The notes under the pieces were generated by a model, which saw nothing but the letters and a program-made list of their open reading frames with translations, was not told the origin of the DNA and did no database searches. Below are positions 1 through 64,000 of a stretch of 64,000 nt of DNA, one piece after another. The stretch is from Sphaerochaeta sp. (GTDB lineage Bacteria > Spirochaetota > Spirochaetia > Sphaerochaetales > Sphaerochaetaceae): NCBI GenBank assembly GCA_022482495.1, contig JAKVPA010000009.1, positions 1 through 64,000 on the forward strand, read 5' to 3'. Both the position numbers and the translations under genes were made by a program. The number at the start of each line of letters is the position of its first letter. The first letter of the stretch is position 1.

Positions 1-128
1 AGTGGCGTTTTCTCTTCTTTTCTCTCAACCAAAGCGCCGTTCGTGCATCAGGATAACTTAATAATTCCTCATTTTCAAGGCATGCGATACTTTTCTTGCG
101 GTCCAGGACGACCGCAAGGAGCATACGT

Positions 129-1403
129 ATGGAAAATTTCTTTCTCTTGAGACTCGCCTTCGACGACATCCTACGGTATCTCACCGTTGAGGACAGGCGG
201 GAAACGACGATCAAGGACTACAGGATCAGTTACGGTCATGTCCTTGAATTCTATGGCCTGAGGGGAATCCGGGACTATACGCCTGAGGCGAATGAGCTTT
301 TCAGGAAATGGACGGATAATCTCTACGACAAGGGGTTCGTCTGCAAGAACTTCCACAACGCCCGCATCAGGGTCTCCCGTTACATCGACAACTACTGGGC
401 CGGCAGGAGGATCAACATCCTGAACGAGATCCCCGTGGACGAGATTCCAAGAGCCGTCGTCCGGGTCATCCCACGGCTGGCATCACTCACCCTAGGGCAA
501 CAGAAGCTGCTCGACGGCTATGAGGCGCGGCTTATGGCGTCGGGAATCAGGAAGACCGCACATGCGAAAGCATCGAGGGCCACCCTTCTGCTCTCGTTCA
601 TGGCGATGAAGGGCATCGACGACTTCAACAAGCTCAGGATGCCGGTCATCCTGGAGTTCCTTGATGACTGCGCAACGGAAGGCCTCGACATGAACGGTGT
701 CATGGAGATGCTCCGGGGTTTCCTTTCCCACCTTGAGTGGATCGGCTTGAAAGACGGCGACGCGTCACAGCATCTCATGCCGTTCAAGAAATGGAGAAAT
801 TCGGTTGTGTTGCCGGCATTCACCACTCAGGAATTCCGGATGATGTTCGACGGCATTGACAGGAGCACTTCTGAGGGGATGCGCGACTATGCGATACTCG
901 TGCTTGCGAGCTTCACGGGACTCAGGGGATGTGACATCGCCAACCTGAGACTTGGCGACATCGATTTGGAAAACGGGTCCCTGCGTTTCCGTCAGGAGAA
1001 GACGGGTGTCCTTCTGGAACTGCCTGTTGACCCGATAGCGGTCTCGACGCTCAGGGAATATCTCCATGCGGCACGTCCCCAAGGAGCAGGGATGGACCAT
1101 CTGTTCCTCTCAGGCCATCAGCCCTACCGCAAGATGACCTCCATGGCTCCCGTGATGGGACGGATCATGGACAGGTGCGGGATCGAAAGGGCGAAAGGCA
1201 AAGGATTCCACGCAATCAGGAGGAGCATGGGGCTCTGGCTCCTGCAGTCCCGAGCCGACCATGACATGATATCGATGGTGCTCGGCCACACCGACGCGAA
1301 GGCGTTCATGCGCTACATACCCATCAAGCCGCATGAGATGCGGTTTTGTGCCTTGGGGCTTGATGGAATCGAATGCAAGTCGGAGGTGTTCCATGGGGTA
1401 TGA
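129..1403 (+). CDS. RIT tyrosine recombinase, first of trio (RitA-type)
   Basis: Site-specific tyrosine recombinase of 424 aa that should cut and rejoin DNA at the ends of its own element. The C-terminal catalytic domain shows the box I arginine in FTGLRGCDI (about residue 267), a box II motif HAIRR (about 361-365), GHTD (about 386) and a terminal MRYI with the likely nucleophilic tyrosine. The N-terminal part resembles a core-binding domain. The ATG at 129 is chosen over an upstream ATG at 96 because AAGGAG lies 7 bases before it. The stop overlaps the next gene by 11 bp, so the three genes are probably translationally coupled. Confidence 0.85.
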   Translation: MENFFLLRLAFDDILRYLTVEDRRETTIKDYRISYGHVLEFYGLRGIRDYTPEANELFRKWTDNLYDKGFVCKNFHNARIRVSRYIDNYWAGRRINILNEIPVDEIPRAVVRVIPRLASLTLGQQKLLDGYEARLMASGIRKTAHAKASRATLLLSFMAMKGIDDFNKLRMPVILEFLDDCATEGLDMNGVMEMLRGFLSHLEWIGLKDGDASQHLMPFKKWRNSVVLPAFTTQEFRMMFDGIDRSTSEGMRDYAILVLASFTGLRGCDIANLRLGDIDLENGSLRFRQEKTGVLLELPVDPIAVSTLREYLHAARPQGAGMDHLFLSGHQPYRKMTSMAPVMGRIMDRCGIERAKGKGFHAIRRSMGLWLLQSRADHDMISMVLGHTDAKAFMRYIPIKPHEMRFCALGLDGIECKSEVFHGV

Positions 1404-2361
1404 GTTCAAGAGCCCTTTCGCTCCAGACATCGAGGGATTCATCGGCATGAAGGTCCAGACCGGCTACAAGGAGGGTACGTACAAGGCGATCCTTGCCGAC
1501 TTTGACTCTTTCGCGTTGCGGCATTTCCCTGGAGATGACGTGCTGACGGAGGAGATATACACGAGGTGGCGTGCGTTCCGACCGGGAGAGAAGGGCGTGA
1601 CCGTGAAACACAGGATATCCAAGATCAGGATGTTCTCCCACTACCAGAAACTTCTTGGGAAGGACGCCTACGTCGTTCCGGACAGGGATGCCCCCAAGAC
1701 GGTACGTTTTCTCCCGTTCATCTATACGGACGACGAGCTTGCCGGCTATTTCGCCGCCGCAGACACTTTCGCTGAAAACCACCACACACCCGAATGGGAA
1801 TATGTGGTGCCGGTAATCCTGCGTGTCATGTTCTGCTGCGGCTTGAGGCCTTTCGAGGCAAGACTGCTGCTGGTCAGTGACATGAACCTCAAGGACGGAC
1901 TCCTCACCGTGCGGAAGTCGAAATTCGGCAAAAGCAGGACGATCCCAATGGATGAGTCCGTCCGCCGTCTCTGCGCCAGATACGACTGTCTGATACGCAC
2001 AAGGATACCCCAGCGATGCTGGTTCTTCGAGAACCCATATGGCGGACCTTATGGCAGGAAATGGCTTTCCAGAATCAACAAGGCCTGCTTCATGAAGGCG
2101 GGAATCAAACCTCATATGGGCAGGTTCCCCCGTCCCTACGACGCAAGGCATACGTTTGTGTTCCATGTCATTGCAAAATGGTCCACGACGGGAATCGATG
2201 TCGACAGGAACCTGCCGTTTCTCAGCGTATATCTCGGACACGAAGATACGCTCCAGACCGAGTACTATATCAACATCCTGTGCCCTTCTGTTGGCATCAG
2301 GTCGCACATGAAATGGCAGGAATGCCCGGAGGTGTTCAATTATGATGAAGAAAACGATTAG
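1393..2361 (+). CDS. RIT tyrosine recombinase, second of trio (RitB-type)
   Basis: Second recombinase of the trio, 322 aa. GGAGGT at 1382-1387 sits just ahead of the ATG at 1393, which overlaps the end of the first gene, so this start is well supported although the frame is open upstream. The catalytic domain shows CCGLRPFEARLL (box I Arg, about residue 151), LGHEDT and a tyrosine-rich TEYYIN near the C-terminus. Box II reads YDARHTF, so the first histidine of the usual HxxRH is a tyrosine here. It most likely acts with the two neighbours as a hetero-complex, as inferred for RIT elements in general. Confidence 0.83.
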   Translation: MGYEFKSPFAPDIEGFIGMKVQTGYKEGTYKAILADFDSFALRHFPGDDVLTEEIYTRWRAFRPGEKGVTVKHRISKIRMFSHYQKLLGKDAYVVPDRDAPKTVRFLPFIYTDDELAGYFAAADTFAENHHTPEWEYVVPVILRVMFCCGLRPFEARLLLVSDMNLKDGLLTVRKSKFGKSRTIPMDESVRRLCARYDCLIRTRIPQRCWFFENPYGGPYGRKWLSRINKACFMKAGIKPHMGRFPRPYDARHTFVFHVIAKWSTTGIDVDRNLPFLSVYLGHEDTLQTEYYINILCPSVGIRSHMKWQECPEVFNYDEEND

Positions 2362-3409
2362 AAGCAAAGAGGACAACAAGCTGTTCCCGTATCTCGGGGA
2401 TTATCTCAATGAGTATCTCCCGCTCCAGAGGAACCTCAGTCGGGAAACGATTGACACCTACAGAGTGGCTCTTTTGATGTTCCTCGGCCACTTGTCGAAA
2501 TCAACTGGCAAACGGATGGATTTCCTCGGTTTCGACGACATCGGCAAGGATTCCGTGACGGCTTTCGCCACGCAATGCTTTAACGGAAATGGGTTGTCAC
2601 CTAAAACAGTCAACCTTTATGTGGGGGTCGTGAGGGCGTTCATATATTATGCAAGCACGAGAAGCCCAATGCTCAACGCCACACTGAACGAGCTGAAGCT
2701 TGTCCCGAAGAAGAAAGTCCCTCAGGATGAGACCGTGAAGTATTTCAGCAAGACAGCTCTCAAGGCTATCCTTGCATCGGCCAATCCTGCATTGGGAAGA
2801 AACAGCCATCGCGACCAGGTCGCCATGATCGTCCTGTACGACACGGGATGCAGGAACTCCGAACTCACGGAAATCAAGCTGGGGGATGTGATACTGGATG
2901 CGGAAGAACCTTACATCCTGATTCATGGCAAAGGAGGCAAACAGAGAATGGCACCCATCACGGAATCAGCAAAACATTTGGAGGTTTACATCAGGAGATT
3001 CCACAAGGATTCACTGCCAAACAATCATCTGTTCTATCGAAAAGATTCTTCGGGAAACCATCGGAAGCTTTCAAAATACGCCATTATCCGTCTGGTGAAA
3101 AAGCATGCGGACATCGCCAGAAAGACCTGCCCGGAAATTCCTGAAAATGTGCATCCTCATTCTTTTCGGCATTCCAGGGCCATGCATCTGCTCGATGACG
3201 GCGCTTCCATGACGGAAATCGCACATATCCTTGGTCACAACAGTACACTCACCACTCAGATCTATGCAAAAGCAAGTCTGAAGATGAAAAGGGACGCCAT
3301 CGAAAGGGCTACGGAGCAAAACCATCCGCTGGCAAAGGCCAAGGTCGCTGAGGAACGGACCTTCTCAGATGATGAGTTCCTGATAAGTCACGGAATCAAG
3401 AAAAATTAA
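2342..3409 (+). CDS. RIT tyrosine recombinase, third of trio (RitC-type)
   Basis: Third recombinase, 355 aa, with the most canonical active site of the three. It has a phage-integrase-like SAM domain at the N-terminus (about residues 15-105), box I DTGCRNSELTEI (Arg about 175), box II HPHSFRHSRAMHLL, then LGHNST and QIYAKA with the nucleophilic tyrosine. GGAGGTG at 2328-2334 precedes the ATGATG start, and the gene overlaps the second recombinase by 20 bp. It resembles XerC/XerD more closely than its two partners do. No excisionase or cargo gene follows it. Confidence 0.87.
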   Translation: MMKKTIRSKEDNKLFPYLGDYLNEYLPLQRNLSRETIDTYRVALLMFLGHLSKSTGKRMDFLGFDDIGKDSVTAFATQCFNGNGLSPKTVNLYVGVVRAFIYYASTRSPMLNATLNELKLVPKKKVPQDETVKYFSKTALKAILASANPALGRNSHRDQVAMIVLYDTGCRNSELTEIKLGDVILDAEEPYILIHGKGGKQRMAPITESAKHLEVYIRRFHKDSLPNNHLFYRKDSSGNHRKLSKYAIIRLVKKHADIARKTCPEIPENVHPHSFRHSRAMHLLDDGASMTEIAHILGHNSTLTTQIYAKASLKMKRDAIERATEQNHPLAKAKVAEERTFSDDEFLISHGIKKN

Positions 3410-3512
3410 GTTGCTCCGAACTGTTTTTGGACCCTTTGATTCAAACAAAAAGTGGCGAAATGCAACTTAATGTATTTCGCCACTTAATAGCAGAAAAGTT
3501 GCAAGCCACTTA
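3408..3512. repeat. Nested palindromes at right edge of RIT element
   Basis: A perfect 12-bp inverted repeat, AAGTGGCGAAAT (3450-3461) and ATTTCGCCACTT (3474-3485), encloses a 12-base spacer. The spacer itself holds GCAACTT (3462-3468), which is complementary to AAGTTGC on both sides (3408-3414 and 3496-3502). Alternative hairpins are therefore possible. A further AAGCCACTTAA-like copy follows at 3503-3512. These are good candidates for recombinase binding or the element end. There is no T-run, so a simple terminator is less likely. Confidence 0.6.
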
Positions 3513-3779
3513 ACCCCGATTATATTTTCTTTTATAATAATAAGTTATAAAAAATTTATCTTATTGAAGAGACAGAGTATCTCCTCAATATCCGTTTTGG
3601 GCAAGGGAGGATACTGGTCAAAGGGCCTTTTCCCCTCCCCCACAAAAAGGTTTCCGGCTGGCTTCCAACCACGACACAGAAGTGAGAATCTGGATTCGCA
3701 TCCGGACAAAAAGAAAACGGTGAAGGGATTAAGGACATTTTGATTCCCTCTGCAGATATGTGAAGTACAGGAGGTTTCC
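3513..3779. other. AT-rich spacer right of RIT element
   Basis: No gene recognised. The first 60 bases (about 3520-3580) are markedly AT-rich compared with the surrounding GC-rich DNA, suggesting foreign or junction sequence. A minus-strand frame is open from 4120 to 3545 but its composition is serine- and threonine-rich with no family resemblance, so it is not called. Confidence 0.4.
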
Positions 3780-4022
3780 ATGGCGGTCAGATACTGGGAT
3801 ATTGTGGATATTCCGATGCGTTCGGACGAAGTTGGGGTTTCTTTGGAAGCCGTACTCGTTCCTTCGGCTGACGGCAAGTCCGTAGTTGAGCGCCCCCCAA
3901 CAGAAAGGGAAATATCCATGTTCATCCGTAACAGGTTGGACAGTTCCTTGATTTCCCGTAAAGTAGCGGAAGCCTTGTCTCTCAATCCCGGATTGTCGTA
4001 CGATGTTCCACTGGAAGAGTAA
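3780..4022 (+). CDS. hypothetical protein, possibly truncated by an in-frame stop
   Basis: Unrecognised 80-aa protein. CAGGAGGTTT sits directly ahead of the ATG, an unusually good ribosome binding site, and the composition is protein-like (acidic, ending DVPLEE). After the TAA at 4020-4022 the same frame stays open for 37 more codons to a TGA at 4134-4136 and encodes a plausible amphipathic tail (RRIVHSVIP...LIDKLI). The original gene may therefore have been about 118 aa and lost its end to a nonsense change. The opposite-strand frame is a weaker alternative. Confidence 0.45.
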   Translation: MAVRYWDIVDIPMRSDEVGVSLEAVLVPSADGKSVVERPPTEREISMFIRNRLDSSLISRKVAEALSLNPGLSYDVPLEE

Positions 4023-4159
4023 GCGTCCCGCCGTATTGTGCATTCGGTCATTCCTTCTCTGACACGCATAAGGTTTTCCGAGTCTTCTGTGACCTTACAG
4101 CTCATTGACAAGCTGATCATGGATGATGGTGTTTGAATTGCAAGCCAGTAATTTCCATA

Positions 4160-4188
4160 GAGGGAATCGGACCCATGGGAAAGCGGAG
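4160..4188 (+). repeat. diverged direct repeat, left copy
   Basis: Begins GAGGGAAT, then GGACCCAT, then AAGCGGAG. It matches 6261-6289 at 26 of 29 positions in the same orientation, with weaker similarity continuing about 30 bases further right. The pair brackets the 4239-4685 gene and the IS. Removing the IS would leave the two copies about 0.7 kb apart. Confidence 0.6.
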
Positions 4189-4238
4189 TTGCCGTCTTTT
4201 CTGTATCCTATCCTGCATGGTTCTTTCATTGCATGCAA

Positions 4239-4685
4239 TTATGGCGCAAGGAGTCCGTGGATTGCGTCATATAACTCCTGCCGTCTTGTTTCACTCATCT
4301 GGCAGACAAGCAGGCGCTGGTACATTCCGTTCGGGGAAAACAGATCCTTCATGGTGATCGTCCCATGGACCTCATTGGCGGCATCGACCACGATCATGAC
4401 AAAGTTGGCATCCAGTACCTTTTTCAAGGAAAAGAGTTCTATATCGGTAAAATCTCCGATCCACCGGGAGATTACCTCTTTCGAACCGGGAATCTGCTGG
4501 TTGTAGATCAACTTCTTTTTGAATCCGACCGACGCGGAATCCCCCAGGTCATTGACCAAGAAAAACCTTGGTTCAGAACGCTCGTCTCTTGACCGGAATT
4601 CCATTGCCCAGGAAAGGGTCCTTCCATCCACAGAAAACACCACGTTCCGCATGAGCTCAGAAGAAAAAGGGGATCGCCTTGCCAT
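4239..4685 (-). CDS. hypothetical protein, promoter region separated by ISL3 insertion
   Basis: Unrecognised 148-aa soluble protein with a mixed alpha/beta composition and no signal peptide or membrane segment. It starts MARRSPFSSEL. GAGGTTTGAT lies just upstream of the ATG and gives a convincing ribosome binding site. The GAGG is inside the 8-bp target duplication made by the neighbouring IS, so the site survived the insertion but the native promoter is now about 1.4 kb away. If the IS is removed in silico, the frame continues upstream through MILSKRFD, so a longer original N-terminus is possible. Function unknown. Confidence 0.6.
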   Translation of the reverse strand: MARRSPFSSELMRNVVFSVDGRTLSWAMEFRSRDERSEPRFFLVNDLGDSASVGFKKKLIYNQQIPGSKEVISRWIGDFTDIELFSLKKVLDANFVMIVVDAANEVHGTITMKDLFSPNGMYQRLLVCQMSETRRQELYDAIHGLLAP

Positions 4686-4695
4686 ATCAAACCTC

Positions 4696-6117
4696 GGCCT
4701 TTCGCTGTTTATAGTGGGTAGCTCTACATGATTGGCTGCAGGGGGAGAGACAATTCTCCACAGACGAAGTAGATCATGTTCATGAAGTTCCTCATGTTCC
4801 TGAAGCCTCTCGCACGGCTCTTGATGATGCTTATCTTCGAGTTGAACCCCTCCAGGATTGCATTGGTCCTCAGGGTCTGGAAGTAGTTAAGAATCTCCAC
4901 CGCATTCCTTGTCAGGCACTGTGCAAACTTGCGGATTTCCATGACCGCCGAGTTGGCGAATCTGATGGCCAGCCGCTCAAAGTCAGACACCATGTCCTCG
5001 TCATAGGCCTTGTGGGTCTCATAGAAATCCTGCAGCTCAAGACGGCAGCTGTAGGCCTGGACCGTATCCAGATATTCGACCTGGAGCAGTTGGCCGAGCC
5101 GCTCCCGCTGCCTGTCGGTGAGGTTGTCGGGGTTCTTCAGCCAGATGTACCGCGTCTTTTTCAGGTCCTTTGTCTTTGCGGCGTTCTTGCTGCGCATTTC
5201 CCGTTTCCTGGTATTGTCCACCGCATCCGAACAATTCTTGACCACATGGAACTTGTCCACGGTGACGACGGTCTCGGGAAAGCTCTCCCCCAGGGCGCTG
5301 CGGTAGCCGTGGATCATGTCGCTGGTGGCAACCTTCACCTGCCCGGGTTTTCCGTCCTTCTCCTTGAAACGCTCAAGAAAACGTTTCACGGCATCCTTGT
5401 CTTTTCCTTCCGTCACAAAGAGTACCCTCGCTTTCCCCGCCTGCCTGCACCTTCCGGCCTCATCGGTGGCGACATCGGGATGGGAAAGAAAGACCGTTAT
5501 GTAGTTGTGGCCCTTGTGGCTGTACTCATCCACCCCTATCGCACTGACATCCGAGAAGTCCTGGTCCTTGAGGGCCTCCTCCACATGGTAGTCGATCAGG
5601 CGCCACAGCTTGGTGTCGTGCTCCCCGATCTCCCGGGCAACCGTCCTGACCGGCATGTGCTTCACCAGGGTGAGTATCACCCCCTCCATCATCAAGGTGA
5701 AGCCGCTGCCGCTTCTTGCCCAGGGCACCGAAACGGTCCTCACCTTGCCGTCGGGCGTGATGATTCTGGGGACTTTTGCGGTGATGTAGCAACGGTACTG
5801 GAAGAAATTGAGATGCCTCCAGGTTCTTTCTCGGGTATCGTGGACCTTGCAGCTCTGGTCGAATCCTGGATACTGGAAACTCGACCCTTCCTTAAAATCG
5901 ATCCGTATGTGGAGTTCCAACAGCGTTGGCTGCTTCTCGGACGGAACCATCTCCAGTGAAGTGATGCGCCAAGGTTCCTCAAGGCCCAATCCGAGGCTGA
6001 AAAGTTTCTGAATATGCGGGTCGATCATCTGCTTTGCTCCTTGCTCTAAACATAGCAGAACACCTTCTATTTATGAATACTCGATTGATTCCTACCCACC
6101 ATAAACAGCGAATAACC
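4696..6117 (-). mobile_element. ISL3-family insertion sequence, complete
   Basis: The 1422-bp element has imperfect terminal inverted repeats of about 26 bp. Each end starts GG and then shares TTCGCTGTTTAT, A or G, GTGGGTAG. An exact 8-bp direct repeat, CAAACCTC, flanks it at 4688-4695 and 6118-6125, matching the 8-bp duplication typical of ISL3. One intact transposase gene fills the element on the minus strand. The exact duplication and intact frame suggest a recent insertion that may still be active. Confidence 0.92.
4724..6028 (-). CDS. ISL3-family transposase
   Basis: DDE transposase of 434 aa, close to the usual ISL3 length. The N-terminal third looks like the zinc-binding/HTH region (HDTRERTWRHLNFF near residue 63, then KHMPVRTVAREIG near 123-135). 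The catalytic triad is visible as IGVDEYS (Asp167), ATSDMIHGY (Asp237) and NAILEGFNS (Glu393), followed by the conserved SRARGFRN. It is the only gene of its element and appears intact. Confidence 0.95.
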   Translation of the reverse strand: MIDPHIQKLFSLGLGLEEPWRITSLEMVPSEKQPTLLELHIRIDFKEGSSFQYPGFDQSCKVHDTRERTWRHLNFFQYRCYITAKVPRIITPDGKVRTVSVPWARSGSGFTLMMEGVILTLVKHMPVRTVAREIGEHDTKLWRLIDYHVEEALKDQDFSDVSAIGVDEYSHKGHNYITVFLSHPDVATDEAGRCRQAGKARVLFVTEGKDKDAVKRFLERFKEKDGKPGQVKVATSDMIHGYRSALGESFPETVVTVDKFHVVKNCSDAVDNTRKREMRSKNAAKTKDLKKTRYIWLKNPDNLTDRQRERLGQLLQVEYLDTVQAYSCRLELQDFYETHKAYDEDMVSDFERLAIRFANSAVMEIRKFAQCLTRNAVEILNYFQTLRTNAILEGFNSKISIIKSRARGFRNMRNFMNMIYFVCGELSLPLQPIM

Positions 6118-6260
6118 CAAACCTCTTTGATAAAATCATACGCAGGAACCATTCATGCTTCAAGCCTTGCATACCGTTGCTCTGCTTGGTGCGTGAAATC
6201 CCTTTGATAACAAAACAAATGTGTTGATAGTACGGTCCAAGAAGATGTTTCCTGTCCACC

Positions 6261-6289
6261 GAGGGAATGGGACCCATTGGGAAGCGGAG
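6261..6289 (+). repeat. diverged direct repeat, right copy
   Basis: Partner of 4160-4188 (26/29 identical, same orientation). It lies between the IS and the promoter of the ABC exporter genes. No coding role is apparent. Confidence 0.6.
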
Positions 6290-6367
6290 ATCCCGGTTTT
6301 CATGCGTATCTTCCTTCCCTGTTCCCCCGAACGAACGTGGGTGCTATACTGTGCCAGGCGGCGAAGC

Positions 6368-8089
6368 ATGGATATCTTCAGACGGTATTTTCCTACGTAC
6401 CGCACCCAATTTCTGGTCGCGGTGCTCTGTGTCGCGCTGGAAGCGGTGTGTGATCTTCTTTGCCCGACGTTTATGGCCAGGATCATCGATTACGGCATCC
6501 AGCAGCAATCGTTGCCCGAGGTATGGCATTGGGGCCGCCTGATGTTGTTGGCCACGGCGTTCGGCGCGATCTTCGCCACCCTACGGAATGTTCTCGCCGG
6601 AAAAGTCAGCCAGAGTTTCGGCGCTGATCTTCGCCATGACCTGTTCAAGAAAACGTTGTCCCTTTCCACGGAAAGCGCCGACCACATCCAACCGGGATCG
6701 TTGATCACCCGGATGACGGGAGACGTGACGCAGGTGACCCAGATGGTTAATGGAACCATGCGGGTGTTCATCAAGGCGCCGGTCACCTGCCTGGGCAGCA
6801 TCATTCTGGCCACGTTGCTTTCCTGGCGCCTTTCGTTGATCATCTACGCCGTCGTGGCGCTGGTCACCTTTTTGATCATCCAGTGCATGCGGACCAGCTA
6901 TCCCCGATTCCGGCTCCTGCAACAAGCCATGGACCACCTGAACACCCGTGTGGAGGAGTACCTTCTGGGCATCCGGCTGGTCAAGGCGTTCGGTACAGAA
7001 AAGGAAGAACAACGAAAATTCGGAACAGACAACGACGCGCTCCGCACCACGGCGGTGCAGGCGCAACGCCCCGTCACGCTCCTCTCCCCGCTTCTCACCC
7101 TGATCGTCGGGCTTGGCACCGTACTTGTCCTCTTCTGGGGATCCCGTTTGTTTTCCCTCAGCATGACCAATGCCGGAGACATCTCGGCATTCACCATCTA
7201 CATGGCGCAGATGCTTTCCTCCCTGTTGATGATCACCAACATCTTCAACATCTTCGTACGAACCAAGGCGTCGCTGGAACGGATTGATGAAGTGATGCAG
7301 GCTCCGGATGACGTTTCCACGATCCATATGGGAAAGGTGATCCATGGGGCGATCACTTGCAATCATCTGGATTTCTCCTACCCGGAGGGAAGCGGGACGA
7401 TGGCATTGGATGACATCACGTTCCACTTGGAACCCGGCGCAAGCCTGGCGGTCATCGGTCCGACGGGCAGTGGAAAATCCACGCTTGCCTGGTTGCTCCT
7501 GCGGATGTATGAAGTGAAGGATGGGATGTTGCAGCTGGATGGCAATCCCATTTCCGCGTACGGGACCGACGAAGTGCGGCATGCCATCTCGCTGGTACCA
7601 CAAAAACCCTCATTGTTTACCGGAACGGTACGGGAAAACCTGACCTGGGGCGCGCCTCAGGCGACGGATGACGCGGTCAAGGATGCGATTGATATCGCCG
7701 ACGCGGCCTTCCTGTACGATATTCCCGGAGGACTGGAAGGAAGGATTGACGCCGGAGGCGCCAACCTGTCCGGAGGACAAAAGCAACGGATCGCCATCAT
7801 CCGCGCCATCCTTCGGAACACCCCGATTCTGATTCTGGATGACGCGACCAGCGCGTTGGACGCGTTGACCGCCACGCGGGTGCAGCAGGCGCTTCTGTCC
7901 CGTTCCCCCCGCCCCACCACCCTGTTGATCACCCAACGGTGCTCCACGGCCATCAGCGCCGAACGGATATTGGTACTGGAAAACGGAAAACAGATGGGCT
8001 TGGGAAGCCACGCGCAACTGCTTGCTTCCTGTCCGGTATACCAGGATATCTGGCAGACGCAGAACGGAGGGCTGTATGGCGACCGTTGA
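6368..8089 (+). CDS. ABC exporter half-transporter, degenerate-site subunit
   Basis: Membrane-fused ABC transporter of 573 aa, with a six-helix exporter domain (about residues 1-310) and a nucleotide-binding domain. Walker A is GPTGSGKST (about 363), the signature is LSGGQKQR and Walker B is LILDDATSALD. The residue after the Walker B aspartate is Asp instead of catalytic Glu, as in one half of heterodimeric exporters such as TM287/288. The ATG at 6368 follows AGGCGG and an extended -10 (TGCTATACT near 6345). The start of the next gene overlaps this one by 14 bp, so the two form a heterodimer. Substrate unknown; multidrug or lipid export is the usual role. Confidence 0.9.
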   Translation: MDIFRRYFPTYRTQFLVAVLCVALEAVCDLLCPTFMARIIDYGIQQQSLPEVWHWGRLMLLATAFGAIFATLRNVLAGKVSQSFGADLRHDLFKKTLSLSTESADHIQPGSLITRMTGDVTQVTQMVNGTMRVFIKAPVTCLGSIILATLLSWRLSLIIYAVVALVTFLIIQCMRTSYPRFRLLQQAMDHLNTRVEEYLLGIRLVKAFGTEKEEQRKFGTDNDALRTTAVQAQRPVTLLSPLLTLIVGLGTVLVLFWGSRLFSLSMTNAGDISAFTIYMAQMLSSLLMITNIFNIFVRTKASLERIDEVMQAPDDVSTIHMGKVIHGAITCNHLDFSYPEGSGTMALDDITFHLEPGASLAVIGPTGSGKSTLAWLLLRMYEVKDGMLQLDGNPISAYGTDEVRHAISLVPQKPSLFTGTVRENLTWGAPQATDDAVKDAIDIADAAFLYDIPGGLEGRIDAGGANLSGGQKQRIAIIRAILRNTPILILDDATSALDALTATRVQQALLSRSPRPTTLLITQRCSTAISAERILVLENGKQMGLGSHAQLLASCPVYQDIWQTQNGGLYGDR

Positions 8090-9902
8090 ACTGCCCCGGA
8101 TGGGAGGGCCAAAAGTTGGAGGACCTGCGCGGTTCGCCCCCAAAGAAAAACCAAAGCACGGCAGACAGACGGCCCGCCGGCTGTTTTCCTTGTTCATGGA
8201 ATTCCGTGGCGGGGTGTTCGTCGCCATGGTGCTCACCACGCTTTCCGCAGGAGTGGGTGTCATCATACCGCTGTTTGTCGGCAAGGTATTCGACCTGTTC
8301 TCCCTGACGGCACGAACGGTGGACACCCGTCGGCTTTGCGGGCTCCTGTCCGCCTTGGTGGTCCTCCACCTTGCCAACTGGATATCCTCCCGTCAAAGCG
8401 CGTTGATTGTCCTGAAGATTTCCCAGCACTTGGTGCACCGTCTCCGGCAGGCGTTCTTCGCCAAGATGCAGCATCTGCCCGTCATCTACTACGACACCCA
8501 CAGCAGAGGGGACACGATGAGCAGGCTGACCAGCGATGTGGATATGATCAGCCTTACCATCGCCCAGTCAGCCACTCAGCTTTCCGCAAGCCTGTTCACC
8601 TTGCTCTTTTCGTTGATTGCCATGGCGTCCCTGAACCTGACGCTGACCCTCTGCGTCCTGGGCAGCGTGCCGCTGGTGGTCATCCTCACCCGGATCATCG
8701 CCAAACGAAGCGCGAAGAATTTCTTGGGCCAGCAACGCTCCTTGGGGGCCATTGGCGGCATCATCGAGGAACACATCCAGCAACTGACGATGGTCAAAGC
8801 GTTCGGAAAGGAACAGGATGTGTTGGACCGGTTCGACCAGGAGAACCAAAAGCTGAAGACGTACGGAACGAAGGCGCAGATCCACTCAGGCTTCATGATG
8901 CCGATGATGAACGTGATCAACAACCTTACCTTCTCCGTCATCGCCATTGTCGGAGGACTCCTTTCCGCCCAAAGCCTGGTGTCCATCGGCGTAGTCGTCT
9001 CGTTTCTCAGCTACGCCAAACACTTCGCTTCCCCGCTGAACCAGGTGGCCGGTCTGTTCAACACCATCCAGTCGGCGCTGGCGGGAGCGGAACGGGTATT
9101 CGAGGTGCTGGACGCCGACGAGGAAGAGCCGGATACCAAAGACGCCGTCGCGGCACAAACCCTCTCCGGAGAGGTGACGTTCCAGCACGTCTGTTTTTCC
9201 TATGACGGCAAGCGGAAAATTCTCCATGACATTTCGTTCCATGTACAGCCTGGAGCTCATGTCGCGTTGGTCGGAGAGACCGGTTCAGGGAAAACGACCA
9301 TTGTCAATCTGATCTCCCGGGCCTATGATTGCGACTCCGGTTCCGTCTTGATCGACGGTGAGGACATCCGGAGGTACCGGAGGGAGGATCTGCACAAGAA
9401 CATCTCCGTCGTGTTGCAGGATACCTGCCTGTTCACCGGTACCATCGCCGACAACATCCGGTACGCAAAACCGGAGGCAACCATGGACGAGGTGCGCGCC
9501 GCGGCTGAACTGGCCCACGCCGACGCGTTCATCACCATGTTGCCGGAAGGATATGAGACGGTCATCCAGGGAAACGCCGACCGCTTGAGCGAAGGACAAC
9601 GGCAGCAACTGGCCATCGCCCGCGCCGCGCTCCGCCCCTCCTCCCTGTTGATCCTTGACGAAGCGACCAGTTCGGTGGACACCCGGACGGAGAAAGAGAT
9701 CCAACATGCCATGATCGGGCTGATGGAACACCGGACGACCTTTTTGATCGCCCATCGTCTTTCCACCATCCGGGATGCCGACTGGATTTTTGTCATCGAC
9801 GGAGGCCGCATCGTCCAACAGGGAACCCACGCGTCGCTGTTGGTGGCCCCAGGACGGTATCGGAGCATGGTGCTCAGCCAGAGCGGCGTCAAGGAACCAT
9901 AG
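8076..9902 (+). CDS. ABC exporter half-transporter, catalytic subunit
   Basis: Partner of the upstream gene, 608 aa, with about 30 extra cytosolic residues at the N-terminus before the transmembrane domain. Walker A is GETGSGKTT (about 400), the signature is LSEGQRQQLA and Walker B is LLILDEATSSVD, so this half keeps the catalytic glutamate. GGAGG at 8066-8070 supports the ATG at 8076. Together the pair matches the asymmetric heterodimeric exporter design (one consensus and one degenerate ATP site). A short hairpin follows the stop. Confidence 0.92.
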   Translation: MATVELPRMGGPKVGGPARFAPKEKPKHGRQTARRLFSLFMEFRGGVFVAMVLTTLSAGVGVIIPLFVGKVFDLFSLTARTVDTRRLCGLLSALVVLHLANWISSRQSALIVLKISQHLVHRLRQAFFAKMQHLPVIYYDTHSRGDTMSRLTSDVDMISLTIAQSATQLSASLFTLLFSLIAMASLNLTLTLCVLGSVPLVVILTRIIAKRSAKNFLGQQRSLGAIGGIIEEHIQQLTMVKAFGKEQDVLDRFDQENQKLKTYGTKAQIHSGFMMPMMNVINNLTFSVIAIVGGLLSAQSLVSIGVVVSFLSYAKHFASPLNQVAGLFNTIQSALAGAERVFEVLDADEEEPDTKDAVAAQTLSGEVTFQHVCFSYDGKRKILHDISFHVQPGAHVALVGETGSGKTTIVNLISRAYDCDSGSVLIDGEDIRRYRREDLHKNISVVLQDTCLFTGTIADNIRYAKPEATMDEVRAAAELAHADAFITMLPEGYETVIQGNADRLSEGQRQQLAIARAALRPSSLLILDEATSSVDTRTEKEIQHAMIGLMEHRTTFLIAHRLSTIRDADWIFVIDGGRIVQQGTHASLLVAPGRYRSMVLSQSGVKEP

Positions 9903-9904
9903 AA

Positions 9905-9928
9905 AAGCCGTCCCTTGCGGAACGGCTT
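9905..9928 (+). terminator. hairpin after ABC exporter operon
   Basis: AAGCCGT (9905-9911) pairs with ACGGCTT (9922-9928). There is no strong T-run, so termination is plausible but not certain. It separates the operon from the convergent tRNA gene. Confidence 0.45.
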
Positions 9929-9931
9929 GGT

Positions 9932-10005
9932 TATGCCTGGAGGGGTTCGAACCTTCGACACCCTGCTTAGAAGGCAGGTGCTCTATCCAACTGAGCTACA
10001 GGCAC
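9932..10005 (-). tRNA. tRNA-Arg (anticodon TCT)
   Basis: A full cloverleaf can be drawn on the minus strand. The acceptor stem is GTGCCTG with CAGGCAT (one G-U pair), the D stem is GCTC/GAGC, and the anticodon arm is CCTGC-CTTCTAA-GCAGG with anticodon TCT. The T-loop is TTCGAAC and the discriminator is A. CCA is not encoded. The T stem GAAGG/CCCTC carries an A-C mismatch in its middle pair, which is unusual but the rest of the fold is sound. It would read AGA codons. Confidence 0.93.
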
Positions 10006-10145
10006 GAGCAATAATAACGAAAAAGTATTGCATGACAGTTATAACGGTTTTTTATTCCTCATTCAAGCCGTAAAACGGAAAGAAACCGGACGCCAATGGA
10101 AATGGCGTACAAGCTTCATTTTTTCCTTTTGAGTACGATGAAGAT

Positions 10146-11177
10146 ATGGAAGACAGGGAACGCGTATGGAGCCTGGTCCGGAACTACGCGTGGAACTCCA
10201 TGGCGTATCTCGCGTTGGAACCGGACAAACAGTGGTTCTTCTCCCAAAACGGGGAAGGCGTGGCGGCGTACGCCCTCTCCCATGGCGTGATGATCGTCTG
10301 CGCCGACCCCATCTGTCCTCCCGAAATGATGCCATCGTTTCTCAATGAAATCAAACGCTACGCGGCGCGGCATCGGTACCGGCTGGTGCTGTTGTTTCCC
10401 GGAGAACGGTTCCTTTCCGTCTACCGCGCCTGTGGGTTCGGCATCGCCTCCATTGGCGAGGAAGCGGTGTTCGATCTCACCACATGGAACCTCCGTGGCG
10501 GCAAAGCGGCAAAACTCCGCGCCGCGGTGAACCACGCAAAGAAAGCGGGGCTGGTGGTGAAGGAATACGTTCCAACCCAGGGGAGAAACCCTTTCATCGA
10601 GCAGGAATTCGAAGCGATCACCAACCGGTGGTTTTCCGGCAAGCAAACATCCCGGCTCCAATTCGCCCTCGGGGATGTGGGCTTTGACAATCCCACTGAC
10701 AAACGGTACCTGTACGCCCAGGCGCCGGATGGGCGGATTGAAGCGTTCGTTGTCTTTCTCCCCTACCGTGGCGGGACGGCTTACATGGCTGATGTGACCC
10801 GCAGGCGTCCTGACGCCGTGTATGGCGCCATCCAACTGGTCATCACCCAGGCATTCGCCAAGTTCCGAGAAGAAGGACATACGACGGCAAGTCTTGGCAT
10901 CGCTCCGCTGGCGGATGTCCACGAACCATGGAAACGGAAAGGATTCCAGTGGGAATGCCGGTATCTGTACCGACATATGAATCGGGTCTATGGCTTCCAA
11001 TCCCTGAAAAACGCCAAAGCTGAGTACGCCCCCACCCGCTGGGAGCCGGTGTACGTGGTCTCCCGTCCCCGCCTGCTCACCTTCCGGATGCGGTACGCCA
11101 TGGCGGATGTGTTGGACAGCAAGGGCTTCCATGATTACGTCCATGCATTTTTCTCCCACCGGCACGCTTACCTCTGA
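10146..11177 (+). CDS. DUF2156 / MprF C-terminal-like acyltransferase domain protein
   Basis: Soluble 343-aa protein that matches the phosphatidylglycerol lysyltransferase C-terminal (DUF2156) type, a tandem GNAT fold that in MprF moves an amino acid from aminoacyl-tRNA to lipid. Supporting stretches are an early GVAAYALSHGVMIVCADP, RYRLVLLFPGERFL, an RGGKAAKLRAAVNHAKKAG block and TASLGIAPLADV near the C-terminus. No flippase membrane domain is fused or adjacent, so the acceptor may not be lipid. Other DUF2156 proteins of this size have no known substrate. The start has only a weak ribosome site. Confidence 0.75.
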   Translation: MEDRERVWSLVRNYAWNSMAYLALEPDKQWFFSQNGEGVAAYALSHGVMIVCADPICPPEMMPSFLNEIKRYAARHRYRLVLLFPGERFLSVYRACGFGIASIGEEAVFDLTTWNLRGGKAAKLRAAVNHAKKAGLVVKEYVPTQGRNPFIEQEFEAITNRWFSGKQTSRLQFALGDVGFDNPTDKRYLYAQAPDGRIEAFVVFLPYRGGTAYMADVTRRRPDAVYGAIQLVITQAFAKFREEGHTTASLGIAPLADVHEPWKRKGFQWECRYLYRHMNRVYGFQSLKNAKAEYAPTRWEPVYVVSRPRLLTFRMRYAMADVLDSKGFHDYVHAFFSHRHAYL

Positions 11178-11352
11178 TGTACAAGGTGTGTTCAAAGTTT
11201 TTTCATATATTTTCGATACTTCCCTCATAAGTACGTTAAAATACAATTACTGAGCGGAACACTTCAAATAAAATAGCAAAGATTGATTGAACTTCTTCCA
11301 TATTTACAGTACATTGAGGGCGTAAAAAGAAAGGAAGAAAGGAATACAGCTT

Positions 11353-11763
11353 ATGGAAAAGAACGAAAAAGAGCTGAAAGAAAACATTGAACTTATCATC
11401 AAGAATACGGATATGTTCACGGAAGAGGATGCAGACAGATTAACCGAACAGGTGAAAGGACATAAATACTTTCTCGATCGTCAGCTGGGGCGCGATCTGA
11501 GCTGGACGGAGGTGGCGTTCTCCTGGATGGAGAATGTATACCTGCCGATCAGCGAAGCGATGGAGACCTTCACCACCAGCGCCAGTTTCCCTGGCCAGAA
11601 GCGTGATGATGTGTTCTTCGAGCTGTGCGACCACTGGTTCTACATGGCTAAGGATGGCAAGAAGCACGACAACGCGTTTGATGTAGCCCTTGACTATGAC
11701 GCCAACTATGGAAAGTCCATTGGAAAGTGGCTTGCCAAGATGCAGTGCGCGCACATCGCCTAA
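11353..11763 (+). CDS. conserved-looking hypothetical protein
   Basis: Unrecognised 136-aa soluble protein, acidic and largely helical by composition, starting MEKNEKELKENIELI. A run of purines with AAAGGA lies 9-15 bases upstream of the ATG. It is a single-gene unit, with a promoter-like TTGATT-16-TACAGT about 50 bases upstream and a strong intrinsic terminator just after the stop. No motif suggests a catalytic role. The clean transcription unit makes it a real gene. Confidence 0.75.
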   Translation: MEKNEKELKENIELIIKNTDMFTEEDADRLTEQVKGHKYFLDRQLGRDLSWTEVAFSWMENVYLPISEAMETFTTSASFPGQKRDDVFFELCDHWFYMAKDGKKHDNAFDVALDYDANYGKSIGKWLAKMQCAHIA

Positions 11764-11785
11764 CCACCCTTCTGCGAGAAGAAAT

Positions 11786-11817
11786 GCCGCTACGTTTCGC
11801 GTGGCGGCGTTTTTTTT
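11786..11817 (+). terminator. intrinsic terminator
   Basis: GCCGCTACG (11786-11794), a TTTCG loop, and CGTGGCGGC (11800-11808) form a 9-bp stem with one G-T pair, followed by an eight-T run. Confidence 0.92.
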
Positions 11818-11891
11818 ATCCCTTCATGATAAGGAAAAACAAAAAGCGGTGCCGTTGGAAAAGCGACACCGTTGTTTGTTCGTGATCGTAT

Positions 11892-12221
11892 TTACGTGGT
11901 GGACGTTTCAGGCTTCTCGGCTTCCGGAGTTTTGGCGACTTCCGGTTTGACCGGTTCCGCTACCGTTTTCTTCTCACAGGAAGAAGATTTGGCGAACAGG
12001 TATCCGGACAGACAAAGCAAGCCAATGCCACCGACGAACAGCGCCGCGGCAAAGATCATCAACAGCACCTGGTAGCCGACGAATCCGCCCCGGTATGACA
12101 TCATGTACCCGCCCATGATCGGACGGAACTGATACGAGCAGAGACTGCCGACCATCAAGGCAAAACCCACGACGACCATCACGCCCGCGAACACGACACT
12201 CACAATCGCACTTTTCTTCAT
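11892..12221 (-). CDS. small membrane protein, unknown function
   Basis: 109-aa protein with two hydrophobic helices (about residues 5-30 and 48-75) joined by a loop rich in Gly, Tyr and Met. It ends in a charged Lys/Pro/Glu-rich tail of about 30 residues. The start is set at the ATG at 12221, preceded by AAGGTGAG, and not at upstream in-frame codons. No family recognised. It is divergent from potA. Downstream, an inverted repeat around CGGTG...CACCG (about 11848-11872) with A- and T-runs could terminate it. Confidence 0.65.
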   Translation of the reverse strand: MKKSAIVSVVFAGVMVVVGFALMVGSLCSYQFRPIMGGYMMSYRGGFVGYQVLLMIFAAALFVGGIGLLCLSGYLFAKSSSCEKKTVAEPVKPEVAKTPEAEKPETSTT

Positions 12222-12319
12222 CTTTGTCTCACCTTCCTCAGAAGAAAACATACTGAATGCCACGAGAAAAGTTAAATGAAGAATTGTGAAGAGATAGGGG
12301 AACAAAGCTTCCAATCTTA

Positions 12320-12348
12320 TTGACAACACCCCCTAAATAGAACATAGT
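12320..12348 (+). promoter_or_regulatory. promoter of potABC
   Basis: TTGACA (12320-12325), a 17-base spacer and CATAGT (12343-12348). A second -10-like TACAAT sits at 12354-12359, six bases before the ATG at 12366, so the leader is very short whichever is used. Confidence 0.6.
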
Positions 12349-12365
12349 CCAAATACAATTTGTTC

Positions 12366-13526
12366 ATGACGCAGGAGGGTAACCGACCCAAATTGAACGG
12401 CGTGGAAGTGACCATCAAAAACGTCTCTCGGACGTACGGGGATTTCAAAGCTCTGGACAACGTCTCCATCCAGATTCACAAAGGAGAGTTCTTCTCCTTG
12501 TTGGGGCCTTCGGGATGCGGCAAGACGACGCTGCTGCGCATCATTGCGGGATTCGATTCTCCGGATACCGGAGACGTCTTGTTCGACGGCAAGGACGTGT
12601 TGCCGCTCCCCCCGGACAAACGGCAATCCAATACCGTCTTCCAGACCTACGCGCTGTTCCCCCACCTTACGGTGTATGACAACATCGCGTTCCCGCTCCG
12701 TCTGAAGAAACTGGACAAGGCAACCATCGACAAGAAGGTGCGTGAATACATTCATCTGGTACAGCTGGACCAACACATCGACAAGAAACCGTCGATGCTC
12801 TCCGGCGGCCAGAAGCAACGGGTGGCCATCGCCCGCGCGTTGATCAACGAGCCGAAGGTGCTCCTTTTGGACGAACCGCTTTCCGCGTTGGACGCCAAAC
12901 TCCGCCAGAGTCTGTTGATTGACCTGGACAACCTGCATGAGCAGGTGGGCATCACGTTCATCTACGTCACCCACGACCAGAGCGAAGCGCTCTCCGTCAG
13001 TGATCGGATCGCCGTAATGAACCAGGGACAGGTGCTGCAGATCGGCAACCCGTACGAAATCTACGAGGCTCCGGCGACCCGTTTCGTCTCCAAGTTCATC
13101 GGGGAGACCAACTACTTTGAAGGAACCATCGTCTCCTGCGAAAAACAAGGGGATGAATACCTGTGCATGGTGGACATTCCCGAACTGGGGCAGCAGGTCA
13201 GCGTCACCGATTACGACCCCCAGCCGGTGGGAGCCCACGAGGCGTTCACCATCCGGCCGGAGAAGATCCGGATCACCAGCGAAGCGCCTGCCGTCCATCC
13301 CGGACAGAGCGTCAACAGCTTCCAAGGATATGTGGATGAGCCGGTGTACAGCGGCTTCCAGTCCAAATTCTTTGTCCGGCTGGACGCGGGAGAACATCCG
13401 ATCTTCAAGATCTTCAAGCAGCACACCACCTTCCTGGACGACGGTCCAGAAATTGAGTGGAAGGATCATGTGTACATCAACTGGACGGCTACCGACGGGT
13501 ATCTGATCAAGGACCTGAAACGATGA
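12366..13526 (+). CDS. potA: spermidine/putrescine ABC transporter ATP-binding protein
   Basis: ATPase of the polyamine importer, 386 aa from this start. Walker A GPSGCGKTT (about 48-56), Q-loop VFQTYALFPHLT, signature LSGGQKQRVAIARAL, Walker B VLLLDEPLSALD and H-loop VTHDQ are all present. A C-terminal TOBE-type regulatory domain follows (from about residue 240). The true start is uncertain. The ATG at 12366 has no ribosome site and almost no leader, while AGGAGGG at 12373-12379 could serve a TTG at 12393. The gene overlaps potB by ATGA. Confidence 0.93.
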   Translation: MTQEGNRPKLNGVEVTIKNVSRTYGDFKALDNVSIQIHKGEFFSLLGPSGCGKTTLLRIIAGFDSPDTGDVLFDGKDVLPLPPDKRQSNTVFQTYALFPHLTVYDNIAFPLRLKKLDKATIDKKVREYIHLVQLDQHIDKKPSMLSGGQKQRVAIARALINEPKVLLLDEPLSALDAKLRQSLLIDLDNLHEQVGITFIYVTHDQSEALSVSDRIAVMNQGQVLQIGNPYEIYEAPATRFVSKFIGETNYFEGTIVSCEKQGDEYLCMVDIPELGQQVSVTDYDPQPVGAHEAFTIRPEKIRITSEAPAVHPGQSVNSFQGYVDEPVYSGFQSKFFVRLDAGEHPIFKIFKQHTTFLDDGPEIEWKDHVYINWTATDGYLIKDLKR

Positions 13527-14470
13527 ACCGCCCGTTACGCAAGAACCAGTTCCAGGAAGAGTTGAAAGGAACGGCGTACGCCTGGCCGATGGGGCTGTGG
13601 TTCACGTTGTTCTTCACCGTGCCGCTGGGCATCATCATCCTGTACAGTTTTCTCAAACGCGGTCTGTACGGCGGCGTGGAATGGAAGTTTTCCCTCACCG
13701 CGTACCGCCAGATGTTCAATCCCAGCTTCGCCAAAGTATTGCTCCGGACACTGTGGATCACCATCGTGGCCACGTTCTTCTGCATGGCGCTGGCGCTTCC
13801 CACCGGATACGCCATGGCCAAGAGCAAGCACCAGACGCTCCTGCTGTTCTTGATCATCATCCCGTTCTGGACCAACAGCTTGATCCGCATCTACGCGTGG
13901 ATCAGCCTGCTGTCCACCGAAGGATTTCTGAACAACATTCTGATCAAACTCCACCTGATCTCCCAGCCGCTCCACATGATCTACAACAACGGTTCGGTCA
14001 TTCTCGTGTTGATCTACATGTATCTGCCCTTCGCCATTCTGCCCCTGTTCACCACCATCGACAAGTTTGACTTCTCGTTGATTGACGCCGCCAGGGATCT
14101 TGGGGCGTCCAAACCGCAGTCAATGTTCCTGGTGTTGCTGCCCAACATCAAAAGCGGCATCACCACCTCCCTGATCTTCACGTTCATCCCGATCTTCGGT
14201 GAGTACACCGTGCCGCTGCTCGTCGGTGGCAAGGAAAGCACAATGATCGGAAACATCATCGTCGACCAGGTGTCGAAGACAAGAAACTGGCCGCTTGCCT
14301 CGGCCTTCTCCATGGTATTGACCATCCTGTCGTTGATCGGCGTCTTCTGGATGCTGACCACCGGAGCGAGGGAACAGGTTTCCCAGTCGAAGAAGGTCGT
14401 CACGTCCCAGACGGAGCTTGAGGACAGCGTGGCGGAACACCACAAGACCCATCAGGGAGGCGCGTCATGA
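13523..14470 (+). CDS. potB: spermidine/putrescine ABC transporter permease
   Basis: First permease of the polyamine importer, 315 aa with six predicted membrane helices. The cytoplasmic EAA-type loop is readable as IDAARDLGASKPQSMFLVLLP. The start ATG at 13523 overlaps the potA stop as ATGA, and the end overlaps potC the same way, so the three genes are translationally coupled. The C-terminal 30 residues are polar and slightly longer than usual. Confidence 0.93.
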   Translation: MNRPLRKNQFQEELKGTAYAWPMGLWFTLFFTVPLGIIILYSFLKRGLYGGVEWKFSLTAYRQMFNPSFAKVLLRTLWITIVATFFCMALALPTGYAMAKSKHQTLLLFLIIIPFWTNSLIRIYAWISLLSTEGFLNNILIKLHLISQPLHMIYNNGSVILVLIYMYLPFAILPLFTTIDKFDFSLIDAARDLGASKPQSMFLVLLPNIKSGITTSLIFTFIPIFGEYTVPLLVGGKESTMIGNIIVDQVSKTRNWPLASAFSMVLTILSLIGVFWMLTTGAREQVSQSKKVVTSQTELEDSVAEHHKTHQGGAS

Positions 14471-15270
14471 ACTACCACACCTACACCAACAAGAGGCATT
14501 TTTCGTTCAGCACCACCATGCTTTGCCTGGTGATCATCTTCCTGTTCATCCCTCTGTTTGTCGTCGTGCTCTTTTCGTTCAACAGCACCAAGGGGATGGA
14601 ATGGCATGGCGCGTCCATCGTCTGGTACGAGAAGCTGCTGTTCGGCAGCCAGCCGCTGTGGCGTGCGTTTGAGAACAGCGTGATCATCGCCCTGGCCAGC
14701 AGCGTCACCGCGACGCTTCTGGGAACGCTGGCGTCCATTGGCATCAAATGGTACCGGTTCAAGGGAAAGACCTACATCACCGCCATCAGCTATCTGCCGA
14801 TGGTTCTGCCGGAGGTGATCATCGGCGTCTCCATGTTGATCTTTTTCTCCGCCGTGCATCTGAACCTCGGCATGGTGACGATCTTCATCGCCCACACCAC
14901 CTTCGAGCTTCCGTTCGCGTTCATGATGGTCTCGGCACGACTGGACGAGTTCGACTACAGCACCATCGAGGCGGCCCATGACCTGGGAGCCAACGAAGTG
15001 CAGACCCTGGTGATGGTCACCATTCCGTCGCTGATGCCCGGCATCATGTCAGCGTTCCTGATGTGCGTGACGATGAGCCTTGAGGACTTCGTCATCACGT
15101 TCTTTGTCAGCGGACCGGGATCGGGGACGCTGCCCATCTACGTCTACTCACAGATCCGCTACGGAGTCTCCCCGGTGATCAACGCGCTTTCGTTCGTCAT
15201 GATCCTCGGCACGATGCTGCTGGCGTTCGTGTTCCGCAGATTCCTGAAGAATGTCGCCGCATCCGGTTGA
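14467..15270 (+). CDS. potC: spermidine/putrescine ABC transporter permease
   Basis: Second permease, 267 aa, about the family length. It has six membrane helices and the EAA loop IEAAHDLGANEVQTLVMVTIP. It pairs with PotB to form the channel and is driven by PotA. The gene starts inside the potB stop (ATGA). Confidence 0.93.
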   Translation: MNYHTYTNKRHFSFSTTMLCLVIIFLFIPLFVVVLFSFNSTKGMEWHGASIVWYEKLLFGSQPLWRAFENSVIIALASSVTATLLGTLASIGIKWYRFKGKTYITAISYLPMVLPEVIIGVSMLIFFSAVHLNLGMVTIFIAHTTFELPFAFMMVSARLDEFDYSTIEAAHDLGANEVQTLVMVTIPSLMPGIMSAFLMCVTMSLEDFVITFFVSGPGSGTLPIYVYSQIRYGVSPVINALSFVMILGTMLLAFVFRRFLKNVAASG

Positions 15271-15322
15271 TCTCAGGGCGGTTGGTCAAATCTTCGTAAT
15301 ATGCTACACTCTTGTTCGTCGG

Positions 15323-15346
15323 TTCCGCTTCCATTCGGGAGCGGAA
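15323..15346 (+). terminator. hairpin between potC and potD
   Basis: TTCCGCTTCC (15323-15332) pairs with GGGAGCGGAA (15337-15346) around a 4-base loop. It is followed by AAAATCTT, not a clean T-run. It may be a partial terminator or a 3'-end stabiliser. Confidence 0.5.
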
Positions 15347-15444
15347 AAATCTTGAAAATCACGCGGATGGAGCAAAGCCAAGCGCACACTCCCCCATACG
15401 GAGAAAATAATCTCCGGCTTATGAGGGAATAGGCCCAAAACCAC

Positions 15445-15472
15445 TTTACATTTTGGTTGCAATTGGTATACT
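15445..15472 (+). promoter_or_regulatory. promoter of potD
   Basis: TTTACA (15445-15450), a 16-base spacer and TATACT (15467-15472), about 29 bases before the potD start. potD can therefore be transcribed separately from potABC, consistent with the need for more binding protein than membrane components. Confidence 0.65.
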
Positions 15473-15500
15473 CCGAAGCAGGTTTTAGGGGGTGGGAAAC

Positions 15501-16550
15501 GTGAAACGTCATCAAGCGTTGCTGCTGGTCCTTCTCATCGGTGTGGTGCTGGTTTTCACCAGTTGCCACAAAACCCAGGAAGACAAGGTACTGTACCTAT
15601 ACAACTGGACCTATTATACTCCGGATGAAATCCTTCAATCCTTCAAAGAGGAAACAGGCATCACCGTCATCGTGGACAACTTCGCGTCCAACGAAGAGAT
15701 GTTCGCCAAGGTCCAGGCGGGGGGCGGCGCGAAGGGCTATGACCTGATCGTTCCTTCCCAAGACTACGTCTCCATCATGATCAAGCTGGGAATGCTTCAT
15801 GAACTTGACCATTCCAAGATCCCCAACCTGAAGTACATCCGTCCGGAGATCAACAAAATGGCCCAGTACGATCCCCAGATGCAGTACAGCGTACCCTACT
15901 TCGCGGGTGGCAGCGGGATCGCCGTCAACAAGACAAAGGTGACGGATTACGCGCGGGATTGGTCGATCTTCGCCGACACCCGGTACAAGGGCAAGATGTC
16001 CATGCTGGATGACATGCGCGAGGTGATGGGCGCCGCGTTGAAATACCTGGGCTACAGCGCCAATACGACGGATGACGCCCAGTTGCAGGAAGCGGCCGAC
16101 CTGATCATCACCCAGTGGAAACCCAACCTGGTCAAGTTTGATTCGGAGAGTTTCGGCAAGAGTTTCGCCAGCGGGGAGTTCACCATCGTCCACTGCTACG
16201 CGGAGAACGTATTCCAGGAAGTGCCGGAAGACCAGTGGGGAGACATCGATTTCTTTGTTCCACCGGAAGGGGGTGTCAGCTACATCGACAACTTCGTCAT
16301 TCCCAAGGACGCCAAGCACATCGACTACGCCTACCAGTTCATCAACTACTTCTGTGACCCGAAGGTGTACGCCCGGTTCCTGGACGCGTTCAACTATCCC
16401 AGCACGGTGAATACCGACGCGGGACAATACCAAACCGCCACGCCGTATTTCCAACCGGATGACATCGTCAACAGCGAACTATACGTGGATCTCGGTGCCG
16501 ATTTGGACAAATACAACGCGCTTTGGCAGAAGATCCGGTACGATCAGTGA
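15501..16550 (+). CDS. potD: polyamine-binding lipoprotein
   Basis: Substrate-binding protein of the Pot importer. From the GTG at 15501 it is 349 aa, with AGGGGGTGG just upstream. The frame also has a GTG at 15492. A signal peptide ends in the lipobox VFTSC, so the protein is anchored to the membrane by lipid, as expected in a cell without a classical periplasmic-only system. The mature start LYLYNWTYYTPDEIL and the YDLIVPSQDYV stretch match PotD/PotF. Polyamine specificity (spermidine or putrescine) cannot be told from sequence reading. Confidence 0.92.
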   Translation: MKRHQALLLVLLIGVVLVFTSCHKTQEDKVLYLYNWTYYTPDEILQSFKEETGITVIVDNFASNEEMFAKVQAGGGAKGYDLIVPSQDYVSIMIKLGMLHELDHSKIPNLKYIRPEINKMAQYDPQMQYSVPYFAGGSGIAVNKTKVTDYARDWSIFADTRYKGKMSMLDDMREVMGAALKYLGYSANTTDDAQLQEAADLIITQWKPNLVKFDSESFGKSFASGEFTIVHCYAENVFQEVPEDQWGDIDFFVPPEGGVSYIDNFVIPKDAKHIDYAYQFINYFCDPKVYARFLDAFNYPSTVNTDAGQYQTATPYFQPDDIVNSELYVDLGADLDKYNALWQKIRYDQ

Positions 16551-16602
16551 GTGGTCGTATCGATATTATTGCATAAATATACAATATAGACACAATTTTC
16601 GC

Positions 16603-16632
16603 TTGTCTCCAACCCCTCGTTTCCGCTATGCT
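16603..16632 (+). promoter_or_regulatory. promoter of putP-like gene
   Basis: TTGTCT (16603-16608), an 18-base spacer and TATGCT (16627-16632), followed by AAAGAGGGG ahead of the ATG at 16669. Confidence 0.55.
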
Positions 16633-16668
16633 GGTACCATCTTAGCAAAGTGAAAGAGGGGTTGTGGG

Positions 16669-18159
16669 ATGACGTACACAAATCTTTTGACGGCATTGGC
16701 GTTCATTATTTATCTGGTGTTGATGCTGATCATCGGGTTCGTCACAATGCGCAAGACGAAAAAAACGGATGACTACTTCCTGGGAGGAAGGAACGTGGGC
16801 CCCTGGTTCACCGCCCTTTCCGCGGAAGCGTCGGATATGTCCAGCTGGCTGTTGATGGGTCTTCCCGGTGTCGCCTATTTCTCCGGATTGAAGGAAGCGT
16901 TCTGGACGGCGCTGGGGCTGTTGATCGGCACGTACCTGAACTGGCTGTTTGTCGCAAAACGGCTGAGGATATACACCATTCAGGCCAAGAATTCCATCAC
17001 CATTCCGGAGTTCCTGTCCAACCGGTTCCATGACAAGAGCGGCGTCATCAAGGCGATCGGCGCCGTGTTGATCATCCTGTTCTTCGTCATCTATACGGCA
17101 AGCGGATTCGTCGCCTGCGGCAAACTGTTCAACTCGGTATTCGGGATGAGCTACTACTCCGGCCTGCTGTTGGGCGTCGTGGTGATTCTGGGTTATACGT
17201 TGATGGGCGGGTATCTTGCCGTCGTCTCCACCGATTTCCTGCAGGGTACGTTGATGTTCATCGCGTTGGCCATCACCGTGTTCCTAGGAATCAATCATGC
17301 CGGAGGCGCGTCCTATTCGTTTGAGAGCCTGAAGGCGATGGGCTCCCAGTTCGTCAATCCGTTCGCAGGAGAGAAGTATGGGGTGATGAACGCCATCTCC
17401 ACCCTGGCGTGGGGTCTGGGGTACTTCGGCATGCCACACATCCTGGTACGGTTCATGAGCATCAAGCGGAACGAAGACATCAAGACGGCACGCCGCATCT
17501 CCATGGTATGGGTATTCATCGCCATGTTCTGCGCCCTGATCGTCGGTGTGGTCGGCAAACTGATCATCAGCCCGGCATACGCCAGTCAGGCTGCGGCGGA
17601 GTCGGTATTCATCGACAGCGCCAAACTGCTCTTCCCCACGTTCATCGCCGGCATCTTCCTCTGCGCAATTCTTGCGGCTAGCATGAGCACGGCGGACAGC
17701 CAGCTGCTCGTCGCCTCCAGCGCGTTCTCCGAAGACCTGTACAAGACGTTCATCCATAAACGCGCCAGTGACAAGGAAGTGTTGATGGTCAGCAGAATTT
17801 CCGTCATTGCCATTACGTTGATCGCCATCTTCCTGGCAATGGATCAGAATTCTTCCGTATTCCGGATCGTCAGTTACGCCTGGGCGGGCTTCGGCGCGAC
17901 GTTCGGACCGGCCATCCTGGCTTCGGTGTTCTGGAAGAAAGCGACCCGCAAAGGCTGCATCGCCGCGATGATCAGCGGAGGGGTGACGGTCATCGTATGG
18001 AAACAGCTCCATGGAGGTCTGTTCGATCTGTACGAACTGCTTCCCGCGTTCATCATCGCTACCCTCTTCCTGGTGGTGTTCAGTCTGCTGGACAAGAGCG
18101 ACAACAGCACCGTTGAGGCGGAGTTCGATCAATTCCAGGCTTCCCTCAAGGCAAGCTGA
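16669..18159 (+). CDS. putP: sodium/proline-type symporter
   Basis: Sodium:solute symporter of 496 aa, the normal PutP length, with about 13 hydrophobic segments. DDYFLGGRNVGPW, AEASDMSSWLLMGLPG and STADSQLLVASSAF match the PutP subgroup, including sodium-binding serine/threonine positions. It most likely imports proline with sodium. It has its own promoter and a strong terminator after the stop, so it is a single-gene unit. Confidence 0.9.
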   Translation: MTYTNLLTALAFIIYLVLMLIIGFVTMRKTKKTDDYFLGGRNVGPWFTALSAEASDMSSWLLMGLPGVAYFSGLKEAFWTALGLLIGTYLNWLFVAKRLRIYTIQAKNSITIPEFLSNRFHDKSGVIKAIGAVLIILFFVIYTASGFVACGKLFNSVFGMSYYSGLLLGVVVILGYTLMGGYLAVVSTDFLQGTLMFIALAITVFLGINHAGGASYSFESLKAMGSQFVNPFAGEKYGVMNAISTLAWGLGYFGMPHILVRFMSIKRNEDIKTARRISMVWVFIAMFCALIVGVVGKLIISPAYASQAAAESVFIDSAKLLFPTFIAGIFLCAILAASMSTADSQLLVASSAFSEDLYKTFIHKRASDKEVLMVSRISVIAITLIAIFLAMDQNSSVFRIVSYAWAGFGATFGPAILASVFWKKATRKGCIAAMISGGVTVIVWKQLHGGLFDLYELLPAFIIATLFLVVFSLLDKSDNSTVEAEFDQFQASLKAS

Positions 18160-18183
18160 AGGATGTTTCCTTTTCAGAGAGCC

Positions 18184-18206
18184 GCCGGCTGAACGCCGGC
18201 TTTTTT
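18184..18206 (+). terminator. intrinsic terminator of putP
   Basis: GCCGGC (18184-18189), TGAAC loop, GCCGGC (18195-18200), then six Ts. It ends one base before the stop of the convergent gene. Confidence 0.9.
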
Positions 18207-18207
18207 G

Positions 18208-20076
18208 TTACCAGGCGCCGCCCCCGCCACCACCGAAACCACCCCCGACGAACCCACCACCACCGAATGACGAATGGATGGGGCCACGGGGCGTGGAAGC
18301 CGCTTGGGCATACAGGTTCCGAGCGACGGAGGATTGGAGCGAGCCGATCATGGCGCCCAGCATCATGGCGTCTCCCAAAGAGCCCGCGGGGCCATCGCAC
18401 CAGGCGGGATTCTCCACCATGATGCCCTGGAACTTCCGGGCCCATTTCTTCTCCAATCCAAACACGATGGCGTAGGACAGAACGTGATAGTACAGCTGCG
18501 GATTCTGGTCGATCATCATCTTCAGTTGCTCGATCTTCGCCGTTGCGATGAACTCACGGTAGCCCAGCGTCTCTCCCAATACCTTCACGCCGTACGGGCT
18601 TCTCCTGCCGATGAACGCGGAGACGGTCGCCGCGAAAGCAGACAGCACCGTGGAGGAGAGAGCGATCACCACACCTTTCCATCCTTCCTGGTACAAGGAA
18701 TATCCAACACCCCCGAAACAGATGAAGGTCACGACGATCCCCACCAAGGCGGCGAGGAACAACCGGGCTTTGGATACGGTCAACGACCAGGAAGCGATGA
18801 ACCGTGCCATGACGGAAGCGACGCCCACACTGATGATCCCCAGAAGGAGCACTTGGGCGCTCTCCACATCCAGAAACCCTTTTTCCACCGCGACGACAGA
18901 CACCAGCACGGGAAGAAATGAAAGGATGCCGGCGATCGCCTTAACCCGGTCAGCCTTGCCATCCTGCAAGGCGTTCTCCCCATGGGAGAACCGATACTTC
19001 ACCGCCGCCTTCACCGCCGTCACATCCTTGGAAAAACGAGTACTCTTCATTTCGGAAAGGCGAACCACGCCATCCGTTCCGCAACGGAAGAACGCGTCGA
19101 AAAAGTCCTGTTCATAGGGTTGTCCACCTTCCGGTTCCTTGATTTTGGTGAACACGTACTCCTGCGACTGGAACAGTTTTTTCTGCGGCAAGGAAATCGA
19201 AAGACACCCCTTGTCCGCCCAGTAGAACACCATGGCGGAGAGATCCTTGGGGTCGACCGATCCATCGCTGAGATACCCTACGTCCATCGGCGAAAGCCCT
19301 TGAGGCGCGTCAAACCGGACGACGGGAATGACGGGATCATCACGACCATACCGCAGGAACAGCCAGATGGTCAACGCGATGACAATGAGCGCGGAAAGAA
19401 GCGAGACTCCTGTGGCAAGGGTTGACCAATCCTTCTCCTTGACCACCGAAGCGAAATATCCTTCCGGGAGTTCGATGCGGAGGTTCAACCCTTTTCCTTC
19501 CCCGAGGTTCTGGGCTGACCCACTGACGACCAGACGGTCGGAAGAGACGGTGAACGAGCCCGGCGTATCTGAACCTTCCGCCCCCACCGCGACCCAAATC
19601 CGGGTGGGATCGACGGGGTGCGGCATGATGACGGAAAAGGAGAACCTCTCGATCGGGCATTCCCACGAAGTTCCCAACAGGTCATACAGAAGTTCGTCAT
19701 AGGCGGGGTTCCGGTCATCCCCGATGGCGTACTGGTAGGAGATCACATAGCGTTGCGCCCCTTGGACATACCGGTTGGCGTCTCCCAGGCGGAAGGTCAG
19801 ATAATCATCCGATACGGAATCCCGTGTCATGGGGACGGTAGATTGAAGATGGGATACTCCCACCCGTTTGTCTCCAAACCGGATAGGAATGGATCGATAG
19901 ATCCCATGGCGCGGCATGGAGAAGTACACGTCGATCGTCTCCGTCACGGAAAGGACATTGGCATCACTGGCCACCACATCCATCCGGTAATCGGTGATGG
20001 TATAATCCGTCGCCGCCCACACTGATGCGGTTATGGTGACAAGCAGCGCCATCAAGAGGCCCAACGTTCGTTTCAT
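18208..20076 (-). CDS. DUF2207 domain membrane protein
   Basis: Exported membrane protein of 622 aa with an N-terminal signal peptide cleaved near VWAA (about residue 21). An extracytoplasmic DUF2207 domain (about 25-210) is followed by one helix, a cytoplasmic region, two further helices around residue 370-440, and a C-terminal tail. The tail ends in SSFGGGGFVGGGFGGGG, the typical glycine-rich end of this family. Function is unknown in all bacteria. It overlaps the phosphorylase gene by 4 bp, so it is the last gene of a four-gene operon. Confidence 0.88.
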   Translation of the reverse strand: MKRTLGLLMALLVTITASVWAATDYTITDYRMDVVASDANVLSVTETIDVYFSMPRHGIYRSIPIRFGDKRVGVSHLQSTVPMTRDSVSDDYLTFRLGDANRYVQGAQRYVISYQYAIGDDRNPAYDELLYDLLGTSWECPIERFSFSVIMPHPVDPTRIWVAVGAEGSDTPGSFTVSSDRLVVSGSAQNLGEGKGLNLRIELPEGYFASVVKEKDWSTLATGVSLLSALIVIALTIWLFLRYGRDDPVIPVVRFDAPQGLSPMDVGYLSDGSVDPKDLSAMVFYWADKGCLSISLPQKKLFQSQEYVFTKIKEPEGGQPYEQDFFDAFFRCGTDGVVRLSEMKSTRFSKDVTAVKAAVKYRFSHGENALQDGKADRVKAIAGILSFLPVLVSVVAVEKGFLDVESAQVLLLGIISVGVASVMARFIASWSLTVSKARLFLAALVGIVVTFICFGGVGYSLYQEGWKGVVIALSSTVLSAFAATVSAFIGRRSPYGVKVLGETLGYREFIATAKIEQLKMMIDQNPQLYYHVLSYAIVFGLEKKWARKFQGIMVENPAWCDGPAGSLGDAMMLGAMIGSLQSSVARNLYAQAASTPRGPIHSSFGGGGFVGGGFGGGGGGAW

Positions 20077-20792
20077 ATTCGTTCCTTCAACAAAACAGTT
20101 CGGATGGCCCCGAGCAATGAGGACGCCAGCGATCCGGCATCTGCGTCGGAGAGGAACGCCATCCCCTCTTCCGCGACTCCGGCGGCCCAGTTGACGCTGT
20201 ACGCCACGGCGGCCATGGCGATGCCGGCCTCTTTGGCCAGTGTCGCTTCCGTCCCCAGCGTCATGCCCACATAGTCGGCGCCAAGTGCGCGATACGCCCG
20301 GATCTCCGCCTTGGTCTCAAGCCGAGGCCCGGGGGTGGTCACATACACGCCCCCATCCTTCCATGTGGGATTTCCAGCCAGCAACGTGGAGCGGAGATTC
20401 TGGTCAAACGGCTGGTCCATCGCCACATGACGCACTCCCGCTTCACCTCCGGTGAAGAACGTCCCCTGACGGGAAGCGGAAGCGAAATCCAGAAAATCGG
20501 CTACCACGGCACACTGCCCCGGCAGGAGGAACCGGGTGATCGAGCCGACGGCATACACGCCGACAAGCGCGTCCACGCCCAGTTTCTTCAATGCCGCGAT
20601 GTTGGCGCGGTAATTGACCAGATGAGGTGGCGTGTCATGCAGCGAGCCATGGCGGGCGAGGAACACCAGAGAGGTGTCCTTCCCTTCCCCGATGGATACC
20701 GGCACAACGCCAAAGGGAGTTGATATCCTTCTCTCCGTCACCTGAATGCCATTTGGGTGATCCAGTCCCGTTCCTCCGATGATCGCTTTCAT
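20073..20792 (-). CDS. methylthioadenosine/methylthioinosine phosphorylase (MTAP/MTIP family)
   Basis: Purine nucleoside phosphorylase of the MTAP/MTIP group, 239 aa. It would cleave 5'-methylthioadenosine or 5'-methylthioinosine with phosphate to free base and methylthioribose-1-phosphate. The phosphate-binding GGTGL at residues 7-11, FLARHG, the conserved VNYRANI and TPGPRLETKAEI are present. The short N-terminus and MTLGTEATLAKEAGI are reminiscent of Pseudomonas MTIP, but specificity cannot be settled by eye. It lies between an MtnA-like gene (10-bp gap) and the DUF2207 gene (overlap). Confidence 0.85.
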   Translation of the reverse strand: MKAIIGGTGLDHPNGIQVTERRISTPFGVVPVSIGEGKDTSLVFLARHGSLHDTPPHLVNYRANIAALKKLGVDALVGVYAVGSITRFLLPGQCAVVADFLDFASASRQGTFFTGGEAGVRHVAMDQPFDQNLRSTLLAGNPTWKDGGVYVTTPGPRLETKAEIRAYRALGADYVGMTLGTEATLAKEAGIAMAAVAYSVNWAAGVAEEGMAFLSDADAGSLASSLLGAIRTVLLKERI

Positions 20793-20801
20793 CAGCGCCT
20801 C

Positions 20802-21761
20802 CTAGATGATGCCCTCCGGTGTCACGATGTGGGTGACCAGAGACCCGGGGATTCGGTCAAACGCCGGATACAACCCTTCCACCGAGGGATCGGTTACCGG
20901 TTGTCCCATGCAGTGGGTCACTTCCTTCCCATCCCGCCACTCCACCACCATCTCTTCCATGGTTCGTTTGGTAGGATCGGGAGAGACGGCGAACACCACG
21001 TACGGAATATGATGATACGATGCAGCGATGGCGTTGGGAAGGGTGCCGGTCTTGTTGGCAACGCTCCGGTCTGCGCAAACAAGATCGCAGGCGGTCAGGT
21101 AGATGTTCACCAACCCCTCCGCCATGCAGGCAGCCCCCGCTCCATCGGTGATCAACCGTACATCAAAGCCCAGCTCCTTCAGGCTTGGCGCGGTAAGCCG
21201 CGCTCCTTGCAGGTAGGGCCGGGTTTCGTTGACCAATACGGAGACCTGTTTCCCTTGTTCCCTGGCGAACTGCAACGTAGAGCAGAGGGAATGCTCGGCG
21301 AAGCAGGTGGTGAGCACCTTGGCGTCCTGAGGAAGCAACGATGCTCCCAGCTTCCCCATCGCAAGGTAATCCTGTTGGAATTGGTCCAACGTCCGGGCAA
21401 CCAACGTCTGGAGTTTATCCGCGTAATCCGCGTCCCCTTTCTCCTGGGACAGAAGAGAAAGCACGGTGCGCTTCATCGTGGTGTTGGTGGGGCGCGCCTG
21501 GATGATCTTTCCCATATCCGATTCCAGCGCGGAGAAAGAGGCGCTTTTCCGCGCAAGGTACGGGAGCGCCTGAAGGGCGACTTCCAGTGGTCCGCCCCCT
21601 TGGGTGACCATGTCCTTGATCGCCTGGGCGATTTCCTGGGCGTTGTGGCAGGCGACGAATTCCCTTCGGAACGGGAACACCCGTCGGTCGCCTATCAACA
21701 AGGCGCCATGTTCCACCCGAGCGATGTTCTCGCCGCGAAGCAGGTACGGCAGCGTGATCAT
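20802..21761 (-). CDS. MtnA-like methylthioribose-1-phosphate isomerase (eIF2B family)
   Basis: Sugar-phosphate isomerase of the eIF2B/MtnA fold, 319 aa, slightly shorter than typical MtnA (about 350). The catalytic cysteine is seen in VLTTCFAEHS and the catalytic aspartate in VCADRSVANKTGT. NETRPYLQGARLTA is a hallmark of the family. It would convert methylthioribose-1-phosphate, the product of the next gene, to methylthioribulose-1-phosphate. Ribose-1,5-bisphosphate isomerase is a related alternative. It overlaps the deaminase gene by ATGA. Confidence 0.82.
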   Translation of the reverse strand: MITLPYLLRGENIARVEHGALLIGDRRVFPFRREFVACHNAQEIAQAIKDMVTQGGGPLEVALQALPYLARKSASFSALESDMGKIIQARPTNTTMKRTVLSLLSQEKGDADYADKLQTLVARTLDQFQQDYLAMGKLGASLLPQDAKVLTTCFAEHSLCSTLQFAREQGKQVSVLVNETRPYLQGARLTAPSLKELGFDVRLITDGAGAACMAEGLVNIYLTACDLVCADRSVANKTGTLPNAIAASYHHIPYVVFAVSPDPTKRTMEEMVVEWRDGKEVTHCMGQPVTDPSVEGLYPAFDRIPGSLVTHIVTPEGII

Positions 21762-22261
21762 TTCCAGAACCCTCGATGGTCGGCCAAAATCGCTTCCACC
21801 AGATTGGGATCTTTCACCGGTCCGATGACGGTGATCGTTTTTTGTCCGGCGCGAAGCACGGTGCGGCAGTCCAGGCTGAAGGTGGGGTTTTCCGGATTGT
21901 CTCCGGTCAATGCCAGAAGATCCCGTTCACTGATGCCGTACACCAAACGGGGAACCCCCGTCCAGTACAGCGCGCCGGTACACATCACGCACGGCTCGGC
22001 GGTGGTGTACAGGGTGCATCGGCTGAGCGTTTCCTGGTCAAACCGACGTCCCGCTTCCAGCAACGCCTTTGTTTCGGCGTGAAGCGCGGGACTGTCACGG
22101 TGGTCATTTCCCGCGCGGACCAGTACATGGCCCTGTGCATCCGCCACCAACGCGCCAAATGGATGATTGCCTGCTTCTTTCGCCTGGTGGGCGACCGCCA
22201 CAGCCTCATACAACATACGGAGGTCAAGCTCCGTCAACGTCCCATCACACACGGTACCCAT
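21758..22261 (-). CDS. CDA-fold nucleoside/base deaminase
   Basis: Zinc deaminase of 167 aa. ALHAETKALLEAG supplies the zinc histidine and catalytic glutamate, and TAEPCVMCTGALYW supplies the two zinc cysteines. The layout resembles guanine deaminase and tRNA adenosine deaminase proteins. It is the first gene of the operon with MtnA-like and MTAP/MTIP genes, so it may act on an adenine nucleoside or base produced there. The ATG at 22261 is chosen because TTGCGT-18-TACGCT lies just upstream, which leaves almost no leader. Confidence 0.85.
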   Translation of the reverse strand: MGTVCDGTLTELDLRMLYEAVAVAHQAKEAGNHPFGALVADAQGHVLVRAGNDHRDSPALHAETKALLEAGRRFDQETLSRCTLYTTAEPCVMCTGALYWTGVPRLVYGISERDLLALTGDNPENPTFSLDCRTVLRAGQKTITVIGPVKDPNLVEAILADHRGFWK

Positions 22262-22359
22262 ACGAAAAGCGTAGCAGAGTGATGACGATTGACGCAAGGG
22301 GGAAAGATTCGTATCTTGAAAGAACGAGTTTGTTCGTTTTGAAACAGAAAGGATTACAG

Positions 22360-23622
22360 ATGAATACACGTATCGGTAAGAAATGCGCCGTGGCCTGCCT
22401 GATGCTCGTCATGGTCAGTGTGGCCGTGTTCGCCGCGGGATCCAAGGAATCATCCCAGGACGCGGTCATCGGGAGAATCGTGGAGATCCTCGAGCCAGGG
22501 CAGCAGCCCGTATTCACCGTCCGGCTTGCCGACGGCACCACCAAGACGGTGGTGGCGGACGAGGAGACGGCAGGTGTCCTTCCCCCGTCCAGCATCTCGG
22601 TCGGGGATTACGTCGAGATGGATCTGGATGGCACGGATTACGCGGTGGCGCTCCGCTGGGTCAACCCACTGGTCAGCCTGGGTTCCATCGACGTCAACAT
22701 CAACCAGTCAGCGGTGAACAAGCCGGAAGGACTGGTCAACCGCTTCAGCTACACCTACGGATATCTGTTGATCAAGTCACTCTCCCAGCAAGGACTGTAT
22801 TTCGACATTGACTACTACGTGCGAGGCACGCTGGACGCCATCCAGGCATCCGCGGGCAAGTCGATCACCGTGTTCTTCACCGAAGATGAGATGAACGCCT
22901 TCGTGCAGCAGTACCAGGACGACATTTGGAACAAAGGGACCGCGCCCAAGGAGTTCAGCGGACTGGAACTGACCGATCTTGAGTCCATCGGAGAGATGCA
23001 AAAGCCCAATGATCTGTTCCAGAATTTCAGCTATACGTACGGATACCTGGTCACCTACAACATGCTCAAGCAGGGATTGACCATCAACGGACCGTATTTC
23101 TCCTACGGCATGCTGGATATGGCCCTCGGTTCCAATCCCCTCCTCACTGACGAGGAGATGCAGCAGACCTTCACCGAATACCAGCAGCAACTGACCAACC
23201 AAACCATTTCGCAGAACAAGGAAAAAGAGGCGGCGTTCCTCTCCGCCAACAAGAATCAGGCGGGAGTCGTGACGACGGACAGTGGTCTGCAATACCAGGT
23301 TTTGGTATCCTCTGACGGCAAGAAACCGGGTCCCCATGACACGGTGACGTTCCATTACCAGCTGAAGACGCTGGACGGACAGATCCTGGAGGATTCCAAG
23401 AAGGATGGTGGGGACGCGCCCGCCATGCCGCTTGACGGAGTCATCGCCGGCCTGCAGGAAGGCATCCCGTTGATGAACGTCGGATCCAGCTTCCGCTTCT
23501 TCATTCCTTCCGCGTTGGCGTACGGGGATGGTGGGGCGGGAAACATCCAGCCGGGTGAGATGATCATCTTTGATATTGACCTGATCGATACAAAGAGTCC
23601 CGACGCGACCCCCGCAAACTGA
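22360..23622 (+). CDS. exported FKBP-type peptidyl-prolyl isomerase with duplicated N-terminal module
   Basis: Exported 420-aa protein. The signal peptide ends around VFAAGSKES, the Gly-Ser-Lys-Glu pattern common in this group, and has no lipobox cysteine. A small beta domain (about 30-100) is followed by two copies of an FKBP N-terminal helical module, beginning RFSYTYGYL and NFSYTYGYL about 95 residues apart. A C-terminal FKBP domain follows (about 305-412, with VTFHYQLKTLDG, FFIPSALAYGDGGAG and IIFDIDLI). It should assist folding of exported proteins. AAAGGA precedes the ATG. Confidence 0.88.
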   Translation: MNTRIGKKCAVACLMLVMVSVAVFAAGSKESSQDAVIGRIVEILEPGQQPVFTVRLADGTTKTVVADEETAGVLPPSSISVGDYVEMDLDGTDYAVALRWVNPLVSLGSIDVNINQSAVNKPEGLVNRFSYTYGYLLIKSLSQQGLYFDIDYYVRGTLDAIQASAGKSITVFFTEDEMNAFVQQYQDDIWNKGTAPKEFSGLELTDLESIGEMQKPNDLFQNFSYTYGYLVTYNMLKQGLTINGPYFSYGMLDMALGSNPLLTDEEMQQTFTEYQQQLTNQTISQNKEKEAAFLSANKNQAGVVTTDSGLQYQVLVSSDGKKPGPHDTVTFHYQLKTLDGQILEDSKKDGGDAPAMPLDGVIAGLQEGIPLMNVGSSFRFFIPSALAYGDGGAGNIQPGEMIIFDIDLIDTKSPDATPAN

Positions 23623-23641
23623 GGGAAACCACGCGACCGCA

Positions 23642-23674
23642 AGAGGGGACGGAATTCCGTTCCCTCTTTTTTTT
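23642..23674 (+). terminator. intrinsic terminator of FKBP gene
   Basis: AGAGGGGACGG (23642-23652) and CCGTTCCCTCT (23657-23667) form a stem around AATT, with an eight-T run from 23667. Confidence 0.92.
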
Positions 23675-23678
23675 GCGC

Positions 23679-24662
23679 TCAGGAAGGGAGTCTGGTACTA
23701 TCACGGATCACCAGATCATGGCAGACGGTGATTTTCGCCGCTTTCATGAATGGATTGTTCATCAACTCCAGCACAGTACGCAACGCCAGCGTTCCCAATT
23801 TCCGAAACGGGATTCTGACGCTTGTCAACGAAGGAATGATGCTTTTTGACGACCCAAGGTCGTTCATCCCGCTGATGGAGAATTCCTTTGGGATCCGCAA
23901 CCCTTGTTCCACCGCCAATCGAATTGCGACAGTTGCGGTCTCATCGTCCATGCACAACAGCGCGTCAGGACGCGATTGCATCTGGGAAAACCGTGAAAAG
24001 ACTTCCTCCAACGGAGTTTTTTCGTCAAACACAAGCGAGGGATCAAACGGAATTCCTTGGTCCTGCAACGCCTTGCGGTACCCTCGGAACTTATCCCTCG
24101 AAACCCTGGTTTCCTGTTCTCCCCAAAACAAGATTCGCCGCTTTCCTGTCGAAAGCAAATGGGTGCAGACATCATAGGCACAGCGGTTCACATCGGAAGC
24201 CACATAACTCACACACGGGTCCTCAATCATACGATTGATGACCACAAACGGTTTATGCAGTGCTTTCAGCAATTCACATTCCTGCGTCTCTTCCGGATCA
24301 TGTTTTCCCAACACGATCACCCCTTTCCCAAAGCGATCAGCCTGCATGTCCCGCTCAAGCCGAATATGGACGTTCCGGTTCCCCGCTTCCTCCATCACGC
24401 CGGCGAGAGCCTCACTGTTTCCCTGGAACTGGTCAAATGTCGTCGTGTTGATCGATACAATGATTTCTTGTGTTTCCGTCTCCGTTGCCGGAGCGAGTCT
24501 CTGTTTCCCTTCCCTCCCCTGGAGCATCTGCATCGCTTCTTCGATGCATTCACGTGAAGAAGAGCGAATTCCTTTCCCTGCGAGATACCGAAAAATCGTG
24601 GAACGAGAGACGCCTGAGATACGGATGATTTCTTGAATATCATCTTCTTTGGTGTGTTTCAT
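23679..24662 (-). CDS. LacI-family transcriptional regulator
   Basis: 327-aa repressor with an N-terminal helix-turn-helix (IIRISGVSRSTIFRYLAGKG, about residues 12-31). The LacI hinge region is followed by a periplasmic-binding-protein-like effector domain (about 65-325, with GKRRILFWG, PDALLCMDDETATVAIRLA and SISGMNDL). The HTH lacks the usual start-adjacent TIxDVA wording but is otherwise typical. No transporter or enzyme is adjacent in the same unit, so its regulon is probably elsewhere. An imperfect palindrome upstream (24750-24771) may be its own operator. Confidence 0.9.
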   Translation of the reverse strand: MKHTKEDDIQEIIRISGVSRSTIFRYLAGKGIRSSSRECIEEAMQMLQGREGKQRLAPATETETQEIIVSINTTTFDQFQGNSEALAGVMEEAGNRNVHIRLERDMQADRFGKGVIVLGKHDPEETQECELLKALHKPFVVINRMIEDPCVSYVASDVNRCAYDVCTHLLSTGKRRILFWGEQETRVSRDKFRGYRKALQDQGIPFDPSLVFDEKTPLEEVFSRFSQMQSRPDALLCMDDETATVAIRLAVEQGLRIPKEFSISGMNDLGSSKSIIPSLTSVRIPFRKLGTLALRTVLELMNNPFMKAAKITVCHDLVIRDSTRLPS

Positions 24663-24749
24663 TGCTGGTTCCTTGGTGTAGCCTTACCATTATTATATGT
24701 CAATTTATCTCAGATTGTATCGCAGAAAACAAAACCACACCACCATTTT

Positions 24750-24771
24750 CGCAACGAATGTTATCGTTTCG
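24750..24771. promoter_or_regulatory. candidate LacI-family operator
   Basis: CGCAACGA (24750-24757), six bases, TCGTTTCG (24764-24771). The arms match at 7 of 8 positions. It lies about 90 bases upstream of the LacI gene, in the gap to the cytidylate-kinase-like gene. Size and symmetry fit a LacI-family site, probably autoregulatory. Confidence 0.45.
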
Positions 24772-24840
24772 ACACAGGGTTCGGACACAAAAACGCATCG
24801 TCAGGGATCCTGGCATACTCAGTTGCGAAATCTGACACCG

Positions 24841-25485
24841 TTATCTGATCGGTTGGTTCTTATTCGCCTTCCACAGTTCCGTGAAGCTGATGATCTGTTT
24901 CACGCACCCGTCGATGCCCAGCATCCCGCTGTCCAACGACAGGTCGTACGTCCGGCACATCCCCCACTTCCGGTCACTGTAGTAGTTGTAGAAGTTGGCC
25001 CGTTTCTTGTCGTTCTTCAGGCAGACATCCTCGGCGTCAGCAGGCGCGACCTGGTAGATGTCGATGGCCCGTTTCTTCCGGTCTTCGATCGGGGCATGGA
25101 TGAACACGGAAACCAGATCCGGATGATCCCGCAGGATGTAGTCGGCGCATCGCCCAACGATCACACAGCCACTCTGCTCCGCCAGTTTTTTGATCGTCTT
25201 GCTGAGGATCAAAAACAACTGGTCGTTCAACGGCATTTCCGTGACTCCGATGGCCCCGGTCGCCAACGGATAGCTTCCCACCACCAGCGAGTAGAACAGG
25301 CTGCTTGAGGCTTTCTCATCAGCATTGGCGAACAGCGCTTCGGACAACCCGCTGTCCTTGGCGGCCAACGCGACCAGTTCCTTGTCATAGAACGGAATGC
25401 CCAGCTCGTTGGCAAGCCGTTTGCCTACCTGTCGACCACCGCTTCCAAACTGTCTCCCAATGGTAAACACCGTACTGCAACTCAT
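24841..25485 (-). CDS. cytidylate kinase-like family protein
   Basis: P-loop kinase of 214 aa in the cytidylate-kinase-like group. The P-loop is FTIGRQFGSGGRQVGKRLA (about 7-25), VIVGRCADYILRD (about 108) and FIHAPIEDRKKRAID (about 127) follow. These proteins phosphorylate small molecules but are not the housekeeping Cmk. GAGGAGG precedes the ATG at 25485, and an extended -10 (TGGTATACT) lies just upstream. It follows the HemA-like/cyclase gene by 40 bp on the same strand. Confidence 0.83.
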   Translation of the reverse strand: MSCSTVFTIGRQFGSGGRQVGKRLANELGIPFYDKELVALAAKDSGLSEALFANADEKASSSLFYSLVVGSYPLATGAIGVTEMPLNDQLFLILSKTIKKLAEQSGCVIVGRCADYILRDHPDLVSVFIHAPIEDRKKRAIDIYQVAPADAEDVCLKNDKKRANFYNYYSDRKWGMCRTYDLSLDSGMLGIDGCVKQIISFTELWKANKNQPIR

Positions 25486-25525
25486 GCCGTCCTCCTCGCC
25501 TCCAGTATACCACACCACATAGGGT

Positions 25526-27235
25526 TCATCGCAAGGCAATGACACGCGCCGGAGCGCCATCCCCATCAATCGGCAGGGGAAGCACCAGAAGCCGCACTGT
25601 CTGTCCGACAAGAGCCCGGGTCCCGGTGAGATTCTCAACGATCAGGCCATCGGCGGAGAAAATACGTCGGTGGATCGGATATGATGCGTCCACGTCAGGA
25701 CTGGGAGTGTCAAAGGCGAACAGATGGATGCCACGGGCCAGCAACCGCTCCACATCCGCATCAGAGAGCACGGGGTATCCTTCCAGGTACGCTTTCGTCC
25801 CCCACTTCCCCTCCCATCCGGTGGAAACCACCACCATGTCCACTCCGTCGGGGACGGAACGGACATCCATTCCATCCATCACGTAGGCCGTACCGATGAA
25901 ACGGGAAAGCGGGAACCGTCCCAGCGTTTTCCCCTGTGGAAGCAGATGGGCCGGAGCGTCCACATGGGTCAGGCTGTGGCTTCCCAGCGTGATCCGTTTC
26001 ACCCGGTATCCATCGCGTTCCAACGAGAAGGAATCCTGGATATCCACCGCGGGATCGCCGGGATACAATGCTGGTGTCGGGACAAGCGGATGGCTGAGGT
26101 CGACGACATCCTCGCTCAGGCCATGGGAAAACAGCTGGTGAATGACACTCTTGTACGCCGTATCGGCAAGCTGATGGGAAAACTCTGTTTCATCGGCAAT
26201 ACCAAGCTTCCCCACGACAGGATGCATCCGGAACACCAGATCCTCCGCAGCGGCTTCGGCCAACGAGGAGATGGAATGGGTTTCCCGCTCCCGTTTGAGC
26301 CATGCCTTGAATTCCCCCAATGTTCTCTGGATCATCACGTTGCTTTGGGCGATGTTCTTCTCCCTGTTTTCCCGCCGGTAGGAGAGATCGGCATCCCGAA
26401 CCAACCGGACGCCATTCCTCCCCGCCAACCCGTCCTCCACGTCATGAGGATTGGCAAGGTCGATCACCAACGCGTTCTCCCGCATCGGCGCGGTTTGGGA
26501 AAGCGCGTACTCCAACCCTTTGGTAGCGCATATCACGACGGAATAGGAGTGCAACAACGAAAAGCGCCCATCATAGGAGACTGGTTCCACACCAGGAGGA
26601 ACCAATTCCGTCTTTCGTTCATCCCGAAGCGTCATGCGCACACGACATCCTTTTTCCGTGAGGAACGACGCGACCATCCGACCCGTGGCGCTGGAGCCGA
26701 TCACCAAAACGGGCAGCCCCTCATGGGGATGGATCACATCCGCCAATGCGGTACAGAGATGGGGTTCACACTGATCCAGATCCAGCAGGCTGTGCGCTTT
26801 TTTCCCCACGGTAACGGCAAGGCGGAACAGTTGCTGGGTGACCGGTGTGGCGCACCCACTGTTTCGTGACAGGATGGCGGCATCCTCCAGCTGGCTGATG
26901 ATTGCATCCTCCCCGAAGAGGGGTGAATGCAGGCCACAGGCAAGCTCAAACAACCAGGTGACCGCCGCGTCACCTTCCCTGCGATAGGCAACATTCTTCC
27001 ATCGAAGCGGGCTGGTTCCAAACACACGGCACAGTGGCTCATACCCGTCGGCGTTGCCATCTTCCTGCCACAACTCCACACGGTCACAGGTGGAGAGAAG
27101 CACGGCGCCATGACACCGAACGCGGGTTTTCAGCTCCACCAACAGATCGGAGAGCCGTCCACGATCGGCCAGGGCGAACACCGTCCGATCCTCGGGGGGA
27201 ACATCTGAAAACTGGATTCCATTTACCGTGAGCAT
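25526..27235 (-). CDS. glutamyl-tRNA reductase-like protein fused to a cyclase (PF04199-type) domain
   Basis: A 569-aa fusion. Residues 1-375 align with glutamyl-tRNA reductase (HemA): LLSTCDRVELW puts the catalytic cysteine at 50, GLHSPLFGEDAI and LVIGSSATGRMVASFL (NADPH domain) follow, and a C-terminal dimerisation helix ends LFSHGLSED. Two conserved positions differ: Asn after the cysteine is Asp, and the active-site histidine near 94 is Trp. From about 378 a metal-dependent cyclase/kynurenine-formamidase domain begins (VVDLSHPLVPT), with metal motif SHSLTHVDAPAH near 420. No other tetrapyrrole gene is nearby. It overlaps the Ogg gene by 13 bp. Function uncertain. Confidence 0.8.
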   Translation of the reverse strand: MLTVNGIQFSDVPPEDRTVFALADRGRLSDLLVELKTRVRCHGAVLLSTCDRVELWQEDGNADGYEPLCRVFGTSPLRWKNVAYRREGDAAVTWLFELACGLHSPLFGEDAIISQLEDAAILSRNSGCATPVTQQLFRLAVTVGKKAHSLLDLDQCEPHLCTALADVIHPHEGLPVLVIGSSATGRMVASFLTEKGCRVRMTLRDERKTELVPPGVEPVSYDGRFSLLHSYSVVICATKGLEYALSQTAPMRENALVIDLANPHDVEDGLAGRNGVRLVRDADLSYRRENREKNIAQSNVMIQRTLGEFKAWLKRERETHSISSLAEAAAEDLVFRMHPVVGKLGIADETEFSHQLADTAYKSVIHQLFSHGLSEDVVDLSHPLVPTPALYPGDPAVDIQDSFSLERDGYRVKRITLGSHSLTHVDAPAHLLPQGKTLGRFPLSRFIGTAYVMDGMDVRSVPDGVDMVVVSTGWEGKWGTKAYLEGYPVLSDADVERLLARGIHLFAFDTPSPDVDASYPIHRRIFSADGLIVENLTGTRALVGQTVRLLVLPLPIDGDGAPARVIALR

Positions 27236-27969
27236 GGCAATACCCCGCTTTGCGCTGCCTGGAACAGATACTGCTGGGCCAAGGCCTGATACGGCGCGAA
27301 CATCAAAGGAGTCTTTCCAGAAAAATAACAGGCCATGACCTTTTTCATCCACGTATCCATCGGGAATACATCCATCCGGTGACACCCGTACAACAGGATG
27401 CAGTCGGCGACTTTGGGACCGATGCCGCTTCGGGCGATCAATTGGTTTCGCGCTTTGGAAGTCGGCAGATCATCAGGAATCTCGGAGAACTCCTCCACTG
27501 CTTTGACGATGTAGGCGCCCCGATACCCAAAATGAAGATCCCGCAATTCAGATTCCGTCGCCCGTCCCAGTTGCTCTCGGGTGGGAAACGCGTACCACGA
27601 TCCTTCCACATGGGTGCCGTACATCCGGCAGAGCGCGTCATACATCGTTGTGATCCGCTTGATGTTGTTGTTCTGGCTCATGATGAAGCTGATCGTCGCG
27701 ATCCATTGGCTCTGGCGAAGGATGTGCAGCCCCGGATGCAGGGAAATGGCATTTGCCAAGACAGACGACAAGGAGGCAAGATATCCTCTTGCCTCCTTGT
27801 AAGGGAAGTCCATGTCAAAATAGTCTGACAGGCCTTCCTTCCCGATGTCTTCCTGGTGACGAACCGTCACCACACGGCCATCGAGTACGGTCTGAAAGCA
27901 TCCCGCCTGCGCCTTCCACGAGAAGCACTGCCCCCCGAGGAGCGTTGCGGGAAAATCAACCACGTCCAT
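27223..27969 (-). CDS. 8-oxoguanine DNA glycosylase/AP lyase (OGG1/AlkA type)
   Basis: HhH-GPD DNA repair glycosylase of 248 aa. GGQCFSWK near the N-terminus, MSQNNNIKRI and the helix-hairpin-helix SGIGPKVADCILL (catalytic lysine in GPKVADC) match bacterial OGG1. The essential aspartate is in VFPMDTW (about 200). It removes oxidised guanine from DNA. It is the first gene of a three-gene minus-strand unit with the fusion protein and the kinase-like gene. Confidence 0.88.
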   Translation of the reverse strand: MDVVDFPATLLGGQCFSWKAQAGCFQTVLDGRVVTVRHQEDIGKEGLSDYFDMDFPYKEARGYLASLSSVLANAISLHPGLHILRQSQWIATISFIMSQNNNIKRITTMYDALCRMYGTHVEGSWYAFPTREQLGRATESELRDLHFGYRGAYIVKAVEEFSEIPDDLPTSKARNQLIARSGIGPKVADCILLYGCHRMDVFPMDTWMKKVMACYFSGKTPLMFAPYQALAQQYLFQAAQSGVLPCSR

Positions 27970-28005
27970 ACCGCTTATGGTAGCATATGGGACGCGATCA
28001 ATCCA

Positions 28006-28374
28006 TTACGCTTTCCAAAGCCCATGCTTGTTGCAATAGGCGTAGACGTTCTTCACCTTGTCGCCAGACAGAATGGCGAACTCAGCTTCCGGCTTCATAC
28101 CCGGTTTCAGATCTTTGCGCTGATAGCCCTGCTCAGTCTCCAGAGCGATCCACTCGATGTAGTGATCCGGTTCCATCGGATGAGGTACAGAACCAACAAC
28201 AACCTTCACTTTGCCTTTCTCTTCAGTCAAAACGGGGACGTGCTTCTCTTTCGCGGCATCCGTGGTATTCGGAACCAGTTCCGTCATCGGGTCTCCGCAG
28301 CAAGTGACCGTACCGCCACCGACTTTGACGAATTCAACAATGTTTCCGCAATGCATACACTTCAAGAATCTCAT
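28006..28374 (-). CDS. dfx: desulfoferrodoxin (superoxide reductase)
   Basis: Two-iron superoxide reductase of 122 aa, which reduces superoxide to peroxide without making oxygen, as is usual in anaerobes. The N-terminal rubredoxin-like iron site is CMHC (6, 9) and CC (25, 26). The catalytic iron ligands are visible as KEKHVPV, VGSVPHPMEPDHYIEW and AYCNKHGLW. GGGAGGTGCC precedes the ATG and a strong promoter lies upstream, so it is probably highly expressed. Confidence 0.95.
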   Translation of the reverse strand: MRFLKCMHCGNIVEFVKVGGGTVTCCGDPMTELVPNTTDAAKEKHVPVLTEEKGKVKVVVGSVPHPMEPDHYIEWIALETEQGYQRKDLKPGMKPEAEFAILSGDKVKNVYAYCNKHGLWKA

Positions 28375-28403
28375 GGTTATGGCACCTCCCTGTGCCTTGT
28401 TTA

Positions 28404-28432
28404 AAGATACCTACGGATGGCAGGGAAGTCAA
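28404..28432 (-). promoter_or_regulatory. promoter of dfx
   Basis: On the minus strand TTGACT (28432-28427), a 17-base spacer and TATCTT (28409-28404), about 30 bases before the start codon. Confidence 0.7.
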
Positions 28433-28438
28433 GAAACC

Positions 28439-29599
28439 TTACTTTCTTGTGGTTTTTGCCAAGTGTTCCGTCATGAAAACCATCAGGACAAGGAAACACA
28501 GGAGATACCACGGAAGGAACGCGATGCCGATACGGGATGCGATCCTGCCGAACAACGGAGGAAGGAACGTGGAACCCACATAGGCAGAAGCCATCTGCAC
28601 CCCCATGATGGACTGTGAGTACTGGGCTCCGAAATGCGCCGGGGTGGCATGCAGGAGACTGGGATACACCGGAGCGCATCCCACGCCGATGATGACGAAT
28701 CCCGCCAAGGGAATGCCCCCGGGAAGCGGCAGGAACAAGCAGAGCAATCCGATCGCGATGACGCCCTGCCCAAGGCGTACCATGCGCTCATCCCCCAACG
28801 TTCCGGTAACGAATCCCGCAACAAATCTTCCCGCGGTGATTCCCAAATAGAACAGCGACGCGAACGACGCGGCGGTGGTGGGGTCGACGCCCCGATGCAG
28901 CACCAGATAACTGGCAGCCCACAGTCCGGTGGTCGTCTCCAGACCGCAATAGCAGAAAAACGCGATGAGCGCCGCTTTCGCCCCGGCAAGAGAGGCTGTA
29001 TTCTTCAGCGACAGGCGGACATGCCGTTCATCAGAAGCTTTGTTGTGTGCCCGCGTTTCCTTCCAAAGGGGAAAAGAAAACAACAATACGGCGCAGAGGA
29101 CCACCTGGATGACGCCGACCGTCTGGTATCCACGGTTCCACGCAAACCCTCGGGACAGGCTCCACCCCATGATGAAAGGTCCGGTGGAAGCTCCGATGCC
29201 CCAAAAACAGTGCAACCAACTCATGTGGCGGGACGTGGAATGGAGCGCCACATAGTTGTTCAGCGCCGCGTCAACGCTCCCCGCCCCCAACCCGTACGGG
29301 ACGGCCCAAAGGCACACCTGCCAGAAGGAGTGGGAAAGAGAAAAGCCGAACAACGCGATGGCGGTGGTCAGGACACTGAAGAACGTCGTCTTCCCCGTAC
29401 CCAGCCGGGTGATCACACGATCACTTGCCAGACTGGAAAGAATGGTTCCGCCGGCGATGATCATGCTGACGATCCCGGCGTAAGACACGGGAACGGCGAA
29501 CCCTTGGGACATGGTGGGCCAGGCGCTTCCCAACAGCCCGTCGGGAAGGCCCAGACTGATGAACGCTGCGTAGACCAATGCGAGCAACAATGAGGACAT
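28439..29599 (-). CDS. MFS transporter
   Basis: Major facilitator of 386 aa with twelve predicted helices. LASDRVITRLGTGKT matches the loop 2-3 motif, GLGAGSVDAALNNYVA is similar to fucose/glucose-type MFS proteins, and the second half opens around residue 210. Substrate not predictable. The start is taken at 29599 (MSSLLLALVYAAF), which begins directly with the first helix; the upstream open frame is polar and not coding-like. It ends 30 bases upstream of the dfx -10. Confidence 0.85.
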   Translation of the reverse strand: MSSLLLALVYAAFISLGLPDGLLGSAWPTMSQGFAVPVSYAGIVSMIIAGGTILSSLASDRVITRLGTGKTTFFSVLTTAIALFGFSLSHSFWQVCLWAVPYGLGAGSVDAALNNYVALHSTSRHMSWLHCFWGIGASTGPFIMGWSLSRGFAWNRGYQTVGVIQVVLCAVLLFSFPLWKETRAHNKASDERHVRLSLKNTASLAGAKAALIAFFCYCGLETTTGLWAASYLVLHRGVDPTTAASFASLFYLGITAGRFVAGFVTGTLGDERMVRLGQGVIAIGLLCLFLPLPGGIPLAGFVIIGVGCAPVYPSLLHATPAHFGAQYSQSIMGVQMASAYVGSTFLPPLFGRIASRIGIAFLPWYLLCFLVLMVFMTEHLAKTTRK

Positions 29600-29672
29600 A
29601 TACGCAAATGATATCGACAAAACGGGAGGGAAGACAATCGACCAGCCAGGGGAAAGCCCGTATACTTGGGGT

Positions 29673-30170
29673 ATGTATACCGAATGCGTGTTACCGATGA
29701 CGGAGATGGATGCCCAATCGTTCCTCCAGAGTGATCCCGAGGAGATGCGCCGGAGGTTTGAGGCAGTCATCCAGACGGAAGGTCCGATTCTGGACAGCCT
29801 TCTGGAAAAACGGGTGCTCCGCTCCTATGGTTTGGTGAAGCGGGGAAGCAGGATTCGCCCGTTGATGGACCGTATCCTGGAAGCAATGGATACGGAACGC
29901 ACCTGGCAGGTATCCGCCGATGGCAAGCGGCATGCCGTCTATTGGCCGGAATCCTACCGCGGAAAAGACAAGGCGACGTTCACCGAATGCAGGATTCCCA
30001 GTGATCGTGACATCATGGAAATCCCGCTGTGCGAGGTGGCCAACCTGATGCGGAGCATCGGCGTCAAACAAAAAACCAAGCTGTTCAACCTTACGGCCAA
30101 ACAGCTTGGCTACGCGCGCAAGGGAGCGAACATCAGAAAGACGTTCGCCCTCGCCTATCCGCTTATTTGA
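29673..30170 (+). CDS. stand-alone DUF3320-type protein
   Basis: 165-aa protein that resembles the DUF3320 segment normally found at the C-terminus of large superfamily-I helicases. It has an N-terminal helical part ([19 protein letters not shown]) and the closing [16 protein letters not shown]...[11 protein letters not shown] block. On its own it may be a nucleic-acid-associated accessory domain. TATACT lies just upstream of a GTATACTTGGGG leader. The ATG at 29697 is an alternative start. Its 3' end overlaps cysK by 8 bp on the opposite strand. Confidence 0.7.
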
Positions 30171-31095
30171 TGTCTTCGAACAACCAGGTGGACAGATAGC
30201 GCTCACCCGTATCGGGAAGAAGCGCGACGATCGTCTTGCCCTTGTTCTCCGGCTTCTTTGAGTACTCCAGGGCGGCGGACAGGGCTGCACCGGAAGAAAT
30301 ACCGATCAAAAGGCCTTCCTCACGGGCCGCGGCGCGCGCCGTCTGACCGGCTTTGGCGTCATTCGCCTCGAACACATCGTCCAGCACGGAACGATCAAGC
30401 ACCTCGGGAACGAATCCCGCGCCGATGCCCTGGATCTTGTGCGGACCGGCATGCCCTTCCTTCAGGACCGGGCTGGTCTCCGGCTCAACGGCAACAATCT
30501 TTACGTTGGGGTTCTTCTCTTTCAGATACTTGCCGATACCGGTCACCGTGCCACCGGTGCCGACGCCGGCGATGAACACATCCACGTTATGTCCGGAATC
30601 TTCCCAAATCTCCGGACCGGTGGTGGTGTAATGGGCTTTCCAGTTGGCCGGGTTGGTGAACTGGCTGGGGATGAACGAACCAGGGATGGAAGCCGCGATC
30701 TCTTTGGCTTTGGCGATGGCGCCGCTCATTCCTTTGGAGCCTTCGGTGAGCACCAGCTCAGCGCCAAAGGCGGCAAGTAGTTTTCTGCGCTCGATGGACA
30801 TCGTCTCCGGCATGGTGATGATCAGATGATATCCCTTCACCGCCGCGGTGAACGCCAATCCGACACCGGTGTTTCCACTGGTCGGCTCAACAAGCGTTGC
30901 TCCCGGTTTGATGATTCCGCGCTTCTCCGCGTCGTCAATCATGGCGAATCCAATACGATCCTTCACGGAAGAGCAAGGATTGAAGCTCTCCACCTTGACC
31001 AGCACGGTCGCGTAACCGTCCTTGTTCAATTTATTGATCCGTACCAGGGGAGTATGTCCGATGGTCTGCGTGATGTCCTGATAGATGTGCGACAT
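30163..31095 (-). CDS. cysK: cysteine synthase A
   Basis: PLP enzyme that makes cysteine from O-acetylserine and sulfide, 310 aa, the usual size. The PLP lysine is in SSVKDRIGF (about 45), the substrate loop is [12 protein letters not shown] and the phosphate loop is [13 protein letters not shown] strong promoter with repeated TAGTAATT elements lies upstream, and two Rrf2 regulators precede it on the same strand. This suggests control by cysteine or Fe-S status. Confidence 0.96.
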
Positions 31096-31120
31096 TCCAA
31101 GCCTCCTAGCTTTTAATTCT

Positions 31121-31168
31121 TAGTAATTTGATACACTTAATAGTAATTAGGTCATGGGTATTTGTCAA
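31121..31168 (-). promoter_or_regulatory. cysK promoter with repeated operator-like element
   Basis: On the minus strand TTGACA (31168-31163), a 17-base spacer and TACTAT (31145-31140). TAGTAATT occurs twice in the same orientation on the plus strand, at 31121-31128 and 31141-31148, exactly 20 bp apart and overlapping the -10. This is a likely Rrf2-type binding site. Confidence 0.6.
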
Positions 31169-31200
31169 GAGGGTCAGATGGGTTTTTCTCAGTATGTTTC

Positions 31201-31611
31201 TCAGATTTGGAAGAAAATCTTGCTGTTCAGCAAAAGATCAGCCAATGTTTTGCCAGAGAGCAGTTCGGACAACTTTCGGTCCACCACTTCGTACAGGTAC
31301 ACGCGGAGGCACATTTCATATGGGTTCTCGTCCGTATTCTTCTCCGGAGTGATGCAGATATCCCCTTCCAACGCGGAAAGAATCTCGTACAGCGTGATGG
31401 CATGTGCGGAACGGGAAAGCTGATAGCCTCCGTTCTTTCCTTTCGCGGAAACCAAAATCCCGTTTCTTGAAAGCGACAACGCCAGTTGCCGGAGATACTG
31501 GATGCTGATGCCTTGCCGTTCGGCCACCATGGAAAGGGTCACCGGAGCGGGATGAGCGGCGATGTCCGCCAGCATCCGAAGCCCGTAACGGGCGCGTGTG
31601 GTCAGTTTCAT
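31201..31611 (-). CDS. Rrf2-family transcriptional regulator
   Basis: 136-aa winged-helix regulator with the Rrf2 N-terminus KLTTRARYGLRMLADIA and SIQYLRQL, RNGILVSAKGKNGGYQL. Only two cysteines lie in the usual cluster region (GDIC and EMCLRV), so an IscR-type 2Fe-2S site is unlikely; CymR-like control of cysteine genes is a better fit. It overlaps the second Rrf2 gene by ATGA and lies 105 bp upstream of cysK. Confidence 0.88.
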   Translation of the reverse strand: MKLTTRARYGLRMLADIAAHPAPVTLSMVAERQGISIQYLRQLALSLSRNGILVSAKGKNGGYQLSRSAHAITLYEILSALEGDICITPEKNTDENPYEMCLRVYLYEVVDRKLSELLSGKTLADLLLNSKIFFQI

Positions 31612-32012
31612 ATGCCCATCCCTTTGACCATCGAGGCCAAGTTCCCGGCCAGTTGTTCCATCGTGATGGAATCGGCCGTCTGGAAGATCAAATCCTCCAT
31701 TTCATCCCAAAACGACTCGGTGACGCATTCCCCGTTGCGGGAACATTTCCGACAGGGAAGCTTCAATCCCCCCTCACTGGCGGAAAGCACATCCTGGCAG
31801 GTGATGCCTTTGCGCGCCAACGTGTAGCCACCCGTCGCGCCTCGCGAGGAGGTGACCAATCCCGCTTTGCGCAGGGGAATCATCAATTGCTCCAAGTATC
31901 CGAACGGGATGCCCGTCGCCTGATGGATTTCCGTGCCGCTGCGGGGCACGGAGGATGATGCCAGATACAACATCGCTTCAAGACTGTACCGTCCTTTTGT
32001 GGATAACTGCAT
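31608..32012 (-). CDS. Rrf2-family transcriptional regulator with cysteine cluster
   Basis: 134-aa Rrf2 protein (QLSTKGRYSLEAMLYLA at the N-terminus, GYLEQLM, SSRGATGGYTLAR). Unlike its neighbour it keeps three cysteines in LPCRKCSRNGEC, spacing C-x2-C-x5-C, which could bind an Fe-S cluster. It lies directly downstream of the DUF1846 gene (8-bp gap) and overlaps the other Rrf2 gene. Confidence 0.88.
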   Translation of the reverse strand: MQLSTKGRYSLEAMLYLASSSVPRSGTEIHQATGIPFGYLEQLMIPLRKAGLVTSSRGATGGYTLARKGITCQDVLSASEGGLKLPCRKCSRNGECVTESFWDEMEDLIFQTADSITMEQLAGNLASMVKGMGI

Positions 32013-32020
32013 TCCTCCTC

Positions 32021-33539
32021 CTAGATCGGGTTGTACACATTCGTCGTGGGGAACTTCGGATCGCTGGTCACGTACAGCCCGACCTTCCTCAGTCCCGCAC
32101 TGTCTCCGCTGGACGGGATGTGGGACAGATGCATCTCACACCCCGAAAGCGTTGGCAACACCCCGAGCGCTTTCTTGGCGTTGCCGTCGATGACTGCGCT
32201 CATCGCCAGACAGATCAACATCTCGTCAAGGTTGATCGACACCCCTCTGCCGGAGAGGATGTCACGCTTGACGGTGGTGACGCTTCGCACCACGGAAGAC
32301 GGGATCAGATCGACGTCCCTGTCGATGCCTGCAAGCCGCTTCAACGCGTTGAGGATCACGGCGCTGGAAGCGTGCATCAACGCGGAATTATGCCCGGTCA
32401 CCATTGTTCCGTCCGGCAACTGGATCGCCGCCGCGCACACCACCCCGCCGATTCCTTTGCCCTGCGCGATGGCATCGGAGAGCGCCTTCCGCGCCACAGG
32501 CACCACGGGCAGATCCTCCTCGGAGAGCCCGCACCGTTGCATGATGGCGCGACAGCGCTCTTCCGTTTCCTTGCTTCCCACCCCCAGCGCGTAATCCGAG
32601 GCCGCGTGCAGGTACCGTCGGATGATCTCCTGCTGGGCCGCGGCGCGCACCACCGCGTCATCGATGATTCCCTGGGAGCAGCGGTTGACCCCCATGTCCG
32701 TCGGGCTCTTGTACACGCATTCCGCTCCGGTGATCTTCTCCAGGATCCGCGTAAGCAGCGGAAACGCCTCCAAATCCCGAGAGTAGTTCACCGCAGCCGT
32801 CCCATATGCCGCCAGATGGTAGTGGTCGATCCGGTTCCTGTCCCCGATGTCCGCCGTCGCGCTTTCATAGGCGATGTTCACCGGGTGATCAATGGGCAGA
32901 TCCCAGATGGGAAACGTCTCGAACTTGGCGTAGCCCGATTTTCTTCCCGCTTTCCCATCATGATACATCTCAGACAGACAGGTGGCAAGCTTGCCGCTGC
33001 CCGGTCCCGGGGCGGTGACCAGCACCACGGGACGATCCGTCGGGATGTATGGGTTCGCCCCGTAGCCAGCGTCACTGACGATCAGGTCGACATCCGCGGG
33101 ATACCCCGGGGTGCTCTTGTGCAGGAACACCTGGATGCCACGACGCTCCAACAGCGCGCGGAACCGCTCCACCGTGTCATCCATGCGGTCGTACCGGGTG
33201 ATGACCACCTTGGTGCACTACAAGGCCCCAGCGTGAGAAATCGTCGATCATCTTGAAGACATCCGTATCATAGGTGATGCCGAAATCACTGCGGATCTTC
33301 CGGTGCTCCACATCCCCGGCGTAAATGCAGATGATCACATCCAGCTGGTCCTTGATCCCCTGGAACACCCGCATCTTCACGTTGGGATCGAACCCGGGGA
33401 GCACCCGGGAGGCATGGTAGTCATACAGGAGTTTTCCTCCGCATTCCATGTACAGTTTCCCATTGCTGGATCGAAGGTGATCCATGATGCTTCGTGTCTG
33501 TTCTTTCAGGTACTTCTCATTGTCAAAGCCGATTCGCAT
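32021..33539 (-). pseudogene. DUF1846 protein, frame-disrupted near 33212
   Basis: The two parts together make a normal-length DUF1846 protein (about 505 aa). The N-terminal 113 residues begin RIGFDNEKYLKEQ with LYMECGGKLLYDYHASRVLPG. The remainder contains VTAPGPGSGKLATCLSEMYHD, KSGYAKFETFPIW and SPTDMGVN. The frame changes at GTGCACCAAGG on the minus strand. Deleting one C restores RWGLVVHKVVITRYD, which aligns without a gap to the family pattern. Function of DUF1846 is unknown; it has a nucleotide-binding-like glycine loop. An assembly indel is as likely as a real mutation. Confidence 0.85.
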
Positions 33540-33560
33540 TCCTTCCCTTCCCGAAAAACA

Positions 33561-34109
33561 TCAATAACAGATGCGCTTTCGCAGTGCCTCGGCTTCCTCC
33601 GCTCCGAACAGGTACCGGACGATGGCAAGACCGAAATCAATCGCCGCTCCGGCACCGATGGCGGTGATCAGATTCCCGTCGGTGATCACCTTCTGAGTCT
33701 GGTCAAACGTGATGGACGGGGCGGCTTTCTCGGCGCCGGGGAAGCAGGTGACGTGTTTTCCTTCCAACAAGCCGGATCCGCCCAGGACGACGGCAGGCGC
33801 GGCGCAGATGGCGGCGACAAGCTTTCCCTGGGAAGAAAGCCTGATGGCCGTGCCGACCACGTCGTAACTGGCGGCGAGGTTCTTGCTCCCCACTCCGCCT
33901 CCGGGCAGGACGATGGCGTCCCACGCTTGATCCTTGCATTTCTCAAACTGGGCATCACAGACGATGGTCATCCGATGACTGGAGAGAATCACCTTCCTCC
34001 CCAATCCGGCGACGGTCACCTCACAACCGGCGCGACGGAGCAGATCAATCGGAGCGATCGCCTCCATATCCTCGAATCCGTCGGCAAGCACCACAACCAC
34101 ATTGCTCAT
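33561..34109 (-). CDS. DJ-1/PfpI family protein
   Basis: 182-aa DJ-1 superfamily protein. The nucleophile elbow cysteine is in AAICAAPAVVL (about 100), the conserved glutamate in ADGFEDMEA (about 14), and the fold continues with LPGGGVGSKNL and GAGAAIDFGLAIV. It is of the YajL/DJ-1 type, linked to protein or metabolite repair and oxidative stress. It is 12 bp upstream of nothing on its own strand except the DUF1846 gene (22 bp), and follows the DAHP synthase gene by 12 bp, so the three may be one unit. Confidence 0.9.
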   Translation of the reverse strand: MSNVVVVLADGFEDMEAIAPIDLLRRAGCEVTVAGLGRKVILSSHRMTIVCDAQFEKCKDQAWDAIVLPGGGVGSKNLAASYDVVGTAIRLSSQGKLVAAICAAPAVVLGGSGLLEGKHVTCFPGAEKAAPSITFDQTQKVITDGNLITAIGAGAAIDFGLAIVRYLFGAEEAEALRKRICY

Positions 34110-34121
34110 GATCCATCCTCC

Positions 34122-35183
34122 TTACAGCGGCGACTGCGGGCCTTTGCGAAGCAGTTCAACCGCCCCGGCAAGCATCCGCTCCGTCTCTTCCCAGCCAACG
34201 CACCCATCGGTGACGGACTGCCCGTACACCAGGTTCGACGGATCATCGCCGATGCTCTGTTTGCCGGACTTCAGGTTGCTCTCCAACATGAAACCGCGGA
34301 TGGAGGTATCACCCCAGCACCGCTGGTCGATGACGGAACGAAGCACCCGCGCCTGGCGTTCCCAAATCTTCCTGCTGTTGCCATGACTGCAATCGATGAT
34401 GATCGCCGGATTCAAACCGGCGGTAATCATCATCTTCCGGGCCGCCTCCACATCATCCTCATAGTAGTTGGGGGCGTCATCCCCGCCACGGAGGATCAGA
34501 TGGCAGCAATCATTGCCCGTCGTACGGAAAATCGTCGACATGCCGTTGCGATCCATACCGATGAACGACGCCGGAGCGTAGGCGCTCTTGATGGCGTTGA
34601 TCGCCGGAGCGACATCCCCGTTGGTGTTGTTCTTGAATCCGACGGCAACAGAAAGCCCGCTGGCCAACGTCCGGTGAGTCTGGCTTTCCGTCGTCCGCGC
34701 GCCGATGGACGACCAGCTCATCAAATCGTCGATGTACTGCGGGATGATCGGATCGAGCACCTCACACCCGACAGGAAGACGCAACTGGCTGATGCGGACC
34801 AACAGATCACGGGCGATCTCGATGCCATGGGCAATGTCGTAGGAACCATCCATCCGGGGATCGAGGATCAAGCCTTTCCACCCCAAGACGGTACGGGGTT
34901 TCTCAAAATAGCACCGCATCACGACAAACATCTTGTCGTCAATGGTCTTGGAAAATTCCTTCAGCTTGCGGGCGTATTCCAGCGCCGCTTTGGGGTCGTG
35001 GATCGAACAGGGACCGACAACCGCCAACAGGCGCTTGTCCCGGCCCCAGATGATGTCATTGACCGTATTCCGGGCATCGGTGATGAACTTGCTGGTTTCC
35101 TCGTCAATCGGGTACCTGCGCAGAATCTCCGCCGGAGGGGCCATGCTTTCCGTTTGTTTGATACGTATGTCTACTGTAGCCAT
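34122..35183 (-). CDS. 3-deoxy-7-phosphoheptulonate synthase, type I
   Basis: First enzyme of aromatic amino-acid synthesis, joining PEP and erythrose-4-phosphate. It is 353 aa, the AroF/G/H length. LLAVVGPCSIHDPKAALEYA, MRCYFEKPRTVLGWKG, GARTTESQTHR and IIIDCSHGNSRK are family hallmarks, and the metal-binding cysteine is in GPCSIHD. The ATG at 35183 lies 7 bases after a TGGTATACA extended -10, so the leader is nearly absent. Which amino acid inhibits it cannot be told. Confidence 0.94.
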   Translation of the reverse strand: MATVDIRIKQTESMAPPAEILRRYPIDEETSKFITDARNTVNDIIWGRDKRLLAVVGPCSIHDPKAALEYARKLKEFSKTIDDKMFVVMRCYFEKPRTVLGWKGLILDPRMDGSYDIAHGIEIARDLLVRISQLRLPVGCEVLDPIIPQYIDDLMSWSSIGARTTESQTHRTLASGLSVAVGFKNNTNGDVAPAINAIKSAYAPASFIGMDRNGMSTIFRTTGNDCCHLILRGGDDAPNYYEDDVEAARKMMITAGLNPAIIIDCSHGNSRKIWERQARVLRSVIDQRCWGDTSIRGFMLESNLKSGKQSIGDDPSNLVYGQSVTDGCVGWEETERMLAGAVELLRKGPQSPL

Positions 35184-35220
35184 ACCCACCTGTATACCAC
35201 AAAGCGCGAAGGCCTGTACA

Positions 35221-37029
35221 TCAGCCGTTGTCCTGTTTTTCCTGTTCCGTCTTCTCTTTTTTCTTTCCGTACAAAAACCGTTTGATCTTCATCGTCGGAG
35301 TGCGCTCAAACGGCTCTTCCTGCAATTCCACCGAAGAGATCTTGCTGTACGAGGAAAGGCTCCGGTTGACCTGAAGCCGAAGGTTGGCCAAATACTTTTT
35401 CGCCTCTTTCTTCGCGTCCTCCATGTTCATCGCCATCTGTTTGGCGTAGGAGTCCAGGTCAAGCTTGACCAACGCGCTCAGTCCGCCATCCTGGGCGACG
35501 ACCAGGCTTTCCGTGACGAAATCCTGCTCGTTGATCAACGTCTCGATGATCTCCGGGTAGATGTTCTCCCCTCCGCTGCCCAGAATCATCGTCTTTGTCC
35601 GCCCACGAAGCCCCAGTCTTCCCCGCCGGTCCATTTTCCCCAGATCCCCGGTACGGAAGAATCCATCCTCGGTGAAGCTTTCCTTGTTCAACGCATCATT
35701 CTCATAGTAGCCGGTCATCACGTTGGGACCTTTGACGAGAATCTCCCCAACGCCCTCGGCATTGGGCTGGTCAAGTTTCACCGTCTCGCCAGGAACAATC
35801 CGGCCCAACATGTGCTTGTAATGTTCCGTGGGACCATGACCGCAAATCATCGGGCTGGTTTCCGTCAGGCCGTATCCTTCGGCATAGGGGAACTTCGCGT
35901 CCCGCAGGAACGACTCAACCGTCTTGTCAAGCGGAGCGCCACCGATACCATAGAACTTCAGTTTTCCCCCGAAGGCCAGTTTGATCTTCCGTCCGACGAT
36001 CCGGTAAATGAACTTGCGCATCGGTGGGAAGAACAGCCACCGTTTCAGTTTCGGGTTCTCAAGCACCGGCTTGACGGAACTCTTGTACACCTTCTCCATC
36101 AAAAGCGGCACCGTCATGATGATCTGCGGCCGCACCTCGGCCAACGCGGGCATCAGGATTGAGGGTGCCGGCATCCGTCCCAGATAGACGATATGGCAAC
36201 CACAGAGAAGCGGAAGGACCTGTCCGGTGGTGAATTCATACACATGGCTCATCGGAAGAATGGACAGGACGTGATAGCCTGGTTTCAACAGGAAGAACAG
36301 GTCGGTGCACACATCAGCGTTCCACACCAGGTTGCGATGGGTGAGCAGCACGCCTTTGCTTCTGCCGGTAGTCCCACTGGTGAAGATCAGACTGGCGAGA
36401 TCCTCTTCGCTGGGCGCTGACTCCTCCCACCTGCGGATTGAATCCTGTTTCGGCTTGTACCGGGACATGTCGTTTCCCGGCGCTTTGGCAAAGTCCTTTT
36501 TGTCCGTCAAATCGGCGAAGAACGGCCGGGGAATCTCAAACAGATCCTCCAGACGGACCAGACGCATCCCTTCCTTCAGCCCGGGCTTGACCTTCTCAAA
36601 CTGTTTTTCCGCCACGGCAACCATCTTTACGTTGCTCACCGTGATGATGTTCTGGATGTCATCCGCGGAAAATTCCGGCAACACGGGAACGGCGACGATC
36701 CCCACCCCGGTGGCGCCCAGATACAGGACAAACCACGAAGGACAGCTTTCCCCGATGATCGCAATCCGGTCCCCTTTGGACAGGCCAGTGTCCAGCAGAT
36801 ACATGCCGACACTCCGGCTCATTCGATTGAGTTCCGTGTAGGTGATCTCGCTGCGCTCATCGCGCCATACGCTGAGCGCGACGCGGTGTCCATACCGGCT
36901 CTCCGCGCAGGTGATGACCGAGCGCATGGTGTACGCATCAACCAATTTGGGTCGCAACCCGTCACTCCTCTTGATGCGTTTGATCCGCTGTTTGGTCCAG
37001 CGAATTTTTTTTCCCTTCCCTTTGCTCAT
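35221..37029 (-). CDS. long-chain acyl-CoA synthetase / AMP-binding protein
   Basis: Adenylate-forming ligase of 602 aa that activates fatty acids to acyl-CoA. The AMP-binding loop TSGTTGRSKGVLL (about 222), GYGLTETSP (about 390) and RTGDLGKMDRRGRLGLRGR (about 468) are clear. The N-terminus is basic (KGKGKKIRWTKQRIKRIKR) and the C-terminal tail is lysine-rich (YGKKKEKTEQEK). The start overlaps the WalJ-like gene by ATGA. A paralogue lies at 56184-57917. Confidence 0.9.
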   Translation of the reverse strand: MSKGKGKKIRWTKQRIKRIKRSDGLRPKLVDAYTMRSVITCAESRYGHRVALSVWRDERSEITYTELNRMSRSVGMYLLDTGLSKGDRIAIIGESCPSWFVLYLGATGVGIVAVPVLPEFSADDIQNIITVSNVKMVAVAEKQFEKVKPGLKEGMRLVRLEDLFEIPRPFFADLTDKKDFAKAPGNDMSRYKPKQDSIRRWEESAPSEEDLASLIFTSGTTGRSKGVLLTHRNLVWNADVCTDLFFLLKPGYHVLSILPMSHVYEFTTGQVLPLLCGCHIVYLGRMPAPSILMPALAEVRPQIIMTVPLLMEKVYKSSVKPVLENPKLKRWLFFPPMRKFIYRIVGRKIKLAFGGKLKFYGIGGAPLDKTVESFLRDAKFPYAEGYGLTETSPMICGHGPTEHYKHMLGRIVPGETVKLDQPNAEGVGEILVKGPNVMTGYYENDALNKESFTEDGFFRTGDLGKMDRRGRLGLRGRTKTMILGSGGENIYPEIIETLINEQDFVTESLVVAQDGGLSALVKLDLDSYAKQMAMNMEDAKKEAKKYLANLRLQVNRSLSSYSKISSVELQEEPFERTPTMKIKRFLYGKKKEKTEQEKQDNG

Positions 37030-37808
37030 CCTACGCTCCCTTGGTATGTTTTCCCTTTCTCACATACGGTAAACGGCCTGAGATATCTGCTTTCCACCTG
37101 CCGCTCCAGCAACATGGGATCATTGTTGGTGTCGGACAGATGGACGAAATAGACATGGGAACCATGAAACCCGCTCTCCGTAAGGAACGTCAAGGCCTGG
37201 TCATTGGACAAATGACCCCATGCTCCGGCAATTCTTCGTTTCAACATCGGGGGATATGGACCTTTGTCCAGCATCTGTGCATCGTAATTCGCTTCCAGGA
37301 ACAGTACATCGGCTTCTTTGGCTTCCTCCCGCTGGGTATCAGAGCACACTCCGGTATCGGAAAGCACCATGAACCGCTCATTTCCTTGGGTAATGGACCA
37401 TCCCACTGAACCACCTGAGTCATGGCTGGTGGGAAAACAATGCACGGAAAATGGTCCGATAGGAAAACTTACCCCGTGAGGGACCAACCGCACCGTGTCG
37501 GAAGGCAACCCCAAACGGGCAAAGACAATGGCTTCTTTCACGGGCGTATCCTGCGCGAAATAGACGGGAAGCCCGGTCTGCCGAGCCAACGTTCCGATGC
37601 CTCGCACATGATCTGGATGCAGATGGGTGGCACACACCCCCACCACACTGGCAAACGGAATGGACACCGACGCCAACCTGCGCTTCAACTCTGCCAGGCT
37701 GTACCCTTGATCGACCAACAATGTCGATCGTCCGTCATAAAACGCGTAACTGTTTCCGCTGGATCCGCTGCCAAGCACGGCATACCGGATGCTGCTCCCT
37801 CGTTCCAT
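37026..37808 (-). CDS. MBL-fold hydrolase (WalJ/YycJ type)
   Basis: Metallo-beta-lactamase-fold protein of 260 aa. The metal motif THLHPDHVRGIG (about 61) and VLGSGSSGNSYAF at the start match the YycJ/WalJ group of single-domain hydrolases. Later ligands are seen in SDTGVCSD and WGHLSNDQALTF. Substrate unknown; nuclease activity has been reported for relatives. The ATG at 37808 (MERGSSIRYAVLG) is chosen because it fits the family start. Confidence 0.86.
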   Translation of the reverse strand: MERGSSIRYAVLGSGSSGNSYAFYDGRSTLLVDQGYSLAELKRRLASVSIPFASVVGVCATHLHPDHVRGIGTLARQTGLPVYFAQDTPVKEAIVFARLGLPSDTVRLVPHGVSFPIGPFSVHCFPTSHDSGGSVGWSITQGNERFMVLSDTGVCSDTQREEAKEADVLFLEANYDAQMLDKGPYPPMLKRRIAGAWGHLSNDQALTFLTESGFHGSHVYFVHLSDTNNDPMLLERQVESRYLRPFTVCEKGKTYQGSVG

Positions 37809-37917
37809 ACTTGCTATTATCGTGACAGACCAGGAAAAAAGCAAGTTTTATCCTGACACTTACCCATGAATACGTCAAATTAAATTTTTCTAGCCAATTC
37901 TCACTATTCCTTCGGTG

Positions 37918-37946
37918 TTGTGCTTGCCGGGTGATTCGTGTACAAT
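37918..37946 (+). promoter_or_regulatory. promoter of asnS
   Basis: TTGTGC (37918-37923), a 17-base spacer and TACAAT (37941-37946). No T-box-like structure is visible between it and the start codon. Confidence 0.65.
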
Positions 37947-37973
37947 CGGGGCATTCACAAAGGGGTTTCATCT

Positions 37974-39362
37974 ATGTTGCAAACTCGTATCAAGACACTG
38001 CTCTCACGGGAGCCGGGTGATGAGATTGTTACGGCCGAAGGTTGGGTGCGCACCAAGCGCGACAGCAAGAACGTCTGTTTTCTTGAAGTCAATGATGGTT
38101 CCTGTCTCAAGGGACTGCAGGTGGTCGTCGACCGCACCACATTCCAGAATGACGCACTCCTTTCTTCCATCACAACCGGAGCTTCCGTCATTTGCAAGGG
38201 GAAAATCGTCAAAAGTCTGGGCGGCGTACAGCCAGTGGAGATGCAAAGCAATGACATCATGCTGGTCGGTTCCTGCCCCAACGATTATCCGTTGCAGAAG
38301 AAATTCCAGACGCTGGAGTACCTCAGGGACATCGCGCACCTGCGCAGCCGCACCAATACCATCGGAGCGGTGGCAAGAGTCCGCAATACCCTTGCCTACG
38401 CGACCCATCGGTTCTTTCAGGAAAACGGTTTCGTCTACGTCAACACCCCGATCATCAGCGCAAGTGACGCCGAGGGCGCCGGAGAACAGTTCACCGTCAC
38501 CACGCTGGATCTTCGCAATGTGCCAAAGACCCCGGAGGGAAACGTCGATTATTCCAAGGATTTCTTCGGAAAGATGGCGAAGCTTACCGTAAGCGGCCAG
38601 CTTGAGGGGGAAACCTACGCCACCAGCATGAAGAACATCTACACGTTCGGGCCGACGTTCCGTTCGGAGAACAGCGTGACCAAGCGTCACCTGGCCGAGT
38701 TCTGGATGATCGAGCCGGAAATGGCCTTCTGTGACATCGAAGGGGACATGGATGTCGCCCAAGCATATCTGAAGTTCCTGTTCAAGGCGGCATTGGAGGA
38801 GAATGGCGAGGATCTGGCGTTCTTCGAGAAACGGGTTGAGCCGAACATCATCAAGACGCTGACCCACGTGGTGGAGACGCCATTCGCCCACATGACGTAC
38901 ACCGACGCCATCAAGGAATTGGTACCGCACAACGCCGAATTCGAATTCCCCGTCCATTGGGGAAGCGATATCCAGACGGAACACGAGCGGTTCCTTACCG
39001 AACAGGTCTGCAAATCCCCGGTGATCGTCACCGACTATCCCAAGGAGATCAAATCGTTCTACATGAAGCAGAATGATGATGGCAAGACGGTGCGCGGCAT
39101 GGACGTGCTCGTCCCGCGTCTGGGAGAGATCATCGGCGGCAGCGAACGTGAGGTGGATTACGACAAGCTGGTGGCGCGGATGAATGAATTGCACATGAAG
39201 CAGGACGAATACTGGTGGTACCTGGACCTGCGCAAGTATGGATCGGTGCCTCACAGTGGTTTCGGCCTCGGTTTCGAGCGCGCCGTGATGTACGTCACCG
39301 GCATGCAGAACATCCGTGACGTCATTCCATACCCCAGGGCGGTGGGGCAAGCGGAATTCTGA
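37974..39362 (+). CDS. asnS: asparagine--tRNA ligase
   Basis: Class II aminoacyl-tRNA synthetase of 462 aa, standard AsnRS length. The anticodon-binding OB domain is at the N-terminus (EIVTAEGWVRTKRDSKNV). Motif 2 is near TFGPTFRSENSVTKRHLAEFWMIE and motif 3 is GFGLGFERAVMYVTG. AAGGGG precedes the ATG. The stop overlaps the start of the DUF5131 gene by one base (TGATG). Confidence 0.96.
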   Translation: MLQTRIKTLLSREPGDEIVTAEGWVRTKRDSKNVCFLEVNDGSCLKGLQVVVDRTTFQNDALLSSITTGASVICKGKIVKSLGGVQPVEMQSNDIMLVGSCPNDYPLQKKFQTLEYLRDIAHLRSRTNTIGAVARVRNTLAYATHRFFQENGFVYVNTPIISASDAEGAGEQFTVTTLDLRNVPKTPEGNVDYSKDFFGKMAKLTVSGQLEGETYATSMKNIYTFGPTFRSENSVTKRHLAEFWMIEPEMAFCDIEGDMDVAQAYLKFLFKAALEENGEDLAFFEKRVEPNIIKTLTHVVETPFAHMTYTDAIKELVPHNAEFEFPVHWGSDIQTEHERFLTEQVCKSPVIVTDYPKEIKSFYMKQNDDGKTVRGMDVLVPRLGEIIGGSEREVDYDKLVARMNELHMKQDEYWWYLDLRKYGSVPHSGFGLGFERAVMYVTGMQNIRDVIPYPRAVGQAEF

Positions 39363-40089
39363 TGGCATCCGCCCTTTGGAATCCATGGCACGGATGTGTC
39401 AAGTACTCCGAAGGGTGCATGCATTGTTATGTCTACCGAAGGGACCAGAGCGTCGGACGGGACGCTTCCGTCGTCACGCGCACCAAGCAGTTCGACCTGC
39501 CGCTTCGCAAGAACCGCCACGGAATCTTCACGCTGACCAAGAAAGACAATCCCGTCTACACCTGCATGACCAGCGATTTCTTCCTGGACAAGGCCGATCC
39601 CTGGCGGGAAGAAGCATGGAAGATCATCCGCTACCGCTCTGACCTTTCCTTCATCATCATCACCAAACGGATCGTCCGTTTCACGTCCTGCGTCCCCCGG
39701 ATTGGGGGGATGGCTACCCCAACGTCACCATCATGTGCACCGTAGAAAACCAAAAGCAGGCGGATATCCGGCTTCCCGTGTTCCTCGCCGTCCCGATCCG
39801 GCACAAGGCGGTGATCTGCGAACCCTTGCTCGGCCCCATCCAGCTGCAACCATACCTGGACGGCCGGATCCAATCCGTCACGGTGGGAGGAGAAAGCGGG
39901 GATGACGGACGGATCTGCGACTATCGTTGGGTGTTGTCTCTCCGCGAACAATGCGTCCAAACGCGTACGCCGTTCCGTTTCAAGCAGACAGGCACCCGGT
40001 TCGTCAAGGATGGCAAAGGGTATTTGATCCACCGTGAACTGCAGGAGAGCCAGGCAAGGAAAGCAGGTATTGATTGGGATCCCTCCTAA
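39362..40089 (+). pseudogene. DUF5131 / phage Gp37-Gp68-type protein, frame-disrupted near 39680
   Basis: The family opens WNPWHGCVKYSEGCMHCY, with a C-x6-C-x2-C cluster suggesting an Fe-S, radical-SAM-like enzyme. The first part runs to TKRIVRF. The second, beginning MCTVENQ with HKAVICEPLL, SVTVGGESG and QARKAGIDWDP, is in another frame. Adding one base near GTTTCAC (39678-39684) restores a HVLRPPDWGDGYPNVTIMCT bridge, as in intact homologues. Total length would be about 242 aa, normal for the family. Its role is unknown. Confidence 0.85.
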
Positions 40090-40655
40090 CAGATGTGGTA
40101 CAGGGCGGCTTTTCCGCTGCTGACCATCTGCGGGGTGGAATGCACCTTGAACTTGGCGAACAGCTGTTTCTTGTGGGCGTTGACCGTCGCGACGGTAATG
40201 CCCAGGTGCTGGGCGACTTCCTTGACGGAGAAACCGGTCATCAACAGCTGGCAGACTTCCTGTTCCCGGGGCGTCAGGTAGACCTGTTCCCGTTCCAGCA
40301 CCGCGTCCCTGCCTTGGATCAACGCGGTGATGCGCTCCTCCAGCCGGAATTCAGGATCATCACAGCCAGCGTACCAGAGCCGCTCGTTCCGTTCCAGGGA
40401 TACCAAACGGAAGCGGATGTCATCCACCAGCACCAGCAGAGGCCTTTGGCACATATCGGCAAGCAGTGGGATGTCACGGTACAACTGGAGCGCCTTGGCG
40501 CATCGCACCACGTACAAGGCGTATTCCCCCTCAAGCGACGAGCCCGCGCCATAGGACAGCAGGACGTGACGATACCGGGTAACCCGGTCAAACAACCGAT
40601 GGAAAAACAGGGAATCCTCCGGAGCAAGACATACACAACCTATCGCTTCTCTCAT
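40086..40655 (-). CDS. LuxR-family transcriptional regulator
   Basis: 189-aa regulator. The C-terminal helix-turn-helix (LTPREQEVCQLLMTGFSVKE, VAQHLGITVATVNAHKKQLF, about 127-180) is a clear GerE/LuxR type. The N-terminal 115 residues (with LLVLVDDIRFRLV) look like a degenerate receiver-like domain without an obvious phosphorylation aspartate. No kinase is adjacent. The stop overlaps the convergent DUF5131 gene by 4 bp. Confidence 0.85.
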   Translation of the reverse strand: MREAIGCVCLAPEDSLFFHRLFDRVTRYRHVLLSYGAGSSLEGEYALYVVRCAKALQLYRDIPLLADMCQRPLLVLVDDIRFRLVSLERNERLWYAGCDDPEFRLEERITALIQGRDAVLEREQVYLTPREQEVCQLLMTGFSVKEVAQHLGITVATVNAHKKQLFAKFKVHSTPQMVSSGKAALYHIC

Positions 40656-40691
40656 GCCCCTTCGTACCAGCGAAAAGGGTTTTCCGGTCTA

Positions 40692-41228
40692 TCACAGATG
40701 GGCGAACGTCCGATCCAGCGCGTCGGCGAACGCTTTGACCTGTCCTGAGGACAGGGGCCGGGATTTTTCTTCCAGCACGCCCCACTCCCGCAGCAACATA
40801 TTGGCGTCCCGTTCCGACTTTCGCGCGCCGGCGTTCTCCTTGGTATACACCCCACCCCGGTCATCCAGCACGATGGCGCCCTTCTCCACCAGGCGGTAGG
40901 CCAGCGGAATATCATGGGTGACGGCGAGACAAGGAACAGTGATGTGTTCGACCAGGTAATCATCCGCGCTGTTCATGCCGGTCGGGACGGTCATCTGGGA
41001 GATCACGCCTTTGATGGCTCGGAGCGCCTCAGGATCGGTCACCCCGCTCGTCTCCGCCTCCATCCGGCGTTGGTGGGTGTCCTGTTCCGAAGCGTCCCGC
41101 ACATCCTTCAGGACACGGTCAGCGACAAACAGCGTCGGGATGGCGTGCTTTCGGGCAAAGCGAAGGATGATGGCGCGGATCGGGACCGGTACGGAATCGG
41201 CGTCCACGTACAGACAGAGGTCAGCCAA
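40692..41228 (-). CDS. DUF188 / YaiI-YqxD family protein
   Basis: 178-aa protein of the UPF0178 family. LYVDADSVPVPIRAIIL at the N-terminus, SADDYLVEHI and LAVTHDIPLAYRLVEKGAIVLDDRG in the middle are typical. Such proteins have a PIN-like fold with clustered acidic residues, but no activity is established. It overlaps the GH2 gene by 8 bp on the same strand. Confidence 0.9.
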   Translation of the reverse strand: MADLCLYVDADSVPVPIRAIILRFARKHAIPTLFVADRVLKDVRDASEQDTHQRRMEAETSGVTDPEALRAIKGVISQMTVPTGMNSADDYLVEHITVPCLAVTHDIPLAYRLVEKGAIVLDDRGGVYTKENAGARKSERDANMLLREWGVLEEKSRPLSSGQVKAFADALDRTFAHL

Positions 41229-43518
41229 TGGTGATCACCACCTGGATCGTCTGATCCTGGAGTTTGATCCGCACGATGCCTGTTCCCGAAGCTCCGGTCG
41301 TCCGGACATAGATGCCTCCGACGCCGCCGATGGTAGCGTCCATCACGGGAGAGAGCAACGAAAGCGGGCCTTCCGTTTCCACCAGGTACGGTTCAAACGC
41401 GTACGGCGACGGCAGCGTCATCCCTTCCTTTCCGATGGTCAGGATTACCGGGATCACCTGATAGGTTTCTCTCAGTCTCACTTCCGTCCGCTCTGGCGTG
41501 GCCCGAACCACACGTTTCTGGTCAGGCCCATAGATTTCGGACGCGACGACCTCTTTTCCGATCACTCCTTCCAGTTTCCAGACCGATTTGCGCGGCCGGT
41601 CCATCCCGAAATACCGGTTGCCCAATTCCAGGACATCCTTTCGTTCCAGATGGTACCGTTTGCACAACGTGGAATACACCAGCTTGTCACTCAGCGTGAA
41701 CGTGCCTTTGGACAATCGGGACTTGCAGAGCAACCGGGCGATGGCCTTCTGGTCTTTCGCGCTGAATTTCGTCTCATCCGTGATGGTCTCCCCGATAGGG
41801 TCGTCAATGAACACCGGTGGATGCGGTACATGGGGATACTCCTTCCGGGCCGGATAGAAGGTATTGACGAAGCGTCCGTCACGATACAGGTTGACGAAGT
41901 CGCAATTGGTCGCCACCACCCAGGGAAGATCCTTCATCGCCGGCGTATCACCAGCGTCAAACGTTTGGGAGGATACCAGCACCGGATGTTTCTCCTGCTG
42001 GCTGATGTAGGCGTACGCGGCGAATTTCGGGTATCGGTTCTGGTCACACACCCCATGGTAGCAGATGCCGTCCCCGCTTCCGAAGTTGCTGTGGGTCGGA
42101 TAATCGACAAAACACCATCCGATGGCCCCACTGATGCGGTCACTGGAAAACGCGCTCTCCAGAACAGCCATGTGCCGGAGATACTGCTCGGTCCGGACCA
42201 TCTGGGCGTCAAACCGCTTGGTGGGGAACATGTGCCCGTTGTGTTCGGTCACCAGGTATGGCGCGTTGACCCGTGGCTGGAGCAATCCCTGTCCGGTTCC
42301 CGCGTGGGAGAAATCATTGTACGTGTAGACGTCCTCCAGCAGGTTGCTGGACAGGAAGTTCCGCACCCCGCACGTCTGCCGGACAGGATCCAGCTGGTGG
42401 GCCAGCGCATTGGTTTTCCGGTACAACTCGTCATCATCCAACGATTCGTTGATCCGCACGCCCCACAGCACAATGGAGGGATGATTGATGTCCCTTCGGA
42501 TCATGTCCTCCACGTTTTTCATGCATCGCTCCCGCCACAAGGGATCAGAACCGATATGCTGCCAACCGGGAATCTCCTCCAGCACCAACAATCCGACACG
42601 GTCACAGGCGTCAAGGAACGCCGGGCTTTGCGGGTAATGGCTGGTACGCACGATGTTCAATCCCATCGCCTTGAGCATTTCGGCGTCATGCGCCTGATTC
42701 TCCTCCGGCATGGCGTATCCCACGTAGGGATAATTCTGATGGCGGTCCAATCCGACCAGTTTGATCCGCTTGCCGTTGAGGGAGAATCCGTTGAATGTGA
42801 ATTCCGCTTTTCGGGCGCCAAACGAAATGGTCTGGTGGTCCTCACCGAAATCTGCGTCCAGCTGATACAGGTAAGGATCCCTCACATCCCACAATCGGAG
42901 GGAGAGATCCGAAAAATCAGCATGGGCGATGCCATCGGAAAGGGTCGCGTCGCTCTGGGCGATGATGGTTTGTCCATCACGAAGCCGAAGCCGGACGATG
43001 CCATCCGGACGTGTGGCGTGCATGCGGACGGAGACGGTTTTTCCATCGGCGCTGTCCGCGGCAAGAAAATCCAGCCGCGCGATGGGACGGGTCAGGAACG
43101 TTACGTTACGGTAGATGCCGCCGAAGGCGAGATAATCCACCGCGCCGCCGAACGGAGGGACCAGGGGATCCTCATGGGTATCCACCTTCACCACCAGCAT
43201 CCCTTCCTCATCGGGAAGCACCACGTCAAACGGAGTGTACGCTCCTTGGTGCGTTGCCAGTGTCTTCCCTTGGAAGGATACAACGGCATCCACACCCACT
43301 CCCTCAAATCGCGCGACCCGCTCCCACCCCGGCTTGGCGGGAAGGGAGACCGTTTTCCGGTATGTGCCTATCGTCCATACCTTCTTTTCATCGCCATCGT
43401 GAAACGGGAAAGGTGTCGGATTATGTGGGATGTCCACCTCTTCCCAATCCTCGTCAGAGAAGGTGGGAAGAAGGTATGAATCCTCAAAACCTGCATGATA
43501 TTTCCATCGGTTGTTCAT
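41221..43518 (-). CDS. glycoside hydrolase family 2 (beta-galactosidase/beta-glucuronidase type)
   Basis: 765-aa GH2 enzyme. It has the N-terminal jelly-roll (about 20-180, with [12 protein letters not shown]), an immunoglobulin-like domain and the TIM barrel (from about 260). The acid/base is in [11 protein letters not shown] and the nucleophile in [10 protein letters not shown]. There is no signal peptide, so it acts on imported oligosaccharides. Specificity (galactose or glucuronic acid) is not certain. AGGGAG precedes the ATG at 43518, and a TATACC box lies upstream. It is divergent from the phosphofructokinase gene. Confidence 0.87.
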
Positions 43519-43619
43519 ACTCCCTATGGTATACCGAACCGTCCCGCTCTGGCAACGAATCGCTTGCCACAAGAAAGGACTTTCCGCTATTGTATGAAAT
43601 GAAAAAGGAGTGTTTACTC

Positions 43620-45277
43620 ATGAATGTATCTGTATTACAACAGGCGCGATTCGGGTATCAGCCGAAATTACCCGTGATCCTGCGCAAGCCGATCACCACC
43701 ATCAAGCCGGTCCCCGGTGCACCGACCCAAAGTATTGCGGACCAAAAGGAAATCAAGAAATTGTTCCCTCATACCTATGGTCTTCCCAAAGTATCCATTC
43801 AGGAAGAAGCCAACCCGGTATGCGGAAAACCACGGAACATCGGCGTGATCCTTTCCGGTGGGCAGGCCCCCGGCGGACACAACGTCATCAGCGGGTTGTT
43901 TGACGCGTTGAAACAGGCAAACCCTCAAAGCAGATTGTTTGGATTCCTTGGTGGCCCCAGTGGAATCACCGATGACAAATACATGGAGATTACGGAGGAA
44001 CTGCTGAAAGAATACCGCAACACAGGTGGGTTCGACATCATCGGAAGCGGAAGAACCAAACTGGAGACGGAAGCGCAATTCCAACAGTGCACCGAGGTTT
44101 GCCGGAAGCATGACATCAGCGCCATCGTGATCATCGGTGGAGATGACTCCAACACCAACGCCGCGGTGCTCGCCGAGTATTTCATGCAGCATGACGTCGG
44201 GGTGCAGGTCATTGGATGCCCCAAGACGATTGACGGAGATCTGAAGAACGAGAACATCGAGATTTCCTTCGGGTTCGATACCGCCACCAAGACGTACAGC
44301 GAGGTGATCGGGAACATCGAGCGGGACGCCAACAGCGCAAAGAAGTATTGGCACTTCATCAAGCTGATGGGCCGCTCCGCAAGCCATATCGCGTTGGAAT
44401 GCGCGCTGCAAACCCACCCCAACATCTGTCTGATCGGCGAAGAGGTCCAGGAAAAGCGGCAGTCTCTTTCCCAGATCGTCAATTCCATCGCCGACGTGGT
44501 GGAAGCAAGGGCGGAGGATGGCAACAACTTCGGAGTGGTGCTTGTCCCGGAAGGCCTGATCGAGTTCATTCCTGAAATGGGTGAGGTGATCGAGGAGATC
44601 AACGATCTTTTGGCAAAGGAAGCGACCGCCTACGCGGCATGCGATGGGGAGACGGAGCAGTTCGCCTTCATCAGCAGCAATCTGCAACCCAAAAGCCAGA
44701 CGGTGTTCAATCTCCTGCCGGCCGGCATCAAGAAACAGTTGTTGATGGATCGCGACCCGCACGGCAACGTCCAGGTTTCCCGAATCGAGACGGAGAAGTT
44801 GCTGGCGGAAATGGTTGGAAACGAACTGGACAAGCGGAAGAAAAAAGGAACCTATGTGGGTAAGTATTCCGCGTTGACCCATTTCTTCGGGTACGAAGGC
44901 AGATGCGCCTTCCCATCCAATTTTGACGCGGATTACTGCTACGCCCTCGGGTACAACGCGTTTGTCTTGATCGCAAGCGGTCTGACAGGGTACATGTCCA
45001 GCATCACCAAACTCCACAGTGGTGTGGACAACTGGCAGGCGGGAGGAATCCCATCACCATGATGTTCAACATGGAAGTGCGCAACGGGGAGAAAAAGCCG
45101 GTCATCCGCAAAGCGTTGGTAGATCTGAACGGAAAACCGTTCACCTATTTCGCGGCTCATCGCGCCGAATGGGCACGGCAGACTTGCTTCACCTATCCAG
45201 GCCCCGTCCAATACTGGGGACCGGTGGAGGTGTGCGACGCCACAACGATCACGCTGAATCTGGAGCAATCCACCTGA
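43620..45277 (+). pseudogene. diphosphate--fructose-6-phosphate 1-phosphotransferase, frame-disrupted near 45052
   Basis: PPi-dependent phosphofructokinase of the long (about 552-aa) type, central in glycolysis. [14 protein letters not shown], the PPi-type [18 protein letters not shown] and [11 protein letters not shown] are all present. The frame breaks at GGAATCCCATCACC: one extra base there would give [12 protein letters not shown] and join the last 73 residues (GEKKPVIRKALVDL...). Everything on both sides is conserved, so an assembly error is the likeliest cause. AAGGAG precedes the ATG at 43620. A strong terminator follows. Confidence 0.92.
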
Positions 45278-45296
45278 AAGACGAAAACGATCAACC

Positions 45297-45318
45297 AGCC
45301 GGCCGGAAACGGCCGGCT
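45297..45318 (+). terminator. hairpin terminator after PPi-PFK
   Basis: AGCCGGCCG (45297-45305), GAAA tetraloop, CGGCCGGCT (45310-45318), then TCTTTAT. Very stable stem with a moderate T-run. Confidence 0.85.
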
Positions 45319-45370
45319 TCTTTATCTCCACGTCCCGTTGTTGTGCTATACTCTTGGACGGAGGCTTGCC

Positions 45371-47851
45371 ATGCATACCCTGTCATTCTCCGGAATCTGG
45401 AGGCTCTCACCCCGTGACCCTCACGCGGTGGCTCCGTTCACCCGTTTCTTCCTTGATCACCCTTCCGTGCCATGCGCCCTTCCCGGCGATGTGCACGCGG
45501 CCCTGCTCACCCAGGAAATCATCCCCGACCCCTATTACGGCACCAATGAGAATGATGTGCTGTGGGTTGGCCGGAACGACTGGGTCATGGAACGGGAATT
45601 CACCCTGTCCAACGATGATCTTTCCGTGAAGCACGCCATCCTGACGTTCACCATGGCCGACACCATCATTACCGTACAAGTCAACGGGACGGTTGTCGGG
45701 ACGATGGACAACCAGTTCCGGCGATATCGGTTTGACGTGCGGCCCCTGCTTCATGAAGGGACGAACACCATTTCCCTGACCTTTCGCAGCTCCGAAAAGG
45801 AAGCGTTGGATCGGGCATCCCGTCTGAAATACCCTATTCCATTCTCCGAATATCCCAACGGCTCCCCCCATCGGAACCTGGTGCGTAAGGCGCAGTTCAG
45901 CGGAGGTTGGGACTGGGGTCCCTGCATCCTTTCCATGGGAGTGTATCAGGACATCACGTTGGCGTTGACCGACCAGTTTCTTATTGAGTCGGTACAGACG
46001 GATCTTCAGGAAACATCAGAAACATCGTTCGATGTCATCATCCATGTGATCATCGACTCCTTCTCGGAAGGAACCTATCCGATGGATGCCACCATTGCCG
46101 GAGCTCACCAAGAAGGATCGGTGGCGGTTCATGAAGGACGCAACCGCGTCACGTTCCACCTCTCCTGCCAACACATCGAACGATGGTGGCCGCATGGGGA
46201 AGGGAAACAACCGCTGTATCCCCTCACCCTCCATTTGGGAGACCAGACGGTGGACAAGCGGATCGGCTTCCGCACCATCAAGGTCAATACGGAAGGCGGT
46301 GGCGTGACGTTTCTGGTCAATGGCAGGCCCATCTACGCCAAAGGCGCCAACTGGATCCCGCTGGACGCCATTCCGTCACGCATCACACCCCAGCGGTACG
46401 AATATCTTTTGGAGAGCGCCGTGCAGGCAAACTGCAACATGCTTCGTCTGTGGGGCGGCGGGTTCTTTGAGCATGACGCCTTCTATGATCTGTGTGACGA
46501 GAAAGGCCTGTTGATCTGGCACGACCTGATGTTCGGCTGCTCCATGTATCCATCCGACGAAGAGTTCCTTTCCTCGGTGGAAGCGGAACTTCGCTACCAG
46601 ATCCCACGCTTGGCCGATCACCCATCCATCGCGCTGTGGTGCGGCAACAACGAGGATCTCGGGGCGATCAGCTGGTACGAGGAATCCCGGAAGAACCGGG
46701 ACCGGTACGTCATCGACTATGACCGGCTGAACCACGGAACGGTGGAACGGGTGGTCAAGGAATTGGATCCCAATCGGATGTTCTGGCCATCCAGTCCGTC
46801 GGCGGGCGTGGATGATTTCTCCGACAACTGGCACAATGACCAGAAAGGGGACATGCACTTCTGGTCCGTCTGGCATGAAGGCAAGCCGTTTGAGGCGTAC
46901 TATTCCATCAAGCCCCGGTTTGTCAGCGAGTTCGGTTACCAGAGTTTCCCTGCCCTGTCCACCATCGAGACATACTGCCCTGACAGCCAGCTGAACCTCA
47001 CCAGCCCGGTGATGGAACACCATCAGAAAAACCCCAGCGGCAACAGCATCATCATCGGAAACTTCACCCGGTATTTCCGGATGCCAAGTGGTCTGGGCAA
47101 CATGGTGTATCTCTCCCAATGCCAGCAGGCGCTGGCGATGAAGATGGCCTGTGAGTACTTCCGTTCCCTTCGCCCCCATTGCATGGGCAGCTTGATATGG
47201 CAACTGGATGATGACTGGCCGGTGGCCAGCTGGTCATCCATTGACTACACCGGGAAATGGAAGGCGCTGCACTATGCCATGCGCAGGTTCTACGCGCCTG
47301 TGACGCCCATCGCAATCCGGAGGGATGATGGGTCGGTGGATGTGTTTGTCTCCAACGATACCCAAAAGACGCTTTCCCAGGCAAAGATCGAGGTAAAATG
47401 CGCTTCGTTTGGAGGGGAAAAACGGTTTGCAAAAGCGTTCACGCTGGATATCCCTCCCGCGTCATCCACCCCTGTCTGCACGTTGCCTTCGTCTCTTTTG
47501 GATTCCGTCAGGACAGAAGCGTTCCTGTATGTGAAACTGAAGTGCAATGACCTGTACGCGGAAAACACGTTGTTCCTGGACCTTCCCAAACATTGCGCCT
47601 TGGAGGACCCGGCGCTGACGGTTTCCGTCCAACAGGCAGAAGCTGGTTTCTTGGTGACGCTCCGATGCGAAAAGCCGGCGTTCTGGGTGACGCTGGACGC
47701 GGGTCAGACCAACGGAATCTTCTCCGACAACTGGTTTGACATGCGTCCGACGGGAGAGAAGCAGGTATGGTTCCATACCAACGATCGCATCTCCGTTTCG
47801 GAGTTCCAGGAACGCCTCTCCGTATATCACCTGTACGAAAGCGGGAGATGA
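45371..47851 (+). CDS. beta-mannosidase (GH2)
   Basis: 826-aa intracellular GH2 enzyme of the beta-mannosidase subgroup. AQFSGGWDWGPCI, GRPIYAKGANWIPLDAIPSR and LWGGGFFEHDAFYDLCDEKG are typical. The acid/base lies in WCGNNEDLGA and the nucleophile in VSEFGYQSFP. There is no signal peptide. GGAGG (45360-45364) and an extended -10 (TGCTATACT near 45349) precede it. It probably trims beta-mannose from imported glycans such as the N-glycan core, given the hexosaminidase nearby. Confidence 0.92.
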   Translation: MHTLSFSGIWRLSPRDPHAVAPFTRFFLDHPSVPCALPGDVHAALLTQEIIPDPYYGTNENDVLWVGRNDWVMEREFTLSNDDLSVKHAILTFTMADTIITVQVNGTVVGTMDNQFRRYRFDVRPLLHEGTNTISLTFRSSEKEALDRASRLKYPIPFSEYPNGSPHRNLVRKAQFSGGWDWGPCILSMGVYQDITLALTDQFLIESVQTDLQETSETSFDVIIHVIIDSFSEGTYPMDATIAGAHQEGSVAVHEGRNRVTFHLSCQHIERWWPHGEGKQPLYPLTLHLGDQTVDKRIGFRTIKVNTEGGGVTFLVNGRPIYAKGANWIPLDAIPSRITPQRYEYLLESAVQANCNMLRLWGGGFFEHDAFYDLCDEKGLLIWHDLMFGCSMYPSDEEFLSSVEAELRYQIPRLADHPSIALWCGNNEDLGAISWYEESRKNRDRYVIDYDRLNHGTVERVVKELDPNRMFWPSSPSAGVDDFSDNWHNDQKGDMHFWSVWHEGKPFEAYYSIKPRFVSEFGYQSFPALSTIETYCPDSQLNLTSPVMEHHQKNPSGNSIIIGNFTRYFRMPSGLGNMVYLSQCQQALAMKMACEYFRSLRPHCMGSLIWQLDDDWPVASWSSIDYTGKWKALHYAMRRFYAPVTPIAIRRDDGSVDVFVSNDTQKTLSQAKIEVKCASFGGEKRFAKAFTLDIPPASSTPVCTLPSSLLDSVRTEAFLYVKLKCNDLYAENTLFLDLPKHCALEDPALTVSVQQAEAGFLVTLRCEKPAFWVTLDAGQTNGIFSDNWFDMRPTGEKQVWFHTNDRISVSEFQERLSVYHLYESGR

Positions 47852-47874
47852 TCAATCCCAGAGCTCAACGTGGG

Positions 47875-47919
47875 GGCTGTTCCAACAGTCTGAGGTTATC
47901 AGACGTCATGGGAACAGCC
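47875..47919. repeat. nested hairpin between convergent genes
   Basis: GGCTGTTCC (47875-47883) pairs with GGAACAGCC (47911-47919). Inside it TCTGA (47889-47893) pairs with TCAGA (47899-47903). No T-run follows, so its role as a terminator is uncertain. Confidence 0.5.
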
Positions 47920-48012
47920 GCTTTCGTATGTTCTCAAGAAGCGATCAAGACAAAAACAGACCAATCCATACGCCTTGTATTTCATGGTCTGCTTTCATGA
48001 TCGCGCGTGGCG

Positions 48013-49494
48013 TCAGTCGATGCTGGTTTCCTTCTCCTGCAATTCCAAGGCCGCGACTTGTGCGTCGGTCAGGAATGCGGACGGAGCAGGCTCGGCTCCC
48101 TGTTTCCACTGGATCAGATTGACGAGGAAGAAGGTCGCCGCGCCGACCGCGCATCCGAAGACCACTGGCAGGATGCCGAGGTAGAATCCCCCCTTGGAGA
48201 GAAACTGCCAGACGATGACGCCGATGGTACCGGTGATGATCGACAACTGTCCGGAGCTTTTCGTAGCGCGAGGGACAACCATCCCCAGGCCATAAGCCGC
48301 GAACGGACCGGAGCAACGGATGGCAAAGGCGAAGGTGTTCATCGTAATGATGTCTACCCCACCAAGGGATATCGCCATGGCGATCAAGCAGGCGATGACG
48401 TTGCACAGCCGGGTGGCGAAGATCACCTGCTTGTCTGTCAGTGGCCTGTCGGCCCTGAAATACTTCATGTAGATGTCACGGATGAACATCGTCGACATGC
48501 ACAGCAGGTTCGAGTCGGCCGAACTCATCGTCGCGGAAATGATTGCCGCCGAAACAAACCCGGTGATGAATGTCGGCGCGAAATGCTCGGTGACGTCCAT
48601 CATCGCGGTCGCTCCGGTGATGCCGGGAATCTGGTCCTTCATCGCGAGGGCCGCAAGACCGAGCAAAGTGGGGAAAAACGCCATCGCGGCCATCAGCAGT
48701 CCAGACAGCAGCGACGCATTGCGGGCGGTCTTCTCATCCTTGGCTGTCTCAAAACGGCTGATCATCTCAGGACCAGAAAGGAACGTGCAGAAATAGTTGA
48801 AGATGTATCCGATGATGACGACCCAGCCGATCTTTGTGATGTCCAGCTGCGAAGCGGGAAGTTTTGCGGACAGCGCATCCCAGCCTCCGCACCCATGGAT
48901 GACAATCGGTGTGGCGATGGCGAGTCCGACGAGGATGATGATGAACTGGACCAAGTCGGATATCTGGTCGGCGATCATGCCTCCGAGTGTCGTATAGAGA
49001 ATGACGACGATGCCCGCGATGATCAGACAAACGTTCAGCGGGATGCCCGTCAATGTGGTGATGACCGCACCTGAGGCGGCGATCTGTGACGATGTCAGGC
49101 AAAACAATGCCAAGATGTTCAACACGGCGGAGAACGTCGCGCTCGGCTTTCCGAAACGCCGCTCAATGACTTCCGGAATCGTCACGGCCATCGTCTTACG
49201 GATCTTCGGCGCGAAATAGGCAAGCGGAATCATCGCGATCGACGCGGCAAGCACATACCAGACGGCACTCATGCCCCAACTTCCGAAGGCCTTGTTCGCC
49301 AACCCAGTCGTCGAGCCACCACCGATATTGTTGGCGGACAGCGAGAAGGCCACCATGAACAAGCCCATCCGTCGTCCCGCGATCATGTAGTCCTTGCTGC
49401 TCTTGATCTTCAGTTTGCCGACGATGTAGCCGATTACCAGCATTCCAATCAGGTACACACCGACGATCAGAAGCGCTCCACTGTTGATTTCCAT
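48013..49494 (-). CDS. sodium:solute symporter family protein
   Basis: 493-aa SSS-family transporter with about 13 helices. KDYMIAGRRMGLFMVAFSLSANNIGGGS and ATMSSADSNLLCMSTMFIRDIY match the family, including sodium-binding positions. It is clearly distinct from the PutP-type protein at 16669. Sugar-acid or sialic-acid uptake is possible from its glycan setting but not shown. GGGGAGAAG precedes the ATG at 49494. An upstream GTGAT-N11-ATCAC palindrome (49524-49544) may be an operator. Confidence 0.87.
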   Translation of the reverse strand: MEINSGALLIVGVYLIGMLVIGYIVGKLKIKSSKDYMIAGRRMGLFMVAFSLSANNIGGGSTTGLANKAFGSWGMSAVWYVLAASIAMIPLAYFAPKIRKTMAVTIPEVIERRFGKPSATFSAVLNILALFCLTSSQIAASGAVITTLTGIPLNVCLIIAGIVVILYTTLGGMIADQISDLVQFIIILVGLAIATPIVIHGCGGWDALSAKLPASQLDITKIGWVVIIGYIFNYFCTFLSGPEMISRFETAKDEKTARNASLLSGLLMAAMAFFPTLLGLAALAMKDQIPGITGATAMMDVTEHFAPTFITGFVSAAIISATMSSADSNLLCMSTMFIRDIYMKYFRADRPLTDKQVIFATRLCNVIACLIAMAISLGGVDIITMNTFAFAIRCSGPFAAYGLGMVVPRATKSSGQLSIITGTIGVIVWQFLSKGGFYLGILPVVFGCAVGAATFFLVNLIQWKQGAEPAPSAFLTDAQVAALELQEKETSID

Positions 49495-49523
49495 ACTCTT
49501 CTCCCCAAACAGTAAGTTATATT

Positions 49524-49544
49524 GTGATGGGAACAGCGTATCAC
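49524..49544. promoter_or_regulatory. candidate operator upstream of SSS symporter
   Basis: GTGAT (49524-49528), 11 bases, ATCAC (49540-49544), about 30 bases upstream of the start codon. Symmetry alone supports it; the cognate regulator is unknown. Confidence 0.3.
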
Positions 49545-49701
49545 GACATTTTGACAAGGAAAATGGTGAATTTTGAGATTTCAAACACGAATCTTACGAT
49601 TTTACCACCAAGAACTGAGAGCTATTCCACCACAGCGCTTGAAGTACGGCGAACGAGCAATCTAAGGATATCTTTTGGATCTTGGATAGGAAACCACAAA
49701 C

Positions 49702-49732
49702 AAAAAAAAGCCCGCAGGTGTTGCCCTGCGGG
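49702..49732 (-). terminator. intrinsic terminator of sugar ABC operon
   Basis: On the minus strand CCCGCAGG and CCTGCGGG (49732-49725 and 49718-49711) form a stem with a 6-base loop, followed by a run of eight Ts (49709-49702). Confidence 0.93.
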
Positions 49733-49753
49733 TGAAAGAACAATGGAACGTCG

Positions 49754-51139
49754 TTACTGGGGGTTTGCGGCTTTCCAAGCTTCCCAAGCAGCCTGAACTT
49801 CTTTGGCGACCTGAGCAGGAGTCTTGGTTCCAAGACCGATGTTCTGAAGTCCATCGTTGATGACGTTGTACACATCACCAGCAAGCACACCGTCGATAAC
49901 CGGGGTGATGGTCGTGTACTTGTTGTAGTACGCGGCACGCTTGGTGATGAACGGCTCGAGGTTGTTGTCCTTGGCTACCTTGGCGACGTCGATCGTCTTC
50001 AGGGACGGGAACGAAGCGCCGGTGGTCAGACGGTAGGTCTGCACATACTCGCCTTCCAGGAACTTGATCAATCTCCACGCAGCCGCTTCTTTGGCCGATC
50101 CATCGGGAATCGAGGAGCTCATGCCCCAACCAGTTCCGACGACACCAGAGTTGGAATCATGGATGATCTCACCAGGAAGAGCCGGCATAGCCATCAACTC
50201 GAACTCGTTCTGCTGGCGCTCCGGACTGATCAGACCCTGTCCGGTGGTGATATCCGTCTGGAAGCTCGCCGTTGACCAGTCGCCGTCGATGTAGAACGCG
50301 GCCAGATTGGACGCGAACGCGCCACGAGAAGAACCGTATCCGCTCTGCAGACTGTTGCGGTTGATCATGCCACTCTTGTACATGTCATCGATCAGGTTCA
50401 GGGAATCCAGGAACCACTTGTCGGTGAACTTGATCTCGCCGTTGGCAAGCCTGGTATACCAGTCCGTCCCGCCGTAGCGGCCTACGACCAGAGAGAACAA
50501 GCAGGACTGCATTACCCACGCATCCTTGTTGTCCATGGCGATCAGATCGATGCCCTTGGCCTTCAACGCTGGGATCATCGCCTTCATGTCCTCATAGGTC
50601 TTCGGAACTTCAAATCCGTTGTCCTTCAGGAGTTTGGTGTTGACATACAGCATGTTGGTCGTCGTGATGCCGTTGGGAAGCTCGCCAAGATATCCGGCGA
50701 ACTGCGGGGCAAGCGCGGCGGGATTATACTTGTCGACCAATCCATCCTTTTTCAGGAACGGCATCAAATCCTTGACGCTGTGGGTGGTATGCAGACTGGT
50801 GGATCTTCCACTCGGCCACATATAGATGACATCAGGAACCTGACCAGCGGCGATGTACGCCTCGGTCTTCTGATGGAACGGTTCGTTGAACAGATCCTCA
50901 CGGACAAGCTTGATGTCCGGATTGTCTTTTGCGAACTTGTCCCAGATCATCGTGACCTCGTTCGCGCTGTTCGGTTCAGACATATCGAGATAATTCAGAA
51001 CCGTCAATGTGATCGGCTCTCCCGCTTTCGTTTCCGTGGTCGCAGCCGGCGCGCTTTCCTTGGTTCCCTGGGAGAACACGGGGATTGCTGCCATCAGCAA
51101 TGCCAAGCAAACAACAAGACCCTTTTTCAAACCTGTCAT
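49754..51139 (-). CDS. sugar ABC transporter substrate-binding protein (CUT1)
   Basis: Extracellular solute-binding protein family 1, 461 aa. The signal peptide ends near PVFSQGTKESAP, without a lipobox cysteine but with the Gly-Thr-Lys-Glu pattern. VPDVIYMWPSGRST, LYVNTKLLKDNGFEVPKTYEDMKA and FYIDGDWSTASF are typical. Substrate is probably an oligosaccharide containing N-acetylhexosamine or mannose, judged by neighbours. TAGGAGGAGTG precedes the ATG at 51139. It has a copy of the shared operator upstream. Confidence 0.92.
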   Translation of the reverse strand: MTGLKKGLVVCLALLMAAIPVFSQGTKESAPAATTETKAGEPITLTVLNYLDMSEPNSANEVTMIWDKFAKDNPDIKLVREDLFNEPFHQKTEAYIAAGQVPDVIYMWPSGRSTSLHTTHSVKDLMPFLKKDGLVDKYNPAALAPQFAGYLGELPNGITTTNMLYVNTKLLKDNGFEVPKTYEDMKAMIPALKAKGIDLIAMDNKDAWVMQSCLFSLVVGRYGGTDWYTRLANGEIKFTDKWFLDSLNLIDDMYKSGMINRNSLQSGYGSSRGAFASNLAAFYIDGDWSTASFQTDITTGQGLISPERQQNEFELMAMPALPGEIIHDSNSGVVGTGWGMSSSIPDGSAKEAAAWRLIKFLEGEYVQTYRLTTGASFPSLKTIDVAKVAKDNNLEPFITKRAAYYNKYTTITPVIDGVLAGDVYNVINDGLQNIGLGTKTPAQVAKEVQAAWEAWKAANPQ

Positions 51140-51181
51140 TTTCACTCCTCCTATGACAAATTCTTGTGATATGCAAATTAG

Positions 51182-51203
51182 TTCATACATTGTACAAACT
51201 AAT
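51182..51203. promoter_or_regulatory. shared operator, copy upstream of binding-protein gene
   Basis: Contains TTGTACAAACTAAT (51190-51203), identical to 54259-54272, and 20 of 22 positions agree over the full site. A 9-bp inverted repeat, AAATTAGTT (51175-51183) and AACTAATTT (51197-51205), surrounds it. It lies 43 bases upstream of the binding-protein start, in the position expected for a repressor. Confidence 0.75.
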
Positions 51204-51246
51204 TTTACCATCGTTCTGGTGAGCTGTAAACAAAATTCGTATCAAC

Positions 51247-52098
51247 TCACCCCTTGACCGCGCCGGCGCTGACGCCTTTGGTGATCTCCTTGTGGAACAC
51301 CGCGTAGAACGCCAGCATCGGGATCAATCCAATGACCAACGAGGCGAACTGTTTGCCGAAGTCACTGGACAGAGCGCCAGCGAATTTCTGCACACCGACC
51401 GGAAGGCTCTTCAGGCTTTCCTTGCTGGTCAGAATGTTGATCAACATGAATTCGTTCCATGTCCCGGTAACCGTCATGATCGCCACCGTCGTGGCCACCG
51501 GAGCGGCCATCGGCACGATGATCGCCCCGAAAATCTTGAAGTAGGTGGCGCCATCGATACGGGCCGATTCCACCAACGCGGTGGGGATGCTCTTGATGTA
51601 CTCCGTACAGAGGTAGATGCCCATCGGCATGGCGATGCCGATGTAGGGGATCAATACGCCCAGACGGGTATTGTACAGATGCGCCCAGTTGGCCAGCAGG
51701 AACAACGGAACCATGATGGACTGGAGCGTCAGCAGCAGCCCGATGACGAAGGAACCGTGCAAAAACGGCGTCGCCTTGTTTGCGATTTTGGCGAACGCGA
51801 AACTGGCCATCATGCTGAAGATCAACGTGACGACGGTGGTGATGCCGGTGTAGATGACGCTGTTCATGATCATCGTGGGGAAGTTGCCTTTCACCCACGC
51901 GTAGGTGTAGTTCAGCGTCGTCCATTTCTTGGGGAATCCCAAACGGTTCAGCTGGAACTCCGTGGTGGTCTTGAAGCTGTTCAACACCAACCAGATCAAC
52001 GGATACAGCGCAAGAACGGTAAAAGCCAGCAATACCAGATACGCCACAAACAATCCGATGCGAGAGGTCACTGACCGTTTGTCCTTGATGTTCGCCAT
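51247..52098 (-). CDS. sugar ABC transporter permease (MalG type)
   Basis: CUT1 permease of 283 aa with six helices. The EAA loop is VESARIDGATYFKIFGAIIVP and the protein ends with the MalG-like GVSAGAVKG. It begins 3 bp after the stop of the companion permease gene. Confidence 0.93.
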   Translation of the reverse strand: MANIKDKRSVTSRIGLFVAYLVLLAFTVLALYPLIWLVLNSFKTTTEFQLNRLGFPKKWTTLNYTYAWVKGNFPTMIMNSVIYTGITTVVTLIFSMMASFAFAKIANKATPFLHGSFVIGLLLTLQSIMVPLFLLANWAHLYNTRLGVLIPYIGIAMPMGIYLCTEYIKSIPTALVESARIDGATYFKIFGAIIVPMAAPVATTVAIMTVTGTWNEFMLINILTSKESLKSLPVGVQKFAGALSSDFGKQFASLVIGLIPMLAFYAVFHKEITKGVSAGAVKG

Positions 52099-52101
52099 AG
52101 G

Positions 52102-53019
52102 TTATTCCCTCCCCCCGAATTTGTTCTCCGCCAGCTTGGTAAGGCCGATCAACAGGAAGCTGATGGCCACCATCACCGTACTGATGGCGTTTGCCATCGG
52201 GTAATCCGGCGCGTTGATGAACGCCTTGTCATACATGTAGACGGAGAGAACCGACGTCCGGTGAGCCGGACCTCCGGCGGTCATGACGTAGATCAAATCA
52301 AAGCTCTTCAAGCTTCCGCTGATGGCCAGGATGGCGCTGGTGACGATGACACCGGAGAGCGCGGGCAGAATGATGTACCGGAGCGCCTGCATCTCGCTGG
52401 CACCATCAATCTTCGCCGCCTCAATGATCGAACTGTCAATCTTCTGCAAGTTGGCGATGAAGATGATCAGGTAGTTGCCGGTGTACATCCACAGGATGAC
52501 GAACAACACCGGCGCCATCGGATGATTGACCGACCCTTGGTACACATAATCCGGTTTGAACATCTTCACCAGTTCCGGGTACGCGCCACGCGGCGAGAAA
52601 AACGCGCTCCACAAAATACCGATGACAACGGTGGAGATGACGCACGGCAGGAAGATCATCGACTGGAAGAAATCCGCCGCCTTGACGATGCCGCGATACA
52701 GGATGTAGGCCAGAATGAAACCAAGCGGAATCTGCCCGAACACGGAGATCAAGACGATCCACATGTTGTTTTTCAGCGCCATGTAGAAGTACGGATCATG
52801 GAACAACACCTTGTACTTGTAGAAGCCGACCAGCTTCCATGGCACCTTGGCGCCAAACAGTTTGCCCCCTTTGAAGTTGCTTACCGAAAGCAAAATGGAG
52901 ACAACTGTCGGAAACGCCAGCACGAGGAAATAAATTAGAAACCCCGGCAGCACCAGCATCCAGTACGCGGTGCGTTGCTCCCGCAAGGAGCTTTTCATCG
53001 TCGCATGTTTTTCAATCAT
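52102..53019 (-). CDS. sugar ABC transporter permease (MalF type)
   Basis: CUT1 permease of 305 aa with six helices and the EAA loop IIEAAKIDGASEMQALRYIILP. The ATG at 53019 follows AGAGGGAAG; it overlaps the end of the ROK gene by 8 bp, so regulator and transporter are co-transcribed. No ATPase gene is in the locus, so a shared MsmK-like ATPase elsewhere is expected, as is common for CUT1 systems. Confidence 0.93.
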   Translation of the reverse strand: MIEKHATMKSSLREQRTAYWMLVLPGFLIYFLVLAFPTVVSILLSVSNFKGGKLFGAKVPWKLVGFYKYKVLFHDPYFYMALKNNMWIVLISVFGQIPLGFILAYILYRGIVKAADFFQSMIFLPCVISTVVIGILWSAFFSPRGAYPELVKMFKPDYVYQGSVNHPMAPVLFVILWMYTGNYLIIFIANLQKIDSSIIEAAKIDGASEMQALRYIILPALSGVIVTSAILAISGSLKSFDLIYVMTAGGPAHRTSVLSVYMYDKAFINAPDYPMANAISTVMVAISFLLIGLTKLAENKFGGRE

Positions 53020-54212
53020 CTTCTTCCCTCTTTTGGTATCCATGCTGCATGGAACGTTTCGACTGCGCCAACACGTCATCCCACGTGAAATGGCACCGAT
53101 TTTCCATCTCGGTAAGTTCCGGAACGGAAAACAATTTCTCAAGGAACATCAACGCCGCGCCTTCCGCCACTACGGTATCCTCCGCGTTGCAGACAAGCGT
53201 ACAGCCCACCTTTTTCAATACCGCTTTGAACTGGGGGCACCTGCGTTCCATCATGGAATCCAGCCGCGCCTGGTCACTGAACGGTTGTCCATGGATGAAC
53301 ACGGTGCGGGGATCCAGGACGGAAACGACGGGAACCAGCGAGGCGAACAGATCGGCCATCCAGGATTCCCACGCTTCCGGTTCACTGGCGGAGCGGACCA
53401 ACACATCACGGTCAAGACCGGTCTGTCCAAGGTTGTCCCCTCTCCACGAAAGCGTACAGATCTCACCACTGGCATGGTGGCTGCCGGCGTAGATTTTTCT
53501 TCCCAGGCACAGGCCGATGCCCACACCGATGCCGCTGCGGTCACCGAACTGGTAACTGCCTTCATGATAATCGGCGATCACCGTAATGAAATCGCCAAGA
53601 TCAATGCCACGGTGGTGGGCCATTTCCAGCCACGCGGTGCAATTGGCGTCGTTCTCGACGAACACCGGCACGTGATAGCGCTTATGAAAAAAGGAATAGC
53701 AATCGTAGTTATGCAATTTGAACGGTTCTGCGTACAGGATCACGCCATTATCCGCATTGACGATGCCAGGGATGCCGATGCATACGGCAAGAAGCGGAAT
53801 TCCAACCTCTTCCACTTTCTCCAACGCGATCTTCATCAGGAACGTGAACACCCCATCGAAATCCACCTGGGGGATATTGCCACTCTGCTTCCACAGCACC
53901 GCTCCGGTGAGGTCAAGCAATACGGCGCGGTAGTGGGATGGCTGGATATCGAAACCAACCACACAACCGAAGGAGGGATTCAATCGAAGCGTGATGGGCT
54001 TTCTCCCGCCCTTGGACATGCCATCCCCCGTCTCCCCCTCATAGACGACGTTTTCGTCCAGCAATAGTGGAGATGATCGAAGTCACCGTGGAACGGTACA
54101 AGTCAAGCTGACGCGCGATCTCCACCCTGCTGATGCCAGGGTTCTTCCAGATCATCTGGCTGACCAGGGCGATGTTGGCGTTCTTCTGATAATTGTTGTT
54201 GTTTATTCGCAT
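53012..54212 (-). pseudogene. ROK-family regulator (NagC/XylR type), frame-disrupted near 54065
   Basis: The N-terminal part, from an ATG at 54212 (RINNNNYQKNANIALVSQM), contains a winged-helix HTH (ISRVEIARQLDLYRSTVTSI). It then shifts out of frame at TCCACTATTGCTGGAC. The other frame continues LDENVVYEGETG and then the ROK kinase-like fold (GCVVGFDIQ, VCIGIPGIV, VFVENDANCTAWLE). Removing one base near 54065 gives STLLDENVVYEG, as in intact ROK proteins of about 400 aa. AGGA precedes the ATG. It likely controls the ABC operon and the divergent GH20 gene. Confidence 0.88.
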
Positions 54213-54250
54213 GACTTGTCCTATACTTACATTGCATCAGGCAGGAATTG

Positions 54251-54272
54251 TTCGTACCTTGTACAAACTAAT
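54251..54272. promoter_or_regulatory. shared operator between ROK gene and GH20 gene
   Basis: Contains TTGTACAAACTAAT (54259-54272), the same 14 bases as the site upstream of the binding-protein gene. It lies between the two divergent starts (54212 and 54324), where one repressor could control both. Confidence 0.75.
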
Positions 54273-54323
54273 GTACACCCTGTTCCCACCCCTGTCAACA
54301 AAAAAATACCGCGGAGGTTTTGC

Positions 54324-55802
54324 ATGATTTCCTACAATTATCAGGTACCTGCGCATGAGTTGTTGCTTCCATCCCCCAAAAGCATGGAAGAATCCGGCGG
54401 CCTGCTCAAACTGCACCTGGGCAGCGCCTACGCCCTTGATGAATCATTCAGACCCCTCGCTCCCCTATTGGAATCCCAGCTGGGACTGAACGAGGGATGC
54501 GAGGATGTGCTGCTTGGCCGCTCACCCGAACCGCTTCCCAAGGAGGCGTATACCCTGAAGGTCACCAAAGAGCAGGTCGTCGCCAAGGCGAGCGACATCC
54601 ACGGGATGTTCAACGCCATCCAGACGCTCCGCCAACTGTATCTGGCAAATGATGGCCTGATCCCCTGCTGTCGTATCGAGGATGCGCCGGCATTCCCATG
54701 GCGTGGGTTCATGCTGGATTGCTCCCGTCACTTTTTCCCGGTGGATGAGATCAAAAAGTTGATCGATGTGGCCGCGATGCATCATCTGAACGTCTTCCAC
54801 TGGCATCTGACTGACGACCAAGGGTGGCGTTTCCCGGTACAAGGGTATCCCCGGCTGGAGGAGATCGCCAGCAAACGGGTTGACCACGCGTACACCGACG
54901 GCCGGACCTATGGTGGCTTCTACAGCGAAGCGGACATCAAGGATGTGGTCCAGTTTGCCGAGGAGCGGATGGTTACCGTCGTGCCGGAGATCGAATGCCC
55001 CGGCCACGCGAGCGCGCTGCTCGCCGCCTATCCGGAGCTGGGCTGTTCCGGCGGCCCCTACCATGTGCGTGACCAGTGGGGGATATTCCCCGAGGTGATG
55101 TGCCCGGGCGAAGAGAAGGTGTTTGCCTTCATGGAAGCCGCCTTGGACAGCCTGTGCAGGCTGTTCCCCGGCCCATACATCCACATTGGGGGGGATGAGT
55201 GCCCCCACACCGCGTGGAAAAGCTGTCCCAAATGCCAGAAACGGATGCGGGAGGAAGGAATCGCCAACGAGGATGAACTGCAGGGCTGGTTCACCACCAA
55301 GATCGCCGAAATGGTCCACGCCCGTGGGAAGCGGTGCATCGGTTGGGATGAGGTGTGGGAATTCGCCGCGAAGGACAGCCTTCCGGATGATTTGATCATC
55401 ATGTCATGGAGAGGCGCCGAAGGAGGCGTTTCCGCGGCAAAGCAGGGACACCAGATCATCATGTGCCCCAATACGGAAGGCGTCTATCTGGATTACCGGC
55501 ATACCAATGATCCCAACGAGCCGGGAAACCTGGGGGTCTCCACCATCATGCAGACGGCGCGGTTCGATCCCATCAAGGAAGGCGTGGACCGTTCTCTGGT
55601 ATTGGGAGGACAAGGAAACCTTTGGACGGAGAAAGTGCCGTTCGGAAGGATGGCGGAGTATCTGTTCTACCCTCGTCTCGCTGTCATCGCCGAGCGTCTG
55701 TGGCAACCACAGGATCCGGCAGGGCTGCCCGACAAACTCTCCTGGGAAGGGAAGAAGCTGGACAAACTTGGCGTTCTCTCCTACCGGGGCCCGTTGGAAT
55801 AA
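54324..55802 (+). CDS. beta-N-acetylhexosaminidase (GH20)
   Basis: 492-aa GH20 enzyme that removes terminal beta-GlcNAc or beta-GalNAc. The N-terminal GH20b-type domain (about 20-120) is followed by the barrel. HHLNVFHWHLTDDQGWRFP, PEIECPGHA and the catalytic Asp-Glu pair in HIGGDECPHTAW (about 288-296) are clear. It has no signal peptide, so it acts inside the cell on imported oligosaccharide. GGAGG precedes the ATG at 54324. It is divergent from the ROK-ABC operon. Confidence 0.95.
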   Translation: MISYNYQVPAHELLLPSPKSMEESGGLLKLHLGSAYALDESFRPLAPLLESQLGLNEGCEDVLLGRSPEPLPKEAYTLKVTKEQVVAKASDIHGMFNAIQTLRQLYLANDGLIPCCRIEDAPAFPWRGFMLDCSRHFFPVDEIKKLIDVAAMHHLNVFHWHLTDDQGWRFPVQGYPRLEEIASKRVDHAYTDGRTYGGFYSEADIKDVVQFAEERMVTVVPEIECPGHASALLAAYPELGCSGGPYHVRDQWGIFPEVMCPGEEKVFAFMEAALDSLCRLFPGPYIHIGGDECPHTAWKSCPKCQKRMREEGIANEDELQGWFTTKIAEMVHARGKRCIGWDEVWEFAAKDSLPDDLIIMSWRGAEGGVSAAKQGHQIIMCPNTEGVYLDYRHTNDPNEPGNLGVSTIMQTARFDPIKEGVDRSLVLGGQGNLWTEKVPFGRMAEYLFYPRLAVIAERLWQPQDPAGLPDKLSWEGKKLDKLGVLSYRGPLE

Positions 55803-55820
55803 ACGCCTTTGGACATGAAG

Positions 55821-55848
55821 AAACCTCCCCGTCATGAGGAGGTTTTTT
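55821..55848 (+). terminator. intrinsic terminator of GH20 gene
   Basis: AAACCTCC (55821-55828), 9-base loop, GGAGGTTT (55838-55845) and a six-T run. Confidence 0.9.
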
Positions 55849-55853
55849 CATCT

Positions 55854-56150
55854 TCACGAGCGCTTCTGGTATTTTTCCTGGAGCAGGTGATGTTCTCCAT
55901 CCCGATAGATCAACAGGTTGAAGCCAACCTTGGTGATCACTTCCCCACCCACCTTGTCAGCGAGTTGGTGGCCGATCGTCTCCGCATCCTCTTTGTGGGA
56001 TTGGAAACGCACCTTCACCAGTTCCTGCGCCTTCAGCGCCAGATCCAGATGCGCCGCGACACGATCATCAAAGCCGTTCTTCCCTACCATGACCACCGGG
56101 GAGAGCGTCTGCCCATAGTTCCGTAAAAACGCGCGAAAATCACTGTCCAT
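55854..56150 (-). CDS. yhbY: ribosome assembly RNA-binding protein YhbY (CRM domain)
   Basis: 98-aa single CRM-domain protein, the standard YhbY size. VMVGKNGFDDRVAAHLDLALKA, VKVRFQSHKED and GHQLADKVGGEVITKVG match the family, including the glycine-rich loop. It binds large-subunit precursor rRNA. It lies between the acyl-CoA ligase gene upstream on its strand and the GH20 terminator. Confidence 0.92.
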   Translation of the reverse strand: MDSDFRAFLRNYGQTLSPVVMVGKNGFDDRVAAHLDLALKAQELVKVRFQSHKEDAETIGHQLADKVGGEVITKVGFNLLIYRDGEHHLLQEKYQKRS

Positions 56151-56183
56151 AGGCGGAACGCTACTCCTTTTCTCCTGCTTGGT

Positions 56184-57917
56184 CTAGTCCTGGTACTGCT
56201 TAGTCACCAAAAAGCGCTTGACCTTTTTCGTCGAAGTCATCGGAAACGGCTCATCAACTACGGTGACCCGTTCGATCTTCTTGTAACTCTGCAGCTCCTT
56301 GTTCACTTCGGAGACAATCTCTTCCATCCGTTTCTGGATGAGCGCCTTGCCATCCTGGGGATGGGCGTCCATCACGCTCTTGGCGTACTTCTGGTCGGGA
56401 TAGATCAACGCGCGGATTCCTTCGCTCTTCGTCTCCTTGTCGATCAGATACCCGATGACGCAGATCGTGTCGATCTCCTCGTACAGCTGGAAGTGGTCCT
56501 CAATCTCCTCGGGGAACACGTTCTTTCCGCCTTCGGTGACGATGATGTTCTTCGCCCGTCCGGTGAGGTAGAGGAATTTGTCCGCCCCGATGTGCCCGAC
56601 ATCTCCGGTATTCAGCCATCCATCATCGGAGAGCACCTCTTTGGTGGCTTCTTCGTTGTGGTAGTAGCCTTGCATGACGTTCGGTCCCTTGATGTAGATC
56701 AAGCCGTTGCCATCCTCATCGGGATCGACGATCTTCACCTCTTCCAACGGGAACGAACGTCCCACGCTGGTCAGTACGAAATGGTAGATCGGGTTCAGGT
56801 GGGTGATGGGGCTCGCCTCGGTAAGTCCATACCCCTGGACAAAGTCAATACCCAACTCGTTGAACATCCGGAACGTCGACGGGGGAAGAGGTCCTCCACC
56901 GCAGATGCAGATGCGGTTCTCCGCAAGTGAAAGCTGGGAGAGCAACGGTTTGAACATCTTCTTGCCGATGTTCTTGCCGAACTGCTTCTTCAACAGTCCG
57001 GAGAAGCCCATCATCATGCGGACGACGCCGTAGACGACGATTCCTTTCTTCCGCACGCCTTTCATCAAGGCGGCGATCATCTTGTTGAACAGCATCGGCA
57101 CGCCGAGGAACATCGTCACGTGCCCTTCCTTCAGTTCCTTCAATACCTGGCTGATGACCAACCGCTTGCCGAAGATACAGGCAGCGCCCACGGAGAACGA
57201 CTCGACGAACACCGCCAGCATCGTGTAGGCGTGATGGATCGGCAGAATGGCGTAGAACACATCGGTGGAGAAAATGTCCATCTGGGACTGCGCAATGAAA
57301 CAATCGCTGACCAGGTTCTTGTGGCTGAGCATGACGCCTTTGGGCGTTCCCGTCGTACCGCTGGTGAACAGGATGGCGGCGGTATCCGTCTCCACCGCTT
57401 TGGTCCGCGGCAGTTCTTCCGTTTCCTGGCAGTCCAAAAGGAACGGATGATCCGGATCATCCTCCTCCAACGAAACCTTGAACGAGGTATGCTTACCCAC
57501 GTCGTTGATGCGTTCCCTGTCGACGCACAGACCTTTCAGACCGGCGAAGTCGATCAATTTCTCCATTTCATCATCGTGGAGGGAGTAATCCAATGGAACC
57601 ACGATGGCCCCACTGTACAGGATCCCCAGGTAGGCGATGGCCCATTCCGGGCTGTTCTTGCCGGTCACCCCGACCCTGTCTCCTTTCACCACGCCTTTGG
57701 AAACAAGCCAGTTGCCGAACCGAGAGATTTTTTCCCTGGCTTGGGCATAGGTGAACACTTCCTTCTTTGGGGACATCGCGATGAAACTGTTGTTGTTCGG
57801 GTACCGTTTTGTCGTGATGTCAAACAATTCCACCACCGTGGGCCATTCTCCGGTGAAGTCTTTTCCCCGGAACTCATCAAGCCATTTCCAGACTGATCCA
57901 TCATCGCGCAATTCCAT
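56184..57917 (-). CDS. long-chain acyl-CoA synthetase / AMP-binding protein
   Basis: 577-aa adenylate-forming ligase. The loops TSGTTGTPKGVMLSH, GYGLTEASP and LNTGDVGHIGADKFLYLTGR are clear, and the C-terminal lysine region ends TSTKKVKRFLV. It is related to the protein at 35221-37029 but lacks its basic N-terminus and C-terminal tail. AGAGGAG precedes the ATG at 57917. It probably feeds exogenous fatty acids into lipids. Confidence 0.9.
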   Translation of the reverse strand: MELRDDGSVWKWLDEFRGKDFTGEWPTVVELFDITTKRYPNNNSFIAMSPKKEVFTYAQAREKISRFGNWLVSKGVVKGDRVGVTGKNSPEWAIAYLGILYSGAIVVPLDYSLHDDEMEKLIDFAGLKGLCVDRERINDVGKHTSFKVSLEEDDPDHPFLLDCQETEELPRTKAVETDTAAILFTSGTTGTPKGVMLSHKNLVSDCFIAQSQMDIFSTDVFYAILPIHHAYTMLAVFVESFSVGAACIFGKRLVISQVLKELKEGHVTMFLGVPMLFNKMIAALMKGVRKKGIVVYGVVRMMMGFSGLLKKQFGKNIGKKMFKPLLSQLSLAENRICICGGGPLPPSTFRMFNELGIDFVQGYGLTEASPITHLNPIYHFVLTSVGRSFPLEEVKIVDPDEDGNGLIYIKGPNVMQGYYHNEEATKEVLSDDGWLNTGDVGHIGADKFLYLTGRAKNIIVTEGGKNVFPEEIEDHFQLYEEIDTICVIGYLIDKETKSEGIRALIYPDQKYAKSVMDAHPQDGKALIQKRMEEIVSEVNKELQSYKKIERVTVVDEPFPMTSTKKVKRFLVTKQYQD

Positions 57918-58023
57918 TTCGACAACGCTCCTCTCTGAGATGGTTGTATCGTATCCCCCGTAGGGGAAATATGCAATATTTATATTGACGAAAAGTGTAA
58001 GATTGTCATAAAAGTGGCCATCC

Positions 58024-58052
58024 TTGCCCATTTTCCGTTTTGTGGCTACACT
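58024..58052 (+). promoter_or_regulatory. promoter of folC operon
   Basis: TTGCCC (58024-58029), a 17-base spacer and TACACT (58047-58052). The folC ATG starts nine bases after the -10, so the transcript would have almost no leader. Confidence 0.6.
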
Positions 58053-58061
58053 CTTGTCGCT

Positions 58062-59396
58062 ATGGATTTCACCTCATTCGATGAAGTCGTCTCCTACATG
58101 GAGAGCTTCACCAACCTGGAAAAACAGGTCGACCACTATACGGTACGCACGTACCGACTTGACCGCATGCGCGCGTTGATGGACCATTTCGGGCACCCCG
58201 AGCGCGCCTATCGGAAACTGCACATCGCCGGCAGCAAAGGAAAGGGCTCCACGGCGAGTTATCTGGCCAGTGGATTGGTGGCGCTTGGCTATCGCACCGG
58301 ACTGTATCTCTCCCCTCATCTGTTTGACTACCGGGAACGGTTCTTGGTGGATGGCGCGTTCGCCGATGACGCGTCGCTGGTGAAAGCGGGAAACATTCTG
58401 AAACAGGGAGTCGATGACTTCACCTTCACCGACCAATGGGGCGAGACAAAACCGACGACCTTCGAGTTGTACACCACCTTCGCGTTTCTCCTGTACAAGG
58501 AACTGCGCTGTGACTGGGTAGTGTTGGAAACCGGCCTGGGAGGCCGGCTGGACGCAACCAACGTGGTCATCCCCGAAGCGAGCATCCTCTGCCCCATTGA
58601 ACTGGAGCATACCCGGATCCTGGGAGACACCATCGAGAAGATCGCCATTGAGAAAAGCAAGATCATCAAGGACGGGGTTCCCGCGTTCGTTGGCTTGGAG
58701 ACGGAGGACGCCATGCGGGTTTTCCAGAACGAAGCGAAAGAACGGAACAGCCGGCTCTACAGTCTGGCCGAAGAATTGAAGGCGATGGAATACCGGACCA
58801 CGTTCCAAGGAGAACGGGTGCATCTGGTGTGGAACAATGGGATGGAAGATCATCTGACGCTGAAGATGATCGGGGAAGTACAGGCACAGAACGCGGCGCT
58901 GGCGCTCCTGACCCTTCGGACCCTTGGGCTGTACGACGCCCAGAAAACCATCCCGGCGTTGGAAGCGAACACGCTTCCCGGACGGTTTGAAAAGATTTCC
59001 GACGCGCCCGCCATCTACGTGGATGGGGCCCATACGGTCAATTCACTCCGCGCGCTGGTCCATTCGTATGTCAGTCTGTACCCCGAAGGTGAACGCACCG
59101 TCATCTACGGCGCTCTGCTGGACAAGGACCACCGGCATATGTGTTCCTTGCTTCTCTCCGCGTTCACCCACATTCTGATCAGCACCCCGGGCACGTACAA
59201 GAAAAGCGACATCAACGCCATCTATGAGGTGTTCATGGCCGATCCCGCGTCCAAGGGCAAGGACATCCGTTTGATCCCGGACAACCGGCAGGCGCTCTCT
59301 GAGGCCAAACGGCTGGCGGGACCAGACGGCGCGATCCTCGTCACTGGTTCTTTCTATCTTTCCGGAGCCATCGATCATCTGGTGCGAGGCAAATGA
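58062..59396 (+). CDS. folC: folylpolyglutamate synthase / dihydrofolate synthase
   Basis: Mur-ligase-like enzyme of 444 aa that adds glutamate to folates. The ATP loop is HIAGSKGKGSTASYLASG (Ser replaces the usual Thr-Asn), followed by YRTGLYLSPHLFDYRERF, ETGLGGRLDATNV and a C-terminal domain with VDGAHTVNSLRALV. There is no convincing ribosome site, and the promoter is immediately upstream. The end overlaps the next gene by ATGA. Confidence 0.93.
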   Translation: MDFTSFDEVVSYMESFTNLEKQVDHYTVRTYRLDRMRALMDHFGHPERAYRKLHIAGSKGKGSTASYLASGLVALGYRTGLYLSPHLFDYRERFLVDGAFADDASLVKAGNILKQGVDDFTFTDQWGETKPTTFELYTTFAFLLYKELRCDWVVLETGLGGRLDATNVVIPEASILCPIELEHTRILGDTIEKIAIEKSKIIKDGVPAFVGLETEDAMRVFQNEAKERNSRLYSLAEELKAMEYRTTFQGERVHLVWNNGMEDHLTLKMIGEVQAQNAALALLTLRTLGLYDAQKTIPALEANTLPGRFEKISDAPAIYVDGAHTVNSLRALVHSYVSLYPEGERTVIYGALLDKDHRHMCSLLLSAFTHILISTPGTYKKSDINAIYEVFMADPASKGKDIRLIPDNRQALSEAKRLAGPDGAILVTGSFYLSGAIDHLVRGK

Positions 59397-59929
59397 TGGA
59401 ACCGATGCGGCTGTTCATCGGCATCCCCGTTCCTCCGGACGCCGTTTCCCGTATCAGAGACATCCAAGATGACCTGAAGGACCACGTCAGTCGGGGAACG
59501 TTCAGCGACGAAGGGAATTTCCATCTCACCTTGGCGTTTCTCGGCGGGACCGACCCCGATCGCGTCCCTTCCCTCATCAAGGCGCTTTCCCCCATCGACG
59601 GAACGGAGTTCTCCCTCACCTTCTCCCATTTCGGAACGTTCCGAGGCAAACAGGGGGATGTAGCGTTCATCGCCCCCGATGAGGAACCGGCGCTTCAGTC
59701 GCTCAACGACCAAGTGACAAAAGCACTCAAGGGCGCATCATTTCCCTTTGACGACCGGCCGTTCCGCCCACACCTGACGTTGGGAAGAAACGTGCGGTTC
59801 TCAGGAGCATACCATCCTTCGTTTTCCCCGATCTCCTTTGGATGCCGCTCATTCCACCTGTACCACTCCCATCGGATTGACGGAAAACTGACCTACACCC
59901 CATTGGCCACATTCGTCCTGGCGGGTTGA
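59393..59929 (+). CDS. thpR: RNA 2',3'-cyclic phosphodiesterase
   Basis: 178-aa 2H phosphoesterase. The two catalytic HxTx motifs are HLTLAFLG (about 44) and HLTLGRN (about 127). The family opens 2',3'-cyclic phosphates on RNA ends. The start is ATGATG overlapping the folC stop, so either ATG could be used. Confidence 0.92.
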   Translation: MMEPMRLFIGIPVPPDAVSRIRDIQDDLKDHVSRGTFSDEGNFHLTLAFLGGTDPDRVPSLIKALSPIDGTEFSLTFSHFGTFRGKQGDVAFIAPDEEPALQSLNDQVTKALKGASFPFDDRPFRPHLTLGRNVRFSGAYHPSFSPISFGCRSFHLYHSHRIDGKLTYTPLATFVLAG

Positions 59930-59962
59930 CTTTCCTTTCCTGCATGGTACAGTGAGAGGAAG

Positions 59963-60736
59963 ATGGAATCATACCAACATCTCAACGCCGCTGCCTGGGA
60001 CTGGGAGTCCCAGCGGGGCAACATATGGACGGAAGGGACGGACGACGCCTCCGTCGAGCGGGCCCGCGCCGGGAATCCCGCCATTTCCCTGACCCCGTTC
60101 AAACCGGTACCCATTCCTTGGATTGCGCCGTTTCACGGAGAACAAACGCTTTGCATCGGTTCCGGTGGCGGACAACAGGCCATTCTTCTGTCCGCCTATG
60201 GATGTGAGGTCACCGACCTGGACATCTCTTCACGGCAATTGGAGAAAGACAGGGAAATGGCGGAACGCCACCATGTCCCGGTCCGGACGGAACAGGGGGA
60301 TATGCAGGATCTCTCCCGCTTTGCTGACGGCATGTTCTCCCTGGTGTTCAATCCGACCTCCACCTGTTTCGTCGCCGACGTCACCAAAGTATATCGAGAG
60401 ACGTTCCGCGTGTTGCGGCACGGAGGCTGCTTCCTCACCTCGGTCACCAACCCGGCGATGTACCTGTTCAACGAAAAACTGATCCCCAAGGGAAAACTCA
60501 AAGTCCGTTACACGCTTCCTTACAGTGATTTGAAAAGCTTGTCTCAAAAGGAAATCCACGCCATGCGCGCTCGGCACGATACGTTCGAATTCTCCCATTC
60601 GATGAACAGTCTCATTGGAGGATTATGCCGGGCGGGATACGTCATTGAAGATTTTTATACGGATGAAAGCGGGAACCAGACGCTTGACAGCTTCCTCGGA
60701 GAATGCTATTTCGGCGTCAAAGCGAGGAAACCATGA
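59963..60736 (+). CDS. class I SAM-dependent methyltransferase
   Basis: 257-aa methyltransferase. The SAM loop is TLCIGSGGGQQAILL (about 62) followed by VTDLDISSRQLE and GDMQDLSRFADGMFSLVF. Substrate unknown; relatives act on small molecules or tRNA. It is 34 bp after thpR and overlaps the next gene by ATGA. Confidence 0.88.
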   Translation: MESYQHLNAAAWDWESQRGNIWTEGTDDASVERARAGNPAISLTPFKPVPIPWIAPFHGEQTLCIGSGGGQQAILLSAYGCEVTDLDISSRQLEKDREMAERHHVPVRTEQGDMQDLSRFADGMFSLVFNPTSTCFVADVTKVYRETFRVLRHGGCFLTSVTNPAMYLFNEKLIPKGKLKVRYTLPYSDLKSLSQKEIHAMRARHDTFEFSHSMNSLIGGLCRAGYVIEDFYTDESGNQTLDSFLGECYFGVKARKP

Positions 60737-61608
60737 TCGATCCATTTTCGCGCATGCTGGTCTGTGATCGGAAGGAACCCCTCTGGGCATTCTCCCGGGC
60801 ACAGAACGCCCTGCTCACCGCCCGGGTCGCGGAAGTGGAGGCGTTCAACACCTATGGCCCAAGAGATCACCGTTTCCTCAACCGGTTGCTTGACCTGGCC
60901 CAGGCGGAACAGACGGCAAAGGAGTATGACCGTTCATTGGAAAGCTGCCTTGCGTTCGACCGGTACGCCAAAGGTTCCGGAATGTTGCCCCTCAGGCTGG
61001 AGAACATCCATCTGATCATCCAAACCCAACTTGCCAAGGGAGACCTCATCGAAGCGGATGAACTCTCCTCCGCGATTCTCAAGGAAACCCACGGTACCGT
61101 ACTCGGGCAATGGGGAAGCTTCTGGCGTCTGAAAATCCTCAGTCTTCGCGCTGACATCCTGAAGGAGAAAGGACTTCCTGCGTTGGAACGGAAAACGAGG
61201 GAAGACGTTCTCGCCTCTTTTGCCGGAGAATTCGGAACGAACCTGTTTGAAACCCAGATCCTGCGCATGTACCTGGGAGAGTGCGAGGAACGGTTGAAGG
61301 CGTGGAACGACGCGCGGGGAGACTATGAATCCGTCTACGCGGCGTTTCAGATCAACGGATGGTTCTCCACCGCGGAGGACAAAATCTCATTGCTGGCCCA
61401 TTGGCATCGGGTTTTGTACCGGGTGGGAGACACGGAACGAGCCATGGAAACCCGCTTCTGGATCCTGAATATGCTCAAGCGGGCGTTCCCTACCGGGACG
61501 CCGCAACGAAAGCAGGTGATCACCTACCTTCGCGATTCCGCGCGGGATGAGCGTGAGACACCAGAGCCTTCCCTTTCTTCCCATCCCAGACCGTCCATCC
61601 GCTGGTGA
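60733..61608 (+). CDS. hypothetical protein with TPR-like helical repeats
   Basis: 291-aa soluble, mostly helical protein. Blocks such as FLNRLLDLAQAEQTAKEYDR and LGECEERLKAWNDARGDYE resemble tetratricopeptide repeats, but no exact family is recognised. The start overlaps the methyltransferase stop by ATGA. The last 30 codons overlap the convergent 4Fe-4S gene by 89 bp, which is unusual; the final 20 residues are polar and disordered. Confidence 0.7.
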   Translation: MIDPFSRMLVCDRKEPLWAFSRAQNALLTARVAEVEAFNTYGPRDHRFLNRLLDLAQAEQTAKEYDRSLESCLAFDRYAKGSGMLPLRLENIHLIIQTQLAKGDLIEADELSSAILKETHGTVLGQWGSFWRLKILSLRADILKEKGLPALERKTREDVLASFAGEFGTNLFETQILRMYLGECEERLKAWNDARGDYESVYAAFQINGWFSTAEDKISLLAHWHRVLYRVGDTERAMETRFWILNMLKRAFPTGTPQRKQVITYLRDSARDERETPEPSLSSHPRPSIRW

Positions 61609-62422
61609 CCGCGCCGGTGGGACAGACCGCCTTACACCGTCCGCACCGGATGCACAGGCTCTGGTTGGGATTTTTGTAGACGGACAAATCCATCGGGCAC
61701 GCTTTTGTGCAAGCGTCGCAGTGGATGCAGGTCTTCTCATCCACCCGATAACGATACACACTGATACGGTTGAACTGTCCGTAGATCGCCCCCAGCGGGC
61801 AGAGATACCGGCAGAATGGCCGGTAGACAAACACGGAAAGCGCCGCGACGACGATCAGGATGGAAAGCTTCCAATGATACAGGAATCCCAATGACGAACG
61901 GAGCGCGGAATTGGCGAGAGGAAGCGGGATGCCAGCTTCAAGCGTCCCCTGCGGACACACGTACTTACAGAACCACGTCGTTCCCAGTCCGAACGCGTCC
62001 ACAGCGAACAGCGGCAACAGGATGACGAAGATGATGAGGAGCAGATACTTCAGCCAGACAAGAATCTTGTCCCCGGGAAGTTTCTTCCATTTTTTGCCAA
62101 GGGGAATCCGATGGAGCGCTTCCTGCACCAACCCGAAGGGGCAAAGCCACCCACAAACCAGACGCCCCAGAGCCGCGCCGAAGAGAAACAGCCAGCCTAC
62201 GGCATACACGATGCCGCTTTTCGTCGCCAGTGAGGACTGGAGAGACCCCAGCGGACAGGCTCCCAGCGCGCCGGGACAGGAATAGCAGTTCAGACCAGGG
62301 ACGCAGAAGGATTTGAGCGGGCCGTCATACACCCTGCCCTGACGGAAGCCGGCAAGGTATCCGTTGGAAAGCGCGCTCCAGAGAATCTGCACGATGGTTC
62401 GTTTCTCAGCCAAGGCCGACAC
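61520..62422 (-). CDS. membrane 4Fe-4S binding protein (NapH/CcoG-like)
   Basis: 300-aa protein with about five membrane helices and paired cysteine motifs. CGWLCPFG (about 90) and CRYLCPLG (about 205) flank the helices, and two 4Fe-4S ferredoxin motifs follow (CIHCDACTKACP and CIRCGRCKAVCP). It should pass electrons across or along the membrane. It overlaps the small CXXC gene by 17 bp and completes an operon with a thioredoxin-like protein. The C-terminus overlaps the convergent gene. Confidence 0.9.
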   Translation of the reverse strand: MSALAEKRTIVQILWSALSNGYLAGFRQGRVYDGPLKSFCVPGLNCYSCPGALGACPLGSLQSSLATKSGIVYAVGWLFLFGAALGRLVCGWLCPFGLVQEALHRIPLGKKWKKLPGDKILVWLKYLLLIIFVILLPLFAVDAFGLGTTWFCKYVCPQGTLEAGIPLPLANSALRSSLGFLYHWKLSILIVVAALSVFVYRPFCRYLCPLGAIYGQFNRISVYRYRVDEKTCIHCDACTKACPMDLSVYKNPNQSLCIRCGRCKAVCPTGAVTSGWTVWDGKKGKALVSHAHPARNREGR

Positions 62423-62540
62423 ACTCCAGACAGATCACGCTGGCTTTCTGCCAGACGGCGTCCATACCACCCAGATGGGCGCCGACGAACAGCATCACGA
62501 CGGCAAGCGCCACGATGCCATACCCTATCCCCCGCTTCAT
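62406..62540 (-). CDS. CD1871A-family small CXXC membrane protein
   Basis: 44-aa protein not long enough to stand out by length. It has one membrane helix (about 6-22) and ends ASVICLECVGLG with a CXXC pair at residues 37 and 40. This matches the small CXXC family found next to 4Fe-4S membrane proteins. The ATG overlaps the stop of the thioredoxin gene (ATGA), and its own end overlaps the 4Fe-4S gene by 17 bp. It may relay thiol-disulfide or electron exchange between the two. Confidence 0.82.
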   Translation of the reverse strand: MKRGIGYGIVALAVVMLFVGAHLGGMDAVWQKASVICLECVGLG

Positions 62541-63052
62541 GTCGTCTTCTCCAGCAACGCGATGATGTCACGTTCCATCGATGCCTTGTCCTGGTACCCG
62601 ATGATCGGACCGGCGATGACCTTCCCCGTCCCGTCCACGTAGAACTTGGTGGGGACTCCCTGCAGGGAGCCGACGGCGTTCATCACGGACGTTTCAGGCT
62701 GCAACGTCACTTCCTCAAGACCCGTCTGCTTGAGAATACGCTGGGCCAAGGAGACCTGTCCCATCAAGAGTTTTCCATTACGCGCCAGCACATCGGTGAC
62801 GACACCAACCACCTGGAGATCGGGATACGCCCTCTGGAGTTCGGCGATGGAAGGCATCTCCTCCCGGCAGTACCCGCAGTAGGTGGCCCATACCGTCACC
62901 ATGGTCAGTTTCCGGTTGGCGAACAAAGACTGGTCAACGGCCCGTCCGGAAAGATCATGGCCGGAAAACGAGGTGAAATCAGCGCCGAACACGGGAACGA
63001 CGGACAACAGGAAGACAAGCAACAGTGACAGGACAACGGAACGGGTGCGCAT
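62537..63052 (-). CDS. exported TlpA-like thioredoxin-fold protein
   Basis: 171-aa protein with a signal peptide (residues 1-24, ending PVFGA) and a thioredoxin domain. The active site is ATYCGYCREEM (cysteines 59 and 62) and the cis-proline is in LQGVPTKFYVD. It should reduce or oxidise disulfides outside the cytoplasm. GGAGGG precedes the ATG at 63052. It is the first gene of the three-gene redox operon. Confidence 0.92.
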   Translation of the reverse strand: MRTRSVVLSLLLVFLLSVVPVFGADFTSFSGHDLSGRAVDQSLFANRKLTMVTVWATYCGYCREEMPSIAELQRAYPDLQVVGVVTDVLARNGKLLMGQVSLAQRILKQTGLEEVTLQPETSVMNAVGSLQGVPTKFYVDGTGKVIAGPIIGYQDKASMERDIIALLEKTT

Positions 63053-63135
63053 GGATAATCCCTCCATATCGCACTGTAGCGTATGGATTTCCCTACCGTC
63101 AACCACAAACGGTTGTCCGGCGCAAACAACGCTTT

Positions 63136-63384
63136 TCAGCCCCGATAGTACTTTTTCATGATGGTCTGCCAGGTACAGGGTTCCGCAGCGGAGAAATAGC
63201 GCATGCGGAGCACGTTGAGATTACTCGGGCATTTCTGGGAAAAAAGGTTCCATTTTTCCCGGAGTTTCCCGCTGTCCATCCCATGTGGAATATAGATGCC
63301 ATTGATCCTGCACGCTTCGTCAAAATATGCCCGAAACGTGGTATTCGCGGTTGCGTCCGGAACTATTTTTTCGTGGGAATCCAT
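63136..63384 (-). CDS. small hypothetical protein
   Basis: 82-aa protein with no recognised family. It is charged, starts MDSHEKIVPDATAN and contains one cysteine pair region (QKCPSNLN, EPCTWQ). AGGCAGGC lies upstream of the ATG. It fills the gap between the redox operon and the UmuD gene on the same strand. Confidence 0.45.
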   Translation of the reverse strand: MDSHEKIVPDATANTTFRAYFDEACRINGIYIPHGMDSGKLREKWNLFSQKCPSNLNVLRMRYFSAAEPCTWQTIMKKYYRG

Positions 63385-63526
63385 GCCATGCCTGCCTGCG
63401 CTGTATTTGGGGTTCGTTCAGCCCCGACGAAAAAGCAGTCTAGCATGATTTATGAGGGGAGTCAAGGTTTCATCAGACTTGGAAAGATCATAACTTTTTG
63501 TATTGAAATAAATAAACAATCATCAC

Positions 63527-63919
63527 TCATTTCTCGTATTTTCTCACTACACCGACAACCACACCAGAGATGGAGAGCTCTTCCTCCCTGAGGATGGGAA
63601 TGTCACGGTAGGCTGGATTCTCCGCGTGGAGCACCGCCATTCCCCCACGCAAACGAAGCCGTTTGATGACGAACGCGCCATCATAGACGGCAAGCACGAT
63701 GTCCCCGTCTTTGGCGCGGATCTGCCGGTCCACCACCAAAATGTCGCCATCGATGATATGGGCGCCATTCATCGAATCGCCACTGCAGCGGACGCACAGC
63801 GTGCTGGTCTTGTGCCGCACCAGATACTCCTGCAGGTTGATGGACTCCTCACTTTGGTCCGCCGCGGGAGAAGGAAAGCCACAGGGGATGATGTCTTGGA
63901 TGAACGGAATCGTTTCCAT
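63527..63919 (-). CDS. umuD: UmuD-like S24 peptidase
   Basis: 130-aa self-cleaving LexA/UmuD-type serine peptidase. The cleavage site is IIPCGFPSPAAD, cysteine-glycine at 13-14 as in E. coli UmuD. The serine is in CSGDSMNG (Ser49) and the lysine in FVIKRL (Lys86), with the same 37-residue spacing. UmuD' activates the error-prone polymerase UmuC, but no umuC follows here. The ATG at 63919 is chosen by family length. Confidence 0.9.
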   Translation of the reverse strand: METIPFIQDIIPCGFPSPAADQSEESINLQEYLVRHKTSTLCVRCSGDSMNGAHIIDGDILVVDRQIRAKDGDIVLAVYDGAFVIKRLRLRGGMAVLHAENPAYRDIPILREEELSISGVVVGVVRKYEK

Positions 63920-64000
63920 GGCTCCATCGTAGCATAATGGTAACATTTGTAAAGTACTTCTTGACGAATCCTTCCCTTTTCGCTCATCATGGAATCATGT

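Follow-up and report, generated by a model that had tools for sequence, protein, structure and literature searches.

Glutamyl-tRNA reductase (GluTR; HemA or GtrR) is the textbook point of entry to heme, chlorophyll and B12. Its product, glutamate-1-semialdehyde (GSA), is an unstable compound believed to reach HemL from HemA by channelling (PMC6399207; PMC7242693). Redirection of a first-step tetrapyrrole enzyme to another product has been described in the secondary metabolism of actinomycetes, for cyclizing 5-aminolevulinate synthases (PMC4525017). For the gene considered here, which joins a GluTR-like protein to a cyclase domain in Sphaerochaeta sp., a search of the open-licence literature, covering heme and B12 in Sphaerochaeta as well as GluTR-like, orphan or fused proteins, returned no description of the fusion, which is in itself weak evidence.

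We analysed a window of 64,000 nucleotides (contig JAKVPA010000009.1; the window is this whole stretch) and compared the fusion with its counterparts in related genomes. Judged by its sequence, the protein is very probably a conserved, functional derivative of GluTR that serves no tetrapyrrole pathway. Our preferred account, which we advance tentatively when taken as a whole, is that a GluTR was recruited out of tetrapyrrole synthesis and became fused with a metal-dependent hydrolase or cyclase. This recruitment is supported at the sequence level by descent shared with GluTRs of the B12-operon type, by the lack of tetrapyrrole partners and by conservation of both halves, and also by an intact thioester cysteine, substrate arginine and metal site.

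Gene structure and domain architecture

The minus strand of the window carries at 25526-27235 a single uninterrupted open reading frame of 569 amino acids plus stop, with its ATG at 27235 and its stop at 25526. Its parts are as follows.

25526..27235, minus strand: GluTR-cyclase fusion gene (one open reading frame, Pfam domains, orthologous fusions in relatives)
26789..27220, minus strand: GlutR_N catalytic domain, residues 6-149 (Pfam and alignment to 1gpj; T49, C50, D51, R52, E54, W94 at the His position, Q115)
26396..26722, minus strand: Rossmann dinucleotide-binding domain (Shikimate_DH), residues 172-280 (Pfam and AlphaFold2 model; G180-S181-S182, R204-D205)
26123..26371, minus strand: predicted long spinal helix (289-343) and short helix (349-371), at the place of the canonical GluTR dimerisation domain (AlphaFold2 model)
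25529..26116, minus strand: domain of the cyclase or kynurenine-formamidase fold, residues 374-569 (putative metal ligands H420, H424, D426, H522 and E534; catalytic-type H430)

Pfam assigns residues 6-149 to GlutR_N (PF05201; E 7e-25, 87.9 bits against a cut-off of 27), residues 172-280 to Shikimate_DH, the nucleotide-binding fold of GluTR (E 2e-7, above the gathering score), and residues 378-514 to Cyclase (PF04199; E 2e-18, 67.7 bits against a cut-off of 23.1). The first-pass annotation had described a GluTR-like half running straight into a complete cyclase domain, and the reading frame and Pfam matches bear this out. The dimerisation domain, PF00745, has no match in the fusion protein even at E 1. 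In an AlphaFold2 model (mean pLDDT 87; pTM 0.58, which makes the domain arrangement uncertain) the GluTR catalytic domain is followed by a Rossmann domain modelled with high confidence, the long spinal helix, the short helix and then the cyclase fold. VIA-align matches the model to Methanopyrus kandleri GluTR (1gpj) with Z 23.8 and an rmsd of 11.4 over 354 residues, which we read as domain shifts, and to kynurenine formamidase (4co9) with Z 23.4 and an rmsd of 2.2 over 192.

Distribution and genomic context

Our sample of the family comprised 139 genomes of Sphaerochaetaceae-like spirochaetes, of which 71 encode the GluTR half (counted from the distribution table). These consist of 18 with the full-length fusion, in two genera (g1 and g3), two more in which the fusion is cut or frame-broken, three that have GluTR alone at the fusion's locus, and 48 that belong to genera g11 and g16. 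Six of the full-length fusions lie in single-contig genomes of a second genus, and the named contigs that bear fusions are labelled Sphaerochaeta, Sphaerochaetaceae, Spirochaetaceae, Spirochaetia or Spirochaetales. Across unsaturated pairs of the fused form, most Nei-Gojobori dN/dS values lie at about 0.1-0.25 for either half, so that each, by this measure, is under purifying selection. One contig (L122, 1291-1864, in G162; the contig is shared with L073) has the cyclase half of the fusion split over two frames, through either sequencing error or decay.

The genes around the fusion are these.

27223..27969, minus strand: OGG-type HhH-GPD DNA glycosylase, the conserved upstream neighbour; its 3' end overlaps the fusion start codon by 13 nt
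24841..25485 (about), minus strand: Cytidylate_kin2-like kinase, the conserved downstream neighbour; the mechanical open reading frame starts at 25638, and a start near 25485 matches relatives
30163..31095, minus strand: cysteine synthase A (CysK), in the wider conserved neighbourhood
31201..32012, minus strand: two tandem Rrf2-family regulators, in the wider conserved neighbourhood

The neighbours are thus a DNA glycosylase and a kinase-like gene, as first reported, and the 13-nt overlap suggests co-translation of the former with the fusion. Relatives that possess the slot largely conserve the order Rrf2-(Rrf2)-CysK-...-OGG-[variable]-cytidylate-kinase-like-DUF386, and none of these conserved neighbours (DNA glycosylase, cytidylate-kinase-like gene, DUF386, CysK, Rrf2) suggests a pathway, nor does any neighbouring gene point to one using GSA. 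Elsewhere in the window, an open reading frame at 28006-28374 (minus strand), upstream of the DNA glycosylase, resembles desulfoferrodoxin (superoxide reductase) by eye, and an MTAP-like phosphorylase is paired with an MtnA-like isomerase at 20073-21761 (minus strand); both members of this pair score under their equivalog cut-offs, and the pair is conserved near the fusion locus in several relatives.

The slot between the OGG and kinase-like genes holds GluTR only in G021, G023 and G045, cyclase only in G037, G156, G170, G164 and G165, and the fusion in further relatives. Two separate adjacent genes, which would have told against the first-pass reading, were looked for and did not occur in any relative examined. 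Since three relatives keep GluTR alone and five keep the cyclase alone at one locus, the coupling of the halves is not obligatory, and the cyclase cannot depend solely on a GluTR product. Support in the cyclase-domain tree was too weak to place the solo cyclases, and a tree of the neighbouring genes was used instead. With OGG, the kinase-like gene and CysK, the cyclase-only genomes fall among fused species of genus g3 in two groups, both with support of 100/100, the deeper forks being weak (down to 58/49); the simplest reading of these sequences is that the GluTR half was lost twice within the fused lineage.

These patterns bear on the strongest alternative, in which each half has a job of its own and the order of genes in an operon led incidentally to the fusion. 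It would combine an orphan GluTR-like enzyme with a generic metal-dependent amidohydrolase or cyclase, the latter perhaps replacing the lost GluTR dimerisation domain. The single-half genomes, the apparent double origin of the cyclase-only groups, the full metal site kept by solo cyclases and the failure to detect PF00745 in the fusion all favour it. However, 18 genomes from two genera keep the fusion, each half of it under constraint, and no genome was observed to carry both as separate genes. We regard this alternative as possible, if on balance doubtful.

Active-site residues

Residues were scored in 27 orphan GluTRs, 13 fusions among them, and in 16 partnered GluTRs (five clostridial and 11 other, canonical sequences). 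T49, C50, R52, E54, Q115 and R204 are invariant in the alignment of all 27 orphans, and the fusion accordingly keeps the thioester cysteine (C50) and the substrate arginine (R52). D205 is present in 27/27 orphans against 0/16 partnered enzymes, the position being Thr in six of the 11 canonical GluTRs; D259, like R204 and D205, is invariant. In Rossmann folds an acidic residue at a position of the D205 type disfavours the 2'-phosphate of NADPH, so it is plausible, from sequence, that the orphan GluTRs use NADH rather than NADPH.

Serine (S182) replaces the second glycine of the dinucleotide motif in 13/13 fusions. Residue 94, at the position of the catalytic His (His99 of Escherichia coli, His84 of M. 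kandleri), is His in all five clostridial and all 11 other partnered GluTRs; among the 13 fusions it is His in eight, Tyr in four and Trp in one, the protein of the window. Two unfused orphan GluTRs of group 2 (L078 and L084) have Arg at this position. Alignment with 1gpj and relatives confirms the substitutions noted at first sight in the window protein, with Cys50 kept, Asp51 in place of Asn and Trp94 in place of His. Two points are amended: Trp94 is unique to the window protein, and one of the 11 comparison GluTRs likewise has Asp at position 51. Most fusions retain the histidine, which weakens the stress laid on its replacement.

The cyclase half has a complete HxxTHxDxPxH motif with the downstream His and Glu, and all eight residues (H420, T423, H424, D426, P428, H430, H522 and E534) are invariant in the eight fusions examined and in five solo cyclases. 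Against the arylformamidase (KynB) equivalog TIGR03035 the fusion scores 66.9, below the cut-off of 223.05.

An alternative suggested by this mixture is that the GluTR half has lost hydride transfer. It might act as a Glu-tRNA-dependent acyl-enzyme, in which Cys50 would accept glutamate from tRNA as a thioester and then lose it to water or to a different nucleophile, or as a sensor that only binds charged tRNA and controls the cyclase. Such a role would fit the invariance of Cys50, Arg52 and Glu54 beside a variable His position (W/Y/H/R) and the altered glycine and NADP motifs; it sits poorly with a retained and confidently modelled Rossmann domain, with invariant R204, D205 and D259, and with His in most fusions. 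We consider it unlikely.

Origin of the orphan GluTRs and absence of a tetrapyrrole pathway

In a maximum likelihood tree of the GluTR half, the 27 orphan sequences group together in a single clade (support 100/98). Its sister group is the clostridial GluTRs, to which it lies nearer than it does to canonical GluTRs from other spirochaetes. The clostridial sister appears to function in tetrapyrrole synthesis, since one member (L083) is found among hemL, porphobilinogen synthase, hemC-cobA-hemD and cbi genes. Under the hemA equivalog model TIGR01035 (cut-off 209.55), L083 scores 248 and a canonical spirochaete GluTR 414; the window fusion scores 109.9 and two unfused orphans 168 and 102, all three below the cut-off.

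The genome of the window contains no second GluTR or hemA, leaving the fusion as its single GluTR. It also has no porphobilinogen synthase (ALAD, hemB), no porphobilinogen (PBG) deaminase (hemC), no HEM4 (uroporphyrinogen synthase, hemD) and no hemL over its cut-off. Its sole TP_methylase-fold protein is the 16S rRNA methyltransferase RsmI, which leaves it with no tetrapyrrole methylase. Tetrapyrrole genes had been reported missing nearby, and they proved to be missing from the rest of the genome too; nor did the search find a heme or B12 pathway for which the fusion could be the only reductase. ALAD is likewise absent from all 139 family genomes (0/139) and PBG deaminase from the 18/18 checked. 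Among 101 relatives of the same class, ALAD accompanies GluTR in 10/10 GluTR-bearing genomes outside the family against 0/19 inside it. We therefore reject a hidden tetrapyrrole pathway, given that ALAD, PBG deaminase, HEM4 and a qualifying hemL are all absent. In G068, from another spirochaete family, a genome with ALAD, a GluTR of 678 aa (L100, 634-2670) is extended at its N terminus by about 290 residues that match no Pfam family.

One fusion-bearing genome, G058, encodes a HemL-like class III aminotransferase (L032, 1480-2958, minus strand) adjoining an open reading frame that resembles class II aldolase, and a similar gene occurs in G024, which also holds the fusion. These proteins score 275 bits or less against the hemL cut-off of 527 and are missing from the genome of the window, and we therefore discount them as a general partner.

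It is accordingly very improbable that the enzyme is a remnant still supplying GSA for 5-aminolevulinate (ALA) in heme or B12 synthesis. Its closest outside relatives are B12-operon GluTRs and two genomes have the HemL-like gene just described, yet the lack of ALAD across the family and of PBG deaminase in 18/18 genomes contradicts this role unless an unrelated route from ALA to PBG exists, and the gene is kept in 71 genomes, its fused form being demonstrably constrained. Least credible of all is an assembly or sequencing artefact joining two genes, for which the window gene gave no support and which 18 full-length fusions among relatives, six of them in single-contig genomes, rule out.

Proposed function

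Returning to recruitment out of tetrapyrrole synthesis, the suggestion of a repurposed enzyme, made from the window alone, is well supported by the single GluTR, the lack of hemB, hemC, hemD and a qualifying hemL, and a GluTR half in 71/139 genomes. The orphan GluTR probably now makes something other than heme or B12 precursors. In the mechanism we propose, the N-terminal half would take glutamyl-tRNA(Glu) and form a glutamyl thioester on Cys50, which would be reduced to GSA, possibly with NADH rather than NADPH, given Asp205 at a position often occupied by Thr or Ser in canonical enzymes. With no HemL to receive it, the unstable amino-aldehyde, or its closed lactam or lactone, would go to the C-terminal metal-dependent domain, which would open or close the derived ring and so yield a small non-tetrapyrrole glutamate derivative. 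Given the instability of GSA and its presumed channelling between HemA and HemL, it is reasonable for an acceptor domain to be attached covalently.

The complete sequence of GSA formation, handover to the cyclase domain and a non-tetrapyrrole glutamate product is nevertheless speculative, and we rate it as rather unlikely to hold in full, since halves that can occur apart speak against a two-step enzyme in which both are obligatory. Against it also stand S182 in 13/13 fusions and Trp at the catalytic His of the window protein, changes from which the reductase step could be weak or gone. The first-pass annotation had gone further, to an aminoacyl-tRNA-derived product and coupling of reductase to cyclase; the fusion and the repurposing are borne out, the product is conjectural and the coupling is not obligatory. 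A widespread and apparently undescribed branch of GluTR outside tetrapyrrole synthesis, which in some Sphaerochaetaceae is bifunctional, reducing tRNA-bound glutamate and cyclising or opening the amino-aldehyde to a new metabolite, is thus a conjecture that we put forward with low confidence.

A GluTR branch in some 70 species unable to make tetrapyrroles implies that tRNA-bound glutamate, or its semialdehyde, has a use not yet recognised, and the bifunctional reading, if true, would add another extra-translational use of charged tRNA. That one slot holds GluTR by itself, the fusion or the hydrolase by itself, depending on the relative, is a natural experiment that makes function testable.

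Comparison with known systems

With GluTR (HemA/GtrR), represented by M. kandleri 1gpj, the fusion shares the catalytic and nucleotide-binding domains, the spinal helix, the thioester Cys, the glutamate-binding Arg and the overall fold. It differs in falling under the hemA equivalog cut-off, in having no detectable PF00745, in the changes at D205, S182 and W94, in lacking HemL and HemB partners and in its added C-terminal hydrolase. The clostridial B12-operon GluTRs (L080-L086) are the closest sister clade and have the segment LFGEDQII in common with the orphans; unlike them, they keep His, lack D205 and adjoin hemL, hemB, hemC or cbi genes, and L083 passes the hemA cut-off. Bacterial kynurenine formamidases and other PF04199 proteins (4co9; isatin hydrolase 4j0n) share with the fusion both the fold and the full HxxTHxDxPxH, His and Glu site, whereas the fusion fails the arylformamidase equivalog, is covalently joined to GluTR and has no kynurenine context in its neighbourhood. 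Its anatomy, as read from sequence, is that of a GluTR plus a PF04199 hydrolase, yet it should not be filed as either HemA or kynurenine formamidase because both equivalog tests fail. Automated annotation would probably name orphan GluTR genes hemA and so to imply a false heme or B12 route. The cyclizing 5-aminolevulinate synthases differ in that they are unrelated enzymes, belong to the C4 route and are tied to secondary metabolites containing a C5N unit (PMC4525017).
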